A stretch of 64,000 bases of DNA from positions 1 to 64,000 of the forward strand of contig CAJAIA010000022.1 in assembly GCA_903939735.1 (NCBI GenBank). The letters are read 5' to 3'. The stretch comes from an uncultured Ignavibacteria bacterium (lineage in GTDB: Bacteria > Bacteroidota > Ignavibacteria > Kapaibacteriales > Kapaibacteriaceae). Both the position numbers and the translations under genes were made by a program. Below, piece after piece: positions 1-64,000 of the stretch (positions are counted from its first letter, which is position 1; the number at the start of each line of letters is the position of its first letter). The notes beneath the pieces are model-generated. The model was not told the DNA's origin, ran no database searches, and saw nothing but the letters and a program-made list of their open reading frames with translations.

Positions 1-2
1 CG

Positions 3-101
3 TATCAGACCTCCTATGCGCCAGCGACGGGTGTGTACGTGGTAGAACTGCAAATAGACAATGGGATTGTACGACAGACGATTGTTGTCACGGAGGAATA
101 G
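3..101 (+). CDS. C-terminal end of a T9SS-secreted protein (partial)
   Basis: Only the last 32 codons before a TAG stop are in the window; the gene begins to the left. The residues read as a tail of the type IX secretion sorting-domain kind: a GVYVVEL beta strand, then a strand ending in RQTIVV and a short acidic end. T9SS sorting domains typically end in such a G-x-Y-x-[VL] strand followed by a basic-hydrophobic last strand. The cargo part is not visible, so its function cannot be told. Confidence 0.6.
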   Translation, partial: YQTSYAPATGVYVVELQIDNGIVRQTIVVTEE

Positions 102-119
102 TTCAACGAAGGACAGGCG

Positions 120-1328
120 TTGCCTGTCTATCTTCGTGGCATGACATCACTCGTTTCGGAAACGAAGATCTTCATCGCCACATGCTCGAAGCCACCTATC
201 GGCAGCCCCTGGAAGCGTGTCGTTGTTACGGCAGCTCGCGCTGCCGACGGGTGGGATGTGCATGTAGAACGGTTCACGCGTACGCAGAGTTTTACCGATC
301 CGGTCGACGCGTACGGCAACGATGCTGAAAAGGTTCTCGAGCTGGAACTCTCGCACGGCTGGGGACAGGTGCACATCCAGACGCCGGAGTCAGATTCCGT
401 CATCCTTCAACGGCTCAAATCTGGCAACCGCACGTCAACCATACTTCGGAAGCCCCCTTCCCGCAAGGAATGGGAACAGTTTACTATTGGCCATCGGACC
501 AAGGCAACACTTCTCACGACTGACGCAGATGCGCATCTTCTCCAGGTCCTCGACCTGGCAAGCGCCGACGGAATGATCTTGGCCGCAATGGCCGACAAGT
601 TTCGTCAGGTAAACCACTTGTGTGCGCAATGGATGCCGCAGTTACGAACGCTTGCTGCATCGCTCAAGGGGCGTCCAATGTCGATTGTTGATGCGGGATG
701 TGGCAAGGCCTACATGTCGCTGGCACTGGTGTATCTGCTTCGCCGCGAGGGTATCGCTGCTAAGCTCCACGGTATCGACACAAATCCTCATGTCATTGAG
801 CACTGTCGGAATGCCGCATCAGAGCTCGGCATGGATAACACAACATTTACATGCGGCACCATTGGCTCACTCGCTGAACCAGTCTCATGCGACGTTGTGA
901 TTGCCCTGCACGCATGTGATACCGCGACTGATGACGCGCTTGCGTTGGCACTTCGCATGCAGGCGGCTGTGATGATCATCGCCCCCTGCTGCCACCACTA
1001 CGTGCAACAACAACTGCGCTCGCCGAGCGTACCCGACGAAGCACGTGCCCTTCTTGATGATGGTATCACACGTGAACGCCTTGGCGACTTGCTCACGGAC
1101 ACGGTGCGCCGTGATGTGTTGCGTTCGTTTGGCTATGATGCACACCTCGAGGAGTTCATTGCCCTCGAGCATACCCAGAAGAATGTTCTCTTGCGCGCGG
1201 TCCGGGTAAACATGCCAGAACGCGACCAGCACCGTTGGGCTGATCGCGTTCGACACACATGCAAGGCGTGGGGAATACAGCCCCGCATCTGTGAACTGGT
1301 ATCGTTACCCACCGGGTCGACCACATAG
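120..1328 (+). CDS. SAM-dependent methyltransferase (Methyltransf_32-like)
   Basis: 402-residue protein. A class I methyltransferase domain starts near residue 188 with the SAM-binding motif VDAGCGKAYMSLAL. An acidic loop residue follows (HGIDTNP), and a PCCHHY motif lies near residue 290, as in the family of predicted methyltransferases that includes eukaryotic TRMT13 and METTL25 relatives. The first 180 residues match nothing I recognise. The TTG start is chosen because AAGGA lies 6 bases upstream; an ATG at 141 is the alternative. The substrate is unknown; an RNA is a guess from the family. The stop codon runs into a 14-base palindrome ahead of the next gene. Confidence 0.75.
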   Translation: MPVYLRGMTSLVSETKIFIATCSKPPIGSPWKRVVVTAARAADGWDVHVERFTRTQSFTDPVDAYGNDAEKVLELELSHGWGQVHIQTPESDSVILQRLKSGNRTSTILRKPPSRKEWEQFTIGHRTKATLLTTDADAHLLQVLDLASADGMILAAMADKFRQVNHLCAQWMPQLRTLAASLKGRPMSIVDAGCGKAYMSLALVYLLRREGIAAKLHGIDTNPHVIEHCRNAASELGMDNTTFTCGTIGSLAEPVSCDVVIALHACDTATDDALALALRMQAAVMIIAPCCHHYVQQQLRSPSVPDEARALLDDGITRERLGDLLTDTVRRDVLRSFGYDAHLEEFIALEHTQKNVLLRAVRVNMPERDQHRWADRVRHTCKAWGIQPRICELVSLPTGSTT

Positions 1329-1339
1329 GGTCGACCCTA
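1314..1339. promoter_or_regulatory. GGGTCGACC direct repeat and 14-base palindrome
   Basis: GGGTCGACC occurs at 1314-1322 and again at 1328-1336. The second copy lies in the perfect palindrome TAGGGTCGACCCTA (1326-1339), directly before the TAnnTTTG promoter element of the M61 gene. It could be an operator or part of a terminator for the methyltransferase gene; the sequence does not decide. Confidence 0.4.
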
Positions 1340-1341
1340 CG

Positions 1342-1349
1342 TATTTTTG
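1342..1349 (+). promoter_or_regulatory. TAnnTTTG promoter element, M61 peptidase gene
   Basis: TATTTTTG matches the Bacteroidota -7 consensus TAnnTTTG exactly. Its last G is 7 bases before the A of the ATG at 1356, so transcription should begin at or next to the start codon. Confidence 0.6.
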
Positions 1350-1355
1350 TGGCCT

Positions 1356-3185
1356 ATGAAATTCCTCCTCCTCGCCCTCGCTGCTCTTCAATTCACGGCG
1401 GCTGTTGCACAACGTGCAGACCGGTACCGTATCGATGTAGATATCGCGAACGTGATCAACGATCGTGTGCGCATCTCTGTCTGGCCACCGCGTGTGACCA
1501 CGGATACAGCTACGGTTGTGTTCCCGGTGACGGTGCCTGGTACATATGAATCGCACAACTGGTGGAAGATCGTCAGGAACTTCACAGCGCTCGACTCGAA
1601 TCGGCGTCCGCTGCCGGTGCGTCGCTCGGTGGACTCACAGTTCGTGATTGAACGTGCGTCTGCTCTGCGATTCTTCTCCTACGAGCTGGAGGATACGTTT
1701 GACGATACCGTGAGCAACATCAGCGTGTTTGCTCCGGCAGGTACGAGCTTTGAGGCAGACAGCATTTTCGTGCTGAATCATGGTGGCATCATCGGCTATA
1801 TCGATGGATTGCAGAAGGTGCCATTCCAAATCAACGTGCGACACCCGAAGCACCTTTTGGGTGGGTCAGCACTGAACATCGCGCGTGTATCGGACACACT
1901 CGATACGTACCTGGCTAGCTCGTACGACCATCTCGTTGACTCACCGGTGCTCTACTCCCTACCCGATACTGCGTCGTTTGTGGTAGAGGGTGTTCGCGTG
2001 CGTGTACAGTGTGCGCACTCGGGCACAGATACGGTAGCACCTACGTATGCAAAGGAGCTTGCGAAGTACACGAAGACGATTGCCAAGTTCTTGCCTTCGA
2101 TGCCGGTGTCGGACTATGCCTTCTTGTTCTACCTCTGGCGTGGCAATCGTGAGGTGATGCGCGATCCTTCAGCAATGGGTGCGCTGGAACACAGTCAGAG
2201 TTCGTTCTACTTCTTGGGCTTCAGCAAGCGTCCGATCGGACTCGGCGATATAGCGATTCACGAGTTCCTCCACATCCTTGTGCCCCTCAATCTTCACAGT
2301 GAAGAAATCGATGCGTTCGATTTCCGCAATCCAAAGATGTCGCAGCACTTGTGGCTCTATGAGGGAACCACCGAGTACTTCGCAACGGTTGCTCCAGTGC
2401 ACGACTCAAGCACAAAGGAAGAGCGCTTCCGTCGTGAAATGGAAAGCAATCTGCGCTCGCAACAGCGCCTTCCGAAGAATTTTTCCTTTACCGAGTTTTC
2501 TCGCAATGTGCTGAGCGAAGAGGGTCAGCAACTGTACCCAATGGTCTACACCTACGGTGCTGTCAACGCCTTTTTCCTCGATGTTGTGATCCGCAATGCT
2601 ACAGCCGGCGAGATGGGTCTTCGTGATGTGATCTACCGCCTCATGCAGGATCACGGTCCTAGCCGTCCGTTCCAGGATGACTCACTCTTTACCCTCATCG
2701 AGCGAGTAACGAATGCAACTGTTCGCTCGTATCTCGACCGTCACATCAAAGGCACAGAGCCATTGCCATCAGAAGACGTGCTCCGCATGATTGGATGGAA
2801 GTACGTTCCAGAAAAGCAAACAACTGTTGCGGGATTCGGACTCAAGCCAAACTTTACTCAGCAGGGTAAGGAAATGGTGGTCGTGCTGCGTCCTGATGAT
2901 GAGAACAACCCGATGGGCGCTAAACCTGGAGACGTCCTTGTCTCGATGGAGGGCACACCTCTCGAAGAGCTCTTCAACTCTGAAGCTGGACCGACCATTA
3001 TGAACAAGCTTCGTACGCCAAAGATCGGTGATGCACTCACCGTAACGGTACGTCGTAATGGACAGGTTCTGGAACTCAAAGGAACAGCCGCGATGGTGAA
3101 GAACGTTGAACGTCACTTCATTGAGGTCGACCCTGCTGCAACACCGGCACAGATAGCCCTCCGCAACGCTGTCTTCTACAAGTAA
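1356..3185 (+). CDS. M61 family metallopeptidase with C-terminal PDZ domain, exported
   Basis: 609-residue exported zinc peptidase of the M61 (glycyl aminopeptidase) family. An N-terminal signal peptide (MKFLLLALAALQFTAAVAQ) is followed by the family's N-terminal beta domain. The zinc site HEFLH is near residue 302, and the WLYEGTTEYF segment near 333 supplies the third ligand. A PDZ-like domain with the usual 'GDVLVSMEGTPL' core occupies roughly residues 490-590. The ATG at 1356 is preferred over the in-frame TTG at 1347 because it gives a clean signal peptide and the TTG lies inside the promoter element. It faces trmH tail to tail. Confidence 0.88.
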   Translation: MKFLLLALAALQFTAAVAQRADRYRIDVDIANVINDRVRISVWPPRVTTDTATVVFPVTVPGTYESHNWWKIVRNFTALDSNRRPLPVRRSVDSQFVIERASALRFFSYELEDTFDDTVSNISVFAPAGTSFEADSIFVLNHGGIIGYIDGLQKVPFQINVRHPKHLLGGSALNIARVSDTLDTYLASSYDHLVDSPVLYSLPDTASFVVEGVRVRVQCAHSGTDTVAPTYAKELAKYTKTIAKFLPSMPVSDYAFLFYLWRGNREVMRDPSAMGALEHSQSSFYFLGFSKRPIGLGDIAIHEFLHILVPLNLHSEEIDAFDFRNPKMSQHLWLYEGTTEYFATVAPVHDSSTKEERFRREMESNLRSQQRLPKNFSFTEFSRNVLSEEGQQLYPMVYTYGAVNAFFLDVVIRNATAGEMGLRDVIYRLMQDHGPSRPFQDDSLFTLIERVTNATVRSYLDRHIKGTEPLPSEDVLRMIGWKYVPEKQTTVAGFGLKPNFTQQGKEMVVVLRPDDENNPMGAKPGDVLVSMEGTPLEELFNSEAGPTIMNKLRTPKIGDALTVTVRRNGQVLELKGTAAMVKNVERHFIEVDPAATPAQIALRNAVFYK

Positions 3186-3186
3186 C

Positions 3187-3202
3187 CTCGCGTTATCGCG
3201 AG
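3187..3202. terminator. Hairpin between M61 peptidase gene and trmH
   Basis: CTCGCG-TTAT-CGCGAG forms a 6-base-pair stem just past the M61 stop. The reverse-strand stop codon of trmH (3193-3195) lies in the loop. There is no T run, so its strength as a terminator is uncertain. Confidence 0.45.
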
Positions 3203-3792
3203 CACCAGTCGTCGAGACGCTGCGCAAGCTCGTCCGACGGGTATTGCGAGGTACGATACATCCCTGCAACAGTGCGCTGCCGCATCGCTTCGAAGAGTGA
3301 TACAGCGCACGCAACTGAAATGTTCAGCGATTGGATCATCCCAACCTGAGGGATGAGGAAGTTCCCGTCGGCTGCAGTGCGGGCTTCCTCTGAGACGCCA
3401 TCGTGTTCGTTACCGAATACAAGTGCGACAGGCTCGGTAAGGTCGAGTTCGTGTAACGATACGGCGTCGCTCGACATGTGGGTCGTGTAGATGCGGAAGC
3501 CGCGCGAGCGCAAGTTGCCGAAGCATTCGTCCACAGTTTGATGCAGGTGTACGTCCACCCACTTGCGAGCGCTGGCCGACGACTTTCCGCCAAGCTCGGG
3601 GAACGTCGTCCGTCCGTAATAAATGCCATGTACTTCAGCGACGCCAACGGCATCGCACGTACGAATTGCCGCACTCACGTTGTGAGGATCGTGTACGTTC
3701 TCGAACACCACCGTAAGCGATGGCTGACGATGACGCAGCGCCATCTCGAGTCGTGCGCGACGCTCGGGGGTAATTGACTCAGGACTGGGCAC
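3193..3792 (-). CDS. trmH: tRNA (guanosine-2'-O-)-methyltransferase TrmH
   Basis: 199-residue SpoU-class (SPOUT) RNA 2'-O-methyltransferase. The three family motifs are present: VFENVHDPHNVSAAIRTCDA near residue 30 (motif 1 with the catalytic-region Asn and Arg), LVFGNEHDGVSEEA near residue 130, and IPQVGMIQSLNISVACAV near residue 148, forming the knotted SAM site. TrmH methylates G18 in the D-loop of tRNA; closely related SpoU enzymes can be confused with it. The start is GTG, 8 bases past the nuoD stop, so it is probably cotranscribed with nuoD. Its N-terminus PSPESITPERRARLE is typical of the TrmH group. Confidence 0.88.
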   Translation of the reverse strand: MPSPESITPERRARLEMALRHRQPSLTVVFENVHDPHNVSAAIRTCDAVGVAEVHGIYYGRTTFPELGGKSSASARKWVDVHLHQTVDECFGNLRSRGFRIYTTHMSSDAVSLHELDLTEPVALVFGNEHDGVSEEARTAADGNFLIPQVGMIQSLNISVACAVSLFEAMRQRTVAGMYRTSQYPSDELAQRLDDWCSR

Positions 3793-3800
3793 TGGAAGCC

Positions 3801-5093
3801 TTACTTATCGGCTTCACCCATCACAGGGTCGATGCTACCAATAATTGCAACCACGTCCGATACCATCGCACCCTCGGCCATGAACTTCAAGGCCTGCAGG
3901 TTTGACGATGACGGAGAACGGATCTTCAACTTCCATGGATGGCCCGTGCCATCACTAACGATGAAGAAGCCCAGCTCACCCTTTGGCGATTCAATAGCGG
4001 TATAGGTCTCGCCCTTCGGTGGCATTGTGCCGAAATTGATCAACATGAAGTCGTTGATCAGCTCTTCCATCTTCGTGTAGATCTCTTGCTTACGCGACAC
4101 CACGAGCTGCGGCTGGTCCTCTGCAAGCACCGGTGTGCGTGGCATCTGCTCGAGCTTGTCGAGCACCTGATGGCAGATCTTCATTGATTCCCAGATCTCG
4201 GCATTGCGCACCATGTACCGCGAATAGCAATCGCCATCATTACGTGTGATGACATCAAACTCTACTTGGTCGTAGAACATGTATGGTTCATCACGGCGAA
4301 GGTCGCGAGGAATGCCAGATCCACGAAGCGTGGAACCAGTCAATCCAAGGTCAATTGCCTTGTCTGCAGGGATAAACCCAACACCAGCCATACGATCGAC
4401 AAAGATGCGATTGCGATTGACCAGACGCTCGACTTCTGACATACGCTCTGGGAGCTGATTGAGCCACGCACGGACGTCACGCATGACGTCATCAGGAATG
4501 TCATTCGCAACGCCACCGATGCGAGCAAAGCTTGTCGTGAATCGCGCTCCGCAGATGCGCTCGAACAGATCGTACTGCTTTTCACGCTCAGTAAATGTCC
4601 AGAGGAACACCGTCATGGCACCAACGTCCATCGACGTTGCGCCCATAGCGAGAAGGTGCGACGAGATACGAGCGAGCTCGCTCACCAGCATGCGAATCCA
4701 TGTGGCGCGCTCAGGAACGTGAATCCCTGCTGCCTTTTCGATCGCAAGGCATATACCAACATTGTTCGACATCGGTGAGATGTAGTCCAAACGATCGGTG
4801 TGCGGAATGAACTCGTGGTACGTACTGCTCTCAGCGATCTTCTCGAATCCGCGGTGCAGGTAGCCCAGTTCGGGAATGCACTTTACCACTGTTTCGCCAT
4901 CGAGGCGGAGCAGCACGCGCAACACGCCGTGTGTTGCTGGGTGCTGTGGACCCATGTTGAGAACCATGTCGTTCTCAAGCGGATCTTCAAACATTGCAAC
5001 CGTGTCCTTGTCCTGCACTTCGCGCAAGATCTTGCTCTGACGGAGCTTCTCAACGCGTTCAATCGTCGCCGTGTTCGTTACCGGTACACTCAT
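3801..5093 (-). CDS. nuoD: NADH-quinone oxidoreductase subunit D
   Basis: 430-residue 49-kDa subunit of respiratory complex I, part of the peripheral arm that frames the quinone site. Diagnostic segments: GPQHPATHGVLRVLLRLDGE near residue 47, ELGYLHRGFEKIAE, HTDRLDYISPM, ERATWIRMLVSELARI, and the C-terminal SPKGELGFFIVSDG and DVVAIIGSIDPVMGEADK. Full length for the family. The subunit is encoded away from nuoG-H-I (61.9-64 kb) and sits between the tRNA pair and trmH, so complex I genes are dispersed. No recognised promoter element is directly upstream. Confidence 0.97.
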   Translation of the reverse strand: MSVPVTNTATIERVEKLRQSKILREVQDKDTVAMFEDPLENDMVLNMGPQHPATHGVLRVLLRLDGETVVKCIPELGYLHRGFEKIAESSTYHEFIPHTDRLDYISPMSNNVGICLAIEKAAGIHVPERATWIRMLVSELARISSHLLAMGATSMDVGAMTVFLWTFTEREKQYDLFERICGARFTTSFARIGGVANDIPDDVMRDVRAWLNQLPERMSEVERLVNRNRIFVDRMAGVGFIPADKAIDLGLTGSTLRGSGIPRDLRRDEPYMFYDQVEFDVITRNDGDCYSRYMVRNAEIWESMKICHQVLDKLEQMPRTPVLAEDQPQLVVSRKQEIYTKMEELINDFMLINFGTMPPKGETYTAIESPKGELGFFIVSDGTGHPWKLKIRSPSSSNLQALKFMAEGAMVSDVVAIIGSIDPVMGEADK

Positions 5094-5229
5094 GATGGTA
5101 TGGTCGTGTGCTGATGAGTAGAAAGCTTTACAACGTTTGGTACGCGGTTGTGCGTTCCCAAGGGTGGGAATTTACGGAATTCCGATGGCTTTCGTGTGTC
5201 AGAGGAGCAATGCTCGTAAACTCTGTAGC

Positions 5230-5250
5230 GTCGCGGTGATTGATCGCGAC
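5230..5250 (-). terminator. Hairpin after tRNA-Leu
   Basis: GTCGCG and CGCGAC pair over a 9-base loop, starting 11 bases beyond the 3' end of tRNA-Leu in the direction of transcription. There is no T run. A likely processing or termination signal for the tRNA transcript. Confidence 0.4.
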
Positions 5251-5260
5251 CAGAATGGTG

Positions 5261-5344
5261 TGGGCGAGGTGGGACTTGAACCCACACGTCCTTGCGAACA
5301 CGGGCTTCTGAGACCCGCCTGTCTGCCAATTTCAGCACTCGCCC
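5261..5344 (-). tRNA. tRNA-Leu (anticodon CAG)
   Basis: Reading the reverse strand, a full class II cloverleaf can be drawn. Acceptor GGGCGAG pairs with CTCGCCC and the discriminator is A. The D arm carries AAATTGGCAGAC. The anticodon stem is CGGGT/GCCCG with loop CTCAGAA (anticodon CAG), followed by a variable arm and T loop TTCAAGT. CCA is not encoded. It follows tRNA-Ser by 9 bases, so the two are surely one transcript. Confidence 0.95.
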
Positions 5345-5353
5345 AAGCTGCAG

Positions 5354-5440
5354 AGGAGAGGGAGGGATTCGAACCCTCGAAAGGATTGCTCCTTTAACGG
5401 TTTTCGAGACCGCCCGATTCAACCACTCTCGCACCTCTCC
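5354..5440 (-). tRNA. tRNA-Ser (anticodon CGA)
   Basis: Class II cloverleaf on the reverse strand: acceptor GGAGAGG pairs with CCTCTCC, the anticodon loop is in GGTCTCGAAAACC (anticodon CGA), there is a long variable arm, and the T arm is GAGGG-TTCGAAT-CCCTC. The discriminator base reads as U, whereas tRNA-Ser usually has G there. CCA is not encoded. First gene of a two-tRNA transcript. Confidence 0.95.
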
Positions 5441-5464
5441 ACATCGCAGTCTTTTGTGGGGCTG

Positions 5465-5472
5465 CAAAGATA
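5465..5472 (-). promoter_or_regulatory. TAnnTTTG promoter element for tRNA-Ser/tRNA-Leu
   Basis: On the reverse strand TATCTTTG matches the consensus exactly and ends 24 bases before the 5' end of tRNA-Ser. It lies just past the rsgA stop codon. Confidence 0.6.
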
Positions 5473-5476
5473 CAAC

Positions 5477-6541
5477 TCACGACGTAATGTCGTGCATAAG
5501 ATTCAAATATGAGACGTACCGCTCCTCATCAATGGCTCTATCTTCGACAGCTTGCTTGACGGCGCAATTGGGTTCGTGGGTGTGCGAACACGGCGTAAAA
5601 CGGCATTGTGGCGTAAACTCTGCAAACTCCTCGAAGTAGAACGGGAGTTCTTCTTTACCGAGTTCGAAAATTCCGAACTCGCGGATTCCGGGAGAGTCGA
5701 CAACCATGCCACCCTCGGGTATCGGGATGACCATCGATGAGGTGGTTGTGTGTTTGCCCTTGAGGTACTTTGTCGAGATTTCACCGACACGCTGGCGTGC
5801 ATCGGTAAGTCTGTTAATCAACGAGGACTTCCCTACCCCGGATGGACCCGTGAGCAGGGTCGATGTGTCGGCAAGTGCACTGCGAAGCTCATCGAGGCCT
5901 TCGCTCGATTCAGCGCTAACCATGATTACCGGTACGTGGAGTAAGTCCCAATACGTCCGCAGGTCATCCAGGATGTCCTCTCTATCCTCGTCCTGGAGGA
6001 GGTCGCATTTGTTGATCACAATGAACGGACGGAGATCTCCTTTGTCAGCTGCAATCAGGTATCGGTCCATTAACCGTTTGTTGTACCCTGGCAACACAGC
6101 CGCCATTACGATACCGAGCTGCTCGACGTTCGCTACGAGCACTTGCTCACGCTGGGCAACCCCGGCGGCCTTGCGTGAAAGCACCGTTGTTCGCTCGTCC
6201 ACTTTCACGATCGTGGCCGCAAGATCCCCGTGTTCGGTGGTTTCAGCATCAGGCTCAATCCAGACGTGATCGCCGACGGTCACCAGCGTGGTGCCTTCGG
6301 CCGCATCCACCACACCAGACACCGATGCTACCCAGTAATCATCACCACTGTTGACCAACCACTTGGGTCCAAGGGGCGAAATCACGACCCCCTGAAGAGC
6401 GCGCTCGGAGACCACTGCGCCCGATTTCACGCGCGTACGCGTTCGATCAAGCCGTTTTGCTCGTTCGCGTGTACGTCCTCGATAGTCCTGCGCGTCGTCG
6501 TCATCCGCTGCAGACTCCGTCGTTATTGGTCGTTGTGCCAC
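5477..6541 (-). CDS. rsgA: Ribosome small subunit-dependent GTPase A
   Basis: 354-residue circularly permuted GTPase that aids late maturation of the 30S subunit. An OB-fold at about residues 50-130 precedes the permuted G domain, in which the G4 motif NKCD (about 178) comes before the P-loop GPSGVGKSS (about 230) and G3 DSPG (about 281). The C-terminal zinc region CRFTPCSHTHEPNC is complete. The N-terminus has an extra, charged 45-residue tail. The start is GTG at 6541; no clear ribosome binding site is visible. The gene is divergent from recJ. Confidence 0.95.
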   Translation of the reverse strand: MAQRPITTESAADDDDAQDYRGRTRERAKRLDRTRTRVKSGAVVSERALQGVVISPLGPKWLVNSGDDYWVASVSGVVDAAEGTTLVTVGDHVWIEPDAETTEHGDLAATIVKVDERTTVLSRKAAGVAQREQVLVANVEQLGIVMAAVLPGYNKRLMDRYLIAADKGDLRPFIVINKCDLLQDEDREDILDDLRTYWDLLHVPVIMVSAESSEGLDELRSALADTSTLLTGPSGVGKSSLINRLTDARQRVGEISTKYLKGKHTTTSSMVIPIPEGGMVVDSPGIREFGIFELGKEELPFYFEEFAEFTPQCRFTPCSHTHEPNCAVKQAVEDRAIDEERYVSYLNLMHDITS

Positions 6542-6568
6542 AGAACCGTTAAAAAGTGTGGAGAAAAG

Positions 6569-6598
6569 TTGACACGTCGGCTGCCTAGGTCGTATCTT
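6569..6598 (+). promoter_or_regulatory. Probable promoter of the recJ operon
   Basis: TTGACA (6569-6574), 18 bases, then TATCTT (6593-6598): a conventional sigma-70-like promoter pointing at recJ, with a leader of about 28 bases. Confidence 0.55.
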
Positions 6599-6632
6599 AC
6601 CGGCAGTTAAAATTCAAATTACTAGGAAGACG

Positions 6633-8330
6633 TTGAACTATCGGTGGATCAGCCGGGAATGTAATGATGAGCATGCCGTCCAAGACATAGTAACTACGCT
6701 AGGAATCCCCGCTCCAATAGCACGCGTGCTGGTGGGACGTGGGATTGACACGATCGATTCTGTTCGACGGTTCTTTGAACCATCCCTCGATTATCTCCAT
6801 GCCCCCTGGGAAATGGATGGTATGGAGGCAGCAGTTGATCGTATCGAGCGTGCCATTGCCAGCCAAGAGCTGGTGTGGATCCACGGCGATTACGACGTGG
6901 ACGGTACATCGAGCGCAGCAATGATGCTTCACTTCCTCCGAAGCATCGGCGCCAATGCGAGCTATCACATCCCAAGTCGCCTTGAGGAAGGCTTTGGCTT
7001 TACGCCTCTGTCTGTTGAGCGTGCACGCTCGGCAGGGGCTACGGTCATTGTAACGGTTGATGTCGGCGTCACAGCCTCGAAGGCCGTCGATGCTGCGAAT
7101 CTTTTGGGCATTGATGTGATCGTATGTGATCACCATCAATCGGCAGAAGAAATACCCGCCGCCCTTGCGATTCTCGACCCAATCAAGCCTGGCTGCAACT
7201 ACCCTTTTAAGGGGCTGGCAGCCTGCGGCGTCGCGTTTAAGCTGATCCAGGCTCTGGCAGAACGCCATGGCCATCCGGAACTCGCCTTTGCCTACCTGGA
7301 TTTCGTTGCCATTGCGTCAGCTGCCGATATCGCTCCCCTGACCGACGAGAACCGAATTCTCAGTCATTTCGGCCTCGAACTCCTCAATGCCTACCCACGA
7401 CCTGGCTTCAAGGGCCTGGTTGATTGTGCCGGTCTCCACTTGGGCCAGTTGACAAATGCCAGCGTGATCTTTGGCCTAGCTCCCCGCATTAATGCTGCCG
7501 GCCGCCTTGGGGACCCACGGCGTGCGGTGGAAATGATGATTCAGACGGATGAACTCAAGGCGTTCAATATCGCGCAACAACTCGAGCACGATAATCGCCT
7601 GCGTCGAACAATCGACGAACAGACGTTCGAAGAGGCCGCGCGAGCCGCAGAAGCTCAACTTGCGTCGAAGAGCGGTCGCTCGCTGGTGCTCCATGCCGAC
7701 CACTGGCATGCGGGCGTGATCGGAATCGTAGCCTCACGTCTCGTTGAACGCTACCACGTGCCGTCCATCATGTTGACGACGATCGACGGTATCGCCAAGG
7801 GCTCAGCTCGGTCGGTTAAAGACTTCGATATCCACGGCGCTCTGAAACAATGCGAAGATCTCCTACTGGAGTTTGGTGGACACAAGCACGCGGCTGGTCT
7901 CTCGCTCAAGGTCGAAGCGATTCCCGAACTGCAACGCCGGATCGATGAGATTGCAGCGGAATCTCTCACAGATGAGATGCTGAAACCAGAAATCATCATT
8001 GATGCAGAACTTCAACTCAATGAACTAACGCCAGACTTCTTCAATGCGTTAGCCAAGTTTGCGCCGTATGGTTACAAGAACCATCGCCCTGTGTTCCACA
8101 CGTCGAACGTCTCGACGGCGGGCGGCGTGAAGATCGTCGGAAACAACCATCTGAAGTTCCGAGCGCTACAACGCGGGTTCGCAATGGATGCAATTGGGTT
8201 CAATCTGGGCCATCGAATGAACGATTGCGGTCACGGTCGACCGTTTTCAGTGGTCTATACGCTTGAAGAGAACTTCTTCAATGGCACATCAACGCCACAA
8301 CTGCGTATCAAAGACCTTCGACCAGACTAA
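6633..8330 (+). CDS. recJ: Single-stranded-DNA-specific exonuclease RecJ
   Basis: 565-residue DHH-family 5'-3' exonuclease used in recombination and mismatch repair. Seen: GDYDVDGTSSAAMML (motif I, about residue 87), TVDVGV (motif II), VCDHHQ (motif III), and in the DHHA1 domain GGHKHAAGLS (about residue 420). Normal length for RecJ. The start is TTG, supported by AGGA 5 bases upstream in ACTAGGAAGACG. It leads a recombination cluster with the nuclease-helicase, yebC and ruvC. Confidence 0.96.
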   Translation: MNYRWISRECNDEHAVQDIVTTLGIPAPIARVLVGRGIDTIDSVRRFFEPSLDYLHAPWEMDGMEAAVDRIERAIASQELVWIHGDYDVDGTSSAAMMLHFLRSIGANASYHIPSRLEEGFGFTPLSVERARSAGATVIVTVDVGVTASKAVDAANLLGIDVIVCDHHQSAEEIPAALAILDPIKPGCNYPFKGLAACGVAFKLIQALAERHGHPELAFAYLDFVAIASAADIAPLTDENRILSHFGLELLNAYPRPGFKGLVDCAGLHLGQLTNASVIFGLAPRINAAGRLGDPRRAVEMMIQTDELKAFNIAQQLEHDNRLRRTIDEQTFEEAARAAEAQLASKSGRSLVLHADHWHAGVIGIVASRLVERYHVPSIMLTTIDGIAKGSARSVKDFDIHGALKQCEDLLLEFGGHKHAAGLSLKVEAIPELQRRIDEIAAESLTDEMLKPEIIIDAELQLNELTPDFFNALAKFAPYGYKNHRPVFHTSNVSTAGGVKIVGNNHLKFRALQRGFAMDAIGFNLGHRMNDCGHGRPFSVVYTLEENFFNGTSTPQLRIKDLRPD

Positions 8331-8347
8331 GAGATTCCCAGACGCTC

Positions 8348-11110
8348 ATGCGCTCAACGATCGTCCTAAAGGGCACTATTACCGACGTTAGCGAATCGTC
8401 GCAACAGGTTGAAATAACAGATGAGTACGGCGTTATCCACACTCAGGATATCTGTCCGAAGCTCCCGGACGGACTATGGTTATCCACATGTGCATATCTG
8501 CGTGGATACGGTGTTCACGTCATTGAGGTTGATGGTGGAGCGGTTGTAACGGTAGTTCAGCCGGACGTGCTCGTTGATGTGTCTGAGGCTGCCGCGGCCG
8601 TGGGAACGAGTCATGCCGGACACCTTGTGCGACGTCTGCGTGCGCCGGGGATGCAGTCTGCTACAGTGCAGGGGCTGTTGATCAACGGGGTTTTCGACCT
8701 ATTGGTGCAGGACCCCACATTGAGCGATGACGAGTGTGTCCGCATAGCTGCTTCTACGCGCCCCCTATCAATGGCATTGCTGGCGCGCTCGGGGGAAGCC
8801 GACTCTGTAGGAGCGAGCATTCGGGCATGCCTCCCTGCTCTACGAGCGATGCTTCTGAAGTGGCAGGGCGAACGACTTGAGCTTGAGCCGTTTTATATGT
8901 CCCCACTGTGGGGCCTTCAGGGTCGTGCCGACATTCTACGTGTCCTCGACGATCGCATCGATGTTGTGGAGATGAAGGCAGGAAAACCACCGTCGCAATC
9001 ATCGGTCGTTCGACCCGATCATGCAGCGCAAGTTGCCGGATATGCCGCAATCATGGGGTCGATCATGCCGACAACGGCAATTTCGACGTCGGTGTGGTAT
9101 GTCAGAGCGGAGCAAGACCCGATTCGGGACGTCGATGCCAGAGCTGCGATAGGCTCGTTGATTGCCGCACGTAATGCTCTTCTTATCAGTGATACTGCCC
9201 TCCAACAACGCAGCGCAGCGCCGCTTCAATGGCTTAGCAAAGCGCAAACTGGGGGCTCATCGTACGAGTATCAGGCGACGGATGAACTTCGACACGCGCT
9301 CCGTAGGTGTGAGGATACTGAGCTGCTTGCGCTACGAGCATGGATGTCGATGGCAGCACAGATGCACGCGTCGATGCGGCTTGGCGGGAGCGGACAGCGC
9401 TCCTTGGCTGATGTGTGGTCTGTTCCACGCGAGGATAAGCAACGGTCAACAGTTGTATTGATGGATCTCACCGTCGATCATGATGCCTCGCAATTCAATA
9501 CGCTGCACATCGTGTTTCGCACAGCAGAGCAGCGACGTGATTCGTCTCTTCGTGTGGGCGACCAAGTGATTGTGTATCCACAACCACGTGATGACGCATC
9601 GCCATGCGATTCGGCGATGTATAAGGGCGTCATACGGGAGATCTCACCGCTGCATATCTGCGTTGCACTACGGAACAAGTTTGTTCATCGCGACGTCTTT
9701 GCGAGCGACCCATGGGTAGTCGAACAAGACGTGATGGATAGCTCTGCGCGATCGCTCTATGCCGGACTGCGTGCGTTGGTTGATGCCGAGCCGCGAAGGC
9801 GCGCTGTGCTTCTCGGACGCGTCTCACCGGCACATGACAAGCCTCATGCGCTCGCCTTCGCCGATTGCACAACCGAGCAACAAGACGTGATTGCACGGGC
9901 TCTCGCTGCACGCGAGCTCTTCCTCATTCAGGGTCCACCCGGCACGGGTAAGACCTCAACGATTATTCGTCGCATTGTTCAGCAGCTTGTTGCAGCAGAT
10001 GGCGAACGTGTTCTTGCTCTGGCATATACCAATCGTGCTGCCAACGAGTTATGTGCCGTGCTTGACCGAAATGCAATCCCCTATGTGCGGCACGGAAGCG
10101 TTGAAGGAGCTGAAGGGGCGCACGCGCTCCCGCTCCTAGCCCGCACGTCGAGTCCGACGGAACTTGGCGACCTCGTTGCCAACGCTCGCTGTGTTGTTGC
10201 GACCGTACAGTCGATGTATTCAGGATCTGAGATCTGGGAGTTTGGCGACTTCACCACCGTGATCGTCGATGAAGCATCACAGATTATTGAACCGTCGCTC
10301 CTTGGCATCGCTGCGCGTGTGCCACGGGCAATCCTTGTTGGCGACCAATGCCAGCTGCCACCCGTTCTTACGCTTCCGCCTGGTAGCACAGCAACGGCCC
10401 ATCCTGCCTTGCAGGCGCTCGGACTCGCGTCACTGGATCGATCTGCCTTTGAGCGATTGGTCGAACGTGCGGAGGAGCGCGGCGACACCGCCTCATTTGC
10501 AATGCTCACGCAACAAGGCCGCATGCATGCAGAAATCATGGATGTGGTATCGGAGCCAGTATACGATGGCAGACTCGAGACGCTTCTACCATGGCAGCGT
10601 GCATCCACGCCGACGCCATGGGCTGAATTGATCCCAGCACGCGCAGTGTTTGTTCCCATTGTTGCCGAGGATCAAGCAGGCGCTGAGGCAGCGTACATCG
10701 TGCGAATCGTCTGTGCGTTGGCTGCATTGGCTGCAACGGATGGAAGAACACTTGATCTCGGTATCATCACGCCGTTTCGTGTACAGAATAACCGGATCCG
10801 CGATCTGCTTCCAGCAGAGCTTCGCGAGTCCATCACGGTTGATACGGTAGAGCGGTTTCAAGGGAGTGAACGCGACATCATTGTGTATGGCACCACCGTT
10901 GCCAACGCGCAGGAACTGGAGTCCATTGAGTCGCCATTCGACATTCATGGACGTCGCATTGATCGTAAGCTAAATGTGGCCGTGACTCGCGCGCGACAAC
11001 AACTCGTTGTTGTCGGCAATGACAACGTTGTACTCGCATCAGCAGCGTATCGTAACGTCCTCGCACGTTTGGAACGCGTCGTAGATTTGCGTCATGGCAG
11101 GACACAGTAA
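8348..11110 (+). CDS. Dna2-like nuclease-helicase (PD-(D/E)XK + SF1B)
   Basis: 920-residue fusion. The N-terminal half has a Cas4/Dna2-type nuclease core: GLQGRADILR (catalytic Asp about 194), VVEMKAGK (E-x-K about 207) and HAAQVAGYAAIM (QxxxY motif). The C-terminal half is a superfamily 1B helicase of the UPF1/Dna2 group: Walker [12 protein letters not shown] (about 527), VDEASQIIEP (about 640), VGDQCQLPPV, DTVERFQGSERDIIV and LNVAVTRAR. The four-cysteine iron-sulfur cluster of eukaryotic Dna2 is not evident. It starts 17 bases after recJ and overlaps yebC by 17 bases. Likely role: DNA end processing or flap removal in recombination, inferred from domains and neighbours. Confidence 0.87.
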   Translation: MRSTIVLKGTITDVSESSQQVEITDEYGVIHTQDICPKLPDGLWLSTCAYLRGYGVHVIEVDGGAVVTVVQPDVLVDVSEAAAAVGTSHAGHLVRRLRAPGMQSATVQGLLINGVFDLLVQDPTLSDDECVRIAASTRPLSMALLARSGEADSVGASIRACLPALRAMLLKWQGERLELEPFYMSPLWGLQGRADILRVLDDRIDVVEMKAGKPPSQSSVVRPDHAAQVAGYAAIMGSIMPTTAISTSVWYVRAEQDPIRDVDARAAIGSLIAARNALLISDTALQQRSAAPLQWLSKAQTGGSSYEYQATDELRHALRRCEDTELLALRAWMSMAAQMHASMRLGGSGQRSLADVWSVPREDKQRSTVVLMDLTVDHDASQFNTLHIVFRTAEQRRDSSLRVGDQVIVYPQPRDDASPCDSAMYKGVIREISPLHICVALRNKFVHRDVFASDPWVVEQDVMDSSARSLYAGLRALVDAEPRRRAVLLGRVSPAHDKPHALAFADCTTEQQDVIARALAARELFLIQGPPGTGKTSTIIRRIVQQLVAADGERVLALAYTNRAANELCAVLDRNAIPYVRHGSVEGAEGAHALPLLARTSSPTELGDLVANARCVVATVQSMYSGSEIWEFGDFTTVIVDEASQIIEPSLLGIAARVPRAILVGDQCQLPPVLTLPPGSTATAHPALQALGLASLDRSAFERLVERAEERGDTASFAMLTQQGRMHAEIMDVVSEPVYDGRLETLLPWQRASTPTPWAELIPARAVFVPIVAEDQAGAEAAYIVRIVCALAALAATDGRTLDLGIITPFRVQNNRIRDLLPAELRESITVDTVERFQGSERDIIVYGTTVANAQELESIESPFDIHGRRIDRKLNVAVTRARQQLVVVGNDNVVLASAAYRNVLARLERVVDLRHGRTQ

Positions 11111-11831
11111 ATGGGCAAACATCAAACGACGCAAGGCCGTCGTTGATGTCCGACGTGGAAAGTTGTTCACGAAGTGCTCAAAGGAAATCATCGTTGCTTC
11201 GCGCTTGGGTGGTGGCGATCCCGACAGCAATGCGCGCCTTCGAATGGCCATTGAAAATGCTCGTGGTGTTTCGATGCCGGTGGAGAACATACGCAGAGCA
11301 ATTCAACGTGGCACAGGCGAGATTGAAGGCGTCGTCTATGAGGACGTCACCTACGAAGGATACGGTCCGCTCGGTGTGGCAATGATCGTTGTGTGCACCA
11401 CTGACCATCGCAACAGAACAACACAGGAACTTCGCGCGACATTTTCGAAGTACGGCGGCAATCTTGGTGAAACCAATTCTGTGTCATGGGGCTTCACACG
11501 CCGCGGTCAGATCCGCGTGGAAGCGACGGCAACAGAGGAAGAGTTCCTCGAGCACGGACTCAATGCCGGCGTCGACGATGTGCATGTTATCGACGATGGG
11601 GCCGTGATGTTCTGTAGCGTCGAATCACTTGGTACATCGGCCAATGCGCTAACGGCACGCGGACTCACGGTGCGCGAGCAGCACATTGTTTACGAACCAC
11701 AAACCTTGGTAGATTGCTCGTCCGACGCACAGCAGACCATCATGCTTCACAAGATGCTGGATGTGTTGGATGACAACGACGACGTGCAGAACGTTTTCCA
11801 TAACGCCGACCTTCCCGACGAGGACGAGTAA
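11094..11831 (+). CDS. YebC/PmpR family regulatory protein
   Basis: 245-residue member of the YebC/TACO1 family. The hallmark start MAGHSKWANIKRRKAVVDVRR is present, followed by VEDVTYEGYGP-type and GGNLGETNSVSWGF segments. Family members have been described as transcription regulators and, more recently, as factors easing translation through proline runs. YebC is often next to ruvC, as here (the ruvC start follows its stop directly). Its start lies inside the end of the helicase gene. Confidence 0.95.
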   Translation: MAGHSKWANIKRRKAVVDVRRGKLFTKCSKEIIVASRLGGGDPDSNARLRMAIENARGVSMPVENIRRAIQRGTGEIEGVVYEDVTYEGYGPLGVAMIVVCTTDHRNRTTQELRATFSKYGGNLGETNSVSWGFTRRGQIRVEATATEEEFLEHGLNAGVDDVHVIDDGAVMFCSVESLGTSANALTARGLTVREQHIVYEPQTLVDCSSDAQQTIMLHKMLDVLDDNDDVQNVFHNADLPDEDE

Positions 11832-14643
<2,812 letters not shown>

Positions 14644-14646
14644 CAC

Positions 14647-15561
14647 ATGAACACTGCCTTCCCGCCTTTCATCAGGTTCCTCCTTATCGCAAACGTCGTC
14701 GTGTTTGTGGTGGAGAATCTCTTTCTTGCCGGACTCACCTATGGTGGGACACGTCTCGATGTATTGATGATGCAGTGGTTCGCACTCATGCCCATCGACA
14801 GTGGCTTTCTCCCCTGGCAATTGGTTTCGTATCAATTCATGCACGGGAGTATCGGGCACCTCTTCTTCAACATGCTCGCACTTTGGATGTTCGGCATGGA
14901 GCTCGAGCATCTCTGGGGTACACGTCGGTTTGCAACGTATTACCTCCTTTCGGGCATAGCAGCCGGAGCAACGCACATTCTGATCAATACCCTCATGGGC
15001 GGACCGGGAGCACCAACCGTTGGAGCTTCGGGATCGATCATGGGTGTTCTGCTTGCGTTTGGTCTAACGTTCCCGACGCGTCCCGTAATGATGTTCCCAA
15101 TCTTCTTCCCGATCCCTGCGCGCATCTTTGTGATGCTCTATGCCGGACTAGATCTCGTGATGGGGATCATGAATACGAATGATGGCGTTGCCCACTTTGC
15201 GCACCTTGGTGGTGCACTCGGCGGTTGGCTGTTGCTGCGATTTGGCGCTCCACTCTTCCGTCTTGTCGATGGTCAATCAGGTGCAATGCCAAGGGGCTTG
15301 CGCGACGAGGACGCTATCGATGTTGAGTATCGTGATGTTCCGCGGCAACGCGTACAGTACGACTATCAGAACGAAACAGCTACAGCGCCTCCGCCTCCTC
15401 CGGCGCCACGCACAGCTACACCGACGCGGTTCGTTGTAGATGGTGAAGCGATCACACAAGAAACAATCGACGAGATTCTCGATAAGATCTCACAAGCTGG
15501 GTATCATAGTCTCACAGAACACGAAAAGCGTATTCTGTTCGAAGTCAGTCGCCAAATCTGA
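14647..15561 (+). CDS. Rhomboid family intramembrane serine protease
   Basis: 304-residue inner-membrane protease with six predicted membrane spans in the first 200 residues. Rhomboid landmarks: HGSIGHLFFNMLALWMFG in the second-span region, GASGSIMG (catalytic Ser about 129), and FAHLGGALGG in the last span (catalytic His about 184). A cytosolic tail with a proline run (about 247-253) ends in a small helical domain resembling DUF6576, seen on many Bacteroidota rhomboids. Substrate unknown. It sits between pgk and the split ispG with 3-base gaps, so it is probably in their transcript. Confidence 0.9.
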   Translation: MNTAFPPFIRFLLIANVVVFVVENLFLAGLTYGGTRLDVLMMQWFALMPIDSGFLPWQLVSYQFMHGSIGHLFFNMLALWMFGMELEHLWGTRRFATYYLLSGIAAGATHILINTLMGGPGAPTVGASGSIMGVLLAFGLTFPTRPVMMFPIFFPIPARIFVMLYAGLDLVMGIMNTNDGVAHFAHLGGALGGWLLLRFGAPLFRLVDGQSGAMPRGLRDEDAIDVEYRDVPRQRVQYDYQNETATAPPPPPAPRTATPTRFVVDGEAITQETIDEILDKISQAGYHSLTEHEKRILFEVSRQI

Positions 15562-15564
15562 ACT

Positions 15565-16467
15565 ATGGATCTCGACGTACAGTCACTTCCGCCCTACTGT
15601 GATTCACTCACAGAGTACCGTCGCCGTCAGACGTGCACGGTTACGATCGGTGATCTCACGATGGGGTCAGCTGCACCAATTCGCGTGCAGTCAATGACCA
15701 CGACCAACACGATGGATACGCAAGCGACCATCGAGCAGTCGATTCGCATGATCGAAGCTGGTTGCGAGCTTGTTCGCATCACGGCTCCCAGTATGCGCGA
15801 GGCAAAGAACCTTGAGCACATTCGAGCGGGGCTTCGTGAACGTGGCTACACAACGCCGTTGGTAGCCGACATCCACTACACACCCAACGCAGCAGAGATT
15901 GCCGCCCGTGTCGTTGAAAAGGTCCGCATCAATCCCGGCAACTACGTTGATAAAAAGCAGTTTGCGGTGATTGAGTATTCCGATGCTGACTACGCACAGG
16001 AACTCGAGCGCATACGCGATCGATTTGTTCCGCTTTTGAAGATCTGCAAGGAGCACGGCACGGCGATGCGCATCGGTACCAACCACGGTTCGCTCTCGGA
16101 TCGCATCATGAGTCGCTATGGCGATAATCCCCATGGCATGGTGGAGTCTGCGTTGGAGTTTTTGCGCATTGCCGATGATGAAGGGTACAACAATATCGTG
16201 CTCTCCATGAAATCAAGTAATCCACTCATCATGGTTCAAGCATATCGCCTGCTTGTTGCGCGCTTACACCAGGAAAACATGAAGCCGTATCCACTTCACC
16301 TCGGTGTAACCGAAGCCGGAGATGGTGAAGATGGTCGTGTGAAGAGCGCCGTCGGCATTGGAACGCTCCTCGAGGACGGCCTTGGTGATACGATTCGCGT
16401 GTCGCTCACAGAAGAACCCGAAGCAGAGATCCCGGTAGCACAAGCGTTAGCGCGGAGGTACTCATGA
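15565..16467 (+). CDS. ispG: IspG (GcpE), N-terminal TIM-barrel half as a separate gene
   Basis: 300-residue protein equal to the TIM-barrel domain of 4-hydroxy-3-methylbut-2-enyl diphosphate synthase, the penultimate step of the MEP isoprenoid pathway. Seen: [107 protein letters not shown]. In relatives the chain runs on into an inserted domain and the iron-sulfur domain; here it stops after ARRYS. Those two domains are the next gene, overlapping by four bases (ATGA). Confidence 0.88.
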
Positions 16468-17489
16468 GAACTCCTTACGCATACGCGCGTCGTGCGTCGC
16501 GGACGGTTGCAACCATCGGGCATGATCACGTCCCTCGCGTGATTGCCAATCTTGTAGATCAGACCATCACGCGGATGGAAGATCTTGCAGCGATCGGACA
16601 CGTCTATGACCCCGTAACTGATAAGTGGGCCATGCGCGACCAAGCAGCTGAGTTCCTGTACATGGGGTCTGCCCCACTCCCCTTCATGGCACCAACCGGC
16701 ACACGCCAGTTGCTGGATGCTCCAACCTGGGCAACACATAGCGATCAGTTCTACTGCGTTCCAGTGTTTTCGATCGACACGTACCTGCAGGCAACTTCTC
16801 GGCACGCCGTGATGAATGTTGTGCGGTGTACCTGCGACCAGCTTACGGCAGACATTGTGCAGCAGTTAGCAACAGATACCACAGTCGTACTCCTGCTTTC
16901 GAGCACAGCACCATCGTACTACACGAGCATGCGTGCGACGATTGACGCGTGCACAGACAGTGGACTGCTTGCACCCATCATTCTCGAGCGCGAAGTTCGC
17001 GCTTCCTCCATCGATGTGTGCGTGTTGTATGCATCGACAGACCTCGGCGGATTACTGGTTGATGGCCTCGGTGATGGAACGATGCTTGGCGTCGGCACAG
17101 CTGATCATGTTGACGTACAACAGTCAATTCGTCTGGCCTTTACAATCCTGCAAGCCGCACGCACACGCATGACGAAGACAGAATACATCAGCTGTCCGTC
17201 GTGCGGTCGCACACTATTCGATCTCCAAGAAACAACGGCTCGTATTCGGTCGCATACAGATCACCTCAAGGGCGTTAAGATTGGCATCATGGGATGCATC
17301 GTTAACGGACCCGGTGAAATGGCAGACGCCGACTACGGATATGTGGGATCTGGTCCAGACCGCATTACTCTCTATCGCGGACAAGAGATTGTGCAACGAA
17401 ACATCCCATCTGATGGTGCCGTCGACGCACTCATCGACATCATCAAGTCCGATGACCGTTGGGTTGAGCCTGCGTTGACTGCCTTCTAA
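16464..17489 (+). CDS. ispG: IspG (GcpE), inserted domain plus 4Fe-4S domain as a separate gene
   Basis: 341-residue protein that continues the long-type IspG. Residues 1 to about 235 match the extra middle domain found in plant, Chlamydia and Bacteroidota IspG. The rest is the 4Fe-4S domain with CPSCGR (Cys about 244 and 247), GCIVNGPGE (Cys about 279 and the Glu ligand) and [17 protein letters not shown] strong ribosome site, GGAGG, lies 5 bases before the ATG, and the ATG overlaps the TGA of the first half. This looks like two deliberately translated polypeptides, but one missing or extra base would also produce it. Confidence 0.88.
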
Positions 17490-17493
17490 CGAA

Positions 17494-17526
17494 AACAGGC
17501 TCCATACCGATGGTATGAAGCCTGTT
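17494..17526. terminator. Bidirectional terminator, ispG / rplY
   Basis: A 15-pair stem with one C-A mismatch (17494-17508 with 17512-17526, loop GAT) between two convergent genes. A short T-rich stretch follows on both strands. Confidence 0.8.
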
Positions 17527-17555
17527 GATTTGCGTCGTTGTGTATCGCGTGAAGC

Positions 17556-18140
17556 TTACTTCTTCTTGCCAGGTGTTTCTTCTGCTGCAGCTGCCGAAAC
17601 CTTCGGGCTATGGCATGCAACAACAACTGCATCTGGACGGTCCGTAAACTCAACACCAGGGACATTGAGATCACGGACGTGAATCGCTTGACCACGGCCA
17701 AGGTTCGTCACATCTACATCGATATGCTCAGGCATAGTTGTTGGGTCGACCTTCACGTGTGCCTTGTGAATGATGTGCTCAATCGAGCCCCCTTCACGTA
17801 CACCGATCGCGAGACCAACGATGTGAAGCGGAATCTCAAGAGCGATCTTGTCACCAGCTACGATACCGAGCATGTCGATATGAAGGATCTTGTCCGTTAC
17901 AGGGTCGAATGTCACATCCTTGAGGATGCAGTGGAGCGCCTTACCACCCACTTCAAGGCTAACTGTCTTTGCTTCGGCAGTGTACACAACTGGGCGCAGC
18001 GAAAGTGTTTGCACCGAGAAGTGCACTGGGTCCTGACCCTTTGCGTAAAACACGCCCGGTGTGCGTCCGTCGCGGCGAAGTGCCTTCGCTCCTGTTTGTC
18101 CCGGAACACGTGGTTCGGCTGCGAGAATGATCTGGCTCAT
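17556..18140 (-). CDS. rplY: Large ribosomal subunit protein bL25 (CTC form)
   Basis: 194-residue 5S rRNA-binding protein with both the N-terminal L25 domain (GAKALRRDGRTPGVFYAKG, ILKDVTFDPVTDKILHIDM) and the C-terminal TL5/CTC domain (EIPLHIVGLAIGVREGGSIEH, PEHIDVDVTNLGRGQAIHVRDL). The tail is Ala/Glu/Lys-rich. The ATG at 18140 gives the family start MSQIILAAEPR; longer in-frame starts would overlap prs. It lies 34 bases downstream of prs, an arrangement common in bacteria. Confidence 0.95.
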   Translation of the reverse strand: MSQIILAAEPRVPGQTGAKALRRDGRTPGVFYAKGQDPVHFSVQTLSLRPVVYTAEAKTVSLEVGGKALHCILKDVTFDPVTDKILHIDMLGIVAGDKIALEIPLHIVGLAIGVREGGSIEHIIHKAHVKVDPTTMPEHIDVDVTNLGRGQAIHVRDLNVPGVEFTDRPDAVVVACHSPKVSAAAAEETPGKKK

Positions 18141-18174
18141 GATGTGACCTTGCGAGAATGTTTCGTGAACGGAA

Positions 18175-19122
18175 TCAGCTGATTGCCTTGTCGAACAAGG
18201 AGCTAATCGACTGATTTTCGTGGGTCCGAATGATTGCTTCTGCAAACAAATCAGCCACACTGAAGACTTCGATCTTTGGATGATCCCCACGGAGCGGGAT
18301 CGTATCACTTACGTACAGAACTGAAATTGCATCGCTTTGAGCAATGCGCTCCATTGCAGAACCTGAGAACACCGGATGTGTACAGACGCCGACAATCTTC
18401 TCGGCTCCCTGACCCTTCAATGCCTCAGCACACTGCACAAACGTGCTTCCCGTGTCGATAAGATCATCGATGATAATGACGTTCTTGCCATTGACATCAC
18501 CAATGATATTCATCACTTCAGCAACATTGTGCTTGGGACGACGCTTATCAACCACAACCAAATCTGCATCACCCACAAGCTTAGCATATGAGCGAGCCGT
18601 CTTCACACCACCAACATCCGGTGCGGCAACGGCGAGATTCGAAAGCTGCAATCGCTTCAGCAACGGCACCGTCACCGAAGAGGCGTACAGGTGGTCGAGC
18701 GGAATATCAAAAAAGCCCTGTAGCTGCGGTGTGTGGAGGTCCATCGTGATAACACGATTGGCACCAGCCTCTACCAACAAGTTCGCTACGAGCTTCGCAG
18801 TGATCGCAACACGTGGCTGATCTTTTCGATCCTGACGTGCATATCCAAAGTACGGGATTACTGCCGTGATGCGCCGAGCTGAAGCTCGCTTTGCCGCATC
18901 AATCAACATCAGGAGTTCGTGAATGTTATCCGAAGGGGCGAACGTGGACTGGACAATGTAAAGATCCACGCCACGGACGTTTTCTTCGTACTTCACCCAG
19001 ATTTCACCGTCGCTGAAATTGCGGATCGTTACCTTCGCGAGTTCCCGCTTGGTCGCATGTGCGATCCGTTGCGCGATCTCGGGGTTTGATCTGCCGGCGA
19101 CGATCTTAATCTCTGAATCCAC
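18175..19122 (-). CDS. prs: Ribose-phosphate pyrophosphokinase
   Basis: 315-residue enzyme making PRPP from ribose 5-phosphate and ATP, for nucleotides, histidine and tryptophan. Motifs: ARSNPEIA-type start, FSDGEIWVKYEENVRG, PYFGYARQDRK (ATP loop), DLHTPQLQGFF, DKRRPKHN, and the PRPP-binding loop VIIIDDLIDTGSTF. The start is GTG at 19122. In this organism PRPP would also feed the UbiA/DprE cassette at 37-40 kb. tRNA-Gln lies 28 bases upstream and may share the transcript. Confidence 0.97.
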   Translation of the reverse strand: MDSEIKIVAGRSNPEIAQRIAHATKRELAKVTIRNFSDGEIWVKYEENVRGVDLYIVQSTFAPSDNIHELLMLIDAAKRASARRITAVIPYFGYARQDRKDQPRVAITAKLVANLLVEAGANRVITMDLHTPQLQGFFDIPLDHLYASSVTVPLLKRLQLSNLAVAAPDVGGVKTARSYAKLVGDADLVVVDKRRPKHNVAEVMNIIGDVNGKNVIIIDDLIDTGSTFVQCAEALKGQGAEKIVGVCTHPVFSGSAMERIAQSDAISVLYVSDTIPLRGDHPKIEVFSVADLFAEAIIRTHENQSISSLFDKAIS

Positions 19123-19149
19123 GGTGTTTCCGGCTTGTAATCAGTTTGG

Positions 19150-19221
<72 letters not shown>

Positions 19222-19234
19222 AATTCAAGAGCCG

Positions 19235-19242
19235 CAAATATA
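19235..19242 (-). promoter_or_regulatory. TAnnTTTG promoter element for tRNA-Gln
   Basis: TATATTTG on the reverse strand, ending 13 bases before the tRNA 5' end. The element fills the space between GAGCCG (19229-19234) and CGGCTC (19243-19248), a perfect 6-base inverted repeat. Confidence 0.6.
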
Positions 19243-19274
19243 CGGCTCAGAACTACATCAGCAAAAGACTGTTA

Positions 19275-19307
19275 CACAGATGAGCCCCGTCAACGCGAGG
19301 CTCTGTG
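19275..19307 (-). terminator. Hairpin downstream of rpsR
   Basis: GAGCC (19282-19286) pairs with GGCTC (19299-19303), extended by CACA/TGTG outside a small bulge. It lies between the rpsR stop and the tRNA-Gln promoter, and a T-rich stretch (GTCTTTTG) follows a little beyond on the reverse strand. Confidence 0.5.
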
Positions 19308-19330
19308 AAACGTTTCGATCGTACTCGCGA

Positions 19331-19606
19331 TTAACGCGTGTCTTGCGCTACGAACGGAAGAAGAGCAAGATGGCGAGCGTACTTGATAGCACTGCATAGG
19401 CGACGCTGCTGCAACGCTGTTACGCCAGTGATACGACGCGGGAGGATCTTACCTTGGTCATTCGTGAAACGTCCAAGAAACTTCGGATCGAGGTAGTCGA
19501 TCAGACGAGACTTCTTGAGCGGATTTGTACGCTTCTTCGGCTGATTCCGCTTTTGACGGAACGGCGAATTGATCGTGTTCGGGTTTGGTGCTGTTGGCAT
19601 TGCCAC
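19331..19606 (-). CDS. rpsR: Small ribosomal subunit protein bS18
   Basis: 91-residue 30S platform protein. The family core is clear: [53 protein letters not shown] (key parts [22 protein letters not shown]). The N-terminal arm is basic and Asn/Pro-rich. GTG at 19606 is favoured by AGGAG 8 bases upstream; ATG at 19600 is the alternative. It follows rpmE, an unusual neighbour compared with the rpsF-rpsR pair of many bacteria. Confidence 0.96.
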
Positions 19607-19621
19607 GGTGCGTTCTCCTGT

Positions 19622-19861
19622 TTACTTTCCTTGTGCCTTCGCATCGCGCACGGCTTGCGTCTTCTCGAGGCGCTTCTTGAAGCGATCCACGCGACCTGCT
19701 GTGTCGATAAGCATCTGCTTGCCCGTGTAGAACGGGTGCGACTTTGAATCGATTTCAAGAACCATGCGATCGCCCTTGTAGCACGAACGAGTCTTGAATG
19801 TAGAGCCATCGGTCATGACGATGTCGATGGTCTTGTATGCTGGGTGAATTCCCTTCTTCAT
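19622..19861 (-). CDS. rpmE: Large ribosomal subunit protein bL31
   Basis: 79-residue protein with the bL31 start MKKGIHPAYKTIDIVMTDGSTF and the diagnostic HPFYTGKQMLIDTAGRVDRFKKR. It carries only one cysteine (RSCYKGD), so the zinc-binding CxxC set of the classical form is missing; this is the zinc-independent version. The C-terminus has a 12-residue charged extension. Second gene of a small ribosomal transcript. Confidence 0.96.
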   Translation of the reverse strand: MKKGIHPAYKTIDIVMTDGSTFKTRSCYKGDRMVLEIDSKSHPFYTGKQMLIDTAGRVDRFKKRLEKTQAVRDAKAQGK

Positions 19862-19866
19862 CCTGA

Positions 19867-20040
19867 TTACCTCGATAGATCCATCTTTTCAATTTGACCA
19901 ACGTCGTCGACCTTAACGAAGCGCTCGAGGTACTTTACAGTACCCTTTTCCGAGCGGAACGCCTTGATGACTTTCACGCTGATCTTGCTGTCGCCGGCTT
20001 TCTTTTTGTTCTTGTCGCCGAATGTTTGCTGCTTTGCCAT
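19867..20040 (-). CDS. Small basic protein of unknown function, ribosomal operon
   Basis: 57 residues starting MAKQQTFGDKNKKKAG, lysine-rich in the first half, then SVKVIKAFRSEKGTVKYLERFVKVDDVGQIEKMDL, which looks like a compact beta-strand domain. I do not recognise the family. It is the first gene after a TAnnTTTG promoter and stops 5 bases before rpmE, so it is expressed with bL31 and bS18; a ribosome-associated role is inferred from that alone. The ATG at 20040 is chosen over an upstream in-frame start that would run back into the promoter. Confidence 0.7.
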   Translation of the reverse strand: MAKQQTFGDKNKKKAGDSKISVKVIKAFRSEKGTVKYLERFVKVDDVGQIEKMDLSR

Positions 20041-20088
20041 GACGTCCTCAATGTGCTGAGGTTTGGTAGATCGTGTTGATAAGAACGA

Positions 20089-20119
20089 CAAAGATACGGC
20101 AGCTTGCAATACTGTGCAA
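20089..20119 (-). promoter_or_regulatory. Promoter of the small-protein/rpmE/rpsR transcript
   Basis: On the reverse strand TTGCAC, 17 bases, then TATCTTTG (20089-20096), which matches both a sigma-70 -10 and TAnnTTTG. The leader to the first ATG is about 45 bases. Confidence 0.65.
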
Positions 20120-20149
20120 GTGCTTGTCGATTGGTCACTTGACGGTTGC

Positions 20150-20157
20150 TAGATTTG
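20150..20157 (+). promoter_or_regulatory. TAnnTTTG promoter element, aspartate kinase gene
   Basis: TAGATTTG, exact match; only TTCC separates it from the ATG at 20162, implying a leaderless mRNA. Confidence 0.6.
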
Positions 20158-20161
20158 TTCC

Positions 20162-21307
20162 ATGGTAGTCTGCAAATTCGGCGGAGCGGTGCTCGCCACC
20201 CCTGGGGGGTTCCAGAACATGGCGTCGATCCTTCGGGGTCTTGGCGGCGAGCCCGTGGTAGTGGTTGTATCCGCTCTGGGGCCCACGACGAGGCTGTTGG
20301 ATCGCGCCATCGAAGCATCGCGCCAGGGCGATACAGAGGGGGCTCGGGCTGCGGTAGCGGAGCTGGTACAGGTGCACACGGTGTGTTTCGATACGCTGGG
20401 GCTTAATGGTGCTTCTGAAACCGCCCTCCGCACGCTCCTGGCAGAACAGGTAGATGCATTACAACGCGTACTGCACGGCATTGCTACAACGCGTCAATGC
20501 ACTGATCGCGTGCGGGACCGGGTGCTAAGCTGGGGCGAACACGTAGCTCGTGAAATCACGGTCCAGTGGTTCCGCTCTATTCTGCTTCCTGCTATTAGCG
20601 TACCTGCACGATCAGTGTTGGTTACGTCTGATGTCCACGGAGCGGCGCAACCTCTGCTTGAGGCAACCACGCGCCACGCTATTGAGATCATCGCTCCCCT
20701 CCTTACACCATCGGCGATTGTTGTTGTCGAGGGGTTTGTCGGACAGTCCACCTCGGGCGATATCACGACGATGGGACGAGAATCATCGAATCTTACAGCG
20801 ACAGTGCTCGGTGCTGCTCTTGGGGCACGGATGATCACGATCTACACAGATGTCGAAGGTGTACAGAGCGCAGATCCGCACGTTCTGTCGAACACCGTTG
20901 CACGGCCTCACCTATCGTATGGCGAGGCACGTAACGCTGCCGATTCGGGCATGAAGCTGCTGTATCCCACGATGATGGAACCTGCTGAGTCGGCAGGTAT
21001 TCCGATTTGCATTGCATCTGCGTTTGCGCCCGACGGCAGCGTCACGATCATCGACGCCCATCATACTGACGATACCAAGCCGATGGTGGTACATGTCGAT
21101 CTTGGCAACGGTTTGAGTCGGTGTTCAACACTCAACGTGGATCCTGCCGTGTGGTTGTCGGCGATACACTCAATGCTTTCGACGTTCCACGATCTCGGTA
21201 CATTTGACGTCATTACGCATCATGCACTGCGTCGTGCAGACGTGATTGTTGCAACGACACATGCGGTGCACGTCATCGAGCACCTTCATTCCACTCTCTG
21301 CCAGTAA
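20162..21307 (+). CDS. lysC: Aspartate kinase without recognisable ACT domains
   Basis: 381-residue enzyme phosphorylating aspartate, the entry to lysine, threonine and methionine synthesis. Catalytic landmarks: VVCKFGGAVL (usual KFGGTSV), VVVVSALGPTTRLLD, SWGEHVAREI, VVEGFVGQSTSGDITTMGRESSNLTATVLGAAL (usual T-T-L-GRGGSD) and TIYTDVEGVQSADP. About 100 residues follow the kinase core (MKLLYPTMMEPAESAGIPI) without two clear ACT modules, so the usual feedback site may be missing or very divergent. GRGGSD being GRESSN is also a departure. The aspartate kinase call is firm at fold level, a little less so for substrate. Confidence 0.82.
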   Translation: MVVCKFGGAVLATPGGFQNMASILRGLGGEPVVVVVSALGPTTRLLDRAIEASRQGDTEGARAAVAELVQVHTVCFDTLGLNGASETALRTLLAEQVDALQRVLHGIATTRQCTDRVRDRVLSWGEHVAREITVQWFRSILLPAISVPARSVLVTSDVHGAAQPLLEATTRHAIEIIAPLLTPSAIVVVEGFVGQSTSGDITTMGRESSNLTATVLGAALGARMITIYTDVEGVQSADPHVLSNTVARPHLSYGEARNAADSGMKLLYPTMMEPAESAGIPICIASAFAPDGSVTIIDAHHTDDTKPMVVHVDLGNGLSRCSTLNVDPAVWLSAIHSMLSTFHDLGTFDVITHHALRRADVIVATTHAVHVIEHLHSTLCQ

Positions 21308-21317
21308 TCAGACCACA

Positions 21318-21551
21318 ATGAAGCCACAACACGACAAGGTATCGAAGGACGAGTTCACCCCTGGAGAGCGGTATAATGTTGCGCTACGGGACCAACCTCT
21401 CTATGAGGCGACGGTCGTGAAATTCCATGGAGGATGCTGGGCAACGGTGCGTGTTGAACGCGCGCTGAGCGACGCTACCGCGTCCCTCTATCCCGTGGGC
21501 TCAGAGTTCGACATCAAGGTTGCCGAGTACGACGTCACACGTCCGGTGTGA
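21318..21551 (+). CDS. Hypothetical 77-residue protein
   Basis: Not recognised. It starts MKPQHDKVSKDEFTPGERY and continues as alternating hydrophobic strands (YEATVVKFHGGCWATVRVERAL, SEFDIKVAEYDV), suggesting a small beta-barrel such as an OB or SH3-like fold. No signal peptide or membrane span. It begins 10 bases after the aspartate kinase stop and is likely cotranscribed. It converges on the exported-protein gene 8 bases later. Confidence 0.55.
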   Translation: MKPQHDKVSKDEFTPGERYNVALRDQPLYEATVVKFHGGCWATVRVERALSDATASLYPVGSEFDIKVAEYDVTRPV

Positions 21552-21559
21552 CGTTCGGC

Positions 21560-22087
21560 TTAATTGCCCGACTCAGCCTGCTTCTTCTTGATCTTCGACA
21601 TGATCGAGGCCATCATATCTCGCTCGAGGATGCCGTTCGAAACCCAGAAGTGATTAGCAGCGGTGATAAACTCCTCGAAGCCTGACATTTCAGCGCGGAG
21701 GATAATCTTCGTTACACCGCCATCTTCTTCTTTGACGTTGATCTTGTACTGCACACGGCAGGTTACCCAAATGCCACCGCGAATGCGAGGCACGTCGGAG
21801 TATTTCTGAATGGTCGCCTTTGTGGTGTCTTCGCCTGTGCCCAAGACACAGTAGTCGGAAACATACTGACCCTTATAGAGTCCACCCTCTTCTGCAGGTT
21901 CGATCACCTTGATCACCTGTGGCTTCGGACAGCCAAATTCTTCGATGGCCGATTTGAGTGACTCCCACACCGTTCCAAAACGCGCCTGAACGGTCTCCGT
22001 AAGCACAACAGGTTGCTGTTCATCCTGCGCAGTCATTTGAGCTGTGCCGAGGATCAGTGCACACATGGCGATGGCGAGATACTTCAT
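21560..22087 (-). CDS. Exported protein of unknown function
   Basis: 175 residues with a signal peptide (MKYLAIAMCALILGTAQMTAQ). The mature part looks like a small alpha/beta lipid-binding-like domain (VQARFGTVWESLKSAIEEFG ... VTCRVQYKINVKEEDGGVTKIILRAEMSGFEEF), with two cysteines that could pair (FGCPKP and SDYCVLG). I do not recognise the family. ATG at 22087 is used because it starts directly at the signal peptide. It follows smc by 32 bases on the same strand. Confidence 0.65.
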   Translation of the reverse strand: MKYLAIAMCALILGTAQMTAQDEQQPVVLTETVQARFGTVWESLKSAIEEFGCPKPQVIKVIEPAEEGGLYKGQYVSDYCVLGTGEDTTKATIQKYSDVPRIRGGIWVTCRVQYKINVKEEDGGVTKIILRAEMSGFEEFITAANHFWVSNGILERDMMASIMSKIKKKQAESGN

Positions 22088-22119
22088 AGCGGTTCCGATA
22101 GAAACGTTCATGGTGAATG

Positions 22120-25100
22120 TTATGCAGCCGCAGTGCCGGCAAGGTGAACAGAGACAACCTTTGAAACAGCTGGCTCTTCCATGGTCACGCCGTACAACGT
22201 GTCGGCAGATTCCATTGTCTTCTTGTTGTGTGTGATCATCATGAACTGCGTGTTCTCGGCGAACTTGCGGATGATCTTGAGATAGCGATCGATGTTGGCA
22301 TCATCAAGTGGTGCATCAACTTCGTCAAGAATACAGAACGGACTCGGCTTGACGAGATAGATCGCAAAGAGCAGCGCAATTGCTGTGAGCGTCTTCTCTC
22401 CACCCGAGAGCATCTCAATGCTGTGTGGACGTTTGCCACGCGGCTTTGCTGTGATGTCGATTGTGCACTCGAGCGGGTCGCCATCTTCCGATTCGATCAT
22501 CTGCAAATCAGCTTCATCATCCTCACTGAAGAGCATTTTGAAGAGACCAATGAAGTTCTCTCGAATACTGGTGAAGGTGGTCGTGAACTTCTCACGTGCT
22601 GTTTGATTAATCTCAGCAATCGTGGCGTTCAATGTCCGCTCGCTCTCGGTAAGATCTCCCAGCTGCTGCGTGAGGAACTGGAAGCGTTCATTTTCCCGCT
22701 CATGCTCTTCCAACGCGAGGAAGTTTACATTCCCCATCGATGTCAACCGACGGCGCACATCTTGCACTTCTGTGCGCAATGCCTCCGGCGACTCTTCTGT
22801 TTCCGGTACTGATGGCTCTTGCGGAATTTCAAGATCAAGTTCTTCTGTGGCACGACGAACAAGCGACTCCATGCGCAGTCGAATCTCGTTGTGCTTCAGA
22901 TCCATCTCATGTGCCTCAAGAACCACGGCATCGACATCTTTACGGCATTGGCGGACGCGTTCTGAGATCGCTTGCAATGCAGATGATGTTTCCTTCACGG
23001 TAAGCTCAAGTGCTTCGCGTGCTGACTTTGCATCTGCTAGTTTCGCGACCAAGTGCGCGGCTGCAAGTTCTGCGGTCTCACGCTCAGTCGATAGCGATGT
23101 CTGCTGCGCGAGAAGATCGGTGCGCTCGGTCTCGCGCTGAGCTTTACGTTGATCAATGGTGAGGCGCTGATTCGTCAACCGTCCTTCATCGCTCGTCAAG
23201 GTCTGGACTTCACCAGCCAGCTGCACAACGCGGAGTTCTGCAGCACGCATCTCATTGGTGCGTTGAAGGAGCAATGCTTCTGCATCATTGAGTGCTTGTG
23301 ACGCCGACGCCAGTGTTGCCTCCTGTGTCGTGACGGCAGCCACAGCTTCCTCAACACCCACCTCTGCCTTTGTTGCCTCCGCACGGAGACCCTCCAGCTC
23401 GGCGCTGATAGCAGCTGCCTCGTCTGTCTTTGTCGTACGCTGTGTTTGTACATCGTCGATGCGTACACGCAGCGCGTCGATGCGCTGCACACGTTCATTG
23501 CGAATAAGTGCAACCTTTCGTACATCATCGCCAAGACGACGCAGATCGATTGTTCCCAATTCGGCACGGACGGCGCGCAAGCGCCCATCGATATCCGCAC
23601 GACGTTGCTCAAGTTCTGCGATGTCGGTACGCAATTGGTCGATCCGCTCACGACGTCCAACGCGGACACCTTCCGTGCGCGACGTAGATCCACCGCGAAC
23701 AGCACCGGCACGGTGCACGATCTCGCCTGAGAGCGTTACTGCCGATGTTGCCGGCGTCGATGAAACAGCCTTCCATGCGTCGTCGATCGATTCAACAACA
23801 ACAGTGTGGCCGAGAATTCCACGAACGGCACCACGAAGCTGCTCGTCAGACTGAATCAACTCCGATGCCCAGCCGATGATACCGTTTGCAGACCCAAGCG
23901 ATGACGGCGCATCAAGTGATGGGATGGCATCGCGGCACAGGAACGTTGCCTTACCGACTGCGTTCTTGGACAGTGCGCTGATCGCTTGTTGTGCTTCTGA
24001 TCGATCGTTGACAACGAAATAGCGCGCTGCATCTCCGAGTGCTGCCTCAATGGCAATGCGGAGGCGTTCATCCGTGTTGATGACTTCGGCTAGCGTTAGC
24101 TTCTCACCCTTCGGCGTCCACTCCGGCGTGGTCAGCAAGAACTTGCTGCTCTCGGCGGTGTCGACAAGACCCGTAAGAAACTCGAGCGATGCCGTGCTGT
24201 GACCAAGCTGCGAACGGAGTTCTTCCGCTTCACGCTGAAGGCCCTCTTGTTCTGTCGTCAATGCGCGCTGACGTTCTTCAGCAGTATGCAGCGTTTGTTC
24301 GGCGCGAGCGAGTTGCTCGTCAAGGGATGGGAGATCTGTGCGCTCGCGCTCAAGTTGTTCTTCCACCTGACGCAAACGATCCGCCAACTGCGTCTGTTGT
24401 GCCTCGATCTCAGAAAGCCGACGTTGCTGTCCGTCTGCCTGAATACGATAGCGATCCACGTGATTCCGACGCTCGCTCAGAAGCTGACGCGATCCTGTAA
24501 GGACATCGCGTTGCTGTGCAAGTGCGTCGCGATGCTGCTGCACGTGCTCTTGCGCTTGCTGCACTGACTCACGGAATGTAGCGAGTGCAGCAGTGGCTTG
24601 TTCTTGTTCACGCGCACCTACGCGGATACGCTCACGAACAAGATCCAGCTCTTCTGCCGTTGTTGATTGCTGCGATTGTGATTCAACATGCTCACGGTCG
24701 AGACGTTCAAGCGCACGTTGGTTCGAAAGAATGCGCTCACCAACAACCGAGAGTTGTTGTTGTGCATCACTGAGTGCCGCACGCACATCATTCTCGCCAG
24801 CGTAGGCATCGCGCAACCGTTGTTCGTCGGTCTGCTGCTGCTGTTCAATAGCGACGACTTCACGTTCGGCTGTCGTATGAGCAGCTTCAGCCGCCTCACG
24901 ACGCTCGCGAATGCCACGAATGTGCTCTTCAAGCTGTGTGAGCGCGACAAACTCCTCTGCATACTCAAACGCAAAAAGCAATCTGTCCAACTCGCGCAGA
25001 CGTGTCGATAGTTCCTGATGCTGACGCGCCTTTTCTGCCTGACGTGCAAGCGAGTTGACGGTCTTCTGTACTTCACGCACGATGTCCTGTACGCGCGAAA

Positions 25101-25662
25101 TATCACGCTGCGCTGCATCGAGCTTCCGTTGTGCTTCCTTGCGACGAACCTTATACTTCGTCACACCGGCAGCCTCTTCGAAGAGATGGCGGCGTTCGTC
25201 AGCCTTGTCGCTGAGGATCGTCTCAATCATCTTCAACTCAATAACGGAATAGGCATCAGAGCCCATTCCTGTATCCATGAACAAGTCGATAATGTCGCGC
25301 AAGCGACATTGCGTCTTGTTCAGCAGGTACTGACTTTCACCGTTGCGGAACAATCGGCGCGTGATGACAACCTGCGAGTATTCCGTAGGAAGGATGTGCT
25401 TGTTGTTTTCGATTGTCAGCGAGACTTCTGCCATGCCAAGGGGCTTGCGCGTGCGTGATCCGTTGAAGATCACCTGATCCATCGAATCTGCTCGGAGCAT
25501 CGATGTCTTCTGTTCGCCCAGCACCCAACGAATAGCATCGACCACATTGGTCTTGCCGCATCCGTTTGGTCCAACAATCGCCGTGACGCCGTCGGTAAAT
25601 TCAAGATCGGTCTTCAGACCGAAGCTCTTGAACCCCACCATCTCAAGTTTCGAGAGATACAT
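22120..25662 (-). CDS. smc: Chromosome segregation protein SMC
   Basis: 1180-residue condensin ATPase. The N-terminal head has GPNGCGKTNVVDAIRWVLGEQ (Walker A about 32). Long coiled coils (about 170-500 and 650-1000) flank a hinge (about 510-640, around LTLAEVINTDERLRIAIEAALGDAARYFVV). The C-terminal head has LSGGEKTLTAIALLFAI (signature) and PFCILDEVDAPLDD (Walker B). Full length. In the cell it loads with ScpA/ScpB (not in this window) to fold and separate chromosomes. No TAnnTTTG element was seen upstream. Confidence 0.97.
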   Translation of the reverse strand: MYLSKLEMVGFKSFGLKTDLEFTDGVTAIVGPNGCGKTNVVDAIRWVLGEQKTSMLRADSMDQVIFNGSRTRKPLGMAEVSLTIENNKHILPTEYSQVVITRRLFRNGESQYLLNKTQCRLRDIIDLFMDTGMGSDAYSVIELKMIETILSDKADERRHLFEEAAGVTKYKVRRKEAQRKLDAAQRDISRVQDIVREVQKTVNSLARQAEKARQHQELSTRLRELDRLLFAFEYAEEFVALTQLEEHIRGIRERREAAEAAHTTAEREVVAIEQQQQTDEQRLRDAYAGENDVRAALSDAQQQLSVVGERILSNQRALERLDREHVESQSQQSTTAEELDLVRERIRVGAREQEQATAALATFRESVQQAQEHVQQHRDALAQQRDVLTGSRQLLSERRNHVDRYRIQADGQQRRLSEIEAQQTQLADRLRQVEEQLERERTDLPSLDEQLARAEQTLHTAEERQRALTTEQEGLQREAEELRSQLGHSTASLEFLTGLVDTAESSKFLLTTPEWTPKGEKLTLAEVINTDERLRIAIEAALGDAARYFVVNDRSEAQQAISALSKNAVGKATFLCRDAIPSLDAPSSLGSANGIIGWASELIQSDEQLRGAVRGILGHTVVVESIDDAWKAVSSTPATSAVTLSGEIVHRAGAVRGGSTSRTEGVRVGRRERIDQLRTDIAELEQRRADIDGRLRAVRAELGTIDLRRLGDDVRKVALIRNERVQRIDALRVRIDDVQTQRTTKTDEAAAISAELEGLRAEATKAEVGVEEAVAAVTTQEATLASASQALNDAEALLLQRTNEMRAAELRVVQLAGEVQTLTSDEGRLTNQRLTIDQRKAQRETERTDLLAQQTSLSTERETAELAAAHLVAKLADAKSAREALELTVKETSSALQAISERVRQCRKDVDAVVLEAHEMDLKHNEIRLRMESLVRRATEELDLEIPQEPSVPETEESPEALRTEVQDVRRRLTSMGNVNFLALEEHERENERFQFLTQQLGDLTESERTLNATIAEINQTAREKFTTTFTSIRENFIGLFKMLFSEDDEADLQMIESEDGDPLECTIDITAKPRGKRPHSIEMLSGGEKTLTAIALLFAIYLVKPSPFCILDEVDAPLDDANIDRYLKIIRKFAENTQFMMITHNKKTMESADTLYGVTMEEPAVSKVVSVHLAGTAAA

Positions 25663-25740
25663 CCCGTAGGTATTCCGTGTTATTCGAGTGTCGTAGAACT
25701 GTACAAATTGCCACCGGCTGTGAAGACCAGTGGCGTGGAG

Positions 25741-25758
25741 TTATCCACATTGTTCACA
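25741..25758 (+). promoter_or_regulatory. Two adjacent DnaA-box-like 9-mers
   Basis: TTATCCACA (perfect DnaA-box consensus, 25741-25749) is followed one base later by the looser TTGTTCACA (25750-25758), in the 123-base gap between mreD and smc. No dnaA gene or AT-rich unwinding region is near, so an origin is not indicated. A DnaA-controlled smc promoter is possible; chance is not excluded. Confidence 0.3.
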
Positions 25759-25785
25759 ACGACCAGTAGGTCGTGGATTGGTACG

Positions 25786-26319
25786 CTATTGGTCGCGTCG
25801 ACGGTTAACGTAAAGCATTGGGAACACAGCTGCTACCGTCGAATAGAGGGTAGTTGCAACACCGTACTTCAGGAAGAACATCAGGAAGTCGATCTGCATT
25901 GGCTGGACGTAAAGCAGGTAATACACGAGGTTGTGAATGACTCCGGCTATGGCCACGATCATGAGGTAGCGGTAGTGGCCAATGGTCACCATCGCAAATC
26001 CCTCACGCCAGAAATACCCCGCGATAAATCCCGCGAGTGTCTTTGCAAGGGCGTTTGCTCCGAGAACGTCGGCTGAGACGACGTCGAACAGCAGACCACA
26101 CAGGAACCCTGCAATCATACCCGTGAACTGTCCTTCGACAAGAGCTACCCACACGGTGAACAACAACAAGAGGTCCGGCGTAACGGAACTCACCGAGATG
26201 TACCCCAGGAACACGACGTGGATCACAGCAAGGATGAGCGCAACTACCGCGTACAGAATAAATCTGAGCGAAGGCGTTGCCATCAATTGGCTACGTTGTA
26301 CGTCGAAGTTGAGAGCCAT
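25786..26319 (-). CDS. mreD: Rod shape-determining protein MreD
   Basis: 177-residue integral membrane protein with about five to six spans (LRFILYAVVALILAVIHVVFLGYI; PDLLLLFTVWVALVEG; MIAGFLCGLLFDVVSADVLGANALAKTLAGFIAGYF; RYLMIVAIAGVIHNLVYYLL). The segment GLLFDVVSADVLGANAL is typical of MreD. It follows mreC by 5 bases and completes an mreB-mreC-mreD operon for cell-wall elongation. A Met at residue 13 is an alternative start. Confidence 0.9.
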   Translation of the reverse strand: MALNFDVQRSQLMATPSLRFILYAVVALILAVIHVVFLGYISVSSVTPDLLLLFTVWVALVEGQFTGMIAGFLCGLLFDVVSADVLGANALAKTLAGFIAGYFWREGFAMVTIGHYRYLMIVAIAGVIHNLVYYLLYVQPMQIDFLMFFLKYGVATTLYSTVAAVFPMLYVNRRRDQ

Positions 26320-26324
26320 GGGTC

Positions 26325-27176
26325 TTACGGTGTTGATCGTTGCCGCTGACGTTCATCTGTGCGCCGCTCGAGTTCAGCGCGCTCTGATGATGACCGTGTA
26401 TCGACAACGAACAACTGTTCAAGAGTTGCAAAGTTGACTGCCGGCTCGACAACGACCCGGCGAAAGAGTGAATTCGACTCGTCACCAACATCAACAACAC
26501 GACCGATAACGATGTTGGCTGGGTATCGTGCACTATACGACGATGTGAGAATCAAGTCACCCGCCTGTACATCGTAGGCACGCGGCACATCTTTGAGGAC
26601 AAGGAAGTTCTCACCCTCCCACTGAATGATGCCGTCTACGCGTGTACGCTGATCCTTCGCACTCACACGCGTATCTCGGTTGATGAGCAATTGGAGCACA
26701 GCATAGTGCTGTGACGCACCAATCACGATACCAACTAGTCCAGCATCAGTGATACACGACATTCCCTCGCGTACGCCGTCCTCAGTGCCCTTATTGATGG
26801 TCGCATAATTGCGAAGCTGTGTGGTGGTCTTCCCTACCACATCTGCAGCAATCAATGTGTAGTCTGTGTACTGAGGAAGCTCCAACATCTTACGCAGCGT
26901 GGCGTTCTCCACCATCGACTGGCGTGACCGAGCAGACTCAACCGCTAACTGAAGATTCAGCTCACGAAGAGCTACGTTCTCGCTCTTCAATGCTACCGGA
27001 TTCGGAATCCATGCAAACAGTGACTGCATCCATCCGATTGATCCAACAATCACAGCACGGAATCCTCCAAGCTGCGAGAGATTACCCACGCTCATCAATG
27101 CGAACGACATCACCACAAGCGTACTGAGCGTGATGTAATTCTTGAACCGTACAACGAATTCAATGAGTCGACGCAT
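26325..27176 (-). CDS. mreC: Rod shape-determining protein MreC
   Basis: 283-residue periplasmic scaffold of the elongasome. One N-terminal membrane span (YITLSTLVVMSFALMSVGNL) is followed by a coiled coil (about 65-105) and the MreC beta domains, with VVGKTTTQLRNYATINKGTEDGVREGM, GLVGIVIGASQHYAVLQLLINRDTRVSAK and LILTSSYSARYPANIVIGRVVDVGDES. The C-terminal tail is charged. The ATG overlaps the mreB stop by one base (TAATG), so translation is coupled. Confidence 0.95.
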   Translation of the reverse strand: MRRLIEFVVRFKNYITLSTLVVMSFALMSVGNLSQLGGFRAVIVGSIGWMQSLFAWIPNPVALKSENVALRELNLQLAVESARSRQSMVENATLRKMLELPQYTDYTLIAADVVGKTTTQLRNYATINKGTEDGVREGMSCITDAGLVGIVIGASQHYAVLQLLINRDTRVSAKDQRTRVDGIIQWEGENFLVLKDVPRAYDVQAGDLILTSSYSARYPANIVIGRVVDVGDESNSLFRRVVVEPAVNFATLEQLFVVDTRSSSERAELERRTDERQRQRSTP

Positions 27177-28204
27177 TAGTAGCGCTTAGACTTGATGAGG
27201 ACTGATGAGAATGCGTCAAGATCTTCTAGAACACGGCCCGTTCCACGAGCAACAGCTGTGAGCGGGTCGTCGGCAACATGCACGGGAAGCGATGTTTCGC
27301 GACGCAGGCGCTCATCAAGTCCCTTGAGCAGCGCACCACCACCTGTGAGAATAATGCCGCGATCAAAGATGTCTGCCGACAATTCAGGTGGCGTCTTTTC
27401 GAGCAACGTGAGTACGGCTTCGATGATCGTCGAGATGTTCTCGTTCAGTGCTTCGCGGATCTCTTCGCTTGATACGATGATGCTCTTCGGTGTGCCTGTG
27501 ACCATGTCACGGCCCTTGACTTCGATCTCAAGCTCTTCTGCAAGTGGCCACGCTGATCCAACATTCACCTTGATGATTTCTGCTGTACGATCACCAATCA
27601 AGATGTTGTGCTGACGCTTGAACCAGCTGACGATGGCATTGGTGAGTTCGTCACCAGCGATGCGAATTGACTCGTCGACAACGATACCGGAGAGCGCAAT
27701 GACAGCGATTTCCGTTGTGCCACCACCGATGTCAACAACCATGTTGCCCATTGGTTCGTGCACGTCAAGTCCAACACCAATTGCTGCCGCCATTGGCTCA
27801 GCAATCAGGTGCACTTGCTTCGCACCAGCGTGCTCTGCAGAATCGCGCACGGCTCGCTTTTCTACCTCTGTGATGCCCGATGGCACGCAGATCACCATGC
27901 GTCGTGCTTGCGCAATTGATGTCGATGCCTTCTGGATAAATGCTCGAAGCATACCCTCGGCAATCTCAAAGTCCGCAATCACACCATCCTTCAACGGCCG
28001 AATGGTCTTGATGTCGCGATGGGTCTTGCCGACCATCTTCTCGGCTTCATGGCCAATGGCAATGATGTTCTTCGTGGTGCGGTCGAACGCAACAATCGAA
28101 GGTTCATTGAGAACAATGCCCTTGCCTTTTTGCCAGATCAGGGTGTTTGCGGTACCGAGGTCAATACCAACATCATTCGAAAACAGTCGGAAACGAGGAG
28201 TCAT
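27176..28204 (-). CDS. mreB: Rod shape-determining protein MreB
   Basis: 342-residue bacterial actin that guides lateral wall synthesis. Seen: VGIDLGTANTLIW (phosphate 1), RMVICVPSGITEVEKRAVRD, NMVVDIGGGTTEIAVIALSG (phosphate 2), LTGGGALLKGLDERL (adenosine region). Full length. ATG at 28204 gives the standard N-terminus; a longer in-frame start at 28273 would add 23 residues unlike the family. First gene of mreBCD, divergent from the MATE gene with 78 bases between. Confidence 0.97.
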   Translation of the reverse strand: MTPRFRLFSNDVGIDLGTANTLIWQKGKGIVLNEPSIVAFDRTTKNIIAIGHEAEKMVGKTHRDIKTIRPLKDGVIADFEIAEGMLRAFIQKASTSIAQARRMVICVPSGITEVEKRAVRDSAEHAGAKQVHLIAEPMAAAIGVGLDVHEPMGNMVVDIGGGTTEIAVIALSGIVVDESIRIAGDELTNAIVSWFKRQHNILIGDRTAEIIKVNVGSAWPLAEELEIEVKGRDMVTGTPKSIIVSSEEIREALNENISTIIEAVLTLLEKTPPELSADIFDRGIILTGGGALLKGLDERLRRETSLPVHVADDPLTAVARGTGRVLEDLDAFSSVLIKSKRY

Positions 28205-28282
28205 AGTCGCGTTTGGGGTAGGAATAGCGAAACAGAGCGAAGTTACGAAGGGACGGTGTGCTTTTTTTACCAAGTTTCGTGG

Positions 28283-29611
28283 ATGAGCATACGCAAGGAC
28301 ATTCGAGACACCCTGGCACTGGCAGCGCCGATCGCAGCTTCACAGGTATCCGACATGCTGACACTGGCCGTGGACCTGATTATGGTCGGAAGCCTCGGTA
28401 CGCTACCCCTGGCTGCGGTAACATTGGCCGGTACGTCCTCAACCATTATCCTCCTGTTCGGCGTGGGCTTTACGGTTGCCATGACTCCCGAAATCGCTGC
28501 TCGTATGGCACGGGGCGACGTATCAGGGGCCGCAGCCGCAGCTCGAACAGGCAGTCAGATGTCGCTTCTCGTGGCGGCGATCCTCGTTGGGATCCTGCTT
28601 CTTGTCAGTCCGTGGCTGCACGTGCTGGGGGCTCCGGCAGACGTCACAGAAGTGGCAATCCCCTATTTCCGCTGGTATGTCCTGTCGTTCTTGTTCAGAT
28701 TGGGTTTTGGGGCAATCAAGCAGACATCTGAAGCGCTCAATAACAGTCGCATGCCGATGATGATAGCCATCGCGGCAAACCTGCTCAATGTGCTCTTCAA
28801 TTGGATCTTCATCTACGGGAATCTGGCAATGCCTGCGATGGGAGCTGAGGGGGCTGGGTTTGCCACGATGCTCTCTCGTGTGTGTGCTGTTGCGATTGGA
28901 CTCTGGGTGTGGCAACGTGCCTCGTTGTTTCGTCCTCTTCGCATGCAGGGGAAGCAATCGCTTGCGCGCGACGAGCGCAGGGCCTTGTTGGTATCAGGGG
29001 CGAGCATCGGCTTGCAGATCACCCTTGAGGTTGCCGCTTTTGCCATTGGAGGTTTGATGGTGGGATGGCTTGGAGCTGCACCACTTGCAGCGCATCAAGT
29101 TGCTCTCAACCTCGCGTCCATCACCTTCATGGGAGCTCTCGGACTTAGTTCTGCTGCAACGGTGCGTGTTGCATCGGCTTCTGGCTCTGGGGACGTCAGG
29201 GACGTTCGTAGTGCGGCACATGTGGCAATTGGCATTATGGTAGGCTTCGAACTTGCTACATCGCTCCTATTCGTCATCTTTCGCCACCAACTGCCAATGT
29301 TGTACAGTCAGGACCCAGTAGTTCTTGCACTTGCGTCCCAACTGCTCATCTACGCCGCTGCATTCCAGGTGTTTGATGGGTTGCAGGTTGTGGGGATGGG
29401 CATTCTTCGCGGACTCAACGACACGCGCGTGCCTGCGATTATGGCGTTTGTTGCGTACATCATGCTCTGCATACCACTGGGCTACGCATTCGCCTTCCCA
29501 ATGGGGCTTGGCACACACGGTATCTGGATCGGCTACGTGATTGGACTTACCATTGCTAGCATCGCATATCTCTTGCGGTACCGTAGTATAACGAACAAGG
29601 GGTCGGCGTAA
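28283..29611 (+). CDS. MATE family efflux transporter
   Basis: 442-residue membrane protein with about twelve spans in two similar halves, beginning LALAAPIAASQVSDMLTLAVDLIMVGSLG, characteristic of MATE exporters (drug or metabolite out, Na+ or H+ in). Other landmarks are FRWYVLSFLFRLGFGAIKQTSEALNNSRMP and DGLQVVGMGILRGLNDTRVPAIMAF. ATG at 28283 is used; an earlier in-frame start would run into mreB. Substrate unknown. It ends inside the loop of a strong terminator hairpin. Confidence 0.9.
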   Translation: MSIRKDIRDTLALAAPIAASQVSDMLTLAVDLIMVGSLGTLPLAAVTLAGTSSTIILLFGVGFTVAMTPEIAARMARGDVSGAAAAARTGSQMSLLVAAILVGILLLVSPWLHVLGAPADVTEVAIPYFRWYVLSFLFRLGFGAIKQTSEALNNSRMPMMIAIAANLLNVLFNWIFIYGNLAMPAMGAEGAGFATMLSRVCAVAIGLWVWQRASLFRPLRMQGKQSLARDERRALLVSGASIGLQITLEVAAFAIGGLMVGWLGAAPLAAHQVALNLASITFMGALGLSSAATVRVASASGSGDVRDVRSAAHVAIGIMVGFELATSLLFVIFRHQLPMLYSQDPVVLALASQLLIYAAAFQVFDGLQVVGMGILRGLNDTRVPAIMAFVAYIMLCIPLGYAFAFPMGLGTHGIWIGYVIGLTIASIAYLLRYRSITNKGSA

Positions 29612-29627
29612 AACGCCGACCCCTTGT
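29595..29627. terminator. Strong bidirectional terminator
   Basis: A perfect 14-base-pair stem (29595-29608 with 29614-29627) with loop TAAAA, between the MATE gene and the convergent T9SS gene. The TAA stop of the MATE gene is the first three loop bases. Confidence 0.9.
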
Positions 29628-29655
29628 GTTGTAGGGTTCGTATGAACTCGTGGGC

Positions 29656-31005
29656 TTAGCGAACGACCGAAAGCGTACGTGTGCGCTGACCGTTTGCATC
29701 TGTGTATGTGATCACCACAACACCGTTCATCCAAGCTGCTGTCGAGAGACGGAAGTTACCATCTTCAGCGACTGTTGATGCTGCAAGAACGCGGCCGTTG
29801 ATGTCGTGCACAGTTACTGGTGTAGCTGCCTTGACTGTTGTGAACACGATCTGCTCGTTTGCGGCATCAAACCATACGCGAGCTGTCTTGCCCATTTCAT
29901 CTTCAACGCTTGTTGTGATAGTACCGTTGAGGTTCACAACGTTGTCAGCACCGTCAGTTGCATCATTGTTGAACGTCACTGTTCCTGATTGTGCACCAAG
30001 TGGCGCGCTCTTGAAGCAGATGTTGACGTTGACTGATGCGCCAGCTGCAACCGTGATAGGAGCTGCTGGTGTACCTGTTGCTGGGTAGAAGGCTGGGTTT
30101 GTGAATGTCCAACCTGTAACGTTCATATCTACGTTACCAGTGTTCGTGATTGTCACATTTGGAGCACTCGTTGGTGCCGGTGTGCAATCTTCAACATCTG
30201 AGCGTACTTCATCGAACGAGAGAGCATCTGTTGTCTGGATGCGCGAGATACCAGGCGTTCCGCTGAGGTTGCAAACTGCGTTACCGCATGCTGTTGTAAC
30301 CGTGAGAACGTCTGTGTCGTTGCCTGCTGCACGAACAACTGGGTTGTATGCAAATGCAACATTGTGTGATGCACCAACTGCGAGGTTGATCGGACCTGTG
30401 CCCGTGCCACCAGCAGTGATTGTGAACACTGTGCCTGTTTGAAGCGCAATGTTTGTGAGTGTCATCGGACCGTCTGTGTTGTTCGTGATTGTGAGCTGAC
30501 CACCCTTAGCTGGGTCGCCAACCTTAACGAGACCTGCATCGATCGATGTTGCTGAAGCTGTCGGTGTTGCAGCAGAGATCTGCACGCGACGTGTGGTGAG
30601 GTTGCCCTTGAAGTCACGAACTTCAACAACGCAATCACCTGGCTTCGATGCGTCAACAAGTACGACGCGCCATGTTGCTTGAGTGACCTTAGGATCCTTC
30701 GTGAACGTTGCTGGCGTCAGAGCCTCGAGGCGAACGTTAACTGGCTGCGGGTCAAACGCAAGGCGCACAGATGCAATACCTGTTTCTACCTGGTCGCGCT
30801 CTTGTGGAGTCTGACGAGGAGGATCAGGAATGTTACGAGTTTCCGTTGCCGTGAATTCACGCACGCCGCATGGGAGCGACTGCGAAGTCACGACAGGAGG
30901 CATGGTGTCGATACCAGGCACAACGGCCTGAACGTTATCGCCACCTGCTGTCATTACCTGCACAGCAAACACGGCGGATGCCGCAAGAAGGCACAGTTTA
31001 CGCAT
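29656..31005 (-). CDS. Secreted choice-of-anchor/HYDIN-type protein with T9SS sorting tail
   Basis: 449 residues: signal peptide (MRKLCLLAASAVFAVQVMTAG); a region to about 150 with no clear match; two immunoglobulin-like repeats of the HYDIN/ASPM 'choice of anchor' kind (GGQLTITNNTDGPMTLTNIAL ... and SAPNVTITNTGNVDMNVTGWTF ...); and a type IX sorting domain (ARVWFDAANEQIVFTTVKAATPVTVHDINGRVL ... NGVVVITYTDANGQRTRTLSVVR). It is therefore predicted to be secreted and cell-attached. Function unknown. The codon pattern (many 'gtt'/'act' repeats) suggests an abundant repetitive surface protein. A reverse-strand TATAAT at 31107 may be its promoter. Confidence 0.8.
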   Translation of the reverse strand: MRKLCLLAASAVFAVQVMTAGGDNVQAVVPGIDTMPPVVTSQSLPCGVREFTATETRNIPDPPRQTPQERDQVETGIASVRLAFDPQPVNVRLEALTPATFTKDPKVTQATWRVVLVDASKPGDCVVEVRDFKGNLTTRRVQISAATPTASATSIDAGLVKVGDPAKGGQLTITNNTDGPMTLTNIALQTGTVFTITAGGTGTGPINLAVGASHNVAFAYNPVVRAAGNDTDVLTVTTACGNAVCNLSGTPGISRIQTTDALSFDEVRSDVEDCTPAPTSAPNVTITNTGNVDMNVTGWTFTNPAFYPATGTPAAPITVAAGASVNVNICFKSAPLGAQSGTVTFNNDATDGADNVVNLNGTITTSVEDEMGKTARVWFDAANEQIVFTTVKAATPVTVHDINGRVLAASTVAEDGNFRLSTAAWMNGVVVITYTDANGQRTRTLSVVR

Positions 31006-31106
31006 GACCAAATCCCTAAGTGAGAAAGATTGTAGAAGCCTCAGTAAGTGTCCGCCACCACACAACAAGCGCAAGGATGCGCCGTTTTCAGGTCACAGAC
31101 AGTGCT

Positions 31107-31134
31107 ATTATACGAACAGATGATGTTTACGCAA
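31107..31134 (-). promoter_or_regulatory. Possible promoter of the T9SS cargo gene
   Basis: On the reverse strand TTGCGT, 16 bases, then a perfect TATAAT (31107-31112). The leader would be about 95 bases. The rest of the 277-base gap to dus shows no gene. Confidence 0.45.
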
Positions 31135-31270
31135 AGGCTTGGAAATAAAATCTTTCCACGTAACCATCTCCGAACTGCCTCAACAACCACCACTGTTGCG
31201 ATAAGTTACATTCTAGAATGGACTTAGGGCCATTTTCACCCCCTATTCGGGTCGTGGGCTCCTGGTGTCG

Positions 31271-31278
31271 TAGTTTTG
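31271..31278 (+). promoter_or_regulatory. TAnnTTTG promoter element, dus-tilS-hpt-ftsH
   Basis: TAGTTTTG, exact match, separated from the dus ATG by only CACA; a leaderless mRNA is implied. Confidence 0.6.
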
Positions 31279-31282
31279 CACA

Positions 31283-32263
31283 ATGAAGATTGGCCATGTC
31301 GAAGTTGAGCAAGGCATTCTCCTCGCGCCGATGGAGGATGTCACAGATCTGCCGTTTCGCCGCATTTGCAAGCGTTATGGGGCGGACATTGTCTACACGG
31401 AGTTCATCTCAAGCGATGGACTGGTGCGGGATGCGAAGCGCTCAATGGAGAAGCTGCGTCTGGCGGAAGAAGAGCGCCCTGTCGCGATCCAGATTTTTGG
31501 GGGCGACGAGGATATCATGGTTGAGGCTGCTCGACGCGCCGAAGATTCGGGTCCCGACTTCATCGACATCAACTTTGGGTGCTGGGTGAAGAACGTGGTG
31601 GTCCGCAACGCAGGCGCAGCCCTGCTGAAAGATCCCCCACAGATGCAGCGCCTCACGCGCTCAATCGTCGATGCAGTGAAGAAACCCGTAACGGTGAAGA
31701 CACGGCTTGGGTGGAGCAAAGACAACATCGTCATCCTTGATGTTGCACGAATGATTCAAGACGCAGGAGCTGCCGCGCTCACAGTGCATTGCCGCACGCG
31801 TGACATGGGGCACGACGGCGATGCTGATTGGTCCTGGATTCCAAAGATCAAGCAGGTTGTGGACATTCCAGTGATCGTTAATGGTGATATCAAAACGCCT
31901 GAAGATGTTCGTCGCGCATTCAATGAGACGGGTGCAGATGCGGTGATGATTGGCCGAGCGGCCATCGGACACCCTTTCCTGTTCGCACATGCGAAACAAT
32001 ACATGGCCACGGGATCCTACACGCCGGTTTCGTCACGCGAGCGCATTCTTACGTGTTTGGAGCATCTCCGCCTCGAGCTGGAGTACAAGCACGAGCGACG
32101 AGCGGTGCATGAGTTCCGCAAGCATTATGGTGGCTACCTGAAGGGACTGCGCAACAACTCCCTTTGTCGACAGGACGTCGTACGGTTAGAGACGTACGAG
32201 GAGATCGAGGCACGCATGCTTCAGTTTGCCGACGAGCTCGATCTGATCCCCGAAGTGGCATAA
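31283..32263 (+). CDS. dusB: tRNA-dihydrouridine synthase
   Basis: 326-residue flavin enzyme reducing uridines in tRNA D-loops. TIM-barrel landmarks: LAPMEDVTDLPFRRICKRYGADIVYTEFISSDGL, VAIQIFGGDEDIMVEAARRAE, DFIDINFGCWVKNVVVRNAGAALLKDP (the usual Cys of NxGCP; the residue after it is W rather than P), TVKTRLGW, LTVHCRTRDMGHDGDADW and NGDIKTPEDVRRAF. The C-terminal helical RNA-binding domain is present. DusB is the closest named subgroup. First of a four-gene cluster. Confidence 0.92.
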   Translation: MKIGHVEVEQGILLAPMEDVTDLPFRRICKRYGADIVYTEFISSDGLVRDAKRSMEKLRLAEEERPVAIQIFGGDEDIMVEAARRAEDSGPDFIDINFGCWVKNVVVRNAGAALLKDPPQMQRLTRSIVDAVKKPVTVKTRLGWSKDNIVILDVARMIQDAGAAALTVHCRTRDMGHDGDADWSWIPKIKQVVDIPVIVNGDIKTPEDVRRAFNETGADAVMIGRAAIGHPFLFAHAKQYMATGSYTPVSSRERILTCLEHLRLELEYKHERRAVHEFRKHYGGYLKGLRNNSLCRQDVVRLETYEEIEARMLQFADELDLIPEVA

Positions 32264-32266
32264 CCA

Positions 32267-33640
32267 ATGGGTCTGTCACTACACGACCGAGTAGCTGACA
32301 TGCTCCGAGCGCATGGGGTAACCCAACAGCCATGCGTTGTTGCAGTCAGTGGCGGAGTCGATAGTATGTCCCTCCTCCACTGTTGCACTGCCGTTGCCAG
32401 TACACTGCAGATTGATCTACACGTTGTCCATGTGAATTATGGTCTGCGTGCAGCCGAAAGCGATGCCGACGAAGAACTCGTTCGCCAGGTCTGCGCGCAT
32501 CATGGGCTCCCCTGCCACGTTGCACAGGCTCGTCCGCACGACGATGCGATGATCAGCGAGGTTGGACTCGAGGCAACAGCACGAGCTATTCGATATCGGG
32601 AGTTCATCGCATACGCTGAGCAGCATGCGATCGGCGTGGTTCTCACGGGCCATACGCTTGATGACCACAGTGAGACCGTCATGATGCACCTCGCCCGCGG
32701 AAGCGGACTCGCAGGAATCGCCGGCATCCCCGCACGACGAGCACTTTCCACGACAGTGGATGTCTGTCGGCCATTTCGTCACCAACAGCGTAGCGACATC
32801 CTCTCCTATGCCACAACGCATGGGATTCGCTGGCGTGACGATGCAACCAACGACACAGATGCATTTCAACGCAATCGCGTCCGACACCATGTGATTCCTG
32901 CACTGCGTGACGTCTTCGGCGGACAGGTTCTCCATGCCATCGATCGATCCTCGGATCATGTGCGTCAGCTATCACGATACATCGACGATGTGGTCGCAAT
33001 CGCACTAACCGACATCATTGAACACCATCACACGACGTCCATTGTCGACCTTGCAAAGCTCGCTCGCCACCACGAATCGCTGATCCCTGAAATCCTACGA
33101 CAGGGCCTCTCCCTCTCGTATGATGATGTCCAGCGTGTTGTACAGCTGCTGGTGGCTGAAGTTGGATCCCGTGCAACGATTCATGGTCGTCGTCGCATCG
33201 TACGCGAACGCGGATCGCTCATTCTGTTACCTGAAGAACAAGTGGCCCCCTTGCCAGAACTTGGCATCGATGGCGATGGGCAGTATGTTGCAGGCTCGCA
33301 CGTCATGCATGTAGCACATGCAGAGACCAATGATGTGGTGCTGCAGGGAGATCAGACCATTGCCTATCTCGATGCTGCCTCGATCAACGGACAACTTGTA
33401 TGGCGACCGTGGAAGCACGGCGATCGATTTCAACCGCTCGGTATGACAGGACATGTGCTGGTGAGCGACCTTCTCTCAAACGCACGCGTCCCACACCTAC
33501 AACGGGATGATGTTCGTGTTGTGTGCGATGATGAGGGTATCCTGTGGGTGTGCGGACATCGACAGTCCGAGCGGACACGGGTAACGGCCTCGACCAGAAC
33601 AGTGTGTGTTCTTCACTACGAATTACTCCCTCCCCCATGA
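32267..33640 (+). CDS. tilS: tRNA(Ile)-lysidine synthetase
   Basis: 457-residue enzyme that converts C34 of tRNA-Ile(CAU) to lysidine, an essential step for AUA decoding. ATP-pyrophosphatase loop VVAVSGGVDSMSLLH at about 27, then HVNYGLR, ARAIRYREF, LTGHTLDDHSETVMMHLARGSGLAG, and RPFRHQQRSDILSYATTHGIRWRDDATNDT. The C-terminal TilS domain includes WRPWKHGDRFQPLGMTG. Starts 3 bases after dus; its stop overlaps hpt (ATGA). Confidence 0.96.
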   Translation: MGLSLHDRVADMLRAHGVTQQPCVVAVSGGVDSMSLLHCCTAVASTLQIDLHVVHVNYGLRAAESDADEELVRQVCAHHGLPCHVAQARPHDDAMISEVGLEATARAIRYREFIAYAEQHAIGVVLTGHTLDDHSETVMMHLARGSGLAGIAGIPARRALSTTVDVCRPFRHQQRSDILSYATTHGIRWRDDATNDTDAFQRNRVRHHVIPALRDVFGGQVLHAIDRSSDHVRQLSRYIDDVVAIALTDIIEHHHTTSIVDLAKLARHHESLIPEILRQGLSLSYDDVQRVVQLLVAEVGSRATIHGRRRIVRERGSLILLPEEQVAPLPELGIDGDGQYVAGSHVMHVAHAETNDVVLQGDQTIAYLDAASINGQLVWRPWKHGDRFQPLGMTGHVLVSDLLSNARVPHLQRDDVRVVCDDEGILWVCGHRQSERTRVTASTRTVCVLHYELLPPP

Positions 33641-34200
33641 AGAAGCTACCAGAAGACCGCATTCGTGTTCATGACCGCATGTTTCGTCCCTACATCTCAC
33701 AATCTGAGATCGACGACATGGTAGGACAGATCGCAACACGCATCAACAAGGCGTATGCGGGTGAAGAACTCACCGTGCTCGTCATCCTTAAGGGTGGAAT
33801 TCTGTTTGCATCAGACCTTGTTCGAAAGATCACCGTGCCGGTGTCGATTGAATTCACCCGAGCGTCAAGCTACGGTGACGGCATGACGCATTCCGGAACA
33901 ACGCGAATCGATGGCCTCACGGGCGACATTTCTGGTCGAAATGTGATGATCGTCGAAGATATTGTCGACTCCGGAACCACCCTGCGTGAACTTGTGAAGC
34001 ACATTAGTGGGTTAGCACCAAAGAGCATCACAATCACTGCGCTCCTCAGTAAGCCTGATGTGCACAAAGACTCGATTACGATTGACTATGTCGGACGTGA
34101 GATTGCCCCCGATTTCGTTGTTGGCTATGGCATGGACTATGCCGGGTATGGCCGCCAACTTGATGCTATTTGGGTAGTCTGCGACGACGAGACAACATAA
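33637..34200 (+). CDS. hpt: Hypoxanthine phosphoribosyltransferase
   Basis: 187-residue purine salvage enzyme joining hypoxanthine or guanine to PRPP. Seen: LTVLVILKGGILFASDLVRKI, EFTRASSYGDGMTHSGTTRI (flexible loop), and the PRPP motif NVMIVEDIVDSGTTL at about 103. ATG at 33637 overlaps the tilS stop by four bases. The tilS-hpt-ftsH order is conserved in many bacteria, which supports the three calls. Confidence 0.95.
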   Translation: MKKLPEDRIRVHDRMFRPYISQSEIDDMVGQIATRINKAYAGEELTVLVILKGGILFASDLVRKITVPVSIEFTRASSYGDGMTHSGTTRIDGLTGDISGRNVMIVEDIVDSGTTLRELVKHISGLAPKSITITALLSKPDVHKDSITIDYVGREIAPDFVVGYGMDYAGYGRQLDAIWVVCDDETT

Positions 34201-34227
34201 AACCTCCAGCCATACGTCATAGCGCCC

Positions 34228-36261
34228 ATGAACGGACCACAACAACGACCACAGCGCCCAAAGCGCGATCCTGAAGAAGAACAAGACATGACGGCTTCGC
34301 GTGTTCTTCGCAACATCCTTATTTGGGTGGGCATCCTCGTCTCGCTCGTGATGATCGGCATGTTCATGTCGAATAGTCAAAAGCAGGAGTATCCACTCAC
34401 CTACTCACAGTACGTCGAGTTCATCTCGCGTGGCATGGTTGAGTCGGCCGTGATTACCAAGACCCAACTCAATGACTTTGAGTTTCATGGTGCACTGCGA
34501 GACTCCGCAACTATTGCTGTGAATGGTCGAAGCGTCAACATCAAGCACTTCTCAACAAAGCTTGGCGTCGTCGACTCACAGACAGAAGCACTATGGCGAG
34601 CAAACGGTGTATCGTGGTCGTATGAAAGCGGCGACTCTCCATGGTGGGTATCGATCGTGCAATTCCTCCCGTGGGTGCTCCTACTCGTTGCATTTTTCTT
34701 CGTTACGCGCCGGATGCAGATGGGTGCCAATGGTGGCAAGAACATCTTCTCATTTGGAAAGAGTCGTGCAAGAATGCAACCTGAAGGGGGCGGACTGGTG
34801 TCGTTCCTTGATGTAGCCGGTGCAGACGAGGCGAAGGAAGAACTTCGTGAAATCGTTGAGTTCCTCCGTGATCCAGGCCGCTTCACGCGCCTTGGTGGCA
34901 AGATCCCACGTGGTGTCCTCCTTTTGGGTCCTCCAGGTACTGGCAAGACACTCCTGGCGCGAGCTGTTGCCGGTGAGGCAGGTGTTCCATTCTTCACCAT
35001 CTCCGGTGCGGACTTCGTAGAGATGTTCGTCGGTGTGGGTGCAAGCCGCGTGCGCGACCTCTTTGAGCAAGCCAAAAAGCAAGCGCCTTGTATTGTCTTT
35101 ATCGATGAAATCGATGCTGTGGGCCGCCATCGCGGCGCTGGACTCGGTGGAGGACACGATGAGCGCGAACAAACGCTCAATCAGCTGCTGGTCGAGATGG
35201 ATGGCTTCGAACAGAATTCAGGCATCATCATCATTGCAGCAACAAACCGTGCCGACGTCCTGGATCCTGCGTTGCTGCGCCCGGGTCGTTTCGACCGTCA
35301 AGTCGTGGTCGACCGTCCGGACTACAATGGCCGACTTGGCATTCTTCGCGTCCACACACGCAAGGTGCCGATTTCTAAGGATGTGAACCTTGAAGTGATT
35401 GCCAAGGGTACTCCTGGGATGAGTGGCGCTGACCTGGCGAACCTCGTCAATGAAGCTGCATTGCTCGCTGCACGACGCAATAGCGTCGATGTGACGATGT
35501 ACGACTTCGAGAACGCCAAGGACAAGGTCCTGATGGGTGTTGAGCGCAAGAGCATGGTCATGAGTGACCGCGAGAAAGAAACAACAGCCTATCACGAGAT
35601 TGGACATGCTCTCGCAGGCAAGCTTCTTCCGTTCGGCGACGCCGTGCACAAGGTGACGATCATCCCTCGTGGACGTGCACTGGGCGTTACGTCGTACCTC
35701 CCGAATGAAGAAATGCACACGATGAGCCGCGACCAGCTGGAAACACGCCTCGTAACATTACTTGCGGGTCGGGCAGCGGAACGCGTGGTGTTCAATCAGC
35801 TCAACACCGGGGCCTCGAACGACTTGGAGCGCGCCACGATGATCGCAAAGAAAATGGTGTGCGAGTTTGGTATGAGCGACGTAGTCGGTCCGGTTCGCTA
35901 TGCGAGCCAGCACGACGAGGTATTCCTCGGACGTGAGATCTCGCAACCTCGCGACCACTCAGAAGAAACTGCTCGTACGATCGATGCGGAAGTTCGTCGG
36001 ATTATTACCGACTCCGAACAACGCGCAGAGCAACTCATGCGCGACAATCTCGACCTTCTGCATCGTTGCTCAAAGGCGCTTGTGGAGCGAGAAATTCTCG
36101 ACAGCTCCGAGCTGGATGTCCTGATCCGCGGCGAAGAACTAACCCCGATGATCAAGGATGTTTCCTCACTACGCGAAAAGATTCGTTCTGCGGCTCCCCC
36201 AGCGGATACCACACCGTCGAGCGATCCAAATCCCGACGGACTGGCACTGAGCCCGACCTGA
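34228..36261 (+). CDS. ftsH: ATP-dependent zinc metalloprotease FtsH
   Basis: 677-residue membrane-anchored AAA+ protease for quality control of membrane proteins. Two spans ([17 protein letters not shown] and [16 protein letters not shown]) bracket a periplasmic domain. The AAA module has [13 protein letters not shown] (about 233) and [12 protein letters not shown], with the pore motif FVG and SRH region [10 protein letters not shown]. The zinc site is HEIGH (about 456), with the third ligand in [11 protein letters not shown]. The start ATG is 27 bases past hpt. A Pro/Ser-rich tail ends the protein; a good terminator follows. Confidence 0.97.
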
Positions 36262-36283
36262 CGAACGTCATACTTCAGCAACT

Positions 36284-36332
36284 AACCCTCTGGCGATATT
36301 GTGGTATTCACCACACTTCCCAGAGGGTTTTT
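36284..36332 (+). terminator. Terminator after ftsH
   Basis: AACCCTCTGG (36284-36293) pairs with CCAGAGGGTT (36320-36329), an inner hairpin GTGGT-ATTC-ACCAC lies in the loop, and five Ts follow. The next gene's ATG is only 2 bases past this structure, so it could also act as a leader attenuator. Confidence 0.8.
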
Positions 36333-36334
36333 CT

Positions 36335-36928
36335 ATGTCTAAAGGTTTCTTCTTCGTTCGCACAGCACTGCTGGCTGGCGCTACACTCATGAGCATGCTG
36401 ATCGCAAGTTGCGATTCCATCATTGACGCCTCATCGATTAATGTACCGATCGAGGTCAACATCAGCGGTGATGCGGTAAATCCATCGATTCCCTCATCCG
36501 ACGACGCATGTACAGATCTCACGACGCAGTCTGCCTTTAACGACAACGTCGCACGCATCCGCGGTGGTCGCGTGTCGGATCTAACATTGCGCATCACAGA
36601 TCTGACGAACCCCGTCTTTACGTCGGGCACGTTAAGCACGCAAGTGTTCTCTCGTGTAACACTGACACTTCGCTTTGATCAGCAATACGGCGATGCGCGA
36701 GTGTACACGCTGGGCGAATTCACCAATGTCTCCCTAGCCGACCTTATGAGTCAGCCACGTTCTCTCGTTCTGCATAGCGATGCTAACGATGCCATCGGAA
36801 AGATGACATCACAACCAAAGTTCTGCGTAACAGTCAGCTATGGATCACTTGCTAGTGGGCCAGCGAGTGCGGACTACATTCGTGCCGCTCTGGCGATGAC
36901 GTTGACGTTCGAGGCTCGAACACTCTGA
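36335..36928 (+). CDS. Lipoprotein of unknown function
   Basis: 197 residues with a lipoprotein signal: FVRTALLAGATLMSMLIASC, cysteine at about 24. The mature chain is beta-rich and Thr/Ser/Asp-rich (VPIEVNISGDAVNPSIP, GGRVSDLTLRITDLTNPVFTSGT, VFSRVTLTLRFDQQYG), resembling a small adhesin-like or structural envelope domain. Not recognised. Its ATG directly follows the T run of the ftsH terminator, leaving no room for an ordinary leader; expression is probably by read-through, or from a promoter inside the hairpin region. Confidence 0.65.
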   Translation: MSKGFFFVRTALLAGATLMSMLIASCDSIIDASSINVPIEVNISGDAVNPSIPSSDDACTDLTTQSAFNDNVARIRGGRVSDLTLRITDLTNPVFTSGTLSTQVFSRVTLTLRFDQQYGDARVYTLGEFTNVSLADLMSQPRSLVLHSDANDAIGKMTSQPKFCVTVSYGSLASGPASADYIRAALAMTLTFEARTL

Positions 36929-36930
36929 TC

Positions 36931-37683
36931 TCAGAACTTCGTGAGCTTCACGAAGATGAATTCTGGAATGGCCCGTACGAGAGCCATGATGAAACGCCAC
37001 ACACCTGGTGTATACAGCACCATGGTTCGGCGTGCCACAGCACGCACAATGTCTGACGCTACGACGCGAGGTGGAACCATCAACGGAAGGGTGATACCTC
37101 GCGTCATTGGCGTGTCGACCGGACCCGGTTTTACGGTCAGGACGTACACACCCTTTTGTCGCAAACGGACGTTGAGTCCGGAAAAGAACGTCGTGACCGC
37201 TGCCTTCGCTGCTCCGTACGCATAGTTGCTGGCACGACCACGATCACCCGCTACAGAGGAAATGCCAACCAACGTACCTGAGCCTTGTTCCTCAAGAACA
37301 TCAGCATAGCGGTGCGCAAACGATATCACACTCACAGCGTTAACCATGAAGCTCGCTATCGTGGCATCAACGTCGTGATCGAGTGTATGCTGATCTGGCA
37401 ACACACCATGGGCAATGATCACGCAGTCGATGGTTCCTAGGAATGTCCGCGACTGCTCCACGATGTTGGCATGGACGTCACGCATCAAGAGATCAGCAAC
37501 ATAGACGGCAACTTCTTCTGCACCGCGTGCACGAAGATCTGCTGCTACAGCCATCACCTTGCTCTCATCACGAGCAACGCAGAATAGTCGAGCTCCTTGC
37601 ACCGCATAGAGTTTTGCTACTTCTTGTGCGATAGCCGACGTAGCGCCGATGATGACGATACGCGTTGGTGTTTGCGATGCCAT
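36931..37683 (-). CDS. dprE2: Short-chain reductase, DprE2-like
   Basis: 250-residue SDR enzyme. NAD(P) motif IVIIGATSAIAQEVAKLYA (T-G-x3-G-I variant GATSAIA), NNAG-equivalent IAHGVLP, catalytic Ser in VGISSVAGDRG and Tyr/Lys in SNYAYGAAKAAV. The GATSAIAxE start and the ISSVAGDRGRxSNYxYGAxKA block are features of the DprE2 group, which reduces the 2-keto sugar made by DprE1 to polyprenyl-phosphoryl-arabinose. A membrane-associating C-terminus (FIMALVRAIPEFIFVKL) fits. It is the third gene of the cassette, 7 bases after the oxidase. Function is inferred from the neighbourhood as well as sequence. Confidence 0.78.
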   Translation of the reverse strand: MASQTPTRIVIIGATSAIAQEVAKLYAVQGARLFCVARDESKVMAVAADLRARGAEEVAVYVADLLMRDVHANIVEQSRTFLGTIDCVIIAHGVLPDQHTLDHDVDATIASFMVNAVSVISFAHRYADVLEEQGSGTLVGISSVAGDRGRASNYAYGAAKAAVTTFFSGLNVRLRQKGVYVLTVKPGPVDTPMTRGITLPLMVPPRVVASDIVRAVARRTMVLYTPGVWRFIMALVRAIPEFIFVKLTKF

Positions 37684-37690
37684 GTGTTCT

Positions 37691-39010
37691 CTACTCCTCT
37701 GAAACACGACGCCAGAATGTACTCGACATTCCGGGATCGATCAATGGTCTAAACTGCGCTAACTCGTCGGCATACATCGCGCGGAACATTGCACCATTCA
37801 CACGCGCATCCTTTGCTGGATAGATACGTCCACCCATTTCATGCACGATCTCATCACAACGATCGAGAGCATCGAACATCCGCTTGCCCCCTATCGGCAT
37901 GTCGAGTGTGAGCGTGAGACCAGGTCGTGGGAACGACATAATCCCTGGTGATCGAGCGGCGCCAAACATCTTGAGAACTGCCAGGAAGGACGAAATCCCG
38001 CCGGCTTGCATCGTCGACAGGATGCGGCGCATCGCATCTTCTCCGCCGTCAAGGGGAACCACGCATTGATACTGCAGCATACCTCGTGATCCGTACAAGA
38101 TATTCCATCGCTCAACGGCGTCGAGCGGATAGAAGAACGGCTCGAGGTCGATATGCCTGCGATGCATGCGCCCGAACTGCTTACCATACCACACAGTGTT
38201 GAACAACGCAATCGTCGGCTTACTCAAGAGCCAGGCTGGCCCTTGAAATGGAATGCGAAGAAGTGGCTCGTTCCATGTTGCTTGGAGTGTGCCATCAGAT
38301 ACCGTCGAAAAGTTGCCACGCAGAACGAGCCCCTTACCAAGCGACGAACCTGAGGCGAGCACATCGATCCAACTCACCGTGTAATCCCAGTCATGATCCG
38401 ACGCCATCGTCAGTTCGATCACCTCGCGAAGTGAGCGCGCCTTAATGCTCTCCTCGTCAATCATGCGCGAGGCAATTGGGAGCAGAGCAACTGTGACCGT
38501 TGTGATGATACCTGTAAGACCCATTCCACCGATTGTCGCCGCAAACACGTCTGCATGCTGCGATGGCGTGCATACATACACCGTGCCGTCTGTACGATGC
38601 AGTGTGAGTGCGCGCACATGACACCCAAACGTACCGACGCGATGATGGTTCTTCCCGTGGACATCATTCGCCACGGCACCACCAAGCGTAACATACTTTG
38701 TGCCCGGAGTTACGGGAACGAACCAACCATGCGGGACAATCACACGCAGCAGATCCTGAATGCTGATCCCTGCCTCAGCTGTCACAACGCCATTCTCGCG
38801 ATCAAAGTCGAGAATTCGAGCGCATTGCTCCATTGCAACCAGTGTGCCGTCGGAATTCAAGCATACATCACCGTAGGACCGTCCTTTGCCGTAGGCAAGG
38901 ATCGGTGAAGACAGCGATGGGAGCTCGAGGTCTTGCGTCCATGCAAGATCCACAACCGTCGAAGGCTGTGCATCTGGAAAACGTCCCCACGATTCGTAAC
39001 GCTTGGCCAT
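37691..39010 (-). CDS. dprE1: FAD-dependent oxidase, DprE1-like
   Basis: 439-residue VAO/PCMH-type flavoprotein. FAD-binding region: ILAYGKGRSYGDVCLN, VTAEAGISIQDLLRVIVPHGWFVPVTPGTKYVTLGGAVANDVHGKNHHRVGTFG (key parts PGT, GGAxANDVHGKNHH), GLTGIITTVT. The C-terminal substrate domain includes YPLDAVERWN and GGRIYPAKDARV. The HGKNHH and YPLD blocks are typical of decaprenylphosphoryl-ribose 2-oxidase. It should oxidise polyprenyl-phosphoryl-ribose at C2. Start ATG is 2 bases after the UbiA gene stop. Confidence 0.82.
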   Translation of the reverse strand: MAKRYESWGRFPDAQPSTVVDLAWTQDLELPSLSSPILAYGKGRSYGDVCLNSDGTLVAMEQCARILDFDRENGVVTAEAGISIQDLLRVIVPHGWFVPVTPGTKYVTLGGAVANDVHGKNHHRVGTFGCHVRALTLHRTDGTVYVCTPSQHADVFAATIGGMGLTGIITTVTVALLPIASRMIDEESIKARSLREVIELTMASDHDWDYTVSWIDVLASGSSLGKGLVLRGNFSTVSDGTLQATWNEPLLRIPFQGPAWLLSKPTIALFNTVWYGKQFGRMHRRHIDLEPFFYPLDAVERWNILYGSRGMLQYQCVVPLDGGEDAMRRILSTMQAGGISSFLAVLKMFGAARSPGIMSFPRPGLTLTLDMPIGGKRMFDALDRCDEIVHEMGGRIYPAKDARVNGAMFRAMYADELAQFRPLIDPGMSSTFWRRVSEE

Positions 39011-39012
39011 CG

Positions 39013-39918
39013 TTACAACGATGCTGCAATAGTGATCACAACAATCGCCGCTCCTACGACCCACGACGCAGCGTCACGTGCTGCAAAGACGATTGGATCG
39101 TCGTGCATTTCGCCACGATGAGCGCGCAGCCAGAGATGGCTTACCCAGAAGACCAAACACGGCGCAATGAGCCACAGATACTCAGGGTGCGTGTAGAGAT
39201 CGCGTACTTGCTGAGCATCCAGATAGCGTGTGAAGACAAGGATGGCAACAAAGCCCAGAGCTGCGCCGGCAACGAGTACAAAGTCTGCATCGCCAACGTG
39301 ATACCCACGTCCCGATACCGTACGTCCGTCACGCTCGATCGTGTCAAGCAGTTCGGTGTAGCGTTTCAGAAATGCGAGACTCATGAACAGAAAGAGTGAG
39401 AAACCCAGCAACCAGGTGGAGACTGGAACATCAGCTGCAGCACCGCCGGCAGCTATACGCAAGGAGTACAATCCTGCCAATGCGATCACATCAATCAGCA
39501 CAAGACGCTTAATCACGAACGAATATGCGGTGGTCACAACTGCATAGAATGCAAGCCAACCAGCAAATGCAGGGGGCATCAGTGTAATCGTGATCGTAAT
39601 GGCGCATGCGAGAAGCAAGCCGGCAAGCGCGACCGCTACAGGCACTGAGAGATGTCCTGCTGCAAGGGGCCGGTGGCGCTTGCGAGGATGCATCCGGTCG
39701 TGCTCAACGTCGGCGATGTCGTTGATGATATACACCGTCGACGCCGTACAGCTAAAGGCCAGAAACCCAAAGAGCACGGAGATCAGTGCTTGGGTGTCGT
39801 GCAACTCGTGAGCCAACGCGATCGGCACTACCAACAGAACGTTCTTAACCCACTGATAGACGCGGAGTTGCTTGCCAAGGACGGCGAGCATCGATGGTGC
39901 TGACTGTTCGGAACTCAT
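39013..39918 (-). CDS. UbiA-type polyprenyl-phosphate phosphoribosyltransferase
   Basis: 301-residue membrane enzyme with about eight to nine spans. The UbiA motif NDIADVEHDR (N-D-x2-D-x3-D) is near residue 68, and LKRYTELLDTIERDGRTVSGRGY is characteristic of decaprenyl-phosphate phosphoribosyltransferases (Rv3806c type), which move ribose 5-phosphate from PRPP to a polyprenyl phosphate. With DprE1 and DprE2 homologues directly downstream, that role fits better than quinone or heme prenylation. ATG at 39918 is chosen because the upstream in-frame ATG lies inside the tRNA-His terminator hairpin. Confidence 0.82.
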   Translation of the reverse strand: MSSEQSAPSMLAVLGKQLRVYQWVKNVLLVVPIALAHELHDTQALISVLFGFLAFSCTASTVYIINDIADVEHDRMHPRKRHRPLAAGHLSVPVAVALAGLLLACAITITITLMPPAFAGWLAFYAVVTTAYSFVIKRLVLIDVIALAGLYSLRIAAGGAAADVPVSTWLLGFSLFLFMSLAFLKRYTELLDTIERDGRTVSGRGYHVGDADFVLVAGAALGFVAILVFTRYLDAQQVRDLYTHPEYLWLIAPCLVFWVSHLWLRAHRGEMHDDPIVFAARDAASWVVGAAIVVITIAASL

Positions 39919-39988
39919 GGGTGTCCAGGTACGGTAAAACGTCGACCTTGCATGGAGTGCTACGAAGATACCACCCCCATAAACGACG

Positions 39989-40019
39989 AACGCCATGATG
40001 GGAAAACCATCACGGCGTT
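39989..40019 (-). terminator. Hairpin after tRNA-His
   Basis: A 13-pair stem with one A-C mismatch (39989-40001 with 40007-40019), loop GAAAA, 10 bases downstream of the tRNA 3' end. Only a weak T-rich tract follows, so some read-through into the UbiA/DprE genes is plausible. Confidence 0.65.
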
Positions 40020-40028
40020 GGTACGGTG

Positions 40029-40102
40029 GGCGATCGACGGGGCTTGAACCCGCGACAACCAGAGTCACAATCTGGGGCTCTACCAACTGAGCTACGACCG
40101 CC
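40029..40102 (-). tRNA. tRNA-His (anticodon GTG)
   Basis: Reverse-strand cloverleaf: acceptor GCGGTCG pairs with CGATCGC, preceded by the tRNA-His-specific extra G (-1), which is encoded and pairs with discriminator C73. D arm AGCTCAGTTGGTAGAGC, anticodon arm CCAGA-TTGTGAC-TCTGG (GTG), T loop TTCAAGC. CCA is not encoded. Confidence 0.96.
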
Positions 40103-40110
40103 GTAGGAGA

Positions 40111-40118
40111 CAAATATA
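40111..40118 (-). promoter_or_regulatory. TAnnTTTG promoter element for tRNA-His
   Basis: TATATTTG on the reverse strand, ending 8 bases before the tRNA 5' end. It probably also feeds the UbiA/DprE genes. Confidence 0.6.
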
Positions 40119-40123
40119 CGGAA

Positions 40124-40153
40124 TTGACGCGGTTCTGTTTTTCTGTATATTCG
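40124..40153 (+). promoter_or_regulatory. Probable rho promoter
   Basis: TTGACG (40124-40129), 16 bases, then TATATTCG (40146-40153), one base off TAnnTTTG. The leader to rho would be about 140 bases, long enough for the autoregulation known for rho in other bacteria. Confidence 0.5.
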
Positions 40154-40298
40154 AATCACGACATACGACACCGACTCGCAAAGAGTCGTCTCGCGCAAAC
40201 AGCCGAGATATCTGTCACATACGTACGATTCGAATCTACGATCGTGGAACACGCCTCAGCCTTGCGCGTCCACACCTCCACACAACTCGTCATAGTGA

Positions 40299-42305
40299 AT
40301 GGCAAAGAAAGCAGCTTCTCCCGAGGGAGAACCACGCGCTCCACGCGCACGTAAGGCAACTAAAAAAGTTGCCGAAGAATCAGCATCAACAGGAGAACAG
40401 AACGTAGGTGCCAGTGCCGAGCCTGCGCCGCGAAAGCGCCGTAGTGCGAAGTCTGTAGAAGCACCTGCCCCAGAGCCACAAGCGCCTGCAGCCCCCGAGC
40501 GCGGTGAACGCAGTGAGCGTCAAGACCGTGGCGAACGCGGTGAGCGTCAGGATCGCGGTGAACGCGGTGAGCGTCAGGATCGCGGTGAACGCGGTGAGCG
40601 TCAGGATCGCGGTGAACGCGGTGAGCGTCAGGATCGTGGCGAACGCGGTGAGCGTCAGGATCGTGGCGAACGCGGTGAGCGTCAAGATCGCGGTGAACGC
40701 GGTGAACGTCAAGATCGCGGTGAACGCGGTGAACGTCATGACCGTGGTGAGCGCGGGGCACGTCATGATCGCGGCGAACGCGGTGAGCGTCATGACCGTG
40801 GTGAACAGCGCGGAGAACGTCAAGATCGTGGTGAACAGCGCGGTGAACGTCAAGACCGTGGTGAACAGCGCGGAGAGCGTGATTTCCGTGACCAGGGCGA
40901 CCGAGATCGATTTGGCCGTCGTGGGCGTGGCCGTCGTGGTCGCGACCGCGGTCAGGAGCGATTCGGACAGCGCGACCGCTCGTACGATATGGAGATTGAA
41001 CGCGAGGAACGCGAGTTTCTTCTCTCTGGTCCGGTCATCGATATCAATGAGCTCAATGCGAAGAAGCTTGCCGAGCTCATGGAGATGGCACAGAATCTTG
41101 GCATCGACGACTTCGCCGACCTCAAGCGTCAAGACCTGATCAATCGCATCGTTGAAGCGGAAAACGAACGTATGATGCGCGAGTCGCATCGTGAAGGCAT
41201 CTCCCTGACAACAGGTGTGATTGAGCTTCTTCCTGACGGTTACGGTTTCATGCGATCAGCAAACTTCAACTATCTCCCGTCGCCTGATGACGTCTATGTT
41301 TCGCCATCACAGGTCAAGCGCTACGGCTTGCGTACCGGTGATACGATCAAGGGCTATATCCGCGCACCGAAACAAGGTGAACGCTTCTACGCGCTGATCA
41401 AGGTTGACTCGATCAACTACATCACCTTCACAGAGAACAAACCACGTCCGCTGTTCGAGAATCTCACACCGTACTATCCAAAGGAACGGTTGACGTTGGA
41501 AACAACGCAACAAGAATTCTCGACGCGTATCATCGATTTGATCTCGCCGATTGGTAAGGGGCAGCGTGGATTGATCGTGTCGCCTCCGAAGGCTGGAAAG
41601 ACGGTGCTCTTGCAGAAGCTTGCGAACGCGATAGCGCGCAATCACCCCGAATCGAAGCTCATCGTGTTGCTCATCGACGAACGTCCTGAAGAAGTGACGG
41701 ACATGATGCGTAACGTAAATGCCGAGGTTATTGCGTCGACATTTGACGAACCACCTGAGCGTCACGTTGCTGTATCGGAAATGGTAATCGAGAAGGCCAA
41801 GCGTCTGGTAGAGGCCAAGCAGGACGTGATCATTCTTCTCGACTCGATCACACGTCTGGCTCGTGCACACAACACGGTTCAACCGGGATCAGGCAAGCTA
41901 CTCTCTGGCGGTGTCGACGCGAATGCAATGCAACGTCCGAAGCGTTTCTTCGGAGCTGCACGTAATGTTGAAGAGGGTGGTTCGCTTACCATCATCGCAA
42001 CTGCGCTTGTCGAAACGAATTCACGCATGGATGAAGTGATCTTCGAAGAGTTCAAGGGCACGGGCAACATGGAACTGGTGCTCGAGCGGAAGATTGCCGA
42101 TCGTCGCATCTTCCCTGCCATTGATGTGAATCGCTCCGGCACGCGTCGCGAAGAACTTCTTCTCTCACCTGAGACGCTCGCAAAGGTCTGGGTGCTACGC
42201 AAGGTACTGGGCGACGACCCACCCCTCGAAGCAATGGAGACATTGCTCGAGCGTATGCGCGCTACGAAGTCCAACGAAGAGTTCATTAAAACGCTCAACA
42301 GCTAA
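40299..42305 (+). CDS. rho: Transcription termination factor Rho with a repeat-rich N-terminal insert
   Basis: 668-residue hexameric RNA helicase. The C-terminal 420 residues are standard: Rho-N helix [18 protein letters not shown] (about 249), cold-shock RNA domain [30 protein letters not shown], Walker [12 protein letters not shown] (about 427), [27 protein letters not shown] (Walker B) and [10 protein letters not shown]. The first 245 residues are an added arm: Lys/Ala/Pro-rich, then GERQDRGER repeats, then an [11 protein letters not shown] segment. Such RNA-binding, phase-separating arms occur in Bacteroidota and Actinobacteria Rho, but the near-perfect 9-residue periodicity is striking. 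Confidence 0.96.
40513..40880 (+). repeat. 27- and 30-base tandem repeats inside rho
   Basis: Eleven units of 27 bases (eight encoding a QDR core, then three encoding an HDR core) are followed by three of 30 bases that gain one Gln (GEQRGER). They keep the rho frame throughout. Third-base differences (CAG/CAA, GAT/GAC, GGC/GGT) show the array is not brand new, although neighbouring units are nearly identical. Confidence 0.9.
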
Positions 42306-42308
42306 CGC

Positions 42309-43208
42309 ATGTCTACCGCAACAACATCAAACGGATACACACGGCAAGCGATGAATTTTTCGCTCGCCGTTGGCGTCCTGATGCTTGTTGCGAAGTGGGT
42401 TGCTTTTCTGTTAACGGGCTCGTCCGTGATCTTCTCGGATGCAGCGGAAAGCGTTGTGCACATCATCGCAGTGTGGTTTGCATGGTTTGCCCTCGGCGTG
42501 GTTGATCGACCGCCTGATGAGGAGCACCCATACGGACACGATAAGATCAGCTTTATGTCTGCCGGAATCGAGGGTGGACTGATCTGCATCGCTGCGATTG
42601 TCATCATTGTAAGCGCGGTAAACAAGCTTGTCGTTGGCGTAGAGCTCCAGCAGCTTGACATCGGTATGTCCATCACAGCCGGCGCCGCTCTGGTGAATCT
42701 CGTTTTGGGACTCTATCTGATCCGTATCGGTAAGCGCCATACGTCACTCGTGGTCGAGGCAAACGGACGTCATGTGATGACAGACGTATGGACGAGTGCC
42801 GGCGCCGTGGCGGGGCTCTTCATAGCCCAGTGGAGCGGTTACCTGTGGCTCGATCCCGTGATTGCAATCATCTTTGGTGCGAACATCATCCGTGAGGGTG
42901 GTAAGCTTGTCACTCTCTCCGTACGCGGACTCATGGATCATGCCGATCCCGTTCTCCGTGCTCGCACGCAGAAGATCATCGACGCATTCTGCGCAACGCA
43001 CGGACTCGAAGCTCATCGGCTCCGCTTACGTGCTTCTGGTAATAATGTCCACGTCGACTACCACCTCATGTTCCCCGATGATATGCGGATGCAGGATGCA
43101 CATACACTCGCGACCTTACTCGAGGACGCGATCCGTGCAGAGCTTGGTATGCTGACGGAGGTGTTCACGCATCTTGAAAGTCACACACAGCCAGACGGTC
43201 ACGTGTAA
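42309..43208 (+). CDS. Cation diffusion facilitator (CDF) family transporter
   Basis: 299-residue inner-membrane metal exporter with six spans. VIFSDAAESVVHIIAVWFAWFALG is span 2 (metal-site Asp in the S-D-x3-E context), HPYGHDKI is the conserved loop, and NGRHVMTDVWTSAGAVAGL is span 5 (H-x3-D). A cytosolic dimer domain (about 205-295) has the usual ferredoxin-like pattern and is His-rich at VFTHLESH. It starts 3 bases after rho. The exact metal (zinc, iron, manganese) cannot be told. Confidence 0.92.
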   Translation: MSTATTSNGYTRQAMNFSLAVGVLMLVAKWVAFLLTGSSVIFSDAAESVVHIIAVWFAWFALGVVDRPPDEEHPYGHDKISFMSAGIEGGLICIAAIVIIVSAVNKLVVGVELQQLDIGMSITAGAALVNLVLGLYLIRIGKRHTSLVVEANGRHVMTDVWTSAGAVAGLFIAQWSGYLWLDPVIAIIFGANIIREGGKLVTLSVRGLMDHADPVLRARTQKIIDAFCATHGLEAHRLRLRASGNNVHVDYHLMFPDDMRMQDAHTLATLLEDAIRAELGMLTEVFTHLESHTQPDGHV

Positions 43209-43225
43209 CGTATCGCGAGTTGACT

Positions 43226-44656
43226 ATGCATAAACGCACGGCGTTCTTGATTGCGCTTGCAGTCGTCACCTGCCTCGGTTCAATCAATGGACACGCGGAG
43301 ATCTGGCGAGTTGGGCCAACACAGAAGTACACGGTTCCAAGTGCTGTTGCCTCATTGGTGCAGGACGGCGACGAAGTATGGATTGACCCCGCTGAGTACG
43401 TCGGCGATGTCGCCATATGGCGCGCACATCAATTGAAGCTCTACCGCACTCCGTCGGCCGAACAAGGTTCGTTCGCAATCCTACGTGCCGATGGGAACGC
43501 TGCGGAATCGAAGGCAATCTGGGTGATAAAGGGTAACGACTGTATCGTGTTTGGGATTGACTTCCGTGACTGCCGCGTGCCTGATCGTAATGGGGCTGGC
43601 ATCCGCGCGGAAGGAACGAATCTTACGGTAACACGTTGCGCATTTCGCAAGAATCAGGATGGCATCCTCGCAGGCAATAATCTCAACAGCACCATCTTGG
43701 TTGAGTACTCGGAGTTTGAACAGAGTGGTGCTGGTGATGGCCTCTCACATGCGATCTACATCAACCACATCAAGGCGTTCATCTTTCGCTTCAACTACTC
43801 ACATGCGACCGAGGTCGGACACGAGTGTAAGTCACGAGCACACTTCAACTATATCGCCTACAATAGACTCTCGAACGAAGATGGTCGCGGATCACGCAAT
43901 CTCGATCTCCCGAATGGTGGAACCAGTGTCGTGATTGGCAACATCTTCCACAAGGGTGCGAATGCTGAGAACGGCAACGTCATAGGCTACGGACTTGAGG
44001 GACTGAGCGATACTGTGGACAATTCACTCTACATCTCGCACAACACAGTTGTATCGTCACGTTCCCTATCGACGTTTCTGCGCATGGATTCCAGCACTAC
44101 GCGCCTGCAGTCAGTGAACAACGTCTTCGTTGGGAACATCACCGCGATGATTGGCTCTGCGGCTGTTGTTGATACTGTCAACAACCTAGCATTTCGATCA
44201 GTAGACGATGTTGGATTTCTGAACCCAAGCGTCTACGATTACCGCATCACCGCATCGAGTCCGTTGCGTGGCAGGGCGGTTGATGCAGGCATGGCCACAT
44301 CTACGGTTCCGAACTATCAGGACCTACCACTCACACCATCCCTCATCTATGTGCACCCATGCGAGGATCGCATCCGGATCTCGCAGCGAGACGTCGGTGC
44401 GTATGAGTATGATCAGCTCACTTCCGTGTACTCCGTCGAACGTGTCGCATGGACGCTAACACCAAGTCCGGCGAGCGATGTACTTGTTATCAGTCACGGT
44501 GACGACCACGATCTGCAGCCTACCGTGATTCACGATATGCGTGGCATCGAGGTGGTACGCACAACCGAGCGACGAATCGACGTTTCACGGCTGCCAGCGG
44601 GCGTGTACAGTGCTCTGCGGGGAACAGTCGTTCAACCGTTGATCATTCAACGCTAA
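43226..44656 (+). CDS. Secreted right-handed beta-helix protein with T9SS sorting tail
   Basis: 476 residues. Signal peptide HKRTAFLIALAVVTCLGSINGHA; then parallel beta-helix coils of the pectate-lyase-like kind (YTVPSAVASLVQDGDEVWIDPAEYVG, NLTVTRCAFRKNQDGILAGNN, STILVEYSEFEQSGAGDGLSHAIYI, FNYIAYNRLSNEDGRGSRNLDLPNGG); then a type IX sorting domain (VAWTLTPSPASDVLVISHG ... VSRLPAGVYSALRGTVVQPLIIQR). A surface polysaccharide-binding or -cleaving role is possible, but no catalytic residues can be assigned. ATG at 43226 is preferred to the TTG at 43220. Confidence 0.82.
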   Translation: MHKRTAFLIALAVVTCLGSINGHAEIWRVGPTQKYTVPSAVASLVQDGDEVWIDPAEYVGDVAIWRAHQLKLYRTPSAEQGSFAILRADGNAAESKAIWVIKGNDCIVFGIDFRDCRVPDRNGAGIRAEGTNLTVTRCAFRKNQDGILAGNNLNSTILVEYSEFEQSGAGDGLSHAIYINHIKAFIFRFNYSHATEVGHECKSRAHFNYIAYNRLSNEDGRGSRNLDLPNGGTSVVIGNIFHKGANAENGNVIGYGLEGLSDTVDNSLYISHNTVVSSRSLSTFLRMDSSTTRLQSVNNVFVGNITAMIGSAAVVDTVNNLAFRSVDDVGFLNPSVYDYRITASSPLRGRAVDAGMATSTVPNYQDLPLTPSLIYVHPCEDRIRISQRDVGAYEYDQLTSVYSVERVAWTLTPSPASDVLVISHGDDHDLQPTVIHDMRGIEVVRTTERRIDVSRLPAGVYSALRGTVVQPLIIQR

Positions 44657-44679
44657 CGCACCTTGCACGCGCTGCGCCA

Positions 44680-45366
44680 TCAGGCGATATGCTTCAGTGC
44701 TTCACGGATCGTGAGAGCTGAGAGTTCACCTCGGTGTGATTCCACGAATGCACGAACGCGATCAGGTGCCGTATAGGCGTACTGTCGAAGTGCCCAACCG
44801 GCTGCCTTGCGCACAAAGAACTCTGTACTCGACGCGCGATGTAGGATGCATGAGAACAGGAGGTTCTCGTCTGTTTCAGCCCGATACTTGAGCTGAAGCA
44901 GTATGGCTGATCGCTGTAGCCAGAAATTCTCGTCTCGTATCCACGACGACGCAGTTGCGTGAACCAGATCGGGTGTTGTCCTAAGGATGGCACCTACAAT
45001 TGATGGTGCGAGCACATCTACGGTGTCCCACCAGCTCTTTGTGATGATCAGCCTATCAAGACGAGGCACGTCGTTGCTGGTGAGTCCTGCAAGAACGCGC
45101 TTCGACGTAAGAAGGTCGCATGCCGCGTACTGACATTCCCGCTCGTCCATGCGCCACAATGCTTCGGCACAGGCGAGCGGTGACGTAGGAAGTCCAATGT
45201 CTGTAATGATACTGCGAACGATCTGACGACGTTCTGGCGTAGCAATACCGAGGAACGGAAACTGGTTCCGCATGTATGCAGCAGCTCCACGCGCACGTTC
45301 AGCATTGGCGCACGCGTGAAACCGACCTCGTACCTCAGAACACCATTGTGTTGTCGTACAGGACAC
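44680..45366 (-). CDS. DNA alkylation repair protein (AlkD-like)
   Basis: 228-residue HEAT-repeat DNA glycosylase of the AlkC/AlkD family. The hallmark ITKSWWDTVDVLAPSIVG (Trp and Asp of the catalytic cleft) is present, with MRNQFPFLGIATPERRQIVR at the start and WLQRSAILLQLKYR and FVRKAAGWALRQYAYTAPDRVRAFVESH later. AlkD removes positively charged alkylated bases without base flipping. The GTG start is 2 bases after the aminotransferase stop, so it is probably translated from that mRNA. Confidence 0.9.
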   Translation of the reverse strand: MSCTTTQWCSEVRGRFHACANAERARGAAAYMRNQFPFLGIATPERRQIVRSIITDIGLPTSPLACAEALWRMDERECQYAACDLLTSKRVLAGLTSNDVPRLDRLIITKSWWDTVDVLAPSIVGAILRTTPDLVHATASSWIRDENFWLQRSAILLQLKYRAETDENLLFSCILHRASSTEFFVRKAAGWALRQYAYTAPDRVRAFVESHRGELSALTIREALKHIA

Positions 45367-45368
45367 CC

Positions 45369-46544
45369 TTAGGCGCGCTTGCGCATCGCATCATTGATAC
45401 GGTTGAGTGCTTCATTGATATTCTCAATGCTGTTAGCATACGAGAAACGAATGAAGTTCTCACCGTGTGCGCCAAACGCAGTGCCACTCAAGCATGCAAC
45501 TCCTGCTTCGTACAGCAGGAAGTCGGCTGCTTCTTGCGACGTCATACCTGTTTCACTGATGTTTGGAAACACATAGAACGCTCCGTGTGGCTTGTGGCAG
45601 CGGAAGCCAGGAATCTGGTTGAGTCCGTCTACGATTGCATCGCGACGACGCTCAAACTCCTTGAGGAACACGTCGACATGCGGCAGTGTGCGATCGTGCA
45701 ATGCTTCAATACCCGCGATCTGCGAGAACGAGCTTGTGCAGCTTGTGCAGTTCGTCTGGAGCTTCGCGACAACCTTCGCCATCTCCTTCGGGAACAGACC
45801 ATATCCAAGACGCCAGCCGGTCATCGCGAAGGTCTTTGAGAAGCCATCGAGAATGATCGTGCGCTCCTGCATGCCATCGAACTCAGTGATCGATGTATGC
45901 TTGAAGTCACCGTACGTCACCTGGGAGTAAATCTCATCGCTCAGCACAATCAGGTTATGCTTGATGGCGAGTTCTGCAATCTGCTCAAGGTCTTCCCGCG
46001 TGAGGATACCACCAGTTGGATTCTGTGGCGTATTGATGATCACCATGCGCGTCTTCGGAGTGATGCGCGCCTCGAGATCCGCTACGTCAAACCGGAATTC
46101 CTTTTCTTCACGCAACGGCAGTGGCACTGGCGTCGCACCGAGGAAGTTGATCACCGACTCATAGATCGGGAACCCGGGATTTGGGTAGATCACCTCATCG
46201 CCCGGATCGATCATTGCCATCATGCCGTAGAACATGATCGGCTTCGCACCCGGTGTAATCACCACATGATCGGCATCCCACATGTTGTAACCACGCGTCT
46301 TGTTCACGTACTCAGCTACGGCTTGACGTGCCTCAGGCAAACCAGCTGCAGGACCGTAGTGCGTGAAGCCGTTATCGAGCGCATTCTTTGCTGCTTCGAT
46401 GATGTTCGGTGGAGTATCAAAATCCGGCTCACCAATCTCGAGGTGAACAACGCTCTTTCCTTGTGCTTCCAGAGCACGAGCCTTCACAAGAACTTCAAAA
46501 GCTGTTTCTGTTCCGAGGCGAGAGATTCGTTCTGCTACGTGCAT
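45369..46544 (-). CDS. Pyridoxal-phosphate aminotransferase, class I/II (aspartate-type)
   Basis: 391-residue fold-type I enzyme. Substrate lid HLEIGEPDFDTPPNI, GLPEARQAVAEYV, PGAKPIMFYGMMAMIDPGDEVIYPNPGFPIY, NTPQNPTGGILT, LSDEIYSQVTYGD, the PLP lysine in DGFSKTFAMTGWRLGYG, and FIRFSYANSIENINEALNRI. It is closest in appearance to the aspartate/alanine aminotransferases of thermophiles and Bacteroidota; exact amino acid unknown. The N-terminus MHVAERISRLGTETAFEVLVKA is standard. Confidence 0.93.
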   Translation of the reverse strand: MHVAERISRLGTETAFEVLVKARALEAQGKSVVHLEIGEPDFDTPPNIIEAAKNALDNGFTHYGPAAGLPEARQAVAEYVNKTRGYNMWDADHVVITPGAKPIMFYGMMAMIDPGDEVIYPNPGFPIYESVINFLGATPVPLPLREEKEFRFDVADLEARITPKTRMVIINTPQNPTGGILTREDLEQIAELAIKHNLIVLSDEIYSQVTYGDFKHTSITEFDGMQERTIILDGFSKTFAMTGWRLGYGLFPKEMAKVVAKLQTNCTSCTSSFSQIAGIEALHDRTLPHVDVFLKEFERRRDAIVDGLNQIPGFRCHKPHGAFYVFPNISETGMTSQEAADFLLYEAGVACLSGTAFGAHGENFIRFSYANSIENINEALNRINDAMRKRA

Positions 46545-46588
46545 GGTAGTCGTGTTCCCTAGAGAGTGTTGTGAGTCGAGATTGAGCG

Positions 46589-46596
46589 CAAAGATA
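46589..46596 (-). promoter_or_regulatory. TAnnTTTG promoter element, aminotransferase-alkD
   Basis: TATCTTTG on the reverse strand, 44 bases before the ATG. It lies between short GCGC inverted repeats, immediately past the tsaE stop. Confidence 0.6.
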
Positions 46597-46607
46597 CAAT
46601 GCGCGTG

Positions 46608-47084
46608 TTATGCTACCTCAGATGGGACGGGGGCTGTGATAGCGATATGACGTACGTCATCGTTGTCGCTATCAGCCGTGATGCGAACATCCCAACGACG
46701 CGATGGCATCAACTGTGCAGCCTTTTCTGGCCATTCGATGAGTTTGATTGCGTCGTGCGCAAACACCATGTCATCAAACCCCACTTCGGCGAGTTCTTCT
46801 GGCGAGTCAATGCGGTACAAATCGACGTGATAGATCTTTAGCGGATCACCTTCGTGTGTTGTACCGGCATACTGATTGATGATCGTGAAGGTCGGACTTG
46901 TTACGAGGTCGTCAACAGAAAAATGCGTGCAAATTCCTTTGACGAATTCTGTCTTCCCGGCACCGAGATCACCCTCGAGAGCAACAACGTCGCCAACACG
47001 AAGTCGTGCAGCAAAGTGTTCTCCCATTTGAATTGTCTCTGCTTCGCTGTGCGAACGGAGGTTCACATCCTCCATGGAGTGCAT
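46608..47084 (-). CDS. tsaE: tRNA threonylcarbamoyladenosine biosynthesis ATPase TsaE
   Basis: 158-residue P-loop protein needed with TsaB, TsaC/Sua5 and TsaD for t6A37 of ANN-decoding tRNAs. Walker A GDLGAGKTEFVKGI at about 38, switch region VTSPTFTIINQY, Walker B-like YHVDLYRIDSPEELAEVGFDD, and IEWPEKAAQLMP. Full length. It follows porX by 33 bases; a hairpin lies in that gap. The ATG at 47084 or the one three codons later could be the start. Confidence 0.95.
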   Translation of the reverse strand: MHSMEDVNLRSHSEAETIQMGEHFAARLRVGDVVALEGDLGAGKTEFVKGICTHFSVDDLVTSPTFTIINQYAGTTHEGDPLKIYHVDLYRIDSPEELAEVGFDDMVFAHDAIKLIEWPEKAAQLMPSRRWDVRITADSDNDDVRHIAITAPVPSEVA

Positions 47085-47108
47085 CCATAACTGGAACAGG
47101 AATTGGCT

Positions 47109-47128
47109 AGCCCCCTGTTAACGGGGCT
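47109..47128 (-). terminator. Short hairpin between porX and tsaE
   Basis: AGCCCC and GGGGCT pair over an 8-base loop that contains the porX stop codon (47118-47120). No T run. It may attenuate tsaE. Confidence 0.35.
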
Positions 47129-48683
47129 CCAAAGTTACCACGGGGAGGATCATCTCCTCCATAGAAATTCCCCCATGCTGGAAGGAATCGCGGTATTTGG
47201 CCAAGTAGTGGTGATAATCGGTCGGATAGACGAAATAATGGTCATCCTTGGCGATCACGACGCTGGTGGCAGAGCCGCCCCCTGCAGGGATTTTATAGGC
47301 CTGGGGGTCGCGGATAATCATGGCATCACGAGCTTCAGCCTTGACGTTACGGCCAATCTTGTAGCGGAGGTTTGTGGTGGTTTCGCGGTCGCCGATCACC
47401 TTCGATGCCCTCATGCAGCGCACGCTTCCGTGATCGGTAGTAATGACGATCTGGATATCCTTCACCGTGGAGAGTGCACGAAGAATGCCGTAAAACGACG
47501 AGTGCAGGAACCATGAGCGCGTAAGAGAGCGATACGCTGCTTCGTCAGGAGCGATCTCTTTAAGAATCGGATAGTCAGAGCGCGAGTGCGCGATCATATC
47601 GACAGCGTTGATGACAATCGCTGTGAGATGATGTTTTGCATAGCGCATGATATCGGCTTCAATACGCTTACCGAAGTCGGTATCGATGATCTTGATGTAC
47701 TGCAAGTCGTTCTTCAGCTGCACGCGTCGACGTTGCAGCAGGAGTGCGAGAAACTCCTTCTCGTGTCGGTTGAGCGTATGCTCATCATGACCGCGCTCAT
47801 CAATCGTGAACTGCGGGTAGTGCTTGTTGATGTCTGTCGGGAACAGTCCAGCGAAGATGGAGTTCCGCGCGTATGGTGTTGCTGTTGGAAGGATAGAGCA
47901 GTAGTAATCGCGTTGAATCGTGAAGAGTGGACGAAGGTATGTCTCCATCATCATCCATTGGTCGAGACGCATACAGTCGACAACGATGAACACCGTTGGT
48001 CGACCGCTCTTCAGTTTGGGAATCAGGTGTGTGTCGGCGATATGGGGCGAGAGGAGCGGCGCACCATCTGGTCGTTTGTCGGAGAGCCAGTCGAGATACT
48101 CGTGCTCCACAAAGCGTGAAAAGGCCCCATTACACTCGCGCCACTGATCCCGCAGCGATTGCTCGAGTCCGACCGTTGGGTGCTGATCAACATCGAGCGA
48201 GCGCTCGGTGAGTTTGAGATACACATCGAGCCAGTCAGCCCAGTCCATGCGATCCATCAAGCGACGTGTGATGTCGGAGTAGCCCTGATGGAAATCCTGT
48301 GTGATCTTCTCTTCGGTAATGCGCTGTGTGTCGAGGAACTTCTTGCAGGCGGCAAGGATCTGCGTTGGATTGACGGGCTTTGTGAGGTAGTCATCGATCT
48401 TGCGACCGATAGCTTCTTCCATGAGCGACTCTTGCTCGTTCTTTGTGACCATGACGATCGGGATGGAGGGATCGATATCCTTCAGCACCGACAGCGTCTC
48501 GAGTCCGGAAATACCAACCATCGTTTCGTCGAGAAACACTAGGTCGTATCGATTCTCTTGGACGAGCTCGATTGCATCCTCACCGTTCGTGGCGGTAGAC
48601 ACATCATAGCCACGTTGTTGCAGCAGAATGATGTGTGGACGCAACAAATCGATTTCGTCGTCGACCCAGAGAATCTTACTCAT
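47118..48683 (-). CDS. porX: T9SS response regulator PorX (REC + PglZ domains)
   Basis: 521-residue two-domain protein. Receiver domain 1-120 with phospho-acceptor Asp52 (LVFLDETMVG), acidic pair DDE at 8-10 and Lys in YLTKPVNP. An alkaline-phosphatase-superfamily PglZ domain follows, with VFIVVDCMRLDQW, SILPTATPYARNSIFAGLFP (metal/Thr site), VINAVDMIAHSRS and VITTDHGSVRC. This pairing is PorX, the regulator needed for type IX secretion in Bacteroidota; the PglZ domain of PorX has been shown to be a zinc-dependent phosphodiesterase. It supports a working T9SS here, as do the sorting tails in this window. Confidence 0.93.
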   Translation of the reverse strand: MSKILWVDDEIDLLRPHIILLQQRGYDVSTATNGEDAIELVQENRYDLVFLDETMVGISGLETLSVLKDIDPSIPIVMVTKNEQESLMEEAIGRKIDDYLTKPVNPTQILAACKKFLDTQRITEEKITQDFHQGYSDITRRLMDRMDWADWLDVYLKLTERSLDVDQHPTVGLEQSLRDQWRECNGAFSRFVEHEYLDWLSDKRPDGAPLLSPHIADTHLIPKLKSGRPTVFIVVDCMRLDQWMMMETYLRPLFTIQRDYYCSILPTATPYARNSIFAGLFPTDINKHYPQFTIDERGHDEHTLNRHEKEFLALLLQRRRVQLKNDLQYIKIIDTDFGKRIEADIMRYAKHHLTAIVINAVDMIAHSRSDYPILKEIAPDEAAYRSLTRSWFLHSSFYGILRALSTVKDIQIVITTDHGSVRCMRASKVIGDRETTTNLRYKIGRNVKAEARDAMIIRDPQAYKIPAGGGSATSVVIAKDDHYFVYPTDYHHYLAKYRDSFQHGGISMEEMILPVVTLEPR

Positions 48684-48712
48684 GACATGTCCTTGTTCGG
48701 TGAACGCACTAC

Positions 48713-48730
48713 CGTCAGCATCTTCTGACG
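48713..48730 (-). terminator. Small hairpin upstream of porX
   Basis: CGTCAG-CATCTT-CTGACG in the gap between the thioesterase stop and the porX start. No T run; weak. Confidence 0.3.
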
Positions 48731-48732
48731 CA

Positions 48733-49170
48733 TCAAGGTCGAATTATTGCCATTGTGGTCGTTGCCTTCGCAATCAGCTCTTCTTCCCCATCGTCATTTA
48801 CGCAGTACACCGATGCTTCGCAGAAGTGCATCGAATTGCCTGCCTTAGCAACGGTGCCCACAGCACGAAGCTTCGCTCCGAGCCCCTTGCGGAAGTACGA
48901 CACCTTGAGTTCTGCGGTAACAGTGTGCTCGTCGGGTCCGACCAGCGTGAAGCCTGCAAACCCCGCAGCCACGTCTGCAATCGTAGCCGTCACTCCCCCA
49001 TGCACCAGTCCGATCTGCTGCTGGTGCTCTTTCCCGAGTGTGATCTCGGCCTCCACATAGCCGGGCTCAATCACGGTGAGCACACAACCAATGTGCTTCA
49101 TGAATTCCTGGCGCTCCAGGTGGTGTATGATCGTCTGACGGAAGTCGGGGTTTTTCACGGTGAAGTTCAT
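48733..49170 (-). CDS. PaaI family thioesterase (hotdog fold)
   Basis: 145-residue single hotdog domain. The PaaI-type active-site helix GLVHGGVTATIADVAAGFAGF (H-G-G-x3-D region) near residue 55 and the strand VTAELKVSYFRKGLGAKLRAVGTVAKAGNSM are clear. It probably hydrolyses an acyl-CoA; substrate unknown. ATG at 49170 is chosen because a TAnnTTTG element sits 4 bases upstream and a longer reading frame would run through the neighbouring operators and into the HTH gene. It precedes porX on the same strand with a 49-base gap. Confidence 0.88.
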   Translation of the reverse strand: MNFTVKNPDFRQTIIHHLERQEFMKHIGCVLTVIEPGYVEAEITLGKEHQQQIGLVHGGVTATIADVAAGFAGFTLVGPDEHTVTAELKVSYFRKGLGAKLRAVGTVAKAGNSMHFCEASVYCVNDDGEEELIAKATTTMAIIRP

Positions 49171-49174
49171 GGTG

Positions 49175-49182
49175 CAAAAGTA
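49175..49182 (-). promoter_or_regulatory. TAnnTTTG promoter element, thioesterase gene
   Basis: TACTTTTG on the reverse strand, exact match, with only CACC between it and the ATG (leaderless). Confidence 0.6.
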
Positions 49183-49193
49183 GCACGTTGGCA

Positions 49194-49239
49194 TGTCAAC
49201 TATACTTGACATTGCGCATCGTGTCAAGTATATTTGACA
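49194..49239. promoter_or_regulatory. Twin 18-base operators over the HTH gene promoter
   Basis: Two near-palindromes with identical TGTCAA/TTGACA arms: TGTCAACTATACTTGACA (49194-49211) and TGTCAAGTATATTTGACA (49222-49239), 28 bases centre to centre. The TTGACA arm of the first is the -35 (49206-49211). 17 bases later TATATTTG (49229-49236), inside the second, is the -10 and an exact TAnnTTTG. The HTH ATG follows at 49240. This is a textbook layout for autorepression by the small HTH protein. Confidence 0.75.
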
Positions 49240-49452
49240 ATGGCTGAACCAAAACTGGTAAATCGTGTACGGGCCGAGCGTACCGAGCGTGGCATTACGC
49301 AGGCCACGCTGGCAGAGCGCGTTGGTGTGAGCAGACAGAGCATCAACTACATCGAGCAGGGCACCTATGCCCCCTCGGTAGTGCTCGCCTTGCGCATCGC
49401 TGCTGAGCTTGGAACACGTGTCGATGAGATCTTCATTCTGGAGAAGGAGTAA
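49240..49452 (+). CDS. Small XRE/Cro-type HTH transcription regulator
   Basis: 70 residues, almost wholly a helix-turn-helix of the Cro/C1 type: RVRAERTERGITQATLAERVGVSRQSINYIEQGTYAPSVVLALRIAAELGTRVDEIFILE. Such YozG-like proteins usually sit beside a small membrane protein gene, as here (starts 3 bases later). It most likely represses itself, and perhaps the divergent thioesterase-porX transcript, through the twin operators upstream. ATG at 49240 is 4 bases past the promoter element; the in-frame TTG at 49234 is inside the operator. Confidence 0.92.
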   Translation: MAEPKLVNRVRAERTERGITQATLAERVGVSRQSINYIEQGTYAPSVVLALRIAAELGTRVDEIFILEKE

Positions 49453-49455
49453 CAC

Positions 49456-49965
49456 ATGCAATCATCACAACCCATGAGTAGCATCCACAATGTGGAATCG
49501 ATGATCAAGCAGGATGAGATCCTCCGGTATCGCAGCTTTCAGACGGCATACATCGTGCTCATAGCAAGCCTTGCTCTGATGATGGGTGTGGGAGGCATCT
49601 ACCTCTACTTCGTTCCAGAACTCGAACTCGTTGGTATCACACTCGTCCTGACGGCGATGCTCATTGGAGCTGTCTACATGATTACGCTCAAGGTACGGGG
49701 CATCGTTGGAGCTGCCAGTGAAGTGGTTCTCAGCACGCGTGAACAACGCAAGGCTGCGCGCAACGAGATCATGATTCGCGGTGCGTTGTTCGCGGTGTTC
49801 ATGACCGTGTTCACATGGTTCACAGACGATGAAGCAAGCCCCGTCAAGCTCGCCTTCACAGGCGTCTTCAACTTCGCGTTCTGGTCACTTGGCATGTATG
49901 CGTACTACGTCATCCGCGGCAAGCGAAAGTCCGCACGCGACGCATCGGAGGGAGATGCCGTATGA
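49456..49965 (+). CDS. Membrane protein paired with the HTH regulator
   Basis: 169 residues with four probable membrane spans (about 30-50 TAYIVLIASLALMMGVGGIYLY; 55-77 LVGITLVLTAMLIGAVYMITL; 105-122 MIRGALFAVFMTVFTWF; 130-150 AFTGVFNFAFWSLGMYAYYVI) and a cytosolic basic stretch (STREQRKAARNE). Family not recognised; small HTH plus membrane protein pairs are widespread and mostly of unknown function. AGGAG lies 7 bases before the ATG. The stop overlaps a possible 15-codon frame (49962-50009). Confidence 0.75.
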   Translation: MQSSQPMSSIHNVESMIKQDEILRYRSFQTAYIVLIASLALMMGVGGIYLYFVPELELVGITLVLTAMLIGAVYMITLKVRGIVGAASEVVLSTREQRKAARNEIMIRGALFAVFMTVFTWFTDDEASPVKLAFTGVFNFAFWSLGMYAYYVIRGKRKSARDASEGDAV

Positions 49966-50039
49966 TTGCTCGCACGAGTAAAAACAAGCGCACGACACAT
50001 TCGTCATAGTGCACCGACACACTATTGTGGTGGAATGCT

Positions 50040-51341
50040 ATGAACATGAACAAACTCACCGTCAAGGCCCAAGAGGCAGTGCAACAGGCGCAAGAACTCG
50101 CCGGTGAGCACTCCAATCAAGTCCTTGAACCGCTCCACCTGCTTGGAGCTCTTCTTGCCGACCAAGAAGGTGTGGTCGGACCTATCCTCGCCAAGGCTGG
50201 CGCGCAGACATCGGTGGTTGCACAGAAGGTAACCGATGCCATTGCTGCATTGCCGAAGGTACAAGGGGCTGGTGGCATGGGCATCTCGTCGGACGGACAG
50301 AAAGCTCTGCAGGATGCCTTTACGGAAGCATCGAAGTTGAACGACGAGTATGTGAGTACCGAGCACCTCTTGCTTGGCATTGTTGCATCGAAGTCGAATG
50401 CTGGTCAGCTACTACGCGATCAGGGCGTCACGCGTGACGTCGTGCTCAAGGTACTTAAGGACGTCCGCGGTAATCGCCGTGTGACCGGACAGAATGCCGA
50501 GGAAACGTATCAGTCGCTTGAGAAGTACGCACGCAACCTCAACGAAGAAGCACGCAAAGGCAAGATCGATCCCGTGATCGGTCGTGAAGAAGAGATTCGT
50601 CGTGTCCTCCAAGTATTGGCGCGTCGCACAAAGAACAACCCTGTGCTTATTGGCGAACCAGGTGTTGGCAAGACCGCGATCGTTGAAGGCATTGCCCAGC
50701 GCATTGTCTCACAGGATGTGCCCGAGACATTGCAGTCGAAGACGATCTTCTCGCTCGACATGGGCGCATTGATCGCAGGTACCCAGTACCGAGGTCAGTT
50801 CGAAGAACGCCTCAAAGCCGTGATCAAGGAAGTTGCCGACTCCAACGGTGAGTTTGTGCTGTTCATCGACGAGTTGCATACGCTCATCGGCGCAGGTGCA
50901 ACTGGTGGCGCGATGGATGCAGCAAACATCCTCAAGCCAGCGCTTGCGCGTGGTGAGTTGCGCGCCATCGGCGCAACCACGCTCGACGAGTATCGTCAGC
51001 ACATCGAAAAAGATCCCGCACTTGAGCGTCGCTTCCAGAAGGTGCTCGTGCAAGAGCCAACCGTCGACGATACCATCAGTATTCTGCGCGGACTTAAGGA
51101 GCGCTACGAGGTGCACCATGGTGTGCGCATCACCGATGCAGCGATCGTAGCTGCCGCGCAGCTCTCCAACCGCTACATCACAGACCGGTTCCTGCCCGAC
51201 AAAGCAATTGACCTTGTCGACGAAGCAGCGTCAAAGCTGCGCATCGAAATTGATTCTATGCCCGAGGAGCTCGACTCACTTGAGCGTCGCATACGACAGC
51301 TCGAAATCGAGCGGCAGGCGCTGTTGCGGGAGTTGGGGTGA
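50040..51341 (+). CDS. clpB: ClpB chaperone, truncated after the first AAA domain
   Basis: 433 residues of a protein family that is normally about 860. Present: the N-terminal repeat domain ([47 protein letters not shown]); the first AAA+ domain with Walker [19 protein letters not shown], Walker [15 protein letters not shown] and RFQKVLV arginine finger region; and the first 25 residues of the coiled M domain. It then ends ELLRELG-like at a TGA. The second AAA domain and the rest of the coil are absent; the next gene ends 5 bases away on the other strand. The retained part is intact with normal codons: recent truncation, a joining error, or a true short form. Confidence 0.85.
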
Positions 51342-51346
51342 GGGGG

Positions 51347-52432
51347 CTAGATCTTCTCCGCAATTGTCGTGGCCACCGCACGGCAGCGTTTTCCCATTGC
51401 CGCCGACACGATGCGCGCATCTGCGCGAGCGGCATCGACAGTCTGGTAGTATCCGACGACAACGGAGAATGGTAGCGTTTCTGATTCGGAGACAGCCAGA
51501 CGTGCGCGACGATAACGACGCTTCAGTCGTTTGACCTCTGACTCTGCTACAGCTCGATCCGCAAATGATGCGACGAGGATCGTAAAGCACTGGCGCGTGG
51601 TAGTTGTTGGAGCTGTTACTGCCGAAGCACGCTCGAGGTCGCGTTTGAGCTTTGCTATCTCCTCAGCCATTGCAGCCATGCGATTCATCATTACTGTGTC
51701 GCTCTTTGTTTGCTGCCGTTGTGCTGTCGTGGTAGAACGTGGTTGCTCTTTCGGTTCTATTGGGCCGGTTTGCACCTGGTCACTGGAATCGGGTTCACGA
51801 TCGACGTATACAGTATCATACTTGACAACATCAACGTAGATCGTGTCGCGCATTCGACTGTCTGCCGCAGGTGGTTGCTGTGATTCATCGGGCTCGGCGC
51901 GACTTGGCCGCTCCTTATACACGGTGTCAATCAGGTACACTGTATCACGGGAAGCCGGATTCTTATCGTTGTTCTGCTCGAATTGAGCCCGGTTGCCGAG
52001 CACCATATCGAGGGCGACAAGGACTTGTGCAAGATCTGGGTCGAGCATGTAGCCCGGAGTTGAAAGCAGTGTCCTGAGCCGTTTGCGTGCGGCGTCAAGG
52101 TTCCCCTGCTTCATGCTTGCGAGGACATGTGCAACCGCTGCGCTCTGTCCCTTCCGGTTATCAATACCCATCGAATCGGCCAGACGCCCGAACTGATCCG
52201 GTGTCCATGTCGATCGGCCTTGATATGGATCAACCTGCGAATTCTCTTCTTCGATCTCATACTCATCATAATCTGGTGTCGCAACGTCACTCGAGTCTGC
52301 TTGATGCCGGACAGATACAACGCGAGTGCTGGATGATGGACCAACTCTCGCATTGAGCGTTGAAAGTACCAGAATTACCGAGGAGACGAAGAGAGCAGCC
52401 GATAATTCAGCTTTGGTGTGTTTAGTTCTCAT
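51347..52432 (-). CDS. SPOR-domain envelope protein
   Basis: 361 residues: an N-terminal membrane anchor (LSAALFVSSVILVLSTL), a low-complexity acidic and Asp-Thr-Val-Tyr-rich linker with repeated D-T-[IV]-Y motifs (RDTVYLIDTVYKE, RDTIYVDVVKYDTVYVDRE), a coiled coil (about 245-275), and a C-terminal SPOR domain (CFTILVASFADRAVAESEVKRL ... LPFSVVVGYYQTVDAARADARI) that would bind denuded peptidoglycan glycans. Its start overlaps the end of the PD40/OmpA gene (TCAT), so they form an operon. Likely a cell-wall-associated partner of that protein. Confidence 0.8.
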   Translation of the reverse strand: MRTKHTKAELSAALFVSSVILVLSTLNARVGPSSSTRVVSVRHQADSSDVATPDYDEYEIEEENSQVDPYQGRSTWTPDQFGRLADSMGIDNRKGQSAAVAHVLASMKQGNLDAARKRLRTLLSTPGYMLDPDLAQVLVALDMVLGNRAQFEQNNDKNPASRDTVYLIDTVYKERPSRAEPDESQQPPAADSRMRDTIYVDVVKYDTVYVDREPDSSDQVQTGPIEPKEQPRSTTTAQRQQTKSDTVMMNRMAAMAEEIAKLKRDLERASAVTAPTTTTRQCFTILVASFADRAVAESEVKRLKRRYRRARLAVSESETLPFSVVVGYYQTVDAARADARIVSAAMGKRCRAVATTIAEKI

Positions 52433-54924
52433 TTATCTTTCAACTCCACAGCGCGATTGTAAAATCGTGCCTCTGGGAAACGGTTAGTATATCGCGGACG
52501 TTCTTCGCCGTAGCCGATCACATTTTCGTCATCTACAGGTCTTTCCTGTTGTGTGATGAAGACCGCGACAATTCCTGCATACTTTTCTGAGAGGTACTGA
52601 TTGTGATCGTAGTTACCTACGATGTCTGTGTGACCAGTCACAGTCAGATTACGAAACGCAGTAGCCTTTGGTAGCGCATACTCTGTGATGAATCGCATGT
52701 TCGACTCAGTAAGCTCAAGTGACTGCGCATCAAACGAGTGTACACGGTAAACATTAGGTGCGAGGGATTGAACTGTGCCTTCATCCTCATCAACTCTCAG
52801 GTTCAGGGACATTGTATCACATGGACATGTTCGCTCATCACGCTGAACATCGACCACGCTTACTGATATTTGTCCAGGAGGTTCGGCGGCAAGTGCAGCT
52901 GCGTCACGCTCGACATTCCATGTTACGTACTGTGATGAAGGATCTATTCGCAGCTGACGGACTACTTTATCACCAACACGAATCACCAGGCGCCGTTCAC
53001 GTTGCGACGATACAGGTGTTATACCTGTGAGGAAGCGGACAATTGGCGAGCTCGACGTTGCTCGCATCCACGTCGTTGTAAGAGGACGTTCAAAGGCTCG
53101 ACGCTGTTCTTCTGGCCCAATCACAGATAGCTCACAACGTCGATTCTCGGCAGCACCCAGAGAGTCTTCAGGATTGGAACGGAAAGCCGGCCAGCCAGCT
53201 GGCTTTAGTTCGATTCGTTCAGGATCAATCGACCATGTCTCTACTAGATATGCCTTAATGCTCTCTGCTCGACGCAGTCCAAGTGCTTGGTCGCACTCAG
53301 AGTCCTCATCGCGATGTCCTGATATCACCAAGGTCAGATCACTTAGTGCTGTCATTCGCGATCCGACGATGTTTAGGATATGATAGTAGTCAGTAAGACC
53401 AGTTCGTACGGGGAATACTTCGGTAAATCCCTTCGTTTGCTCAGCGGGTAACCGACGATACCGCTTGTTGATATCTGCTGAGTTCTTGTCGAAAAATATA
53501 TATGGTAACAGACGCTGATGAACGACTTCCTCATCCACGGTTAGCGCTATGGGTGCATTCGTTATCCGATCTTTGTAGTCTGCATGAAGGCGTCTGCGCT
53601 GATCGATAGCAATTGTCTCAGTGATATCGTCGGTTGAGTACAACGACGACATCGGGATGCGAAGACGTCGAGTGATTTTTCGTCCATCACCTAAAACAAC
53701 GTCGATGCTGACTGGTAGTGTATCCTGAATCTTGCCATTCTTGTAAAAGTCTTTATCGCTGAACACGACATTAACTTCTTCTCTAAGATCACTCACGTTT
53801 GCATTGACGGTTCTACCTGTGAGCTGGTTCTTGATTGTAACACTCGATGGCACAACTCCATTCGAGCAAGAATCGCGAACATCTACAACAACATTGACGG
53901 CACCAATTTCCTTTGGTACTGCCGCTGCATAGAGATCAAAGTTGCCACGTGCACCAGGCAGATCTTGTCGTCTCGACGAGAAGTACAGAACATCTCCTGA
54001 CACAGGCATCGAGAGAAACTGATCATCTTTGGAAGAGTTGATCGGCTCAGGCACAAGCTGAGGCTTCGTCCATGACTCTTGACTCATTGTTGCATTTGGA
54101 TCGAGATTAGCGATCCGTTGCGTGTGATAGAAATCCATCCCACCTATAGACGGTGAATGTCCGTCAGACGAGAAGAACAACGTCTTGCCATCCGGAGCGA
54201 TGTATGGGGAAGCCTCCCGCTTCGTAGTGTTCACAATCGAACCGGCATTTTGTGCAGGCATCCAGTCCTTTCGTTCTGAATCCCAATCGCTGTACCAAAT
54301 GTCCAAGTCTTCGTCATCATTTCGATCACCTATAAACCTTGGTCGATTCGATGAGAAGTACAGGCGCGACCCATCTGGTGCGATGTAGGGCTGCGAATCC
54401 CAGTACTTACTGTTGACGGCAGATCCTAACGGACGAGGATTAACAATTCGGTCTCCTACGAGTTGAGCCACCCAAATATCGCAGGAGCCTTTTCCATCCG
54501 CATTATCGCAGACAGTGTAATACATGAACTGTCTATCGGCAGAAATCGAGGCAACACCTTCATCTGTGGCAGTGTTTACCTCTGTCAAGGGCACTGGATC
54601 TGAAAACACCCCTGTAGAGTCAGACAACTTCTTGACTAACCAAAAATCATGCGTTGGTGTGCCCTCCTTTACATGCAGAATACTACCATCACGCTCTGAA
54701 ACAAAGAACAGCGTCTTACCATCGGCGCTGACCGTGGGAGCATAGTCCACTCCGGTATGATTGATACCCTGCAGATTCGTGATCTTGATCTTCTTGGGAT
54801 CGCCGTAAATCTTGCGTGCAGTTTCATTATCGTCACCTGCAGTTCCAACATGTGTAGCAAAAACACAGAACAGTGCCGTAAGTATGTTCGTCGTAACGAA
54901 TACACGATTGCTAGAAGATGTCAT
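52429..54924 (-). CDS. PD40 beta-propeller / OmpA-like outer-membrane-associated protein
   Basis: 831 residues: signal peptide region to about 30; a WD40-like (PD40) propeller with repeated 'APTVSADGKTLFFVSERDG', 'QPYIAPDGSRLYFSSNR' and 'SPYIAPDGKTLFFSSDG' blades (about 50-310); a carboxypeptidase-regulatory-like beta domain; then an OmpA-type peptidoglycan-binding domain (SDLTLVISGHRDEDSECDQALGLRRAESIKAYL ... ENRRCELSV). A second OmpA-like C-terminal unit follows (LTVTGHTDIVGNYDHNQYLSEKYAGIVAVF ... NRAVEL). The propeller-plus-OmpA plan resembles PorE of the T9SS, but TPR repeats are not obvious. Upstream, CATAGATA at 54950 is one base off a reverse TAnnTTTG. Confidence 0.83.
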   Translation of the reverse strand: MTSSSNRVFVTTNILTALFCVFATHVGTAGDDNETARKIYGDPKKIKITNLQGINHTGVDYAPTVSADGKTLFFVSERDGSILHVKEGTPTHDFWLVKKLSDSTGVFSDPVPLTEVNTATDEGVASISADRQFMYYTVCDNADGKGSCDIWVAQLVGDRIVNPRPLGSAVNSKYWDSQPYIAPDGSRLYFSSNRPRFIGDRNDDEDLDIWYSDWDSERKDWMPAQNAGSIVNTTKREASPYIAPDGKTLFFSSDGHSPSIGGMDFYHTQRIANLDPNATMSQESWTKPQLVPEPINSSKDDQFLSMPVSGDVLYFSSRRQDLPGARGNFDLYAAAVPKEIGAVNVVVDVRDSCSNGVVPSSVTIKNQLTGRTVNANVSDLREEVNVVFSDKDFYKNGKIQDTLPVSIDVVLGDGRKITRRLRIPMSSLYSTDDITETIAIDQRRRLHADYKDRITNAPIALTVDEEVVHQRLLPYIFFDKNSADINKRYRRLPAEQTKGFTEVFPVRTGLTDYYHILNIVGSRMTALSDLTLVISGHRDEDSECDQALGLRRAESIKAYLVETWSIDPERIELKPAGWPAFRSNPEDSLGAAENRRCELSVIGPEEQRRAFERPLTTTWMRATSSSPIVRFLTGITPVSSQRERRLVIRVGDKVVRQLRIDPSSQYVTWNVERDAAALAAEPPGQISVSVVDVQRDERTCPCDTMSLNLRVDEDEGTVQSLAPNVYRVHSFDAQSLELTESNMRFITEYALPKATAFRNLTVTGHTDIVGNYDHNQYLSEKYAGIVAVFITQQERPVDDENVIGYGEERPRYTNRFPEARFYNRAVELKDK

Positions 54925-54977
54925 GATCCGCTCTCATTGTAGTTGTTAGCATAGATACGTAGGCATTAGCCAGCACG

Positions 54978-55015
54978 TCGACAAGACAGGTGGCTATACC
55001 ACCACGTCTTGTCGA
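54978..55015. terminator. Long hairpin between LamG and PD40/OmpA genes
   Basis: TCGACAAGAC (54978-54987) pairs perfectly with GTCTTGTCGA (55006-55015), with an inner GGTGG/CCACC stem. No T run on either strand. Probably the end of the LamG transcript. The rest of this 145-base gap shows nothing clear. Confidence 0.5.
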
Positions 55016-55069
55016 TTATCGTGCCAATCACTTGAGCTTGCAGAGTGATTATAGTAGTATTTACTTCCC

Positions 55070-56758
55070 CTACCTCTGCACCACTACGCGCTGCATGGCT
55101 ACAACGGTGCCTTCGGCATTCTTCATCAGGAGGTGATACACACCGCTTGGTACATCTTCGACACTCATCCGAGTGCGCTGTCCATGCACCTGTTGCATAA
55201 CACGGCCAGTTACATCGACAAGTGTGTACGACGTTGCATCCGTTGCATCGACTGATGAGATGTCAATCATGTCGGACGTTGGGTTTGGTCGTGCAGACAT
55301 CGTAGGCTCTGTTGGCACATCGCCGGCAATGCCCCCTGTCGTTGCATTGTTGATTGCTACGTCAACGCAGACTGTATCAGTGCACGTGCTATCGCTCACG
55401 ATACAGCACACAGATCCTGTCTTATCATACCCCCAGATCACATCGCAGTAGTGCTTCGTTGTCTCGCCGAGCAAATACCCACCTGTAGCAATCCACTGAT
55501 ACGATAGTTCCGGCTTGTTTCGCAACGCATAGGTTACAACCTGGTGTGTTTCAGTGGTGCGGTATCCGAGGATGGAGTCAGAGGGTTGGGATACAGAGCA
55601 GGACAGGCATTCATCGATTGTGACTTCTATCAGACCAGAGTTGTCAGCGACTACGATGTCTCGGAATAGGACATAGAGTGGACGTCCATCACCAACTACA
55701 TCATAGTGATACGTGTGCGAATCGCAGTCAATTTCATTCTCAATTGGCTTCAGTTTCATATCGTCAGACAAAGCCGACTCAAGGCTAAATCCTAAGCGGA
55801 CACCCGCGCTTGGATTTCTAATCGTACAGGGTTGAAAGTACTCATACTCGCAATCTGCTTGGCTAAATCCACCATTTGGAGTCCACACGCCCTTACCGGT
55901 GATACGATATCGCACTCCTTTTTGTAACGCAGGACTCGTCCACGTAACCTCGTTCCTAGTGTCGTATTGAATAGATGATACTCGACGGAATTCGCTACAC
56001 TCAGGCTCCGAGGGTTTTTCAAACAAACGTGTTACTTCCTGATCTGTCAGGGCTCTATCCCAGATTCCAACATCATCAATCTTACCCATGAAGTGTCGCC
56101 ACGGCTGCCCAAGATAGTTGTCCGCTCCGATCAACAGCGGGTTCAGAGTAGCGCACAACTTGCCTGTTGTTGTGTTAACTGCTGCCAAACGACCGTTGAT
56201 GTAGAGCTTCTGCCCAGATTCGCCATGCACAAATGCAAAATGATTCCAGCCTCCAATCAATGACTGTTCGTCACCTGCAATGATTGCTGTCTCTGGCATG
56301 TAGTTACGAATCGTCGCCCCGATGAGCTGCGTCTGTCCCTTAATGTTAGACAACTGTACTGCATATGTAGCACTGTTACTATCGCATTGAATGTTCCAAT
56401 ACCATTTTGACACAAGAGACTTTGCACCCGCGAGATAGTCAGTTGCAATTGTTGATGTCTTGAACCAACCACAAATAGTAATGTACTCCGGGTTCAGTGA
56501 TGCGCTATTGGGAATTGTTATGTTATCGTCAATACCATCGAAATAGTATGCTCCATTGACTTTCCCATTTCTATCGGTTGTAGAAACAGCTCCGTTACTA
56601 CTACCATGGTTCCCTTTCCCGCTCGCATCGTTAGTGTTACCATCCAGAGCCCACCATCCAACCAGTCCACCTTGAGGCACATAACTCGGTACTTGTGCTT
56701 GCAGACAACAATTGCATGTAGTGATAAGAAGTATGAGCGTGAACAGAGCTGTTTTCAT
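55070..56758 (-). CDS. Secreted LamG-domain protein with T9SS sorting tail
   Basis: 562 residues. Signal peptide KTALFTLILLITTCNCCLQAQ; a LamG/concanavalin-like jelly roll (GLVGWWALDGNTNDASGKGNHG ... VNGAYYFDGIDDNITIPNS ... WNHFAFVHGESGQKLYINGRLA ... GKIDDVGIWDRALTDQEVTRLF, about 28-235); two less clear beta domains; then a type IX sorting domain (MSARPNPTSDMIDISSVDATDATSYTLVDVTGRVM ... VPSGVYHLLMKNAEGTVVAMQRVVVQR). LamG domains bind glycans or proteins; the target is unknown. GGAGG 6 bases before the ATG is one of the clearest ribosome sites in the window. Confidence 0.85.
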   Translation of the reverse strand: MKTALFTLILLITTCNCCLQAQVPSYVPQGGLVGWWALDGNTNDASGKGNHGSSNGAVSTTDRNGKVNGAYYFDGIDDNITIPNSASLNPEYITICGWFKTSTIATDYLAGAKSLVSKWYWNIQCDSNSATYAVQLSNIKGQTQLIGATIRNYMPETAIIAGDEQSLIGGWNHFAFVHGESGQKLYINGRLAAVNTTTGKLCATLNPLLIGADNYLGQPWRHFMGKIDDVGIWDRALTDQEVTRLFEKPSEPECSEFRRVSSIQYDTRNEVTWTSPALQKGVRYRITGKGVWTPNGGFSQADCEYEYFQPCTIRNPSAGVRLGFSLESALSDDMKLKPIENEIDCDSHTYHYDVVGDGRPLYVLFRDIVVADNSGLIEVTIDECLSCSVSQPSDSILGYRTTETHQVVTYALRNKPELSYQWIATGGYLLGETTKHYCDVIWGYDKTGSVCCIVSDSTCTDTVCVDVAINNATTGGIAGDVPTEPTMSARPNPTSDMIDISSVDATDATSYTLVDVTGRVMQQVHGQRTRMSVEDVPSGVYHLLMKNAEGTVVAMQRVVVQR

Positions 56759-56907
56759 TGTACCCTCCAGTTACCTGTTGTGTTGTTGATTATGGGTGCA
56801 ATGCTAATCCGCATGTCCTTCTTTCGAACTACTGAGATATTGGGTAGGGCACAATACCTCTTTTTTACCTACTCTCTCATTACCTGATGTGCTTGATATT
56901 GAGGTGC

Positions 56908-59781
56908 ATGAGACATCTCTTTTTCTACCTGTCCATATGCTGTTCTGGTATAGCACTAATTGTTGGGTGCTCCGATCAGCATCTCCGTCAGAGTCTTATT
57001 CAGCTACACGAACGGTTGGCTTTATCACAGTACCGTGACACGACAGTATGGTCCTCTATAGCAAATCTGCGTGGCGCCGTCATTGATGCTAACAGTGGTG
57101 ACATTGACTCACTTTACAACAGCATCATAGACAGCATCTCAATGCGGGTATTTGCCTATGGTGTTTCACCGTTCATACATCGTCCTTTTCTTGTCAACAA
57201 TACTGAGCGTATAGATCTACAAATCGCTCACAGACTCAGATATTGGGGTAGCTACAATGCCGCTCGTACAATGTATGTTCGCGCACTTCGTAATGACGGC
57301 CTCTCTAAGGCTGACGCACATGCGAATGTTGCAATGGAGTACGAGAGAATTGATCTGCTCGATGCTGCTCGGCATCACGCATTGATCGCTGATTCGTTGT
57401 TTGAGCGAGATAGTAAATCACAGGGGCGTATCTGGACACAGCGTCTGCTGTACAGCATCAATTCTAAGTTGGGACGTAGAAAGGATGCGGTTGACAATCT
57501 TCGTATGTATCGACGCTATCACATCGAGTCTCGACAGGTTAGAGACTGGAGGATGGTGGATACGATTACCGATATCAACCTGACACATTCAATTCTGCAG
57601 TTTGGAAGGAAACACGATGATCTTGTTCGCGCATACGGTCAGGATACAGCGCGCTACTTGCAACTATATCGCGAGGTCACCTCACAATATCCGGACTCCT
57701 GGAAGAACTCGTGGTTCGATCGTGAGAAGCGTGCTCTAGCGATACCCATACCAGTGATACGCTCATTCCCTTCCACTGGTGGCGTGTTGCTTTGGACTGA
57801 CTCAATCAACACACAGTCAACCGTTGAGCTGCAGCATAGGACCAGATTTGGTGATTACGTGAGAAGAGGTAATCGATGGGTATTGGCAGACTCATCGTAT
57901 TCTCGTCATACACGAGATTTAAGGTCATGCGGTCTTCCCCAACGCGATACGATACATGGCGTCGTACGACCAATCACTAATGTGATCCCCGTTGGCGATG
58001 ACTCACTCATGATTCTCAACAGCACTAGAGGCACGCTACTTACTCCGCTACGGACGATAGACTTTGCTCTACCATACTACTTGCGATACCAGAGCACGTC
58101 AATCGATGTATCGAAGGTATCAGATAGACACTACCTATTCAACGATTCTCATGGTGTGTCGCTGGTTCTATTTCCTGAGATGAAGCTACTCTCTCGGGTT
58201 CTTTTTGATACGTGTGGCGCCCGATCCACGTACATCAATGGGCAGTGGAGTGTTGGCATCACAGTACTTAGATCCGATCTCTACCTTGTGAAAGAAGGAT
58301 TTTCCTCACGTATGTGGGCGCTTCTATACGATTCGACGCGAATGACGCTCAAGCCACTGGATATCGATATCGCTACAACTGATAGTTTTATGACATCGTC
58401 TGATGGCCGCTTTGTTAATTTCAATCTTGAATCGCTGGGCATCCGATTCTGGAGATTTAATGGCGGCAATACAGTGTATCTCTCTGAATTCACAACGTCT
58501 TTGCTGATCAAGAATGTGAGGCAGGAGGCCGATGCTGCTCCTACGCGCATTCACGCACCTGCTGGCTTTGTTGCTATGAGACATTTAGACAACATTGATA
58601 TCGTCGACTTAAAGCTAAACCGTACTTACCCACAGCATGCCGTGCCTGTTCCTGATGCAGTAAACAGCATGACTGACGTTGGTATCTATCGACGCTCGGA
58701 TGGAGAACTTCGAGGATACTACCATAATGGCAAAGTGCTCACTACTTTTGCGTTATCCCAGATGTCACTTCCATTTCAAGTGGACGTTTATGTTACCAAG
58801 GACAATGAATCTCCAATCAATCTCCATCATTGTAGCTCGCTTGACGCTGGTGCTGTTTATCGTCTATATACGACTACGAATCTGTTGACCTGTGAGAGTC
58901 CGATGCGAGCCGTTATCGACAACGATACATTGAATGAACGGTCGATACTAAATCAGTTGCATCTATGGTGCATTGAATGCAGACCCACATTTGAAACTGA
59001 TACATTAAATGTTGTGAGTCCACAAGACAGCGAGATGATCAGCATTGGAATCAGTAAGCCAATAATCGTCCATCCATTGACACTACCAATCACGCTATCA
59101 TTTGTTGGGATCCTCGTCATCACGGCTGCTATTGAGAACTTGCGTCGAAGAAAGCATAAGCGCTTTCTTGCGATTGAAAATGCCAAATCCCAGCAGCTCG
59201 AGCTGATTCGAGAAGACATGCATGATATGATCGGCAGTCGACTGGTGCGTATCGCATCGCTTGCACGACAGACAAAGCCTGAGGATGCGGATGCTGCGCT
59301 TGCACGCATTCACGACATGACAGTTGTTACCGTGCGATCACTGCGCAACCTACTATCGCTCATGTCGGAGACGATCATGACCGATGCGGAGTTCTTCGGC
59401 GCTCTCCGCGAGTACGTCGTTGAATCGTGCACCGATGCCGCGCTCTCTCCCACGGTCACTATCAACACAATTGACGACGACCGAACGACACTGGATGGAG
59501 GGGCTCGTCATGAGCTGATGATGATTGTCTCTGAAATGCTCGCTAACACACTGCGGCACGCTCAGGCGCGTACCGTATCGTTCACCATGCATTCGGATGC
59601 TGAAGGCACAACGCTCAATTGGCAAGATGATGGAGTTGGCATTGCACCATCCTCACAACGCGGCAACGGGCTCAACAACATTCAGCGTCGTGCAGCGCGA
59701 CTCGACGCAACTGTAAATCTCATATCTCACCCAGGTGGTGGAACGCAATACACAGTCACCATCCCTATCCAGGCTTCATAA
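56908..59781 (+). CDS. Large sensor histidine kinase (HisKA_3/LiaS-NarX type)
   Basis: 957 residues. An N-terminal hydrophobic segment ends in a lipobox-like LIVGC (Cys21). Next come helical TPR-like repeats (about 100-230), then a beta-rich sensor part that may be a propeller (about 300-560), one membrane span (about 724-745, LPITLSFVGILVITAAI), and the kinase core: HisKA_3 helix LIREDMHDMIGSRLVRIA with phospho-His772, and ATPase boxes ELMMIVSEMLANTLRHAQA (N box), WQDDGVGIAPSS and GNGLNNIQRRAARL (G boxes). ATG at 56908 puts the start at the signal; 56887 is possible. The partner regulator follows. The sensor part is AT-richer than the kinase part. Confidence 0.88.
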   Translation: MRHLFFYLSICCSGIALIVGCSDQHLRQSLIQLHERLALSQYRDTTVWSSIANLRGAVIDANSGDIDSLYNSIIDSISMRVFAYGVSPFIHRPFLVNNTERIDLQIAHRLRYWGSYNAARTMYVRALRNDGLSKADAHANVAMEYERIDLLDAARHHALIADSLFERDSKSQGRIWTQRLLYSINSKLGRRKDAVDNLRMYRRYHIESRQVRDWRMVDTITDINLTHSILQFGRKHDDLVRAYGQDTARYLQLYREVTSQYPDSWKNSWFDREKRALAIPIPVIRSFPSTGGVLLWTDSINTQSTVELQHRTRFGDYVRRGNRWVLADSSYSRHTRDLRSCGLPQRDTIHGVVRPITNVIPVGDDSLMILNSTRGTLLTPLRTIDFALPYYLRYQSTSIDVSKVSDRHYLFNDSHGVSLVLFPEMKLLSRVLFDTCGARSTYINGQWSVGITVLRSDLYLVKEGFSSRMWALLYDSTRMTLKPLDIDIATTDSFMTSSDGRFVNFNLESLGIRFWRFNGGNTVYLSEFTTSLLIKNVRQEADAAPTRIHAPAGFVAMRHLDNIDIVDLKLNRTYPQHAVPVPDAVNSMTDVGIYRRSDGELRGYYHNGKVLTTFALSQMSLPFQVDVYVTKDNESPINLHHCSSLDAGAVYRLYTTTNLLTCESPMRAVIDNDTLNERSILNQLHLWCIECRPTFETDTLNVVSPQDSEMISIGISKPIIVHPLTLPITLSFVGILVITAAIENLRRRKHKRFLAIENAKSQQLELIREDMHDMIGSRLVRIASLARQTKPEDADAALARIHDMTVVTVRSLRNLLSLMSETIMTDAEFFGALREYVVESCTDAALSPTVTINTIDDDRTTLDGGARHELMMIVSEMLANTLRHAQARTVSFTMHSDAEGTTLNWQDDGVGIAPSSQRGNGLNNIQRRAARLDATVNLISHPGGGTQYTVTIPIQAS

Positions 59782-59788
59782 CACTACC

Positions 59789-60403
59789 ATGACACGTATC
59801 CTTATCGTCGAGGACGATCCTATAATGTCGGATGAGATGGCGCAGATTCTCTCCTCACGACAAGACCTTGAAATCATCGGAGTCACTGAGTCCGGACGTC
59901 AAGCTATCGCACTGATTCGCGAACACCGCCCGGATCTTATCCTCCTCGACATCGTTCTACCCGACATTACGGGACTATCCGTGCTGCGGGAATGTCGACG
60001 ACGTGGACTGTCTACGGAGTTTCTGGTTGTCTCATCCTTTGAAGACTATGCCAAGGTCTTCGAAGCCATTATCTCAGGTGCGAACGGTTACATCACAAAA
60101 GATCGACTCCATGTCGAACTGCTACCCAGCATAAACGACCTGCTTGCAGGAGGCTCACCAATGTCCAGCGCTGTTGCACGAAAGGCGCTCGAGTCATTCC
60201 GCAAGAAGGTGCAGCCCAAGGCCGACCTCAGCGATCTCTCACCACGCGAAGAAGACATCATGCGTGCGTTCGCTCTCGGCAAGTCGTACAAAGAGATCAG
60301 CGAAGAACTCTTCATCGCTCCAGAGACTGTCAAGACGCACATTCGCAACGTATACAAGAAGCTCCAAGTAAATAGCCGGACTGATTTGCGCAAGCTGTTG
60401 TAG
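59789..60403 (+). CDS. NarL/LuxR-type response regulator
   Basis: 204 residues. The receiver domain has phospho-acceptor Asp54 (LILLDIVLPDITG), acidic EDD at 9-11 and Lys in YITKDRL. The C-terminal LuxR/GerE helix-turn-helix is LSPREEDIMRAFALGKSYKEISEELFIAPETVKTHIRNVYKKLQVNSRTDL. The ATG at 59789 starts at the receiver domain and lies 7 bases after the kinase stop, so the two are a cognate pair. Targets unknown. Confidence 0.94.
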   Translation: MTRILIVEDDPIMSDEMAQILSSRQDLEIIGVTESGRQAIALIREHRPDLILLDIVLPDITGLSVLRECRRRGLSTEFLVVSSFEDYAKVFEAIISGANGYITKDRLHVELLPSINDLLAGGSPMSSAVARKALESFRKKVQPKADLSDLSPREEDIMRAFALGKSYKEISEELFIAPETVKTHIRNVYKKLQVNSRTDLRKLL

Positions 60404-60441
60404 GCGCGTCACGGTGCACATGCGAACGCACACGATAGTGC

Positions 60442-60732
60442 ATGAAGCGCAATTGCATTTACATCATGTCTAACAGATATCGAACAGTGTTCTATACGGG
60501 CGTCACATCATATCTTACGCGCCGACGCCAAGAACACCGCGAATCCGACGCTACAACATTCTGCGGACGCTACAACGTCCGGGACGTTATCTACGTCGAA
60601 TGGTTTGATGACATACGCGACGCCATCGCTCGCGAGAAGCAGATCAAGGCATACTCCCGTGCTAAGAAACTTCGGTTGATTGCTACCGATAATCCGACCA
60701 TGCGTTCACTCGAACCACCATGGTTTGGGTGA
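60442..60732 (+). CDS. GIY-YIG nuclease family protein
   Basis: 96-residue single-domain nuclease. The GIY-YIG core is YIMSNRYRTVFYTGVTS (first strand Y-I-M in place of G-I-Y, second strand Y-T-G), with the catalytic-helix Arg in LTRRRQEHR and the metal-binding Glu in AIAREKQIKAYSRAKKLRLI. This small stand-alone group is widespread in Bacteroidota and has no established role. It starts 38 bases after the response regulator. Immediately downstream (from 60766) lies an array of structured palindromic repeats. Confidence 0.9.
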   Translation: MKRNCIYIMSNRYRTVFYTGVTSYLTRRRQEHRESDATTFCGRYNVRDVIYVEWFDDIRDAIAREKQIKAYSRAKKLRLIATDNPTMRSLEPPWFG

Positions 60733-60765
60733 AGGGATCCCTCCCCCTCATTTCATTCGGGGTCT

Positions 60766-60921
60766 GGGATGACGCTGGGTCCCTCGCTACGCTCGGGCCT
60801 GCCCTGAGTGAAACGAAGGAGCCTGCCCTGAGTGAAACGAAGGAGCCTGCCCTGAGTGAAACGAAGGAGCCTGCCCTGAGTGAAACGAAGGGATGACGCT
60901 GGGTCCCTCGCTACGCTCGGG
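60766..60921. repeat. Array of GNA-loop mini-hairpin repeats
   Basis: Four tandem 24-base units (60797-60892), each holding CCCTGAGTGAAACGAAGG, are flanked by two identical 32-base copies (60766-60797 and 60890-60921) that each end in CCCTCGCTACGCTCGGG. Both core types fold the same way: C/G outer stem, tandem G-A/A-G pairs, a two-pair inner stem, and a three-base GNA loop (GAA, or GTA on the reverse strand). The inner stem changes GC/GC to GT/AC, a compensatory change. Part of the 386-base gene-free gap after the GIY-YIG gene. Confidence 0.85.
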
Positions 60922-60953
60922 ATGACGCGCCGCAGGTATAGGTTGAAATAGAA

Positions 60954-60990
60954 AAGGATCGTGGCGTGCTCGAAGCACGCCACGATCCTT
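60954..60990 (-). terminator. Terminator of the lipoprotein gene
   Basis: A perfect 17-base-pair stem (60954-60970 with 60974-60990) and three-base loop (TCG on the reverse strand), followed on the reverse strand by TTCTATTTC. It lies 129 bases past the lipoprotein stop, among the repeats. Confidence 0.75.
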
Positions 60991-61020
60991 GGTTGATTCT
61001 AAACGTGGTGCGTGCGTCAT

Positions 61021-61055
61021 CCCGAACCACGCAAGCGCAGCGCAGCGTGGGAGGG
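61021..61055. repeat. Variant mini-hairpin repeat with longer inner stem
   Basis: CCCGA at 61021-61025 and GAGGG at 61051-61055 keep the outer stem and G-A pairs of the array, but the inner stem is CCACGC/GCGTGG (61027-61032 with 61045-61050) around a larger loop. Confidence 0.6.
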
Positions 61056-61076
61056 AGCTCATCTTTTGCATGCGGT

Positions 61077-61093
61077 CCCTCGCTACGCTCGGG
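61077..61093. repeat. Isolated mini-hairpin repeat
   Basis: A third exact copy of CCCTCGCTACGCTCGGG, 26 bases before the lipoprotein stop. Confidence 0.7.
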
Positions 61094-61118
61094 CCTTCCC
61101 CCCTTCAATTCCCTACCC

Positions 61119-61802
61119 TTACTTCAGCGTGTAGCTCTTCAGCATCTCGATTGCCCCATTCATCTTCTTGCCGAAGATGATTTGCGATGGGGTTTCAATG
61201 CGTACTGTAACACCGAGCGACGGCGCGAACCAGTAGTAGTGGAAGGTGCTGTAGTCTGATACGACAGTACCGTTTTGCGTGACAACGCGTGATACTGTGA
61301 TCTTGACCTTGAATGTGCGAATCTGCGTACCAGAGACAGTTACCTGTTCTTCCGACACGCGTTCGCTGGTGATGCGTCGTGTGGTTTCGACAACAATGCC
61401 ATTGATCGTCGCGCGATCGGTGTTGAAGACGTTGCTCGACACGCCGCTCGTGATCGGCATGCGGATCCAAACCTGATCGAACCACGCATCCCAGCTACTA
61501 CCACGAATGATAACGTCGTTGTACATGTCGACGGAGTAGAAGGATGAATCAGAATTGCTGCCCTTTACAACCCATACGTCACGTTCATCGTCAAACACTA
61601 TTCCTGATGCAACCACAGCATCTACGTGCGTCGTATCCGAACCGGCTACGACAGCCCCGTTCGTATCTGTATCGTACGATTCAAACGTATATGTTGATCC
61701 AACACGTGGCATCGATGTAGTGATCGTATTGTCAGGCGTCGTCGACGTTGTGCACGAAGCGGCAACGATTGCAAGTGACAATAACAGAGCTGCGAATTTC
61801 AT
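61119..61802 (-). CDS. Lipoprotein of unknown function
   Basis: 227 residues with a lipoprotein signal KFAALLLSLAIVAASC (Cys about 17). The mature part is a beta-rich domain with TYTFESYDTDTNGAVVAGSDTTHVDAVV, WIRMPITSG, TRRITSERVSEEQVTVSGTQIRTFKVKITVSRVV and a YYWFAPSLGVTVRIETPSQI end. That end resembles the C-terminal strand pattern of Bacteroidota lipoproteins of the 'WFAPGVGLV' type. No known function. ATG at 61802 or two codons earlier (61808). Confidence 0.68.
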   Translation of the reverse strand: MKFAALLLSLAIVAASCTTSTTPDNTITTSMPRVGSTYTFESYDTDTNGAVVAGSDTTHVDAVVASGIVFDDERDVWVVKGSNSDSSFYSVDMYNDVIIRGSSWDAWFDQVWIRMPITSGVSSNVFNTDRATINGIVVETTRRITSERVSEEQVTVSGTQIRTFKVKITVSRVVTQNGTVVSDYSTFHYYWFAPSLGVTVRIETPSQIIFGKKMNGAIEMLKSYTLK

Positions 61803-61860
61803 GTTCATTCTTTCGAAATGTGATGTCGAATGCGGTATGCGTGTGGAGCTAACAAATGAC

Positions 61861-61890
61861 AAGGTCGCGACGTGATGACGGCGCGACCTT
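61861..61890 (-). terminator. Terminator after nuoI
   Basis: AAGGTCGCG (61861-61869) pairs with CGCGACCTT (61882-61890), a 9-base-pair stem between nuoI and the lipoprotein gene. Confidence 0.65.
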
Positions 61891-61923
61891 TACAAATTCA
61901 ATCGTACGTGAACGCGTTGTGAA

Positions 61924-62424
61924 TCAGCGCCACTGGCGGAGAAACTCGAGACGCTCTTGGAGTTGCGCAACTGGGACGAGGAGCTTTTCCTTGCCGAAGA
62001 TGCCTTCTTCTTGTGAGCCGAAGACGAGTTCGTAATCCTTGCTCATCACGATTGCTTCTTCCGGACAGACCTCTTCGCAGAAGCCGCAGTAGATGCAGCG
62101 GAGCATGTTGATTTCAAACTTCTCAGGATAGCGTTCTTTTTCCTTCTCCGTCTCTGCAGCACGTACTTCAATCGCCAGTGCTGGACATACGCGTGAGCAT
62201 AGTCCGCATGCCACACAACGTTCGCCTTCATCTTCCTGCACGAGCACGGGACGTCCACGGTACGAACCTTCAGGGATCCAGCGTTCTTCAGGATACTGGC
62301 GTGTGAACTTCGGCTTGAACATCTGCTTGAGAGTCAGGCCGAGCCCCTTTGCAATCTCAGGGAGGTAGATGCGCTCCCAAAAGGTCAGTCGTTGAGCTTC
62401 TGTATTCGACGTGATGTTTGCCAT
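61924..62424 (-). CDS. nuoI: NADH-quinone oxidoreductase subunit I
   Basis: 166-residue complex I subunit carrying two 4Fe-4S clusters near the quinone site. Both binding motifs are complete: [12 protein letters not shown] (about 70) and [12 protein letters not shown] (about 111). Family N-terminus [20 protein letters not shown] and [20 protein letters not shown] are present. It follows nuoH by 35 bases. Confidence 0.97.
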
Positions 62425-62459
62425 AGCTGTCTTGTACCGTTCTCGAATTCAGCGAGTGC

Positions 62460-63506
62460 TTAGTTGAAGAAATACACGCCAAGGCCGGTGAGAATCACGT
62501 TGGCGAGTGCCAACGGGAGGAGGATCTTCCAACCAAGATTCATCAACTGGTCATAGCGGAACCGTGGAAGTGACCAACGGATCCAAATGAAGACGAACAC
62601 GAGCGCAAATGCCTTCGAGAGGAACGCTACGTGACCGATGATGACCATTGGAATCGATGTTGCCGGGAATCCAAGGATAGCTGCATCATCCAAGAATGGA
62701 ATCGCATCCCATCCGCCGAGATACAGCGCAGCCATAATGCAGCTTGACGCGAGAATGTTTGCGTACTCGGCAAGGTAGAGCAGACCGAACTTCATACCTG
62801 AATACTCTGTGTGGTATCCACCAACGAGTTCCGGCTCTGCTTCTGGAAGGTCAAACGGAGCACGGTTCGTTTCAGCGAGCGCCGTGATGAGGAACAGAAT
62901 GAATCCAAATGGCTGGAGGAAGATGAGCCACATGTTCTCACTCTGCCACGTGATGAAGTCTACCAAGTTCAACGTGCCGGCAATCAGGACAACACCAACA
63001 ATTGCCAAACCCATCGAAAGCTCGTACGAAATCATCTGCGCTGACGAGCGCAAACCACCCATGAGGGAGTACTTATTGTTCGAGCTCCAACCAGCAAGCG
63101 CAACGCCGTAGACACCAACCGACGTCATCGCGAGCACGGCAAGAACGCCGATGTTCATGTTTGGCGTCATCGTCAGCGTATAGAGCGTGCCTCCAATATC
63201 CACCGGTGGCGTGAATGGAATCACGGCAAACACCGTGACCGACACACCAATAGCGATGATCGGAGCAAGCAAGTGGAACTTGTAATCAGCTGCAGCAGGA
63301 ACAACATCCTCCTTGAGATACAGCTTGATCACGTCGGCAAATGATTGGAACAAGCCCCATGGTCCAACGCGGTTAGGACCAATACGGTTCTGAATCCACG
63401 CTGCCACTTTGCGTTCTGCCAACACCATGTAGGCCGCAGCAACGAGCATGAGGTTGACAAGAATGCCAGCCTGAACGAGTACGATGATGAGATCGGTAGT
63501 TGACAT
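62460..63506 (-). CDS. nuoH: NADH-quinone oxidoreductase subunit H
   Basis: 348-residue membrane subunit of complex I with eight spans, forming part of the quinone chamber. Diagnostic: AAYMVLAERKVAAWIQNRIGPNRVGPWGLFQSFADVIKLYLKED, ALAETNRAPFDLPEAEPELVGGYHTEYSGMKFGLLYLAEYAN and RWSLPRFRYDQLMNLGWKILLPLALANV. The first loop also reads ADYKFHLLAP, as usual. It starts 5 bases after nuoG. Confidence 0.98.
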   Translation of the reverse strand: MSTTDLIIVLVQAGILVNLMLVAAAYMVLAERKVAAWIQNRIGPNRVGPWGLFQSFADVIKLYLKEDVVPAAADYKFHLLAPIIAIGVSVTVFAVIPFTPPVDIGGTLYTLTMTPNMNIGVLAVLAMTSVGVYGVALAGWSSNNKYSLMGGLRSSAQMISYELSMGLAIVGVVLIAGTLNLVDFITWQSENMWLIFLQPFGFILFLITALAETNRAPFDLPEAEPELVGGYHTEYSGMKFGLLYLAEYANILASSCIMAALYLGGWDAIPFLDDAAILGFPATSIPMVIIGHVAFLSKAFALVFVFIWIRWSLPRFRYDQLMNLGWKILLPLALANVILTGLGVYFFN

Positions 63507-63511
63507 GGTCG

Positions 63512-64000
63512 TTACTGTGGTTTCATGACATGTGATTCATACACGACACCAACGGGATCCGGTGTTGATGCCTTCCCAAGCACGAGTCCATGATATGCAT
63601 CAAGGAGTTCGTATGACATTCCGTTGAACTGCTGAACGTGCGAAGCGATATCTGCGAAGACATCAGAGCTTGACGTATAGGTCCATGTTGCACCGAGCTG
63701 CTTCGCAATGCTGCGGAGCACACTCCATGCTGGACGACAGTTACGCTGCTCACCGTTCGACCAACGATCGTTCGGAGCACCGAATTTATCCCAACGGCTC
63801 ATCTTCATGCCCATCGAACGAAGGTTCTCCTTCGTAACAACTGCAGGCTCGAAGCGCTGCACGCGGTGCAGCATGTTGGTGAACGTTCCTTCCGACTCTG
63901 CCCATGTTGACATCGGCAGGAGGATGTTTGCCTGCTTGGCCGTGACGGTGTCGTGTGAGCCAAGGACGATAAGCGTATCAACACCCGCTGACGCGTCGGC
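63512..64000 (-). CDS. nuoG: NADH-quinone oxidoreductase subunit G, C-terminal part (runs off the edge)
   Basis: The last 162 residues are visible; the gene continues beyond 64000 with an open frame. The fragment starts ADASAGVDTLIVLGSHDTVTAKQANILLPMSTWAESEGTFTNMLHRVQRF, the hallmark of the molybdopterin-oxidoreductase-like C-terminal domain of NuoG (A-D-x-x-L-P then E-x-x-G-T-F-x-N). An internal ATG at 63913 is not a real start. It heads the visible nuoG-nuoH-nuoI order. Confidence 0.93.
   Translation of the reverse strand, partial: ADASAGVDTLIVLGSHDTVTAKQANILLPMSTWAESEGTFTNMLHRVQRFEPAVVTKENLRSMGMKMSRWDKFGAPNDRWSNGEQRNCRPAWSVLRSIAKQLGATWTYTSSSDVFADIASHVQQFNGMSYELLDAYHGLVLGKASTPDPVGVVYESHVMKPQ

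Follow-up and report, generated by a model that had tools for sequence, protein, structure and literature searches.

CGTC-tagged REPs, a common kind of short repeat in bacteria, consist of a CGTC (or TGTC or CCTC) tag beside a hairpin, with an uninterrupted stem of 8–9 bp starting with AT, a loop of 4–5 nt and a CCA tail. They ‘lack a dedicated transposase’, and no transposase gene was seen to be flanked by them in a survey that left their mover open (Di Nocera et al. 2013, PMC3733652). GIY-YIG proteins are not mentioned in that survey (PMC3733652), no paper linking GIY-YIG with REPs was found in the literature searched, and a 2006 survey of GIY-YIG proteins is silent on such a link.

For the GTAG-tagged REPs and REPINs, the associated enzyme is the RAYT (TnpA-REP), an HUH Y1 transposase. 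The system described here shares with them short chromosomal hairpins, an unpaired tag and a copy number tied to the gene, whereas its tag is CGTC and not GTAG. The likeness to REP elements and RAYTs had been drawn in an earlier note on this DNA and is apt as a working comparison, but the enzyme comes from a different superfamily (GIY-YIG, not HUH).

Ssn is a family of GIY-YIG site-specific single-stranded nucleases, reportedly presented by Chenal et al. in Nature Communications in 2025. It is said to cut single-stranded DNA at a sequence repeated in the Neisseria genome, and homologues with sequences of their own reportedly occur in many bacteria. Like Ssn as reported, the enzyme studied here is a small GIY-YIG protein whose probable cognate sequence is repeated many times per genome; by contrast, it is 30–40% identical to the main family, its repeats are GA-capped and the pairing is known here from sequence association. 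The Neisseria gonorrhoeae homologue (L122/L258) was recovered in the same family as the enzyme studied here and sits in a dense dRS3-like CGTC repeat array. Given Ssn, the pairing of enzyme and repeat is probably not new in itself and, if that report holds, the nuclease studied here would be a divergent member of a known pairing; the link to CGTC REPs, the mobility of the unit (inverted copies around the gene plus an empty site) and the residue-base rule described below may be new. Fold and catalytic residues are also shared with UPF0213 proteins (PDB 1zg2), Slx1 and the UvrC N-terminal domain, for which cognate repeats are not known.

The window, i.e. the whole stretch of 64 kb analysed here, belongs to a genome of 2.47 Mb. 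Its nuclease gene (Table 1) encodes a member of the GIY-YIG superfamily that matches PF01541 (E 4e-12) and keeps all signature residues, namely the two tyrosines, arginine, histidine, glutamate and asparagine (Y7, Y18-x-G20, R28, H32, E65, N84). The AlphaFold model is confident, and the closest solved structures are UPF0213 BH0048, the UvrC N-terminal domain and Slx1.

Table 1. Nuclease gene, tags and hairpin repeats in the window
Feature	Position	Strand	Core or tag (position)	Basis or remark
CGTCAC tag-like element	60407..60412	+		34 bases 5′ of start codon; position kept in 7/7 subfamily members
GIY-YIG nuclease gene	60442..60732	+		96 aa; catalytic residues intact; model pLDDT 94
Hairpin repeat, third form CCCC-GA-AT-GAA-AT-GA-GGGG	60744..60762	-	GAATGAAATGA (60748)	core scan
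GCGTCATC tag	60768..60775	-	GATGACGC (60768-60775)	sequence and tag scan
Type 1 repeat CCC-GA-GC-GTA-GC-GA-GGG	60780..60797	-	GAGCGTAGCGA (60784)	core scan
Type 2 repeats, four in tandem, 24-base period, CCCT-GA-GT-GAA-AC-GA-AGG	60802..60893	+	GAGTGAAACGA (60806, 60830, 60854, 60878)	core scan
CGTC tag terminating type 2 array	60892..60899	-	GATGACGC (60892-60899)	tag scan
Type 1 repeat with CGTC tag (GCGTCATCCCGAGCGTAGCGAGGGA)	60904..60928	-	GAGCGTAGCGA (60908); GATGACGC (60921-60928)	core scan
Long variant, CGTC-tagged, stem replaced, GA flanks kept	61015..61055	+	CGTCAT (61015-61020)	read by eye; tag from scan
Type 1 repeat	61076..61093	-	GAGCGTAGCGA (61080)	core scan

A scan for cores made of an outer stem, GA, two inner pairs, GNA and GA found eight between the nuclease stop and position 61118, against a mean of 0.002 in 1000 dinucleotide shuffles; the same scan gave zero cores elsewhere in the window and zero in its reversed copy. 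This bears out the seven or eight structured repeats previously noted behind the gene, and the paired change in their inner stem is real. The long variant, placed at about 61021-61055 with retained GA flanks, was also recognized by eye. Both repeat types of the earlier description are present, on opposite strands, but a third form (AT/AT) had been overlooked, giving three inner-stem versions together with GC/GC and GT/AC. The repeats do not begin 33 bases past the nuclease stop, as had been stated, the first core lying 16 bases past it, and the CGTC tag is an addition to that description. Within the repeat region, positions 60954-60990 hold a long inverted repeat, AAGGATCGTGGCGTGC-TCGAA-GCACGCCACGATCCTT, that is unrelated to the GA hairpins and may represent a terminator or some different element.

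Repeats of the kind considered here resemble the CGTC REPs, including dRS3 of Neisseria, in their CGTC/TGTC/CCTC tag, AT stem base, short loop, CCA-like tail and head-to-head dimers (PMC3733652). A tag beside a hairpin was found for the window repeats as well as for the wider set, and the typical form of the class occurs at other loci. Unlike CGTC REPs, the window repeats have a CCC stem, a GA/GA step, a GNA triloop and no CCA tail; because stem, loop and tail thus depart from the class, we regard them as CGTC-like and not as strict members of the four published families.

In the wider locus set, 271 of 322 repeats have loops of 4 nt, which read G-N-A-N on the tag strand (G in 252/271, A in 253/271). 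The GNA-type DNA mini-hairpin is a known stable form. As the complementary strand would read N-T-N-C, such a hairpin is possible on the tag strand alone. These one-sided loops would fit recognition of single-stranded DNA and indirectly favor the earlier proposal of selection on a single-stranded shape, but a protein reading the bases would conserve the same letters.

Of the four GIY-YIG genes in the genome, the two long ones have no repeats and the two small ones each lie beside some. The second small gene, on contig 44, is enclosed on both sides by a different repeat of its own, in inverted orientation, while the window has an array downstream of the gene and a single upstream tag only, without two-sided inverted flanking. 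Genome-wide, 73 cores were counted versus 41 in the reversed control, a modest excess. In the same order, most such genes are bracketed by a (C)GTCA-tagged palindrome in inverted orientation, the palindrome varying by gene. Loci of the window branch were read by eye because their GA-interrupted repeats escape a strict CGTC stem scan. The bare GAGYGNARCGA core was rejected as a repeat count: two genomes (G024 and G047) seemed rich in it, and hairpins whose outer stem was paired were absent from samples of 100 kb and 89 kb. On contig 44 (L035, 1-510), both the GIY-YIG ORF and the argininosuccinate lyase-like ORF next to it end in residues encoded by the repeats. A 52-base array is shared by the beginning of this contig and the end of contig 20, hence the assembly breaks at these repeats.

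A profile built from nine sequences was scanned against 84,980 genomes, and the best 80 loci, which span Proteobacteria, Planctomycetes, Chloroflexi, Nitrospirae, Omnitrophota, Parcubacteria and others, were kept. A CGTC REP was present within 300 bp of 66 of the 70 testable genes, compared to 119/736 (16%) of the other ORFs from the same loci, which served as controls. Two-sided inverted flanking, found for 44/70 genes but 6/736 control ORFs (0.8%), recalls the REPtron, in which a RAYT gene is flanked by inverted cognate repeats, and applies also to the second small gene of the genome studied here. Perfect inverted repeats of 15 nt or more spanned the gene at 32/76 loci versus 11/2975 control positions. 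Up to 150 bp from the gene the repeat density was 6.8 per kb, compared to 0.2–0.3 per kb at distances over 2 kb. Flanking repeats were absent from the long GIY-YIG genes (UvrC and others) examined here.

The repeat number followed the gene also at the level of whole genomes. Among 150 genomes sampled from the family of Pseudoxanthomonas gei, the 51 with the gene had a median of 53 repeats, none being at zero, and held 3,903 of the 4,233 repeats, whereas the median was 0 for the 99 genomes lacking it; the reversed-pattern control gave 0 across all 150. Gene and repeat numbers correlated with a Spearman coefficient of 0.78 in this larger of two clades, which speaks against repeat abundance being unrelated to GIY-YIG genes, the outcome that the earlier note had named as refuting its idea. 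No significant relation was seen in the second family (p 0.17), with 28 genomes of which just five lack the gene, a possible reason being that repeats of other types escape the fixed pattern. In 15 genomes lacking a confident gene match, 10–34 repeats occur, and 10 of these genomes have no match even at E 0.001; repeats can thus outlive or lack the enzyme. In one genome (G161, locus L307) no intact gene is present, and a broken GIY-YIG remnant occurs together with 14 repeats, the picture to be expected if an enzyme spreads its repeats and is then lost.

One position of the repeat, N in GTCAT-n-CC-N-GC, is identical on both sides of the gene at 67/67 loci, and differs between paralogues of a single genome (G061), where one gene goes with C, one with G and one with A. 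On the protein tree N is clustered (15 changes versus 36.5 when shuffled), the tree being poorly resolved and an independent-pairs test on supported branches amounting to one pair only. The most informative protein column is X in K-X-W-x-R, five residues past the catalytic glutamate. X is Lys in 61/65 C-type and 0/30 G-type loci, Glu in 22/30 G-type loci and Ala in 5/6 A-type loci. The mutual information between X and N is 1.11 of 1.39 bits (next column 0.75), a value reached in 0/2000 simulations of labels along the tree. The resulting rule (Lys with C, Glu or another non-Lys residue with G, Ala with A) was correct in 19/19 scorable cases from 36 loci fetched afterwards. In genomes with a single nuclease, the genome-wide share of C-type repeats had a median of 0.93 with Lys and 0.22 without it (p 8e-6).

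Read on the 3′ arm, Lys stands opposite G, Glu opposite C and Ala opposite T, which is ordinary DNA-reading chemistry. Residue X is presumed to contact the repeat base. In the window branch, read by eye, C is paired with Arg on contig 44 and G with Glu at L099 and L103; the window protein itself is off the rule, with Ala70 at X and G in the repeat, where the rule pairs Ala with A. At three loci (L254, L275, L278), the enzyme has Arg or His at X followed, two positions later, by Leu or Met, and the repeats read GTCATCCTCGC, a hint that the residue two past X might read the neighbouring base pair.

In our judgement it is highly likely that the gene product is a small site-specific endonuclease of the GIY-YIG type and that it recognizes the repeats, which would form a divergent, GA-capped branch among the CGTC-tagged REPs. 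As judged from sequence, the nuclease is very probably their cognate enzyme, because of the tight position, the inverted flanking, the repeat number tied to the gene and the single repeat type per paralogue, and because a residue of the active-site helix covaries with a repeat base pair both beside the gene and genome-wide. The earlier idea that the nuclease acts on dispersed hairpins of its own gains support from position, inverted flanking, the match of paralogue and repeat, and the residue-base rule. The enzyme would bind and cut the tag strand while it is single-stranded and folded, presumably during replication or repair or in incoming transforming DNA. Repeats would then spread as cuts are repaired from another copy, and a gene lying between two repeats might occasionally be carried along by the same repair. 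Since GIY-YIG nucleases are not known to rejoin DNA, such homing-like cut-and-copy appears likelier than true transposition.

A wider proposal, to which we give an even chance, is that small GIY-YIG nucleases are the missing dedicated enzymes of the CGTC REPs, read a one-residue hairpin code (3′ arm: Lys-G, Glu-C, Ala-T) and drive the spread of the repeats and of the repeat-gene-repeat unit, which would make them, beside RAYT, a second REP-enzyme system of independent origin. With an enzyme family named, a rule predicting the repeat and an empty site at hand, the question of the mover becomes directly testable, and the rule would help to choose sequence-specific single-strand cutters.

The nuclease could itself move repeat-gene-repeat units and solo repeat dimers, as is thought of RAYT for the GTAG REPs; we regard this tentatively, as a sharpening of the explanation above that does not exclude it. 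Besides the inverted repeats flanking the genes and the many solo head-to-head dimers listed across genomes, it draws on Azospirillum lipoferum 4B, of a species named in the CGTC survey (PMC3733652), where a repeat pair, the gene and another repeat pair lie between sufB and sufC. The entire unit is missing in five sister species of Azospirillum that are 90–96% identical around the site. However, this is a single insertion, a diverged spacer hides its exact ends and target-site mark, and no joining step is known for GIY-YIG enzymes. Moreover, the nuclease family matched 0 of 50,697 phage records and 34 of 72,556 plasmid records; it thus behaves as chromosomal rather than as a free element, with little sign of movement between replicons. 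A candidate empty site for the window element, in G009, was rejected: the response-regulator orthologue (80%) lacks a downstream GIY-YIG gene, but the neighbour is also different.

It is equally conceivable, though again short of probable, that the pair controls DNA uptake or recombination, with the nuclease cutting incoming single-stranded DNA at the repeats, as Ssn reportedly does in Neisseria. The N. gonorrhoeae homologue within its dRS3-like array and the joint retention of enzyme and repeats would agree with this, but the pair occurs in many groups without established natural uptake. That the gene merely tolerates ordinary REPs or terminators lying between genes is very improbable: REPs are intergenic everywhere and 16% of control ORFs have one nearby, but the enrichment, inverted flanking and genome-wide match would be unexpected, and the residue-base covariation contradicts both the passenger and the terminator reading.

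Upstream of the gene, a (C)GTCAC element lies 34–35 bases before the start in 7/7 members of the window subfamily, compared to a background of 32/719 20-nt windows (~4%). The element may be an autoregulatory site within the promoter of its gene.
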